From the IMG/VR virus record IMGVR_UViG_3300023235_000146, positions 1-22,819 of that record: DNA of 22,819 bases; one strand, written 5' to 3'. The stretch comes from a virus. Of this stretch, positions 1 through 22,819 are shown piece after piece. Made by a program: the position numbers and the translations under genes. The notes under the pieces were generated by a model. It searched no databases. It had not been told where the DNA came from and worked only from the letters and a program-made list of their open reading frames with translations. Every line of letters starts with the position of its first letter. Position 1 is the first letter of the stretch.

Positions 1-945
1 ACTCCCACCATTTTTTGGGATTGCATAGTTGTCTGCGTATGTTGTCGTACCAGCTTTTGCTACAAAGATATCATTGAATCTTTGTCCAACACCCAACTCA
101 TTGATTTCCATCAAAGAAACGCCCATGAATTCTGATAGACCAGAAGCATTGAACATTTGTTCTCTAACGCTATCAGGAGCCGCAATTGCGGCGTCACCAG
201 CAGTTGTGTTACTAGGAGTTCCAATCGAAGTGTAAACACCACCTTTAGTGTTGATTGGGTTATAAGCCATTCCGTAGATTTCTTCGATCATTTCAGGCGA
301 AAGAATCAAATCTGTGAAACCACGACCTACACGAGTTTCTGGTGTACCTCTATTCCAAGCAGAGTTGATTCTTTTAGAAAGAGTTCTAAGCTTGTTAAGG
401 TCGTCAGGAAGAAATCTTCCTTTGATACCAGTTCTGAAAACGTGTTTTGAACCGTTTGTTGTGGCATTAGCCAAAGCGCTCATGATAAGAGAAGCAGTTG
501 TCTTTTCCTCTTTGATCATTACTTCTTGCAACATTCTTGTGAATGTTTTTCCAACAACACCTAATCTAGATTGTCTTGCGTATTTCTTTTCGAAACCGTA
601 AGCACTATCAAGAGAGTAAGTCATGAACTTCAACTCTTGTTGAGGGGGAAGTACCATGTTAGTTGCCAACCCGCCCGGTTGTGTTTGCGACCAAATTCTT
701 AGGTGATCCTCTGTTTCAATATCGGAATAAAGATCCAAAGGAAGACTTGGTGAACTATCTTCATTAAAAGTTTCTGTCGTAAAAAGATTTGAAACGGTTG
801 GGGCTTTATTGATAACCTCGTTAAGAACTGGTTCAATAAATTCTGCAACAGCCAATTGAGCTTTATTAGCAAGAGCAATATCGTTACTAGCCATAGCTTT
901 AACTAGCTCTACATGATCTTTTGTGTGTTTTAGTGTAATATTCAT
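1..945 (-). CDS. Major capsid protein, partial (C-terminus off the left edge)
   Basis: An open frame of 315 codons runs from an ATG at 945 to base 1 without a stop, so the C-terminal end is missing. The protein begins MNITLKHTKDHVELVKAMAS. It contains an N-terminal helical stretch, then IEPVLNEVINKAP, a region around PPQQELKFMTYSL, and near the edge the segment SLMEINELGVGQRFNDIF. This composition and layout are those of HK97-fold phage capsid subunits, which assemble the icosahedral head. Position supports the call: it is the last gene of a portal, protease-scaffold, head-protein series, the usual order. Base composition is less AT-biased than the neighbours, with many CTT, GCT and AAC codons, as expected for a very highly expressed gene. 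No Shine-Dalgarno site is present; the leader is AAATTTAAAATA. I recognise it from overall pattern and context, not from a diagnostic motif. Confidence 0.85.
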   Translation of the reverse strand, partial: MNITLKHTKDHVELVKAMASNDIALANKAQLAVAEFIEPVLNEVINKAPTVSNLFTTETFNEDSSPSLPLDLYSDIETEDHLRIWSQTQPGGLATNMVLPPQQELKFMTYSLDSAYGFEKKYARQSRLGVVGKTFTRMLQEVMIKEEKTTASLIMSALANATTNGSKHVFRTGIKGRFLPDDLNKLRTLSKRINSAWNRGTPETRVGRGFTDLILSPEMIEEIYGMAYNPINTKGGVYTSIGTPSNTTAGDAAIAAPDSVREQMFNASGLSEFMGVSLMEINELGVGQRFNDIFVAKAGTTTYADNYAIPKNGGS

Positions 946-968
946 TATTTTAAATTTCCTTTTTTAAA

Positions 969-1565
969 TTAGATGTTCAATTTCAATAGAACCGAGTTGT
1001 CTTGTTTAGAACCGCTTTGTGGTGTTGACAAGAACTTGCCGATTACGTTTTCCATTGTTAGTCCCATTCCTGTTAGACCAACGTATGTAACAGCTTCTGG
1101 TTTACCATCGCCACCTACGATTGCGTAAGTTTCGTGAGTTGGTGTCCCAGCGTAATTACCGCTAGTAATTTCAAAGACACCTCTTGATGCAACTGGGACA
1201 GCTTCACCACTCAAGCAGATTTGATTTTCAATTCTTTTTTGCTTGTAATAAAGGTATTTTTCTCCGTTTTCGTCAGTATATGCTACTTCGAAAAGTGTGA
1301 TACCAAGAACGTCTGCTGCTCTTGCCCCACTAGCTGCGGTTGTGAACTTATTAGGAACAACAGGATACATGTCTGCACCGATATGCGCGTAATCAGTTTT
1401 TCCAAGTTGTGAAGAATCAACATACTCAACAGGATCTTTAGAGCCGTCTGATGCTGAGATAGAAACAAGAACTCCTTGATCAAGAGTCTGTGTATCAGCA
1501 GAGAACAATCCGTTAATGATGTCTTCTTCCGCTACTTGGCGATATGGTTTTAGTCTTTTACTCAT
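969..1565 (-). CDS. Probable head decoration or capsid-accessory protein
   Basis: 198 aa, starting MSKRLKPYRQVAEEDIINGL. The body is rich in small residues, glycine and beta-type segments (GVLVSISASDGS, YAIVGGDGKPEAVTYVGLTG) and has no membrane segment or catalytic motif. It sits directly upstream of the capsid gene with a 23-bp gap and uses the same balanced codons, which suggests similarly high expression. Small beta-rich proteins at this place in phage head operons are often decoration or cement proteins, or head-vertex proteins. That function is inference from position and composition only. The upstream region is A/T-rich (TTTATAAAAAATC before ATG) with no Shine-Dalgarno site; the TATAAAA stretch could act as a promoter element. 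Confidence 0.5.
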   Translation of the reverse strand: MSKRLKPYRQVAEEDIINGLFSADTQTLDQGVLVSISASDGSKDPVEYVDSSQLGKTDYAHIGADMYPVVPNKFTTAASGARAADVLGITLFEVAYTDENGEKYLYYKQKRIENQICLSGEAVPVASRGVFEITSGNYAGTPTHETYAIVGGDGKPEAVTYVGLTGMGLTMENVIGKFLSTPQSGSKQDNSVLLKLNI

Positions 1566-1597
1566 GATTTTTTATAAATTTAATTTTTTGTGTTTTT

Positions 1598-2293
1598 TTA
1601 TTTTACGTTTACGTTTTCTGATTTAAGATTTGATACGATCTTATCAACAAGATCGCCTTCTTCTTCAACCCTTTGTGAATTTGGAAGGTCTGTTCCTTCT
1701 TCGCTTGCTTTAGAAAGAATTTCTTCAAAAGTAAGGCCAGAAACTTTTTCAGCAGCAGCTTTAATTTTTTCTGTTTCAGCTTCGACTAATTTCTTAGCTT
1801 CTACTTTAATAGCTTCGATTCTTTCTTCTTTAGCGTTTTCAATTGCTTCTTTATCAAAAGATGCAAAAATAACTTCTAAAGTGTCTTTTTTATAGTTTTC
1901 GAAATCTTCGTCAGATTCGCCGATTTGTTTGATTTGATTCAAAACTTGTTTTTTAGCGGCAGTCGATAATTCGTATTTTTCAAGAATTTCGTCCATTCTT
2001 GATGTAACCAAAGCTTCTTGATTAGCTTGAGCTTTTTCTGTTTTAAGAGAATCAATTGTTTCTTTAAGAGAATCTACTGTGTCTGAAAGTTTTTGTCTTT
2101 CAGCTTTTTCATTTTCTCTTGCAGATTTTTCAGCTTCGATTTTTTCTACCCACTCTTGATTTTTTTCTTTAAGAGTTGATTCGACAACTTTAATTAAATT
2201 CGCTTTTGTTTCTTCAGCTTTATCAGTCTTGAAGGCATCTTTGAATTTATCAAGTTCAGACGACAATAGTTTGATTTGTGTTTCGAGTTCCAT
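1598..2293 (-). CDS. Possible nested scaffold protein from an internal start
   Basis: In frame inside the protease-scaffold gene, an ATG at 2293 (residue 315) lies just where the asparagine/lysine linker ends and the coiled-coil scaffold domain begins (MELETQIKLLSSELDKF). It would give a free 231-aa scaffold. The bases just before it (AATAAATCTAAAAAT) are as A-rich as the leaders of the real starts in this window. Nested scaffolds made from the 3' part of a protease gene are well known, for example lambda Nu3 inside gene C. Internal initiation here is inferred and could be wrong; the full fusion may simply be cleaved. Confidence 0.4.
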   Translation of the reverse strand: MELETQIKLLSSELDKFKDAFKTDKAEETKANLIKVVESTLKEKNQEWVEKIEAEKSARENEKAERQKLSDTVDSLKETIDSLKTEKAQANQEALVTSRMDEILEKYELSTAAKKQVLNQIKQIGESDEDFENYKKDTLEVIFASFDKEAIENAKEERIEAIKVEAKKLVEAETEKIKAAAEKVSGLTFEEILSKASEEGTDLPNSQRVEEEGDLVDKIVSNLKSENVNVK

Positions 2294-3235
2294 ATTTTTA
2301 GATTTATTGTTATTTACAGTGTTTTTATTATTATGTGAAATATTTTTTTCTGGTTTATCAAAAAATTGTAATAATTCTTTATTTTCTTCTTTACAAGAGT
2401 CGCTTTTAGCTGTATTAAATATACTTTCTATTTCTTCTCCATCTATGCTTAGTAATGTTTTTTTATCTACTAATTCTATCAAATCTTCTTCGCCAATATT
2501 TACAGATACGCCTTTAACATTAGCCGCTGGGTTAGTAGTAAAACCAATCCCAACTGGTAAAGCTGGCCCCAAAATAATTCTCCCCACTGGAGTTCCGTCT
2601 CTAAGTTTTCCAGATCCCCCAAATTTCTTCAAATATTTTTTATATTTTAATATGTCTTTTGGTTCCGTGTATATTTCGCATTCTTCTATGTTTTTGCTGC
2701 CAACTGCGATTGCATAATATTTAAAAATAATTTCCCAACTTGCTGATATAGCTTGGTACATTGAATCTTCTGGATCAGAAGACCTTTTAATTAAATCAAT
2801 AAAATTTGGGTTTCCAAGTTTATATAATACAGCAGACGCGCTTAAATAAAAAGGGTCTTTTCTTTTTTTAATATCTTTTGGCTTTAAGATATCATATGTT
2901 TCCATTTCATTAAAAGAAACATCAATCATATGACCAACAACTTTTTGTGGCTTGTGTTCTATATTTGTTGGTTTGTGTTTAAAGTAATCGATTACTTCTG
3001 TTGCAATTGGGCTAATTAAAGCCTCGCCATTTTCATTAATTTGATTAACAACAGTAATTGGGAAGGCCACAGACAACAAATCGACATTTTTAGAAAAGTC
3101 TATTTCATTGCCGACAATTTTTTGTATGTTATCTAAGTTTGCACAAGAAAAATCACACAATTCTTCTTTCGAATGAATGTCTTCAATTTTTGTGATATTA
3201 CTTTTAAATACCGCTCTTTGAATTTCATCAAACAT
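1598..3235 (-). CDS. Prohead maturation protease fused to scaffold
   Basis: 545 aa in two parts. Residues about 1-260 look like a phage prohead core serine protease of the T4 gp21 type: VVGHMIDVSF (His102), FYLSASAVLYK (Ser132/134), and a conserved-looking stretch YQAISASWEI, then FGGSGK and VGIGFTTNPAANVKGV. His102 with Ser132/134 or Ser164 are the likely catalytic residues; I cannot fix which serine. Residues about 275-312 form a low-complexity linker rich in N and K. Residues 315-545 are highly charged, helical and coiled-coil-like (many E, K, A), as in scaffold cores such as T4 gp22. The protease would cut scaffold and capsid during head maturation. The gene overlaps the stop of the upstream 144-aa gene (TAATG). 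A Met at residue 315 may start a separate scaffold. Confidence 0.85.
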   Translation of the reverse strand: MFDEIQRAVFKSNITKIEDIHSKEELCDFSCANLDNIQKIVGNEIDFSKNVDLLSVAFPITVVNQINENGEALISPIATEVIDYFKHKPTNIEHKPQKVVGHMIDVSFNEMETYDILKPKDIKKRKDPFYLSASAVLYKLGNPNFIDLIKRSSDPEDSMYQAISASWEIIFKYYAIAVGSKNIEECEIYTEPKDILKYKKYLKKFGGSGKLRDGTPVGRIILGPALPVGIGFTTNPAANVKGVSVNIGEEDLIELVDKKTLLSIDGEEIESIFNTAKSDSCKEENKELLQFFDKPEKNISHNNKNTVNNNKSKNMELETQIKLLSSELDKFKDAFKTDKAEETKANLIKVVESTLKEKNQEWVEKIEAEKSARENEKAERQKLSDTVDSLKETIDSLKTEKAQANQEALVTSRMDEILEKYELSTAAKKQVLNQIKQIGESDEDFENYKKDTLEVIFASFDKEAIENAKEERIEAIKVEAKKLVEAETEKIKAAAEKVSGLTFEEILSKASEEGTDLPNSQRVEEEGDLVDKIVSNLKSENVNVK

Positions 3236-3669
3236 TAACCAACAATGATTTCGCCAGTTTTCTTGTTTGCCACAGAAATCATTGGCTTATAAACTTCGTA
3301 TTCCCCTTCTAAACCAAGAGCTTTAATAGCTTTCGATAATTGTTCGTTACTTTTTACGTTCGGCAGATGTCCTTTCATGTGATTTTGGAGGATTTTCATG
3401 AAGTAGCCCATTTCTTCTCTAACTGCGTCAAATTTATAATTCATATGATCGTAAACATAGGAAATACTTCTATCCATTTCTTCGTAAGTTGGAGTAGAAG
3501 CCATAACTTCTTCTTCTGTCATGTCAGACGCTTTGTTTTCTTTCCAATAGGAAATGTCATATTCTACAGAAGCTTTGTTTAATGTTGGCTCGCAACCGAA
3601 TTTTTCTTTGACCCCATCGGCATATTTTTGAGCCATTTTTTCTGTTAAAAAGTCTGATTTAATTTTCAT
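3235..3669 (-). CDS. Unknown head-operon protein, 144 aa
   Basis: I do not recognise this protein. It is 144 aa, soluble and mostly helical, beginning MKIKSDFLTEKMAQKYADGV and ending KKTGEIIVG. It has no cysteine cluster, nucleotide motif or membrane segment. The middle holds YEEMDRSISYVYDHMNYKFD followed by a helical segment with several Met and His residues. It lies between portal and protease-scaffold in the same orientation. Its TAA overlaps the ATG of the protease gene, so the two are probably translationally coupled. A role in head assembly, such as a core or chaperone protein, is plausible from position alone. The leader is ATGTAAAACATATAGAT, A-rich and without a Shine-Dalgarno site. 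Confidence 0.75.
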   Translation of the reverse strand: MKIKSDFLTEKMAQKYADGVKEKFGCEPTLNKASVEYDISYWKENKASDMTEEEVMASTPTYEEMDRSISYVYDHMNYKFDAVREEMGYFMKILQNHMKGHLPNVKSNEQLSKAIKALGLEGEYEVYKPMISVANKKTGEIIVG

Positions 3670-3686
3670 ATCTATATGTTTTACAT

Positions 3687-5705
3687 TTATTTATCTTTAT
3701 TGTGAAATTTTTTGCTGTGATATATAATAGCGGAATTGAATATATTTTCATTGTATTTTTCGGCGATATTATATATTTCTGGATTGGTATCAAAAGATGT
3801 TAACAAATTAATGTCTTTAGAAACTTTCTCTATATTTTTGTGCCAATCTTTGTTTTCACTAGAAGCGACAACAGATTCAACCATATGATCTATAAACTTT
3901 TGATCTTTTTTTGTAATTCTTTTTTTTGCTTGATTTTGTTTGTATTTTTCTTTTCCGTATTTTTCTAATTCAGAAATTGCAAAAACAACATCAGCAATGT
4001 CTTTTTTATAAAGAACTTCTTTTTTACTCGCAGAAGATTTTTGTGCTAATTCAGAAGGTCGGCCAGAAGATGAAATAGGTGGTTTTTTAGCACCGCCAGC
4101 CCCCCCATTTTCTTCTTTCCCCACTGGAGTTCCACCAACAATAGGATTATATAGTCCTTCTTCTCTTTGTTGTAAAAATTCTTTTTGTGATTCTTCTAAT
4201 TTTTCTTTTGTAGGATAAACCCCTGTTTTTAAGAATTCAATTCCAGTCTCTGGTGTTAATATCCCCAACTCCATTAACCTTTGTGCGACTCTATTGACAA
4301 CATTTTCATCTTTTAGGTTCATTTCTTGAAATTCCGCTGTAGGAGACTTTTGAAATCCAGCTTGTTCACAGATATCATCAATTTCTTGTTGAATAAAAGT
4401 TTTAAAATTAGCTCTTGGTTCTTTGATTCTTTCTAAGAATATCTTTGTTTTAATCATTTGATTAGCGAATTTACCCTCACTAGAAGAACCAGTTCCAAGA
4501 ATAATGTTTTGCAAGCCCTCTTTAATGTCTTCGTTTACGATCTCGTACTTCTCTTTCCCAAGGACTTTCTTTAAATCTGGAATAACGAAATCAGCTTTAG
4601 TTGTATAATCAGAAACCAAAACACGGCCAACGCTTTGATTCAAGAAAAGGCTTTGCATAGCTTTGATGTGTTTAGGATTAACACCGCCTTTTTCTGGTTC
4701 ATTACCCATTGTGATAAGCAAAACAATTTGTTCTACTGTTCGGCATATTGCTTGGTCTATTTTTTTAAGCTCTAATTTCCAGTTTATATCATCCAATACT
4801 GGGTAAACAAAAGGGACTCCAAATGGCTCATAGTCTTGTTTCTTATAAAAAGAATACCTTATCTTTTCTGGGTCCAATTCAATATAAAGGCCATCATCCA
4901 ACCAAGTTCCTTCTTTGATTTGCCTTTGCGTTTCTTTTGGAAGTGCATCGAAAATTTGTTGATCCCTGTCTGTTTTTGGATCTCTAAGTCTTTCTAACTC
5001 GTATTGAGACAAAGCTTTTTGGTAATTACCATTATGGAAAGAAGACGAGTGATACAAAGAAATTTCATAAGGGTTTAATAACAAATACCTTATTGGAATA
5101 TTTAAACTTTTTACATTGTAAATTTTTGAAATCTGTGCGATTTCTTCTAAAGAAAATTTTGCGTTTATTCTATAAAGAAAAACATTGCCAGAACGGTAAA
5201 ATTCTCTGAAAAATTGGTCTTTTAAGCTTTCTATGTTTATTCTTTTTAGCCAAGATTTAACAAATTCGCGACTCTGTTTTGTTCCACCCTCTAGGTACAT
5301 TTCTGAATTCGCAAATTCAGACATAATATCGATTGTGTTTCTTACAATAGAAATATTGGCATAAGCTTTTTGTGTAAGCTCAATAGCCTTTCTCATTGTT
5401 ATACCATGTTTTGTGGTACTGAAAGGCATATTTAATTGGTCTATATTATGATATCTAGCATCTTTGCTATCAACAAAAACCTGATTAAATCTTGAACCAG
5501 TTGTTCCAGTAGAGTTGTTTCTTCTTGCTTTTGAGAGATTAGAATTAAATAAATTCGGCGAATCATCACCCATTGGCTCCCAATCTTCGCCGAAAGACAC
5601 GGAATGAGAAACTTTAGGTGTATTTGAAGGGGTTTCTTTACCCAATCTCTTGTTCCAGTAATCTAAATTCTTTTTTTTATAAGGTCTTTTTGTCTTTTCA
5701 GGCAT
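3687..5705 (-). CDS. Portal protein
   Basis: 672 aa. After a basic, disordered N-terminus (MPEKTKRPYKKKNLDYWNKR) come typical portal-core segments: helices around IELTQKAYANISIVRNTI, the wing or stem region with VPFVYPVLDDINWKLELKKI and ICRTVEQIVLLITMGNE, and the later segment LQNIILGTGSSSEGKFANQM. The C-terminal region (about 560-672) is charged and low-complexity, with a glycine-rich patch (GGTPVGKEENGGAGGAKKPP). The portal forms the dodecameric ring at one head vertex through which DNA is pumped and to which the tail joins. It is longer than T4 gp20, mainly from the two tails. It lies 36 bp downstream of terminase and has a GTGTAAA motif 7 bp before its ATG and no Shine-Dalgarno site. Confidence 0.88.
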   Translation of the reverse strand: MPEKTKRPYKKKNLDYWNKRLGKETPSNTPKVSHSVSFGEDWEPMGDDSPNLFNSNLSKARRNNSTGTTGSRFNQVFVDSKDARYHNIDQLNMPFSTTKHGITMRKAIELTQKAYANISIVRNTIDIMSEFANSEMYLEGGTKQSREFVKSWLKRINIESLKDQFFREFYRSGNVFLYRINAKFSLEEIAQISKIYNVKSLNIPIRYLLLNPYEISLYHSSSFHNGNYQKALSQYELERLRDPKTDRDQQIFDALPKETQRQIKEGTWLDDGLYIELDPEKIRYSFYKKQDYEPFGVPFVYPVLDDINWKLELKKIDQAICRTVEQIVLLITMGNEPEKGGVNPKHIKAMQSLFLNQSVGRVLVSDYTTKADFVIPDLKKVLGKEKYEIVNEDIKEGLQNIILGTGSSSEGKFANQMIKTKIFLERIKEPRANFKTFIQQEIDDICEQAGFQKSPTAEFQEMNLKDENVVNRVAQRLMELGILTPETGIEFLKTGVYPTKEKLEESQKEFLQQREEGLYNPIVGGTPVGKEENGGAGGAKKPPISSSGRPSELAQKSSASKKEVLYKKDIADVVFAISELEKYGKEKYKQNQAKKRITKKDQKFIDHMVESVVASSENKDWHKNIEKVSKDINLLTSFDTNPEIYNIAEKYNENIFNSAIIYHSKKFHNKDK

Positions 5706-5712
5706 AAATATT

Positions 5713-5719
5713 TTTACAC
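5713..5719 (-). promoter_or_regulatory. GTGTAAA element upstream of portal
   Basis: On the minus strand the sequence reads TTGTGTAAAAATATTT and then ATG of the portal gene, with 7 bases between the element and the start. The same GTGTAAA core is found before four other genes in this window. It resembles the T4 late promoter TATAAATA in its TnTAAA core. Function is inferred from recurrence. Confidence 0.45.
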
Positions 5720-5741
5720 AATTTTACTTTGAAAGTAGAAA

Positions 5742-7667
5742 TTAAAACATAACTGGAGTAAAACCACCGTATTCTTCTTCGTCTGACATATTATTCATCT
5801 CATAATATAATTGTACAAACCAATTCCCAAGCACCAAAGCAGAGTAGGAGTCTTTACGGGTTTTATACTTACCTTTGTCTCTTTTCAAACTATCAGGTAA
5901 GTCAAAGCTTCTATTTCCAAGCGCAGAAACTTTTTGTATAATTAAAGCTGTCTCGTTTATGGTTAAGTCTATATTGTCGCTTTGCTTTTCGAGGAAATCA
6001 ATCACTTTACTTTGTTCTTCAATTTTGTCGTTGTATTTTAATTCTGTGTCAAATTTTATGTTTTTTAGATCTATTTTTTTCAGATCTTTCATATTTGTTT
6101 CCAGATTGTGTCTAGAAGCAAATAGTATTTTTTGTTTTTCAAAGCTTTTGCATAACATTTCATTTGATTGTCTTATCCAATTTGAAGAAGGAGTTCTTAA
6201 AAACACATAATCTTTATAGTCTGGCTTGTAGAATCTTTTTAATTTTTGCAGCTCTTTTTTTCTCTCTCTTTTGCCTTCGTCAGAATTGTCACTCTCTGTT
6301 TTGACAGAAGGAAATATTCCAAGATTAATATTTTGGTCTTTAAATAAAGCGCTTTCATTGCAAGCTTTTATAAATTGATCCCCGCCGTTATAGTCGCCTA
6401 TAATCCCGACAACATTAAAATTTTTCAATAAATACAAGAAGTAATTCATATGGGACTCTAATTGTTGGCCTCTCAAAGCATAGCTATGGACAACTATCCC
6501 CGCTTTTTTTTCTTCTACAAGTTTTATAACATGAATAGCAAAATCATCTGACGTATCATTACCAGCCCAAGATGGGTCAAAAGCAATAATGTATTTTTCT
6601 CCACCCTCCCCTTTTAATTCTACCATTGGATATTCACCTATGTTTAACGCACACTCTTTTATTGTTTTTAAATTAAAGAATCCAGAACTATCGTCTGTAA
6701 ATTCAGCGCCGAACTCCCTTTTAAATTGGGCTTCTGTCATTGTTGCGCGGGATTGATTCAAAAGATTTTGGTCATGCAAACCTTTTGGTAAAGCATCATG
6801 GGCAACTTGAAAAACTGCTCTTGTTGCGGTATCATCGATTTCTTTGTCTGGATTCGCTTCTTTGGCTTTTTTTAATGCTTCATTAGGATCTTCAATAAAA
6901 TTTATGTATGTAGAATAAAGTCTATAAAAGAAATCAAAAGTATAACCCGCAGATGATAAACTCACTAATTTGTTGTTTTGGAAATCAGTTCTTTCTTCTT
7001 CGGTAAGTTGGCCCTGTTCTATCAACTTATCTTCTATTTTTGTGATTCTTTCTCTTTCTCTAGGATCGGCTACAACCCCTAAGAAGGGAACTATAACTTC
7101 ATTGTAAATCTTTTCTGGCATCAACAACATTTCGTCACAGATAATAACATTAAAACGAAAACCACGGAGCTTGCCCCCGTCTCCCAACGGCAAAGAAAGA
7201 ATTTTGCTTCTTCCTATTTCCATTATCCACTGGTCGCTTCCTTTGCTAACTTTTGTTACGCATTTTTTGAATGGGCCAGCTTTTTTATTGTTCATGATAT
7301 CCTCTAATTTTGTGAACATCATTTTTGATTGACGAAATGAGGGCGCGAGAATACCAACAGTAACACCTTGATTCATCAAAGCATAAAGACCAGCATAAAT
7401 AGATGACAAGTAAGTTTTACTTCCACCTCGCGAAATAACACCAATAGTATAATCAGTATTAAACATCGTTTTAATCATTATTTCTTGTATAGGATACAAA
7501 TCAACATCCATTATCATCTTTGTTGTCCATCTTATGTTATGATACATGAATTTATACAAGAGAACTTTGGCTTTATGTTCTTCTATATAGCCATCGATAG
7601 ATTCTATTTCATCATTTATATTATGAAATCTTGGGTTTCTTCTTTTCTGTTCTCCTACTACTAACAT
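5742..7667 (-). CDS. Terminase large subunit (DNA-packaging ATPase/nuclease)
   Basis: 641 aa with both expected domains. The ATPase has a variant Walker A SRGGSKT (about 79-85), Walker B VIICDE (174-179) and a coupling motif VSLSSAG (235-241). The RNase H-like nuclease has IAFDPSW (Asp364), GDYNGGD (Asp425) and a later acidic residue that I place only roughly in SLKRDKGKYKTRKDSYSALV. It cuts concatemeric DNA and pumps it into the prohead through the portal. Length is in the range of T4 gp17 (610 aa). The start overlaps the end of the upstream XPF-type nuclease gene by 7 bp, so the two are coupled. All key residues look intact. Confidence 0.95.
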   Translation of the reverse strand: MLVVGEQKRRNPRFHNINDEIESIDGYIEEHKAKVLLYKFMYHNIRWTTKMIMDVDLYPIQEIMIKTMFNTDYTIGVISRGGSKTYLSSIYAGLYALMNQGVTVGILAPSFRQSKMMFTKLEDIMNNKKAGPFKKCVTKVSKGSDQWIMEIGRSKILSLPLGDGGKLRGFRFNVIICDEMLLMPEKIYNEVIVPFLGVVADPRERERITKIEDKLIEQGQLTEEERTDFQNNKLVSLSSAGYTFDFFYRLYSTYINFIEDPNEALKKAKEANPDKEIDDTATRAVFQVAHDALPKGLHDQNLLNQSRATMTEAQFKREFGAEFTDDSSGFFNLKTIKECALNIGEYPMVELKGEGGEKYIIAFDPSWAGNDTSDDFAIHVIKLVEEKKAGIVVHSYALRGQQLESHMNYFLYLLKNFNVVGIIGDYNGGDQFIKACNESALFKDQNINLGIFPSVKTESDNSDEGKRERKKELQKLKRFYKPDYKDYVFLRTPSSNWIRQSNEMLCKSFEKQKILFASRHNLETNMKDLKKIDLKNIKFDTELKYNDKIEEQSKVIDFLEKQSDNIDLTINETALIIQKVSALGNRSFDLPDSLKRDKGKYKTRKDSYSALVLGNWFVQLYYEMNNMSDEEEYGGFTPVMF

Positions 7668-8584
7668 TTTGATATAAAGTATTGCAAATCTACTTTTTTT
7701 AAATCTTCGGCAAAATCCAATAACCTTGGTATTAAAAATTTAGATTCTTCTCTACCGCCAGAAAAAACAAATTGGATATTCTCTCTATATTCATCAGTTA
7801 AAGCTCTTATTTTTGCATACACAGCTTTTAAATTAATAGGGAAATTGTTTACTTCGTTATAATTAATCAGATCATCAAGCTCGCACTCAACAACTATAAA
7901 CATATAGCCTTCGTTTTTTACGCATCTGTTTATTTCTTTTTTGAATCTTGGTAAATTTTTGCCAAGAGTTTGAAGCAAATCCGCAAGATTTTTTCTTTCA
8001 ACAGAATATTTGCTATCCAAGAAGGAGTAATCCCCATAATCAAGTTTTTCTGAGAAAGATTTTTCAAATTCCAAAACTAATTGTTCTCTAGTGTCTATTT
8101 GTATTACTTCGTTTATTTCTTTTGTGAAAAAATTTTTTGGTAATTTTTTGTCGTAAAATATATTAAAACCAGCTTCTTCTGCGATTCTCATATAAGAACC
8201 AAAGCTTTCTTGGTAAACGCTTAATTGCGGCAACCTTTCTGAAAATTGCAAATCAAGAAAATTAGGCGCGATATCTGATTCCCGATATTCCCTTTCTTTT
8301 TTTAAGACACTGAATAGATATTCTTTTGCTGTTTTATCGTTTTGTTTTTCTAGCCAAGCAAATAGTTGATCTCTACTATCAAAATCTTTTGCAAAATAAG
8401 ATTCTAATTTTTTAAATGGCATTGGCTCCCTAGTTAAAAGATTGTATTTGGGATAATGTTTTGTATAATAACCAGCCATTATCATATCATGTTCTTTTAA
8501 GTGCATATGAAGATCCTTTCTGGAATCAAACTTTTTTCTACATTCTTTGCAGATATTTTCCTGCACTTCTTTTGGAACTAACAT
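7661..8584 (-). CDS. C2H2 zinc finger protein with XPF/ERCC4-type nuclease domain
   Basis: 307 aa. The N-terminus carries one classical C2H2 zinc finger: C12-x2-C15-x12-H28-x3-H32 (CKECRKKF ... HMHLKEH). The C-terminal half (about 155-300) matches the XPF/ERCC4/Mus81 nuclease pattern: IQIDTREQ (Asp164, Arg166), LDYGDYSF, then SVERKNLADLL with the signature ERK at 196-198. XPF-family nucleases cut branched or flap DNA near single/double-strand junctions using divalent metal. The family usually needs a helix-hairpin-helix domain or partner; none is evident here, and the zinc finger may supply DNA binding instead. It is coupled to the large terminase, suggesting trimming of branched concatemers before packaging or a part in late recombination. 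That role is inference; the fold call is from visible motifs. Confidence 0.8.
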   Translation of the reverse strand: MLVPKEVQENICKECRKKFDSRKDLHMHLKEHDMIMAGYYTKHYPKYNLLTREPMPFKKLESYFAKDFDSRDQLFAWLEKQNDKTAKEYLFSVLKKEREYRESDIAPNFLDLQFSERLPQLSVYQESFGSYMRIAEEAGFNIFYDKKLPKNFFTKEINEVIQIDTREQLVLEFEKSFSEKLDYGDYSFLDSKYSVERKNLADLLQTLGKNLPRFKKEINRCVKNEGYMFIVVECELDDLINYNEVNNFPINLKAVYAKIRALTDEYRENIQFVFSGGREESKFLIPRLLDFAEDLKKVDLQYFISKC

Positions 8585-8585
8585 T

Positions 8586-9632
8586 TTAAATTAAGCTTGT
8601 ATCTATTCCCCACAATCTGGCTTTAAATTCATCGATTGTTTCAAGTCTTTGCACCTCGTCTTGTTTTTCTCTTTCATATATCTTGGCTTGTTTGAGGATA
8701 TTTTTTCGATCCTCTTCATCTTGAAAAGCCTCGACCAAAGACAAAATGCTTTCATTGGATTGCAATTGTTTTTGTTTTCTTTGTGCGCGGGAACCATTGA
8801 GTTTGTTGATTAATTTTTCGATTCTATCTGCGCAAGAAGCATATTCCCCACTTTTTGCTTTAAGCATTTCCGCCATTTTTACAGAGTGCTCTTTTTCTTC
8901 TGCTTCATCAAATAATCTAGTCAGCTTTTTTCTGTGCCTTTCTAAATCTTTAAGCATAACATAATCAGCCGATAAATTTAAATAAAGATTTGATTCATCT
9001 GCCGTTATATCATGCTGATCCCAAACTGATTTTATTAAATTGCTTTCAAAAATTTCTCTATCCTCAATTGTTTCATAGGAGTTCATCATATAAACAAATC
9101 GCGGCGAGTTCATTGAGTTTAATAAATTTTCAATAGACTTTTTGTATTTTGGCGATAATTTGTTTTCTTCAAGAGAAACATTCACATATTTGTTGATTTT
9201 TTGTATAACTTTGCCCATTGATTTTGGAGCGGAATACTTTTTATCAAATATTTCATTAGAATCTATACCCAGTTCTCTTACAACCCTAACAATTTCTTTT
9301 TGTTCAAAACAAAGCGGCTTAATATTTTTATTTGGGAAAATTAACGTAGCTATTTCTAAACTATTCATTCCTTTTCTAGCTTTATCGGTAATGAAATTTA
9401 TTTGGTCTTGGTTAAATTTTATAGAATCTAGTTTTTTATATTTAGTAGTTTTATAATCAATATTTCTATCTACTAAAAATTTAGCTATGGCTTTTCCGAG
9501 TTTGCTTCTTCCGTCATACTTGCCGCCACTTAATTCTTTTGCCAAATAACTGATGTTTGGGTTCTTTTTACAATTTGCCAAAACAAATTCTTCTTCTTCT
9601 TTTGAAAGAGTATGTTCCTTTGAAGTGGTCAT
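8586..9632 (-). CDS. Unknown coiled-coil protein in the small-terminase position
   Basis: 348 aa, not recognised with certainty. The N-terminal part (about 8-150) contains three short helical repeats that look like helix-turn-helix units: LSKEEEEFVLANCKKN, FNQDQINFITDKARKG followed by MNSLEIATLIFPN, and a third around EQKEIVRVVRELGI. The C-terminal half is long, charged and helical (LKDLERHRKKLTRLFDEAEE, then IEKLINKLNGSRAQRKQK). A DNA-binding N-terminus with an oligomerising helical region is the plan of a terminase small subunit, and the gene lies two genes upstream of the large subunit. This is inference from layout. It ends one base before the zinc-finger nuclease gene begins. Confidence 0.5.
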   Translation of the reverse strand: MTTSKEHTLSKEEEEFVLANCKKNPNISYLAKELSGGKYDGRSKLGKAIAKFLVDRNIDYKTTKYKKLDSIKFNQDQINFITDKARKGMNSLEIATLIFPNKNIKPLCFEQKEIVRVVRELGIDSNEIFDKKYSAPKSMGKVIQKINKYVNVSLEENKLSPKYKKSIENLLNSMNSPRFVYMMNSYETIEDREIFESNLIKSVWDQHDITADESNLYLNLSADYVMLKDLERHRKKLTRLFDEAEEKEHSVKMAEMLKAKSGEYASCADRIEKLINKLNGSRAQRKQKQLQSNESILSLVEAFQDEEDRKNILKQAKIYEREKQDEVQRLETIDEFKARLWGIDTSLI

Positions 9633-9633
9633 A

Positions 9634-10362
9634 TTAAATTATTATATCCTCATCTTCCATTATTTTTTTTGCTTTAATAAGGAAATTCTTTTTTAATTTT
9701 TTTATTGTATTATAACCAGCGGGTCTGTTTTTTTCGTTTGTTATGTATCCAAGTTTTTCCGCAACTATTTTCTCTGGTAATTTTTGTATAAATAATAAAT
9801 CATAACATTTATAATCTTTTATCGTCAATGAAAGCCTCATCTTCTTGTGCAAAAGATTTTCAGAAGCCTCGTAGTCTATATATGTGGTATTTCTATTCTC
9901 TATTGGAATTTCCTGTGTTTCGATGGGGACGGGTAATTTAATGTTGTATGCTTGTTTTTTTGATCTTATCCATTTAGCATACATTGGGCACTCTTCACAT
10001 TGGATTCCAGATTTTGTTAGTGTACAACCATTTTCTTCTGAATTAAGAACAAATTTACCGCCTTTTTTGCTGGAATTAAATTCGCATCCCAAACATGGCC
10101 TCGCATAATTATAATAATTGTCTCTGAGAATATTTTTTATTCTATTATGGGCTATTACGTTTACCCAAGGGCCAATTTTTCCCTTTTCTTCGTCCCAAAG
10201 GTGCAGCTTTTCGTATATGTGTAAAAATATTAATTGTTTTACATCCTCGAAACTCATCCAAGGGATCGCCTTTAGATTCCACTTGTTTCTTTTGGAGGTT
10301 ACGACTCTATTTATTTCTTCGTAATTTTCCTCGAAGATTCTTTTCCTTTTTCTGTCTTGCAT
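9634..10362 (-). CDS. Sigma-70-like late transcription factor with a cysteine-rich insert
   Basis: 242 aa. Residues about 37-88 resemble sigma region 2: FEDVKQLIFLHIYEKLHLWD, then GPWVNVIAHNRIKNILRD, the kind of helix pair that binds the RNA polymerase clamp and the -10 element. Next comes an insert with five cysteines (C90, C93, C113, C122, C125) that probably binds zinc, ending ECPMYAKW. The C-terminus (about 180-240) has a helix-turn-helix resembling sigma region 4: LPEKIVAEKLGY, then TIKKLKKNF. Small sigma factors in this setting, such as T4 gp55, direct host polymerase to late promoters. It is in the late block, coupled closely to its neighbours. The GTGTAAA elements here would be the obvious target, but that is untested. 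The cysteine insert is unusual for sigma factors. Confidence 0.75.
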   Translation of the reverse strand: MQDRKRKRIFEENYEEINRVVTSKRNKWNLKAIPWMSFEDVKQLIFLHIYEKLHLWDEEKGKIGPWVNVIAHNRIKNILRDNYYNYARPCLGCEFNSSKKGGKFVLNSEENGCTLTKSGIQCEECPMYAKWIRSKKQAYNIKLPVPIETQEIPIENRNTTYIDYEASENLLHKKMRLSLTIKDYKCYDLLFIQKLPEKIVAEKLGYITNEKNRPAGYNTIKKLKKNFLIKAKKIMEDEDIII

Positions 10363-10371
10363 AAGAAGGGA

Positions 10372-10764
10372 TTAGGAAATATCTTTAGACTTTGAGGCGG
10401 GAGAACAATCTTTTGTCATGTTTTTAGAAAATTCCCCGTAATCAATTATGTCCGATTTGTTTTTCCTTTTGCCCATCTTAAATTGGCTGTTCCCCTGTTC
10501 AGAGGATTTGTTTAATGCTGACTGTAAAGTTGTTCTTTGTTGTATTGTTCCATCTATAATAACATTGGCAGATGAAAAATCAATTTTTAAATTATCAATA
10601 TCAATATCAAATTCATTGTCTTTAATTTCTTCTGATCTAGATGTACTTTTTTGTGTTTTTATTAATGTTTCGCCTATTCTGGTTTCACAAAATGGACAAA
10701 CTTTTGGCTTTTTACTTGAAAATTGTATTTTCTCTGCGCAGTTACTGCAATATATATGACTCAT
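10372..10764 (-). CDS. Zinc-ribbon protein, 130 aa
   Basis: The N-terminus is a clear four-cysteine zinc ribbon: C6-x2-C9 (YCSNCAE) and C23-x2-C26 (KVCPFCETRIG). The rest is polar and low-complexity with many Ser, Lys and Asp, and a middle segment FDIDIDNLKIDFSSANVIID that may form beta strands. There is no enzymatic motif. It lies between PhoH and the sigma factor, so a role in transcription as a co-activator or polymerase-binding factor is possible, but this is inference from position. A GTGTAAA element lies 33 bp upstream of the ATG, giving room for a normal leader, and no Shine-Dalgarno site is seen. Confidence 0.7.
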   Translation of the reverse strand: MSHIYCSNCAEKIQFSSKKPKVCPFCETRIGETLIKTQKSTSRSEEIKDNEFDIDIDNLKIDFSSANVIIDGTIQQRTTLQSALNKSSEQGNSQFKMGKRKNKSDIIDYGEFSKNMTKDCSPASKSKDIS

Positions 10765-10797
10765 AATAAAAATAAATAAAAACTTTTGGCCAATTAG

Positions 10798-10804
10798 TTT
10801 ACAC
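10798..10804 (-). promoter_or_regulatory. GTGTAAA element upstream of the zinc-ribbon gene
   Basis: The minus strand reads TTATAGTGTAAACTAATTGG between the end of phoH and the zinc-ribbon start, 33 bases before the ATG. It shares the GTGTAAA core with the elements before portal, PhoH, the first plus-strand gene and the membrane protein at the right end. It could start a transcript for the zinc ribbon, sigma and packaging genes. Confidence 0.4.
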
Positions 10805-10810
10805 TATAAC

Positions 10811-11536
10811 TTATTTTTTGTGAGATTTAAGGCTTTTAATAATGAATTTTAATATTTCGCTTCTTTTAATATCTTCTTCATTAAATTCAAAACAGTGAAT
10901 CCCCCATTCTTGCGCGTCTTCACTATCAAATATGTTATACATTTTTTCAAAACCACTTTTACTACCAATATCAGATTGCATTGGATCTCCACAAAAGAAG
11001 AATTTGCTATGCTTTCCTATTCTTGTTATGATAGTTTGACATTCATTGAAAGTCATATTTTGAGCTTCGTCCACAATAACCACTTTTTTGTTTTGACTCG
11101 CGCCTCTAAAAAAATTCACTGGTATCCCAGTTACTCTTTGGCTTTTTAATAATTCTTTTATATCATCTGGGCTCAAAAGCTCTTCTAGTTTTTCTTTTAG
11201 TGGTAATAAAAATGGATCAAATTTTTCATCTATAGATCCGGGTAAAGCCCCAATACTTTTATCCGCGCTCTCAGCTAAACTTCTAATATAAACTAATTCT
11301 AGTTCCTCATGAACTTTCATTAATTCTAGTGCTGATAATACTGATATAAATGTTTTTGCGCTTCCTGCAACACCACTTATAAAGAATATATTTGTTTTAT
11401 TGTTTAGAGATAATTTTAAAAAGTTTTTTTGCTTATCTGTAAGATCAAACTTTTTAATTTTAAAGTCGCTTTTAATTTGCGGGATTACTATTTCTTCTTC
11501 TTTAGACGTATTTTTAGAATTCTTTTTTCTTGGCAT
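10811..11536 (-). CDS. phoH: PhoH-like P-loop ATPase
   Basis: 241 aa. After a basic N-terminus (MPRKKNSKNTSKEEE) it has Walker A GVAGSAKT (55-62), the PhoH-type segment YIRSLAESADKSIGALPGS, Walker B VVIVDEAQNM, and a sensor-like segment KFFFCGDPMQSDI. These are the features of the PhoH/superfamily I-related ATPases that are widespread in large phages and often linked to RNA metabolism or phosphate stress; the phage role is not established. Length agrees with the single-domain phage versions. It is the first gene of the minus-strand block and faces a divergent promoter region, with a GTGTAAA element 9 bp before the ATG. Confidence 0.92.
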   Translation of the reverse strand: MPRKKNSKNTSKEEEIVIPQIKSDFKIKKFDLTDKQKNFLKLSLNNKTNIFFISGVAGSAKTFISVLSALELMKVHEELELVYIRSLAESADKSIGALPGSIDEKFDPFLLPLKEKLEELLSPDDIKELLKSQRVTGIPVNFFRGASQNKKVVIVDEAQNMTFNECQTIITRIGKHSKFFFCGDPMQSDIGSKSGFEKMYNIFDSEDAQEWGIHCFEFNEEDIKRSEILKFIIKSLKSHKK

Positions 11537-11585
11537 ACAAATTAATTTACACTTTAATTTAAAAAACAGAATTTTTGTGTAAACA
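11537..11585. promoter_or_regulatory. Divergent promoter region with two opposed GTGTAAA elements
   Basis: These 49 bp separate the minus-strand late block from the plus-strand block. One copy of the element is on the minus strand at 11546-11552, 9 bp before the PhoH start. The other is on the plus strand at 11577-11583, 2 bp before the first ATG of the plus-strand gene, in the context TTTTTGTGTAAACA. The two copies form an imperfect inverted pair. The very short spacing to ATG suggests very short or absent leaders, or that the second ATG at 11592 is used. Confidence 0.5.
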
Positions 11586-11798
11586 ATGATAATGGAAAAT
11601 AAAACCTATTATAAAAAAATGGATATACTCAATAAGCTTTGCGAAGAAACTAGCCCCTATGTAGTAGTCGAATGGTTGGGTAAATCCAACAAAAAATTAA
11701 AAAATAGAAGACCCAGTGAGTTTTTTATTTCTAATAATTTGAAGCCTATTATTGATATACTGGATTTAGAAATCAAAAGATTATCGAGAAAAAAATAA
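11586..11798 (+). CDS. Small protein resembling a DUF2384/ParS toxin-binding domain
   Basis: 70 aa. The segment VVVEWLGKSNKKLKNRRPSE followed by FFISNNLKPIIDILDLEI resembles the C-terminal domain of Xre/MbcA/ParS antitoxins (DUF2384), whose usual pattern is a Trp, then a short basic loop, then RxPxE(L/F)(L/F), then a helix. The DNA-binding half of a full antitoxin is missing. Such a lone domain could bind a host RES-type toxin, but that function is only a guess. Two ATGs are possible (11586 and 11592). It is the first plus-strand gene after the divergent promoter and is followed by an A-run/T-run stretch near 11790-11804 that may weakly terminate transcription. Confidence 0.6.
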   Translation: MIMENKTYYKKMDILNKLCEETSPYVVVEWLGKSNKKLKNRRPSEFFISNNLKPIIDILDLEIKRLSRKK

Positions 11799-11806
11799 TT
11801 TTTTGC

Positions 11807-11835
11807 TTGACTTTCCCAATAAAAAATATCTTATT
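11807..11835 (+). promoter_or_regulatory. Sigma-70-like promoter before the dam operon
   Basis: TTGACT at 11807-11812, a 17-bp spacer, and CTTATT at 11830-11835. The ATG of the next small gene follows only 9 bp after the -10 box, so the transcript would have almost no leader. A similar TTGAC arrangement precedes the genes at 15142 and 19412. Confidence 0.45.
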
Positions 11836-11844
11836 GGATAAATC

Positions 11845-11913
11845 ATGGTCGAAAATAATAGCGAATCAAAAGAAAAAAATCCAAACCAACCTTTGGCAGA
11901 TGGACTTCTCTAA
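11845..11913 (+). CDS. Small leader ORF, 22 aa
   Basis: This ORF begins MVENNSESKEKNPNQPLA and ends DGLL. It is polar, with no recognisable domain, and directly follows the TTGAC promoter. A second small ORF (from 11900) overlaps its 3' end in another frame. If one base were gained or lost near 11900 the two would fuse into a single protein of about 44 aa, so this pair may be one gene broken by an indel rather than two genes. Confidence 0.35.
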   Translation: MVENNSESKEKNPNQPLADGLL

Positions 11914-11977
11914 GTTTTTTTACGGAAGGCGTTCAAGCCAAAATAGGAAGAAGAAAGAAAAGGAGTTATCAGAATAA
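11900..11977 (+). CDS. Small basic ORF, 25 aa, overlapping the dam start
   Basis: It begins MDFSKFFYGRRSSQNRKKKE and is strongly basic. Its TAA stop (11975-11977) overlaps the apparent dam start as ATAA, the same geometry as the ATGA couplings seen elsewhere on this strand. It contains the Shine-Dalgarno-like AAAAGGAG (11958-11965) that would serve dam. It may be the 3' half of a gene begun at 11845. Function unknown. Confidence 0.35.
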   Translation: MDFSKFFYGRRSSQNRKKKEKELSE

Positions 11978-12645
11978 ATACACCATTAATAAAGTGGACT
12001 GGCTCAAAACGCCCAATCGCCGCAAAAATAACATCACACTTTCCAAGGGAAATTGAAACTTATTATGAACCATTTGTAGGTGGTGGTTCTGTATTTTTCA
12101 GACTATTAAAAGATAACGCAAATGTTAAAAAGTTTAGACTCTCGGATAAAAACGATAGCTTAATTAATATTTTAAAAATCGTTAAAGACGATCCCCGAAA
12201 ATTAATCCTTTCGTATAGGGAGAAATGGGAGGAACTACAAAAAGATCCGAATTTCTTTTATACGGAGCGAGAAACTTACAATAAAACCAAAGACCCATTC
12301 ATTTTCTACTTTCTAACGAGAACCTGCTATAATGGAACTATTAGATACAATAGAAAAGGGGAATTTAATACGTCACATCATTTCGGAAGAACCGGAATGC
12401 AACCCAAAACGGTCGAAGAAGTTATATCGTATTACTCAGAATTAATGAAGGGGAAAGATATTGATTTTACTTGCGGTTCGTTTGAGAGTATTTCCCCAAA
12501 AGGCGAAAAAGACGTTGTTTATTTAGACCCGCCATATACGAATACCAAGGCATTATATTTTGGTAATATATCATTCGATGGTCTTCTGCCTTGGGTAGAT
12601 GAACTTCCTTGTTCATGGTTTATGAATATTAATGGTGTAATATAA
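11974..12645 (+). pseudogene. dam: Dam-type adenine-N6 DNA methylase, 5' part, interrupted by IS607
   Basis: The frame reads INTPLIKWTGSKRPIAAKIT, then YYEPFVGGGSVFFRLL, later CYNGTIRYNRKGEF, and YLDPPYTNT. These are the hallmarks of D12-class adenine methylases: KWxGxK and FVGGGS bind SAM, DPPY is catalytic motif IV. The enzyme methylates adenine in double-stranded DNA, typically GATC. The frame is intact up to CSWFMNINGV, where the IS607 element begins, and stops three codons later in element DNA. The 3' part resumes at 14610. No ATG is available at the N-terminus: the best start is ATA at 11974, 8 bp after GGAG, overlapping the upstream stop. A single G-to-A change from ATG would explain this. 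As it stands the product lacks its C-terminal region and is probably inactive. Confidence 0.85.
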
Positions 12646-12722
12646 TCTCGCATATAGTTTTAATTTTTATTTATTTATTTTAATAAATCTTTTCACATTT
12701 TAGATTTTAAGATGTAATATAA
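12636..12722 (+). repeat. IS607 left end with a 10-bp direct repeat
   Basis: TGTAATATAA occurs exactly at the element tip (12636-12645) and again at 12713-12722, just before the tnpA start, 77 bp apart. The DNA between is almost entirely A/T. Repeated short motifs at IS607 ends are expected to bind the TnpA helix-turn-helix domain. The inner copy also overlaps the tnpA leader, so TnpA could repress itself. Function is inferred. Confidence 0.5.
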
Positions 12723-12726
12723 GGTA

Positions 12727-13296
12727 ATGAGAATTAAATTATCAAAATGGGCAAAAGAAAATGGGGTGTGTTATCATACCGCCCATAAATGGTTTCATCA
12801 AGGGAAAATAGAGAACGCTATTCAGCTTGATACTGGAACTATAATGGTAAATATTATAAAAATCAATAAAAAAGAAGACAGGGCTCTTATTTACGCTAGG
12901 GTCAGCAATCAATCGAGGAAAGCGGAAATGGAATACCAAGTAGATAGGATATCAGATTTCGCCAAAGCTAGGGGAATTTGTGTTGATAAGATTTATAAAG
13001 AAGTGGCTTCTGGGATGAATGACAATAGAAGTATGTTTTGGAAAATGATAGACTCAAACCCAACATCTATAATTATAGAAAACAAGGATCGTCTTACTAG
13101 GTTCGGCTATAATTATCTAGAAAAACTTCTTTTAAAACAGGGTTGTGAAATTATAGTGATCAACAAAGACGAAGAAGACGAGAAAGATCTGATGAAAGAT
13201 TTGGTGTCGATTCTAACTTCATTTTGTTGCAGACTCTACGGGCTGAGAAGAGGAATTAATAAAGCTAAAAAAGCGAAGGAGGCTATCCGTGATTAA
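12727..13296 (+). CDS. tnpA: IS607 TnpA, serine recombinase transposase
   Basis: 189 aa. It has the inverted domain order unique to IS607 transposases: an N-terminal MerR-like helix-turn-helix (KLSKWAKENGVCYHTAHKWF) followed by the resolvase catalytic domain. The catalytic serine is in YARVSNQSRK, with downstream landmarks ISDFAKARG and IIENKDRLTRFGYN (the arginine-bearing DRLTRFG motif). It would catalyse cut-and-paste movement at a short shared core. Length is usual for the family. The 3' end overlaps the tnpB start by 8 bp. No catalytic residue is obviously missing. Confidence 0.93.
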   Translation: MRIKLSKWAKENGVCYHTAHKWFHQGKIENAIQLDTGTIMVNIIKINKKEDRALIYARVSNQSRKAEMEYQVDRISDFAKARGICVDKIYKEVASGMNDNRSMFWKMIDSNPTSIIIENKDRLTRFGYNYLEKLLLKQGCEIIVINKDEEDEKDLMKDLVSILTSFCCRLYGLRRGINKAKKAKEAIRD

Positions 13297-14578
13297 GAGT
13301 TCTTCTCATACCTTCTCCAGAGTAAACTCGGGGAAACAAGATATTTTAAATGAATTTTTAAATGAGTATAGGCTCGCTGCTCAAACCATCGTGAATCATA
13401 TTTGGAAGAATGGGTGTTCGGGAGGAGATGGGGAGTTTAATGTAAAGGAAAGTAAGCTAGACATGCCTTCAATGCTGCAAAGCTCAATAGCGACCGACGC
13501 GGGAGTGGACGCGGCTTTAACTGGAAGGGCCCTTAAATGCTGCATTACTCAGTGCTGCGGGATGATTAGAGCTGAGACAGAAAAGCAGAGAAAGAGATTA
13601 TATATATTAAAAAAGAAAAAGTCCGAAGGAGTTGGTAAGAAAAAGCTAGGAAAGCTGATTAAACGAATTAAAGAAAATATCCCCGTTAAGCCAAATTGCT
13701 CCAATATAAACGCAGAATTAAATTCTATATGCATGGATATTCAAGACGGAAATAGCTTTGATGGTTTTGTCAGACTTAAATCTATTTTTAAAGATAAACG
13801 GGAAATTAAAATTCCCTTTGACTTTCATAAAAAAGCAAATGAATTAAAGGCTAAAAGCTCTAGAATGTTAAATTCTATTTTAATTTCCAATAAAAAGATC
13901 AATTTAAGATGGGAGATTCCAAAGGCCAAGAAGAGAATTAATGGCGAGGTTGTTGGGGCGGATCAAGGTTATAAGGATGTTTTGAATATAGCTAACAAAG
14001 ATATTGCAATCAAAACTCCTAAAACCTGCATTCATGACCACTCCTTAGAATCTATCATTTGCAAAGTTTCAAAAAAGAAAAAGGGCTCAAATGCTTTTAA
14101 AAGAGCCAAGTTACATCAAAAGAATTTTGTTAATTGGTCATTAAACCAATTAAATTTAAAAGATGTTAAGCAAATAAATTTGGAAAAAATTTGGAATATC
14201 GGTTATAAGACTGGTAAATCAAGAAAGATGAGCCACTGGCAAAATACGCTGATAAGAGACAAGGTAATTGACCTTTGTTTAGTAAATGGGGTCCATTTTA
14301 CTGAACAGAGTTGCACCTATAAGTCTCAAAGGTGTTTTGGTTGTGGAAGCGTCCGTAAGGCAAATCGGAAAGGGAAGGTTTATGAATGTAAGAATTGCGG
14401 TAACGTAGATGATGCTGATGAAAACGCGGCTAGAAACCATTCGATATTCCTCCCCGAAATCCCGTATTCTTTACGGAAACTAAATCTAAATAGGAAAGAT
14501 GGCTTCTTTTGGAATCCAGATGGAATATTTAATTTAGAAGGTAGGAGCTTACAGTCCTTACCGTGCGTCGAAGTTTAA
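13289..14578 (+). CDS. tnpB: IS607-type TnpB RNA-guided nuclease
   Basis: 429 aa, starting at GTG 13289 inside the tnpA end, with a strong Shine-Dalgarno AAGGAGG at 13276-13282. The RuvC site appears complete: VVGADQGYKD (Asp225), INLEKIWNI (Glu299) and DADENAARNH (Asp377). A zinc ribbon lies between the second and third motifs: SQRCFGCG (C349, C352) and YECKNCG (C367, C370). TnpB proteins use a guide RNA made from the element's right end to cut DNA next to a target-adjacent motif, which helps the element persist after excision. The 71 residues from Ile331-Leu400 onward end in an unusual tail with no known motif (WNPDGIFNLEG). Good Shine-Dalgarno use contrasts with the phage genes and agrees with foreign origin. 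Confidence 0.93.
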   Translation: MIKSSSHTFSRVNSGKQDILNEFLNEYRLAAQTIVNHIWKNGCSGGDGEFNVKESKLDMPSMLQSSIATDAGVDAALTGRALKCCITQCCGMIRAETEKQRKRLYILKKKKSEGVGKKKLGKLIKRIKENIPVKPNCSNINAELNSICMDIQDGNSFDGFVRLKSIFKDKREIKIPFDFHKKANELKAKSSRMLNSILISNKKINLRWEIPKAKKRINGEVVGADQGYKDVLNIANKDIAIKTPKTCIHDHSLESIICKVSKKKKGSNAFKRAKLHQKNFVNWSLNQLNLKDVKQINLEKIWNIGYKTGKSRKMSHWQNTLIRDKVIDLCLVNGVHFTEQSCTYKSQRCFGCGSVRKANRKGKVYECKNCGNVDDADENAARNHSIFLPEIPYSLRKLNLNRKDGFFWNPDGIFNLEGRSLQSLPCVEV

Positions 14579-14610
14579 TGTTTAATGTTTATTAACATTT
14601 AAACTAACTG
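14579..14610 (+). repeat. IS607 right end, likely end of the TnpB guide RNA scaffold
   Basis: Only 32 bp separate the tnpB stop from the dam junction. They contain TTTAATG twice in tandem and an imperfect inverted repeat, TTTAATGTT against AACATTTAAA, which could form a terminal hairpin. In TnpB systems the guide RNA spans the 3' end of tnpB and this right end, with the guide copied from the flanking DNA. The guide here would begin around 14611 with TAATTCTACGGATAAC, from dam. The RNA 5' end cannot be placed from sequence alone. Confidence 0.45.
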
Positions 14611-14825
14611 TTAATTCTACGGATAACGAAGAGGTAATAAATATTAAATATACAGGTAGGGAAATTATATCATCAGGAAACATTCTCCAAGCCTATAAAG
14701 TTCAACTAGATGGCCTGAATCTCTTGGAAAATGGGAATGGTTTCAAAATAATTTTGAAAAAAATAAACCTCCATTCAGAAACTCGAAAAAAATGTTTATC
14801 TATAATAGATAAAACACTTAATTAG
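14610..14825 (+). pseudogene. dam: Dam-type methylase, 3' part after the IS607 element
   Basis: In the reading frame set by the rebuilt empty site, the sequence continues NSTDNEEVINIKYTGREIIS, then SGN, and runs open for 71 codons to TAG at 14823-14825. The NINGV...NEEV...IISSGN layout fits the end of Dam-type methylases, where a short hydrophobic strand precedes SGNSS. After residue 25 the match is less clear. Another frame, open from 14699 to 14812, reads RWPESLGKWEWFQNNFEK, which looks more protein-like and has the family-like ESL. A one- or two-base indel near 14690-14700 may therefore have further damaged the gene, but this is uncertain. Confidence 0.55.
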
Positions 14826-14831
14826 TTAATA

Positions 14832-14972
14832 ATGTATATAATATTATTCATAATTATTTTTGCTCTTTGCAATATCAAAATAAAAGAGCGAAGAGGCGGG
14901 TATTCACCCAAAGGAGAAATAAATATACCAAAAAAAGTTCCCAATTTGCAATCATCAATAATAAAAAAATAA
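14832..14972 (+). CDS. Small membrane or secreted peptide, 46 aa
   Basis: It begins MYIILFIIIFALCNIKIKER and then becomes basic and polar (GGYSPKGEINIPKKV). The first 14 residues form one hydrophobic segment that could be a membrane anchor or a signal peptide; FALC before the charged part is only a poor lipobox. It starts 7 bp after the dam stop. Its reality rests on the clear hydrophobic N-terminus and the lack of a competing frame. Function unknown; small hydrophobic phage peptides can act on host membranes. Confidence 0.45.
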   Translation: MYIILFIIIFALCNIKIKERRGGYSPKGEINIPKKVPNLQSSIIKK

Positions 14973-15030
14973 AATCAATGAAAACACCAGCAAAATACGA
15001 CCCATCAATTATTGACGGAACATAACTATT

Positions 15031-15111
15031 ATGGCTAACATAGAGAATGCTCCGCTTAGAGAATGCTCCGCTTTGGGCAAAAGAATCACTAAAATTTTAT
15101 TAATTGCTTGA
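15031..15111 (+). CDS. Tiny ORF, 26 aa, containing a tandem repeat
   Basis: It begins MANIENAPLRECSALGKRIT and ends ILLIA; its TGA lies inside the TTGACA of the next promoter. It includes a perfect 16-bp tandem duplication. There is no recognised domain, and the start lacks a Shine-Dalgarno site as usual here. It may not be a real gene. Confidence 0.25.
   Translation: MANIENAPLRECSALGKRITKILLIA
15042..15073 (+). repeat. Two perfect tandem copies of a 16-bp unit
   Basis: AGAGAATGCTCCGCTT occurs at 15042-15057 and again immediately at 15058-15073. The unit is more GC-rich than the surrounding DNA and lies just before the TTGACA promoter of the dNMP kinase gene. As 16 is not a multiple of 3 the copies are read in two different frames, which argues against a coding role. 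It could be a regulator-binding site or a recent slippage event. Confidence 0.9.
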
Positions 15112-15136
15112 CATTTCTCTGAAAAATCTCATTATT
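15108..15136 (+). promoter_or_regulatory. Sigma-70-like promoter before the dNMP kinase gene
   Basis: A perfect TTGACA at 15108-15113 is followed after 16-17 bp by CATTATT (15130-15136). The ATG at 15142 lies only 5 bp beyond, so initiation at about +1 would give a leaderless mRNA. The first seven bases, GCTTGAC, match the promoter at 11806. Confidence 0.5.
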
Positions 15137-15141
15137 GCGGA

Positions 15142-15702
15142 ATGATTTTATTACTTAGCGGTCCAGCAAGATCTGGAAAAGATACTGTTGCGGACATAAT
15201 ACTAGAAAAATACCCCCAATATAACTTCGAGCGATTTGCTTTTGCAAAAGAATTAAAAAAAGAGTTAGAGGAAACAATTGAACAAAAATATGGCGTATCT
15301 GTTTGGGATGACCAACAAAAACATTTATTCAGAGATGAATTGATAGAATACGGCTGTGGGAAAAGAAACGAAACGCAAGGCAAATATTGGGTTGAAAAAT
15401 TTATAAACGCCTATGATGTTAAAAAAAATTATCTAATTACTGATTTCCGATTTGGCGGAAGAACTGGAGAAAAAGCGTATATTAAAAATTTTATTAGAGA
15501 ACAAAAAGTATTTTCCGAGGTATTATCATTTCATATCGTAAGAATAGAAAATAGCGAACCAATTTTGCCAGTAATTAATGAAGAAATACGTTGTGAAAAT
15601 GATTTGCGAAGAGAAGCGGATGAATTGCTTTTCTTAAAATGGACAAAAGAATTAGACAAAGATTATATTTCTACTAAAATAAATGGTTTGGGAATTTTAT
15701 GA
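15142..15702 (+). CDS. Deoxynucleoside monophosphate kinase
   Basis: 186 aa. The N-terminus LLLSGPARSGKDTVADII is a P-loop (GPARSGKDT, 7-15) of the T4 gene 1 dNMP-kinase type, where GKDT follows the glycine loop. Later segments include FAFAKELKKELE (the usual adenylate-kinase-like substrate region), WVEKFINAYD and YLITDFRFGGRTGEKAYI, an acidic strand and arginine-bearing lid typical of the family. The enzyme phosphorylates dNMPs to dNDPs so that host nucleotides can be used for phage replication. Length is shorter than T4 gp1 (241 aa) but complete at both ends. It is preceded by its own promoter. Confidence 0.85.
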   Translation: MILLLSGPARSGKDTVADIILEKYPQYNFERFAFAKELKKELEETIEQKYGVSVWDDQQKHLFRDELIEYGCGKRNETQGKYWVEKFINAYDVKKNYLITDFRFGGRTGEKAYIKNFIREQKVFSEVLSFHIVRIENSEPILPVINEEIRCENDLRREADELLFLKWTKELDKDYISTKINGLGIL

Positions 15703-15833
15703 TAAGTTTTGCAGATTGCGGTGAAGGTGTTTACACATGAAGAAAAAAGATTAAAAATAATTGCCCATAAAAACGAAATAAAAAAACCAAAAAAAAGAAA
15801 TATCACAATTAACCTACGAATCACTATAATAAA
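15703..15833 (+). other. A-rich spacer with only fragmentary ORFs
   Basis: Between the kinase and the 54-aa gene there is no convincing gene. An ORF of 13 codons (MISFADCGEGVYT, 15699-15740) overlaps the kinase stop as ATGA and is itself followed by an overlapping ATGAAG. TTTACAC occurs at 15730-15736 but inside that ORF and with no gene correctly placed for it. The rest is A-rich DNA. Confidence 0.4.
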
Positions 15834-15998
15834 ATGACTAAAAATAAAAAGCTAGAAAAAGGAACCAAGATTACAACCAACGGCGGAACAAAAGGCGTAA
15901 TCAAGTCTTACCTTGGCGCAGATGAATACCTTTGTGAAATGACAAGTCGGAACGGTCACTATGTTACGCAAATTAGTATAGACAATATAAAGAAATGA
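15834..15998 (+). CDS. Small protein, 54 aa, coupled to the AAA ATPase
   Basis: It begins MTKNKKLEKGTKITTNGGTK and ends VTQISIDNIKK. The pattern KGTKI...GTKGVIKSYLGADEYLCEM...NGHYVTQISIDNI reads as a small five-stranded SH3-like or KOW-like barrel, as found in many small phage proteins. Its TGA overlaps the ATG of the AAA ATPase gene (ATGA), so the two should be translated together. It could be an accessory subunit of the ATPase; this is inference from coupling. It is preceded by A-rich DNA (ATAATAAA) and no Shine-Dalgarno site. Confidence 0.7.
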   Translation: MTKNKKLEKGTKITTNGGTKGVIKSYLGADEYLCEMTSRNGHYVTQISIDNIKK

Positions 15999-17215
15999 TT
16001 GAGTGGATAATAAACGAGTTCCAAACAAACCAGTTTTTTTCTGGTGGCATAAGTATTGCTATTTTTACTTCTGCTTTGTATTTATTAAAAAATTTGCCAG
16101 CAAAAATAAGCTCTTTGGTGAATAAACATCTAATTTATACGATTAGAGTAAACAACAGTGATACAGAACTTTACAATTTTGTTTCTGATTGGGTTTCAAA
16201 AAAAACAGAGGGGCAAACAAAAAGAATAAAACTTGTTAGAAAAAGGCCATCTGAACAAGTAGACGATAATCCATACTCGCTCCCAAGAACTGGTAAAGCA
16301 AAAAAATCTTCCAACGGAAGTTATTTTTCGAAAACAATTAATTACGGAACCCATTATTCTTTTTCTAGAAATGGATTTTTGTCAATTTCTTGCAACTTGG
16401 AAAACTCGGAAAACATGATTGAAAGAAAAGAATATATAGTCATTAAGTTCTTTTGCCGCAATCAAAATGAACTTAATGACCTATACAACACTATAGAAGA
16501 AAATTTCAAAGAAACAAACAAAGAAAATAGAATCTATATTCATGATTATGATTACTTTAGAAAAATCAAAAAAGAAAATAATAGAAAGATAAATTCAATA
16601 TTTTTAAATAACAATGTAAAAAAAGAGGTATTAGAAGACCTAGATTGTTTCTTTTCTGAGGAAAATAAATACAAGGACCATTCTTTCAATTATAAAAGGG
16701 GCTATCTATTTTACGGTAAACCGGGAACTGGTAAAACAAGTTTTATAAAAGCTTTGGCTAATTACTATAATAAAAGGCTTTATTATTTTAATTTGAGCGA
16801 AATCGGTGGTATTAAAGAACTAAAAAAACTATTGTTTGATTTGGCAGAAAATGTTTTTATCGTTTTTGAAGATATTGATATTTTGAGCGCAACAGAAAAA
16901 AGAGAAGAAACAAAAAACAAATTGAAATCCGATAATAGCTCCTCTATTAGCTTGCAGAGCCTTCTTTCTTTATTGGATGGTGACGATTTGCCTGATGGAA
17001 CAGTTATTTTTGCCACAACAAATTATTACGAAAATTTAGATCCAGCTTTAATAAGAGACGGAAGATTTGACGTAAAGAAAGAATTAAAATACGCTGATAA
17101 AAAATTAGCTCTTGAAATGGCAGATTTTTTCGGAGTAAAAGATAAAGATAGGGTTGAAAAACTTTCTTTTCCAATCTCACAAGCAGAATTACAAAATATA
17201 TTTTTTAAATTATGA
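15995..17215 (+). CDS. BCS1-like membrane-anchored AAA ATPase
   Basis: 406 aa. The N-terminus has one membrane segment (about 15-33, FSGGISIAIFTSALYLL), followed by a beta-rich domain (about 45-200) and a C-terminal AAA module: Walker A YGKPGTGKTS (240-249), Walker B IVFEDIDIL (289-297) with the ED pair typical of BCS1, LLSLLDG, and sensor/arginine-finger region IFATTNYYENLDPALIRDGR (338-357). This is the plan of BCS1, which in mitochondria moves a folded iron-sulfur protein across the inner membrane. Bacterial and phage relatives are of unknown substrate. It is coupled by ATGA overlaps to the 54-aa gene before and the 156-aa gene after. Its presence in a phage suggests work at the host membrane or in inter-phage or host conflict, which I cannot decide. 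Confidence 0.85.
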   Translation: MIEWIINEFQTNQFFSGGISIAIFTSALYLLKNLPAKISSLVNKHLIYTIRVNNSDTELYNFVSDWVSKKTEGQTKRIKLVRKRPSEQVDDNPYSLPRTGKAKKSSNGSYFSKTINYGTHYSFSRNGFLSISCNLENSENMIERKEYIVIKFFCRNQNELNDLYNTIEENFKETNKENRIYIHDYDYFRKIKKENNRKINSIFLNNNVKKEVLEDLDCFFSEENKYKDHSFNYKRGYLFYGKPGTGKTSFIKALANYYNKRLYYFNLSEIGGIKELKKLLFDLAENVFIVFEDIDILSATEKREETKNKLKSDNSSSISLQSLLSLLDGDDLPDGTVIFATTNYYENLDPALIRDGRFDVKKELKYADKKLALEMADFFGVKDKDRVEKLSFPISQAELQNIFFKL

Positions 17216-17682
17216 TACTAAAAAGACTAATAAAATGGCTCGAAAGCCAAGACGAAAATACAATTGTGCAAAATGGATTCGGAGAGCCGCATTGTGATAG
17301 AGGTTTTTATGAAAATCTCGCTTTTGATCCGGTCAAAGAGACAACAATAAAAGAAATGTTAAAACAAGCTAAATTAGCAAATGGATCTTCATTTTATGGC
17401 TATAAAGGCGGAACTTATGAAATGGGCAATTACACAGATGTTTTTATTGGTTTTTATCACGAATGCGGAGAACCAATCAATGAAAGTAATTTAAGATTAT
17501 GGGATGTAGAAGAAAAATTAAATGACGACGATTATATTAAAATCCTAAGAAAATCTGATCCCTGCCAAAAAGAACAAAAAATTCTTACTTATGATAAATG
17601 CAAAGACGGAATTGAAATAGAAGTTCCGACATTATTTTTAAAAAATTTAATTGAATCTGCACGAAAATTTAAAAAACAATAA
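17212..17682 (+). CDS. Unknown phage protein, 156 aa
   Basis: Not recognised by name. A segment near the N-terminus reads GEPHCDRGFYENLAFDPVKE, followed by TTIKEMLKQAK and SSFYGYKGGTYEMGNYTDV, then YHECGEP. I have the impression that the pattern of a short x-RG-Y-LAF motif, then TxxEML, then F-GYKGG-Y-M is shared by hypothetical proteins in many phages, but I cannot confirm a family. It is soluble and has no nucleotide motif. The start overlaps the AAA ATPase stop (ATGA) and the next gene begins 1 bp after its stop, so it is within a tight operon. Confidence 0.75.
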   Translation: MILKRLIKWLESQDENTIVQNGFGEPHCDRGFYENLAFDPVKETTIKEMLKQAKLANGSSFYGYKGGTYEMGNYTDVFIGFYHECGEPINESNLRLWDVEEKLNDDDYIKILRKSDPCQKEQKILTYDKCKDGIEIEVPTLFLKNLIESARKFKKQ

Positions 17683-17683
17683 A

Positions 17684-18190
17684 ATGGCAAAAAACAAAGA
17701 AGATTATGCTGGCGGTTTACAAAAAATAGAAGTCGATTACATTGAAGCATACATGAAAAAAAATAACCCGACTGTATTTGAGTGGGGTATGGGAACGAGC
17801 ACCCTTAGATTTCCCAAATATTGTAAAAGCTATGATTCCCTAGAACATAATGAGGGTTGGTATCTGAAAACTAAAGAAAAAAACAAACAAACAAATTGCC
17901 GCCTTCATCTTGTTAAAAACAACAAACCGCGAACAAAACCCACAAAGGCAGAAGAGTTTAGGGATTACATAAATTTTATTGAGAGCTTCGAAAATGAACA
18001 TTTTGACGTTTTCTTCGCTGATGGCAGGGCGAGAATATTTTGTATTGAAAAAGGTCTTGACAAATTGAAAAATGATGGTATTGTATTTCTACATGATTAT
18101 ACACCGCAAAGAACTAATTACCACTGGATCGAAAATTTTATGAATAAGATTGATCAAGTCGGAGCGTTGGGAATTTTTAAAAAACGATAA
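17684..18190 (+). CDS. SAM-dependent methyltransferase-like protein
   Basis: 168 aa from ATG 17684, chosen because it begins just after the previous stop in a standard A-rich leader. It has a class I methyltransferase outline: motif I VFEWGMGTSTLRFP (the glycine loop that holds SAM), an acidic second strand SYDSLEHNEGWYLK, and a third strand with HFDVFFADGRARI followed by GIVFLHDYTP. These resemble O-methyltransferase-type small-molecule or sugar methylases rather than DNA methylases, since there is no (D/N)PP(Y/W). Substrate unknown. It belongs to the operon that starts at 15834. Confidence 0.7.
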   Translation: MAKNKEDYAGGLQKIEVDYIEAYMKKNNPTVFEWGMGTSTLRFPKYCKSYDSLEHNEGWYLKTKEKNKQTNCRLHLVKNNKPRTKPTKAEEFRDYINFIESFENEHFDVFFADGRARIFCIEKGLDKLKNDGIVFLHDYTPQRTNYHWIENFMNKIDQVGALGIFKKR

Positions 18191-18195
18191 AGTTT

Positions 18196-18249
18196 ATGTT
18201 ATTTACAGAAAGAGTAAAAAACAAAATAAAAAATAACAAAAAAATATGA
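18196..18249 (+). CDS. Tiny basic ORF, 17 aa
   Basis: MLFTERVKNKIKNNKKI, then TGA overlapping the next ATG as ATGA. The overlap is the reason to list it; such short coupled ORFs are frequent on this strand. Otherwise there is no evidence that it is expressed. Confidence 0.2.
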   Translation: MLFTERVKNKIKNNKKI

Positions 18250-18647
18250 ACGTAAAAAAAGAAGACATAGAATACACACTCGATAAAAACGAAATCGAGT
18301 CAGAAAAAAAGAACAAAATCATTCAAGACCTCGAAAATCTAATCGAGCAAATGAAAGAGGAAAAGGGCGAATCAAAGAAATACTTCTTTATTGGCGCAAA
18401 AACAACGAACAACCCAATATTCGAAGAAAACAAAATCTTTCTTTGCAAAATTGAGGAGGGCGAAGATGTTTCTATTATCAAAGAACGATTGGACCAACTA
18501 AAAAGAGAATACAATGAAAGTAAGAAGGGCAAACGTCTTCCCGCGAATAGCTATGATGATCTTTTTTATAATTGCCCAAAAAAGCTCTTCCGCGAAGTTG
18601 GTCTAAAAGTTTCTTCTTATGAACCAATTGAGTTCGTTAACCTATGA
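18246..18647 (+). CDS. Unknown protein with N-terminal coiled coil, 133 aa
   Basis: Residues 1-45 are highly charged and helical (MNVKKEDIEYTLDKNEIESE, then LENLIEQMKEEKG). They are followed by a mixed domain with YFFIGAKTTNNPIFEENKI and a second helix around DVSIIKERLDQLKREY, ending NCPKKLFREVGLKVSSYEP. No enzymatic motif. The ATGA-type overlaps on both sides place it in the operon from 15834 to 19380. Function unknown. Confidence 0.7.
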   Translation: MNVKKEDIEYTLDKNEIESEKKNKIIQDLENLIEQMKEEKGESKKYFFIGAKTTNNPIFEENKIFLCKIEEGEDVSIIKERLDQLKREYNESKKGKRLPANSYDDLFYNCPKKLFREVGLKVSSYEPIEFVNL

Positions 18648-18856
18648 AAGAAAAAACAAAGTTGACCATAGGACAGGCTTTAATTTTTTTGGAACCTGTG
18701 ACTGAGGTTTTTCAGGTATCCATTTGCATAATTTTTGCGCTAATTGTAATTTTACTTGCCTCACCCATCATTGTGATGTTCGGTTCTCTTTATGGGTTTG
18801 TTAAGATATTAAATTGGTTTTATAGTTGCAAAGATCTTGCCCAAAAAAATAAATGA
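18644..18856 (+). CDS. Small membrane protein, 70 aa
   Basis: A long hydrophobic stretch from about residue 24 to 56 (VSICIIFALIVILLASPIIV and on to FGSLYGFVKIL) would form one long or two short membrane helices joined by a Pro turn. The C-terminus is short and basic (CKDLAQKNK). It is coupled at both ends by ATGA overlaps, with the downstream partner being a DNA methylase. Holin-like or host-membrane functions are possible; nothing decides it. Confidence 0.65.
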   Translation: MKEKTKLTIGQALIFLEPVTEVFQVSICIIFALIVILLASPIIVMFGSLYGFVKILNWFYSCKDLAQKNK

Positions 18857-19380
18857 GGAATTTGATACCAAAAGGCGGCAGCGATGACTTCCAGACTCCC
18901 TCCTATGTTGCTAAAAAAATAGTTGAGCATCTTGTTCAAAACTATCATATCCAAGAATCGACGCGAGTATTAGAACCTTGTGCGGGAAATGGCAATTTTG
19001 TTTCTGAAATTGAAAAATTTGTTGACAAAACAAACATACATACCACGGAAATAAAACGGGGGTTCGATTTTTTTCATCTTTCCAAAAATAATAAATATGA
19101 CTGGATTATTACAAACCCGCCTTGGAGCAAAGCTAGGCCATTTTTGAATCATTCAATGGATCTTGCGCCGAATATATGTTTTTTGATTACCATTAATCAT
19201 ATTTTGGCTCTCAAAGCTCGTTTGCGCGATATGGATGAGAAAGGTTTTTGGCCCACTGAAATTCTGCTTCTTGATACGCCAAAAGAATTTCCCCAATCTG
19301 GATTTCAGCTCGGCGCGTGTATTATTCAGAAAAACGAAAATTACAGCAAGCAAATATCTTTCACAAAAATAAAAACTTGA
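18853..19380 (+). CDS. DNA adenine-N6 methyltransferase-like protein (NPPW class)
   Basis: 175 aa. Motif I is VLEPCAGNGNFVSE (about 39-52), which binds SAM, and motif IV is WIITNPPWSKAR (about 85-96), the NPPW catalytic signature of N6-adenine methylases. The N-terminus GGSDDFQTPSYVAKKIVEHL is typical of this class of short phage methylases. Target-recognition domains are absent, so specificity may come from a small insert or a partner. It differs from Dam (DPPY) and would modify another sequence, perhaps to protect phage DNA from host restriction. It is the last gene of the operon from 15834; the TGA lies in the next promoter (TTGACA). Confidence 0.8.
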   Translation: MRNLIPKGGSDDFQTPSYVAKKIVEHLVQNYHIQESTRVLEPCAGNGNFVSEIEKFVDKTNIHTTEIKRGFDFFHLSKNNKYDWIITNPPWSKARPFLNHSMDLAPNICFLITINHILALKARLRDMDEKGFWPTEILLLDTPKEFPQSGFQLGACIIQKNENYSKQISFTKIKT

Positions 19381-19402
19381 CAATCAAAAAGAAATCTAAT
19401 AT
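19377..19402 (+). promoter_or_regulatory. Promoter-like element before the orphan gene group
   Basis: TTGACA at 19377-19382 overlaps the stop of the methylase gene, with TAATAT at 19397-19402. The 14-bp spacer is shorter than normal, so this is a weak call. The ATG at 19412 follows 9 bp later, as in the other two TTGAC promoters. All three also contain ATCT before the -10 box. Confidence 0.35.
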
Positions 19403-19411
19403 CGTTTTTTT

Positions 19412-19600
19412 ATGGTAATAGATTTTTCAAAATATTGTATTTTTTATGAGCAATTTAACGTGATAGACTTAGAGCTTTATGTTGAATTTTTGGAAAAATT
19501 TATTGTAGTTTTGACGGAGGATTTAAAATATGGAGCAATGCTTATTGAATCCGAGAAATTTTATTTTACTTATATCCAACCCACTAATCCAAAAAAATAG
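19412..19600 (+). CDS. Unknown small protein, 62 aa
   Basis: It begins MVIDFSKYCIFYEQFNVIDL and is rich in aromatic and aliphatic residues (ELYVEFLEKFIVVL). No motif is recognised. The pentamer DFSKY also occurs in the 131-aa protein encoded at 20023, again followed by a leucine-rich helix (ILEYLSLFQDLIEI), which hints that this is a truncated relative of the genes that follow. It is the first gene after a possible promoter. Confidence 0.6.
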   Translation: MVIDFSKYCIFYEQFNVIDLELYVEFLEKFIVVLTEDLKYGAMLIESEKFYFTYIQPTNPKK

Positions 19601-19618
19601 TTTATTTTTCAAAGAGTT

Positions 19619-20026
19619 ATGATCGCCGAAGAAGAGACAGAGAAATACCTAGAGATTGCTTGTCATAGTTTTTATTATCATATTTCTACTATTAAAAATA
19701 TGTATGAAAATTTTTTGTATAATGGTGGATTTAGTCCCCCATCTTGTTGGTTTTCGAAGGAAGAAGAAATTACAATAGGATTTGTGTGTTCTTTATATTT
19801 TTATATGCCACACACAATAAAAAAAATATTAAACAAAAAAGTAATAATAAATTACGAGATAGAGAAACATAATACAGAAAACATATACACTAATATAGAA
19901 GGAAAAAAATTATTTCTTGTGAAGATCACTTTGACAATTCTACCCGCTTACGCAGATTCTATACTTTCAGAAATGCACGAATATATTAAATTCTTAGAAA
20001 AAATACAATCCTACCGCGAATTATGA
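19619..20026 (+). CDS. Unknown protein, 135 aa, first of a coupled set of three
   Basis: It begins MIAEEETEKYLEIACHSFYY and ends EYIKFLEKIQSYREL. Strongly aromatic and aliphatic, no membrane span of normal length, no catalytic motif. The C-terminal plan, a beta strand (LVKITLTILPAYA) followed by an amphipathic helix ending FLEKI...YREL, is repeated in the next gene (ISFEIKIF, then FLEYI..YQQL). Its TGA overlaps the next ATG in the sequence AATTATGA. Function unknown. Confidence 0.7.
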   Translation: MIAEEETEKYLEIACHSFYYHISTIKNMYENFLYNGGFSPPSCWFSKEEEITIGFVCSLYFYMPHTIKKILNKKVIINYEIEKHNTENIYTNIEGKKLFLVKITLTILPAYADSILSEMHEYIKFLEKIQSYREL

Positions 20027-20418
20027 GCCAAAAATTTAATACACAAAAATACATAGGTGAGCCAACTATAAATCTAAAAAACCTAATAACAATTACAGAC
20101 AAGATGTTTTTTTATCTAAAATATTACTCGTATAAAAATTTTTTTAAAGGAGGAGAAACATCTTTGTATTTTGATTTTTCGAAATATAAAGACGCGCAAA
20201 ATATTTTGGAATACCTATCTTTATTTCAAGATTTGATAGAGATAACAAATAAAAAAATACAATTAGAAATAACCCTCGAATATATAGGATATCAATTACC
20301 AGACTTAATATATATACCAATCAGTTTCGAAATAAAAATCTTTGAAAAACAATTAATCAAAGATTTAAAAGAGTGCCGCGACTTTTTAGAATATATTTTG
20401 GCGTATCAACAATTATGA
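20023..20418 (+). CDS. Unknown protein, 131 aa, second of a coupled set
   Basis: It begins MSQKFNTQKYIGEPTINLKN and ends LKECRDFLEYILAYQQL. The middle has SLYFDFSKYKDAQNILEYLS followed by QLEITLEYIGYQL, alternating beta and helix. The ending resembles that of the preceding protein, suggesting an old duplication. Its TGA overlaps the next ATG in the sequence AATTATGA, matching the previous junction. No known family. Confidence 0.7.
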   Translation: MSQKFNTQKYIGEPTINLKNLITITDKMFFYLKYYSYKNFFKGGETSLYFDFSKYKDAQNILEYLSLFQDLIEITNKKIQLEITLEYIGYQLPDLIYIPISFEIKIFEKQLIKDLKECRDFLEYILAYQQL

Positions 20419-20774
20419 ATTATAAAAATCAAACCCAAGAACATTTAGATGCCCACGAAACTAATCTTTTTACATATAAAATTTTAGCAGAAAAAATAAT
20501 AGATAAATTTTCAGATAAACTTGGAACAATAAAAGAAATGCGAGTGGATTGGGTTGACCAAAAAAAATTTTTATATAGTGGATACACAATAAAAAATGCG
20601 AATGCAATGGTTTTATTCAACTTGGAAACCATAGGCAAATCTTTTAATGAAGTAGTCGGGCATAAAATATCATTAGAAATTAAAGACTGGAGAGAACAGT
20701 GGTTTATGATCGGCAATGTTAAAAGGTTTGGTCTTTATTTGCGGGGATTAGATTGTTCAAGCGAATTTGTTTAG
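20415..20774 (+). CDS. Unknown protein, 119 aa, third of a coupled set
   Basis: It starts at ATG 20415, overlapping the previous stop; earlier non-ATG starts are possible but less likely. It begins MNYKNQTQEHLDAHETNLFT and contains GTIKEMRVDWVDQKKFLYSG and KISLEIKDWREQWFMIGNV. The N-terminal helix followed by alternating strands is like its two neighbours, but no clear sequence match is visible. Its TAG overlaps the TAA of a convergent small gene on the other strand (20771-20774). Function unknown. Confidence 0.7.
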   Translation: MNYKNQTQEHLDAHETNLFTYKILAEKIIDKFSDKLGTIKEMRVDWVDQKKFLYSGYTIKNANAMVLFNLETIGKSFNEVVGHKISLEIKDWREQWFMIGNVKRFGLYLRGLDCSSEFV

Positions 20775-20830
20775 TATTCTCCTAAAAGTCCATTGAGATA
20801 GTTAACGTGATTTTGAATTTCTGTATTCAT
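20771..20830 (-). CDS. Tiny ORF at the end of the GC-rich cassette, 19 aa
   Basis: It starts inside the stop of the 49-aa gene (ATGA) and reads MNTEIQNHVNYLNGLLGEY. Low GC, unlike its upstream partner. The stop overlaps that of the convergent plus-strand gene. Too short to assign; the coupling is the only support. Confidence 0.35.
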   Translation of the reverse strand: MNTEIQNHVNYLNGLLGEY

Positions 20831-20976
20831 CGAATATAGTAAGTCTTCCCGCCGAATTCTACTGTTGTATAATCCATCTTCAGTTCTTCCGCCGCCGTGT
20901 CCCAGTCAGGGCTGGCAGCTTCTGCCCTGAGCAACTGCCGCAGGTGGATTTCGATTTCATGTGTAAGTCTGCTCAT
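20827..20976 (-). CDS. Small GC-rich gene, 49 aa
   Basis: It begins MSRLTHEIEIHLRQLLRAEA, a helical segment, and ends VEFGGKTYYIR, a short beta hairpin. The middle, ASPDWDTAAEEL, is acidic. G/C-ending codons dominate over the first two thirds (CTG, CGG, GCC, ACG), and AT content returns near the 3' end. It follows the 136-aa gene by 17 bp and precedes a 19-aa ORF with ATGA coupling. The ending resembles LTFEGKRYKLIKE of the broken gene at 21730 in the same operon. Function unknown. Confidence 0.6.
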   Translation of the reverse strand: MSRLTHEIEIHLRQLLRAEAASPDWDTAAEELKMDYTTVEFGGKTYYIR

Positions 20977-20993
20977 GTCGGCACCCTACGCAG

Positions 20994-21404
20994 TCACGTC
21001 TTGTCTATCTTCTCAGTGAACGTCACCGGGAAGTAGAGCTCTTCGGTCTCTCTGCCCTCGGCGATCTCCATGATGTTCCGCAGGTGTGCATCCAGTGAAG
21101 CCGCTGAATACCCCAGCAGGGCACCTAGGCTTCCGTTCCGGGGTGGTCCCGAGTAAGGCATCCAACCATCCAAGGTCTGGGCAGCCCACCACGGGAGTGC
21201 GTCCCAGTCGAGTTCTGCGAAGCGCATGTAGCCTTTGTCGCTGCAGGTGCCACCGTGTTTCTTGAACAGCCTCAGTGATGCTTGCCAGATCCGCTCTGCC
21301 ACATCTGGGCTGGGGATGAATTCCTTGTCGGACAGGTAGGCTTCTGCCTTGCGATCCAGATCCTCAGCACCGGCCGCCAGTCTTGCAAATAGGTTGTAGC
21401 TCAT
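20994..21404 (-). CDS. Unknown GC-rich gene product, 136 aa
   Basis: It begins MSYNLFARLAAGAEDLDRKA and contains VAERIWQASLRLFKKHGGTC, LDWDALPWWAAQTLDGWMPY, SGPPRNGSLGALLGY and ELYFPVTFTEKIDKT. Tryptophan-rich and helical, no membrane span, no enzyme motif; I recognise no family. It has the strongest Shine-Dalgarno of the window (AAAGGAGGTGG, 21412-21422) and G/C-ending codons throughout, so it seems to come from a GC-richer donor with normal Shine-Dalgarno use. The start overlaps the 22-aa upstream gene as ATGA, and the next gene follows after 17 bp. Confidence 0.75.
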   Translation of the reverse strand: MSYNLFARLAAGAEDLDRKAEAYLSDKEFIPSPDVAERIWQASLRLFKKHGGTCSDKGYMRFAELDWDALPWWAAQTLDGWMPYSGPPRNGSLGALLGYSAASLDAHLRNIMEIAEGRETEELYFPVTFTEKIDKT

Positions 21405-21469
21405 TCCGCTACCACCTCCTTTAGAAGATCCTCAACGACTTTCATGGCCTTCGTCAGAATAATTTCCAT
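21401..21469 (-). CDS. Small coupled ORF, 22 aa
   Basis: It begins MEIILTKAMKVVEDLLKEVV and ends AE, an amphipathic helix. A Shine-Dalgarno site (GGAGGAC, 21474-21480) lies 6 bp upstream, within the last codons of the 84-aa gene. The stop overlaps the start of the 136-aa gene as ATGA, and the whole Shine-Dalgarno of that gene lies inside this ORF. It therefore looks like a translated coupling leader or a genuine micro-protein. Confidence 0.5.
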   Translation of the reverse strand: MEIILTKAMKVVEDLLKEVVAE

Positions 21470-21470
21470 A

Positions 21471-21725
21471 TTAGTCCTCCAGTGTAAACTTAATAGCTTC
21501 AACTTCTTCCTTATCTTTATTCACTTTCACGATTTCCTGAGTCGTCGCGTCTTTGAATTGGTTAGTGTTTATTCCCTTCGCCGCCAACCATTTTTTAGGA
21601 ACCATTGCTTCTCCACCTTCAATTAGCTCAGAAAGCTTTTGAATGTTGACTGAGACGTATGGTTTGTGACCCGCTGGACGACCCCGCTCGCGCTTTGTTG
21701 TTGTTTTTTCTTTTGTTTTTGTCAT
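21471..21725 (-). CDS. Small basic protein with an AT-hook-like motif, 84 aa
   Basis: It begins MTKTKEKTTTKRERGRPAGH, where RERGRPAGHKP resembles the AT-hook RGRP core that grips the minor groove of AT-rich DNA. The rest (VSVNIQKLSELIEGGEAMVP and KGINTNQFKDATTQEIVKVN) looks like a small folded domain. A DNA-binding or regulatory role is plausible but inferred. It starts 4 bp after the stop of the broken upstream gene, and its TAA overlaps the following start region (TAATATG). It has no Shine-Dalgarno site, unlike the next two genes. Confidence 0.65.
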   Translation of the reverse strand: MTKTKEKTTTKRERGRPAGHKPYVSVNIQKLSELIEGGEAMVPKKWLAAKGINTNQFKDATTQEIVKVNKDKEEVEAIKFTLED

Positions 21726-21729
21726 AAGT

Positions 21730-21967
21730 TTATTCTTTAATTAATTTATACCTTTTACCCTCAAAAGTCAAGACATTTTCTGGAGAATTTTTCGACTCTT
21801 CTTCGATTCCCGTCTCAACCAAGGAGATTCCCTCTCCTGCCGAGATTCCCGATCCTGATTTAGCGAGGATTCTCCCGACAACCTTTAATTTTTTATCGAA
21901 AAAGACATTCCCAAGATTTTCGTCGATTTCAACGTGCCCGTTAAAATCCGACGTATTTTGTTTTCAT
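21730..21967 (-). pseudogene. Small gene broken by one base in a T-run (about 78 aa if repaired)
   Basis: From ATG 21967 the frame reads MKTKYVGF and stops at once. Removing one T from the TTTT run just after GGA (near 21944) restores an open frame continuing NGHVEIDENLGNVFFDKKLK, then GRILAKSGSGISAGEGISLV, to ENVLTFEGKRYKLIKE and TAA at 21730. The repaired protein has alternating short beta segments with regular glycines, suggesting a small beta-helix or beta-solenoid, as in several phage accessory proteins. No alternative start is present downstream of the break. Either a real mutation or a sequencing/assembly error in a homopolymer. Confidence 0.65.
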
Positions 21968-22011
21968 ATTTTTAAATATATTTTATTTCTTCAAGAAAGT
22001 CAAATTATTTA

Positions 22012-22162
22012 TTAAAGTGTTTTGAAGAATTTAACCACTTCTCTCGTAAGAGACCTCTTTCCCTTAATATCCATCAAACCTTTCTTCAGCAAGGCATGTT
22101 CGTATTTCTTCCTAATAACTTCTTTCTGATATGCGCGAATATCATCGTTTTTTAGAAAACAT
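22012..22162 (-). pseudogene. Small gene broken by one base in an A-run (about 49 aa if repaired)
   Basis: From ATG 22162 the frame reads MFSKKR and stops. Removing one A from the run of six A's that follows MFS restores a frame reading NDDIRAYQKEVIRKKYEHAL, then LKKGLMDIKGKRSLTREVVK, ending FKTL at TAA 22012. It is small, basic and helical, with no recognised domain. It is the first gene of the minus-strand micro-gene run and has an extended -10 promoter 26 bp upstream. It has the same kind of single-base homopolymer error as the next gene. Confidence 0.6.
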
Positions 22163-22187
22163 TATAGCCTATAGATATCTATGACTG

Positions 22188-22198
22188 ATTATAACACA
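22188..22198 (-). promoter_or_regulatory. Extended -10 promoter of the small-gene operon
   Basis: TGTGTTATAAT on the minus strand contains a perfect TATAAT with an upstream TGT extension. It lies 25 bp before the ATG at 22162, so a normal short leader is possible. No good -35 box is seen, as is common with extended -10 promoters. This promoter could drive the genes from 22162 to 20771. Confidence 0.5.
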
Positions 22199-22237
22199 AA
22201 GAGCATTTCTCGGAAATTTTTTGCTTTATAGAAGCAT

Positions 22238-22678
22238 TTAATTTTTGCTCTCTTCTGCTTTCGGTTCTGGCTTTGGTACTTTAGCTGGCGGAACGGTAAT
22301 CCTCAACCAAATAAACACAACAACCGCGAAAACAGTTCCAAGTGGCTTTTCCGCTGCTTGAATCAAGAATGCGGAAATGACTTCGCGCAATTGATTTATT
22401 GCCCCTTCCGCCACTTCTGCTTTTTGCTGAATATCAGCAACTTGCGGCGAGTCTGTTAGTTTGTCTACCACTTCCATTGTGGTAATTAAAGTTTGCCCAT
22501 TTGCCAAGACCTCTTCTTCTTGTCCAATTACTCTTTTGTATTCTTGCTCTGAAACGGGAGCTTGCGGGATGGGAGTTGGCGGATATAAAAATGTTCCTAT
22601 TGCCAAAATCAATGCGCCTATTCCAGCTTTTGGACCTTGGAGACTTTCTTTTATTGTTTGTAAAGGGGGAATGTTCAT
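22238..22678 (-). CDS. Two-span membrane protein, possibly holin-like
   Basis: 146 aa. First membrane segment about 18-32 (AGIGALILAIGTFLYPP), second about 111-129 (PLGTVFAVVVFIWLRITV). Between them is a soluble region with a coiled-coil flavour (YKRVIGQEEEVLANGQTLIT, AEVAEGAINQLREVISAF). The C-terminus is Pro/Lys/Glu-rich (PPAKVPKPEPKAEESKN). Membrane proteins of this size with a charged tail include phage holins and tail-associated proteins, but neither is certain. Less AT-rich than most neighbours. A GTGTAAA element lies 7 bp upstream of the start, at the same distance as before portal, which suggests late expression. Confidence 0.7.
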   Translation of the reverse strand: MNIPPLQTIKESLQGPKAGIGALILAIGTFLYPPTPIPQAPVSEQEYKRVIGQEEEVLANGQTLITTMEVVDKLTDSPQVADIQQKAEVAEGAINQLREVISAFLIQAAEKPLGTVFAVVVFIWLRITVPPAKVPKPEPKAEESKN

Positions 22679-22685
22679 AGTTCTT

Positions 22686-22692
22686 TTTACAC
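22686..22692 (-). promoter_or_regulatory. GTGTAAA element before the membrane-protein gene
   Basis: The minus strand reads TTTTTGTGTAAAAAGAACT and then ATG, with 7 bp between element and start. Core and spacing match the element before portal. Confidence 0.45.
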
Positions 22693-22714
22693 AAAAAAAC
22701 CGATTTTCAAAAAT

Positions 22715-22796
22715 AAAGCCCCGATATTTTTTTGGGTTAAGTAGATTTGGATATTTTTGAGGATGTTTTTTGGGAAATAAAAGGGGTGGGGGCTTT
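22715..22796. repeat. Inverted repeat AAAGCCCC / GGGGCTTT near the right edge
   Basis: AAAGCCCC at 22715-22722 and GGGGCTTT at 22789-22796 are perfect complements, about 66 bp apart. The right arm is followed by a long T-rich run, so on the plus strand this could end transcription, but the loop is too long for a standard terminator. No gene is seen from 22693 to the edge; the rest is homopolymer-rich DNA with a G-run at 22783-22792. Confidence 0.35.
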
Positions 22797-22819
22797 TCTT
22801 TTTTTTATTTTGTTTTTTT

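Follow-up and report, generated by a model that had tools for sequence, protein, structure and literature searches.

A 1353-bp insert with a GC-rich core interrupts a native gene in the right arm of an AT-rich tailed phage and was probably acquired from another phage

Morons and hypervariable regions of tailed phages bring genes of foreign composition into or between native genes, where they are carried by only some of a set of near-identical relatives. A typical moron is a trimmed single gene with its own promoter and terminator. The insert described here lies in an AT-rich virus record (IMGVR_UViG_3300023235_000146, positions 1 to 22,819; hereafter the window) whose phage genes include terminase and PhoH, and shares these traits; it would be a moron-like or hypervariable-region acquisition and thus of a known kind. 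Conversely, the block is oriented antisense, truncates a native gene and ends in broken ORFs, which is suggestive of a raw chunk of donor DNA rather than such a trimmed single-gene moron. With regard to gene content, an ArdA protein consisting of the C-terminal part only, sArdC, has been reported to have anti-restriction activity (PMC12548430).

A search with the window terminase retrieved six contigs with 99-100% identical terminases, all of which have the structural arm in common with the window at ~99.5% identity. One of them, IMGVR_UViG_3300012178_000015 (G003), is about 98-99.5% identical to the window, also covers the right arm, and is the only relative contig to cover the empty site. 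There, the sequence runs uninterrupted from ...GAATTTGTTTA into TGATATGCG..., and the counterparts of window positions 20773 and 22127 are adjacent, with no base of the flanks lost and none duplicated. The insert is thus present in one genome and absent, base-exact and with intact flanks, from a close relative. An earlier note on this DNA had placed a cassette at 20830-21440 within an AT-rich, SD-less operon; the stretch gained is roughly double that length, and it is antisense to the native gene that it interrupts, hence not part of a native operon. The same note had argued for a genuine acquired module over an assembly join, which is borne out by the empty site. A chimeric contig, with phage sequence and unrelated GC-rich DNA fused during assembly, would be compatible with a single metagenomic contig and with the lack of a second contig carrying the same insert. 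Still, the assembly would have had to go wrong twice, once out of and once back into one and the same phage, with the two breakpoints at neighbouring bases, and GC-rich segments occur in the right arm of other relatives from separate samples as well, so that we regard it as very unlikely.

The composition of the insert is unlike that of its recipient. A two-state HMM returned a single long GC-rich segment with a posterior of 1.0, which is also the best GC-rich segment by maximal-segment score (58% GC compared to a genome average of 32% in native DNA). Its score of 73.4 contrasts with at most 13.8 in a Markov null of 200 sequences modelled on native DNA, and in 300-bp windows the GC fraction stays at 0.56-0.59 across 20851-21450. 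On the minus strand, the segment spans all of the 136-aa ORF and the greater part of the 49-aa ORF, with GC3 values of 0.69 and 0.54, respectively, versus 0.19-0.38 for native genes. The GC-rich stretch and its preference for G/C-ending codons, both first noticed by eye, are therefore real. Across the whole insert, GC content follows a gradient from 28-30% at the ends over ~40% to the 58% of the core.

A tandem series of paralogues closes with the interrupted native gene. The G003 version of this copy ends in YDMREYHRFLENIITYRDL, a C-terminal tail that is common to the paralogues of both contigs and lost only in the interrupted window copy, which stops at the insertion. The loss of a conserved tail identifies the insertion as the derived state. 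Were the insert ancestral and removed from G003 by a clean deletion, the deletion would not have rebuilt a tail shared among paralogues, and the foreign composition likewise speaks for a recent gain; the outgroup polarity is thin, as two contigs only cover the site, yet we consider an ancestral insert highly improbable. Within the same series, ~297 bp of the G003 sequence are missing from the window at 19592-19605. The ends share TTTAT, and this absence looks like a microhomology deletion.

Table 1. Coordinates of the insert, its ORFs and the interrupted native gene in the window.
Feature	Position	Strand	Basis or remark
Whole acquired insert, 1353 bp, 45% GC	20774..22126	.	Absent from G003, flanking bases adjacent there
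GC-rich core of insert	20882..21431	.	HMM; maximal-segment score with Markov null
Native gene truncated by insertion	20415..20774	+	Continues YDMREYHRFLENIITYRDL in G003
Stranded 3' end of truncated native gene, beyond insert	22127..22180	+	
C-terminal ORF fragment, ending ...YQKEVIRKKYEHALLKKGLMDIKGKRSLTREVVKFFKTL and stop, cut by right junction	21990..22126	-	
Degraded ORF, ...SDFNGHVEIDENLGNVFF...VLTFEGKRYKLIKE and stop, no in-frame start	21734..21980	-	
84-aa ORF, 42% GC, without SD; part of insert, not native	21471..21725	-	
22-aa ORF, GGAGG upstream; stop overlaps start of 136-aa ORF (ATGA)	21401..21469	-	Sequence and SD scan
136-aa ORF, Shine-Dalgarno AAAGGAGGT	20994..21404	-	One relative
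49-aa ORF, ArdA-like C-terminal module, N-terminal part missing	20827..20976	-	phrog_25535
19-aa ORF MNTEIQNHVNYLNGLLGEY, ATGA-coupled to 49-aa ORF; ends at left junction	20774..20833	-	Sequence

On the minus strand and starting from 22126, the insert holds the C-terminal fragment and the degraded ORF, followed by the closely spaced 84-, 22-, 136- and 49-aa ORFs and then by the 19-aa ORF (Table 1). An 8-nt Shine-Dalgarno (SD) match, AAGGAGGT, precedes the 136-aa ORF, and GGAGG precedes the 22-aa ORF. Matches before native genes do not exceed 5 nt (AAGGA, in front of the gene that begins at 945), and the sole other strong SD, AAGGAGG, is found before the TnpB gene of an inserted IS607 element. 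Overall, two of the four insert ORFs have a match of at least 5 nt, versus one of the 25 native ORFs (p about 0.04, calculated by hand). The proposal that two strong SDs set the insert apart from the phage genes thus holds for the 136-aa ORF, the only insert ORF with an unmistakable SD, while the signal of the 22-aa ORF is less clear-cut. Stop and start are adjacent or overlapping for the ORF pairs 84/22, 22/136 and 49/19, and the couplings noted at the borders do exist (TAA-T-ATG at 21473-21467, ATGA near 20830), next to an ATGA at the 22/136-aa overlap. However, the AT-rich partners, i.e. the 84-aa and 19-aa ORFs, are located inside the insertion, so that a coupling to native genes is unsupported. 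A Bacteroidota-type promoter motif, tried as a clue to the host, gave four scattered matches.

Searches for a donor returned no matching DNA. At the protein level (phages, plasmids, viral contigs and genome contigs), only one relative of the 136-aa protein and the ArdA-like tail were recovered; the 84-aa ORF had no relative in these searches, and the degraded ORF none in phages. PADLOC and NCBIfam gave nothing useful for the insert ORFs, and neither Rfam nor a PDB sequence search gave a match. The one detectable relative of the 136-aa protein has 116 aa, is 50% identical in the alignment (L002 9995-10345) and sits in a 112-kb viral contig, where the surrounding 20-kb stretch has 54% GC. There was no match in curated libraries or in phage or plasmid records, nor in genome contigs at the sensitivity of the scan used for these. 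The product belongs to no known family according to the curated libraries, PADLOC and NCBIfam, as suspected from the sequence, and we assign it to a putative near-orphan phage protein family. An AlphaFold model was set aside (mean pLDDT 42, two sequences).

The 49-aa ORF corresponds to the last part of longer phage proteins that are ArdA-like (phrog_25535). Some members of this phage family are annotated as ArdA-like, and 3 of 8 alignment members match PF07275; the 49-aa ORF itself has no Pfam match, the ArdA model included, and falls outside the ArdA family as defined by that model. In layout it resembles sArdC, which is likewise C-terminal-only (PMC12548430), and it differs from ArdA in that it lies outside the Pfam model and is mildly acidic, with a charge of only about -3 by count. 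As the ArdA-like C-terminal module is retained, countering host defences such as restriction would be the most likely role of the insert ORFs, although this assignment is tentative and on balance doubtful. It is quite possible that the insert is a neutral passenger instead, because its SD signals follow the translation style of the donor and not that of the recipient.

The window insert is not the only foreign segment in this arm. G003 carries its own GC-rich insert of ~3.07 kb (L010 4012-7078) between window positions 18209 and 18210, with up to 57% GC in 500-bp windows. Its genes include a DNA methyltransferase (phrog_757) and a phrog_1229 protein, next to further small phage-type ORFs; homologues of the two phrog proteins are spread across many phages. 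A further relative, G005 (L006 1-341), shares with G003 the initial ~90 bp of that insert, followed by a different gene at the same ATG position. Based on these differing insertions at another site, the right arm is a hypervariable zone in which foreign genes are acquired. The window itself contains an IS607-family serine recombinase and a TnpB-like gene (12639-14608), which are missing from G002, G003 and G005 and hence represent another recent insertion. Further along (15995-17215), the window encodes an AAA ATPase whose N-terminal domain is BCS1_N-like (BCS1_N, E 7.8e-10), which would be unusual for a phage gene. Just past the right end of the window at 22819, the G003 sequence (L010 1-427) contains short tandem repeats, which probably explain why the window contig ends there.

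The fold of the leader common to G003 and G005 is an attC-like hairpin (z -3.0). Three spacers of the G003 insert have better folds than their shuffled versions (z -3.0 to -3.8) and three do not. Several of its ORFs end in an AAC...CAAGG motif, picked after inspection, which occurs 6 times against 1.6 expected, with 5 of 500 simulations reaching 6. A search with this motif found no match in the window insert. As the spacing and core sequences presumably do not fit the attC consensus and the motif is missing from the window insert, an integron reading of the G003 insert was set aside as only a weak lead. There is just a slim chance that, as G003 and G005 suggest, the right arm holds a dedicated cassette-swapping site, with a shared attC-like leader of ~90 bp and differing foreign genes immediately after it, which would make the phage an integron-like collector; if so, the window insert would have arisen as a by-product of this recombination-prone arm. 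That the window insert is a mobile element with an insertion mechanism of its own (transposon, homing element or integron-type cassette) is scarcely probable: despite the IS607/TnpB element in the same phage and the attC-like folding spacers at the edge of the G003/G005 insert, inspection of the insert and its ends found none of the recombinase or endonuclease ORFs, terminal inverted repeats or target duplication of such elements, and the G003 spacer motif is missing.

Foreign composition, an empty site in a relative and a truncated native gene are established, and it is likely that this AT-rich tailed phage acquired the 1353-bp fragment from another, more GC-rich, SD-using phage. The donor was probably a phage, since both the relative of the 136-aa protein and the family of the 49-aa ORF are found in phage or viral genomes. 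A co-infecting phage of this type would have supplied the DNA, and illegitimate recombination, the most likely route, would have placed the block in the hypervariable right arm, antisense to the 3' end of the native gene. Partial ORFs at both ends, together with the lack of a recombinase, terminal repeats and target duplication, are consistent with a piece of donor DNA taken at random. Those ORFs that are intact (84, 22, 136 and 49 aa) may constitute an early accessory unit with coupled translation.

In summary, the probable acquisition from another phage would make this an ordinary case of phage gene acquisition, caught early. It provides an unusually clear before/after pair, in which un-ameliorated foreign genes were gained across a large gap in GC content and translation signals, and the near-identical genomes of the lineage display no fewer than two gains of this kind at separate sites. 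Moreover, the comparison exposes a putative near-orphan 136-aa phage family and an ArdA-like C-terminal ORF of very small size, both of which are testable.
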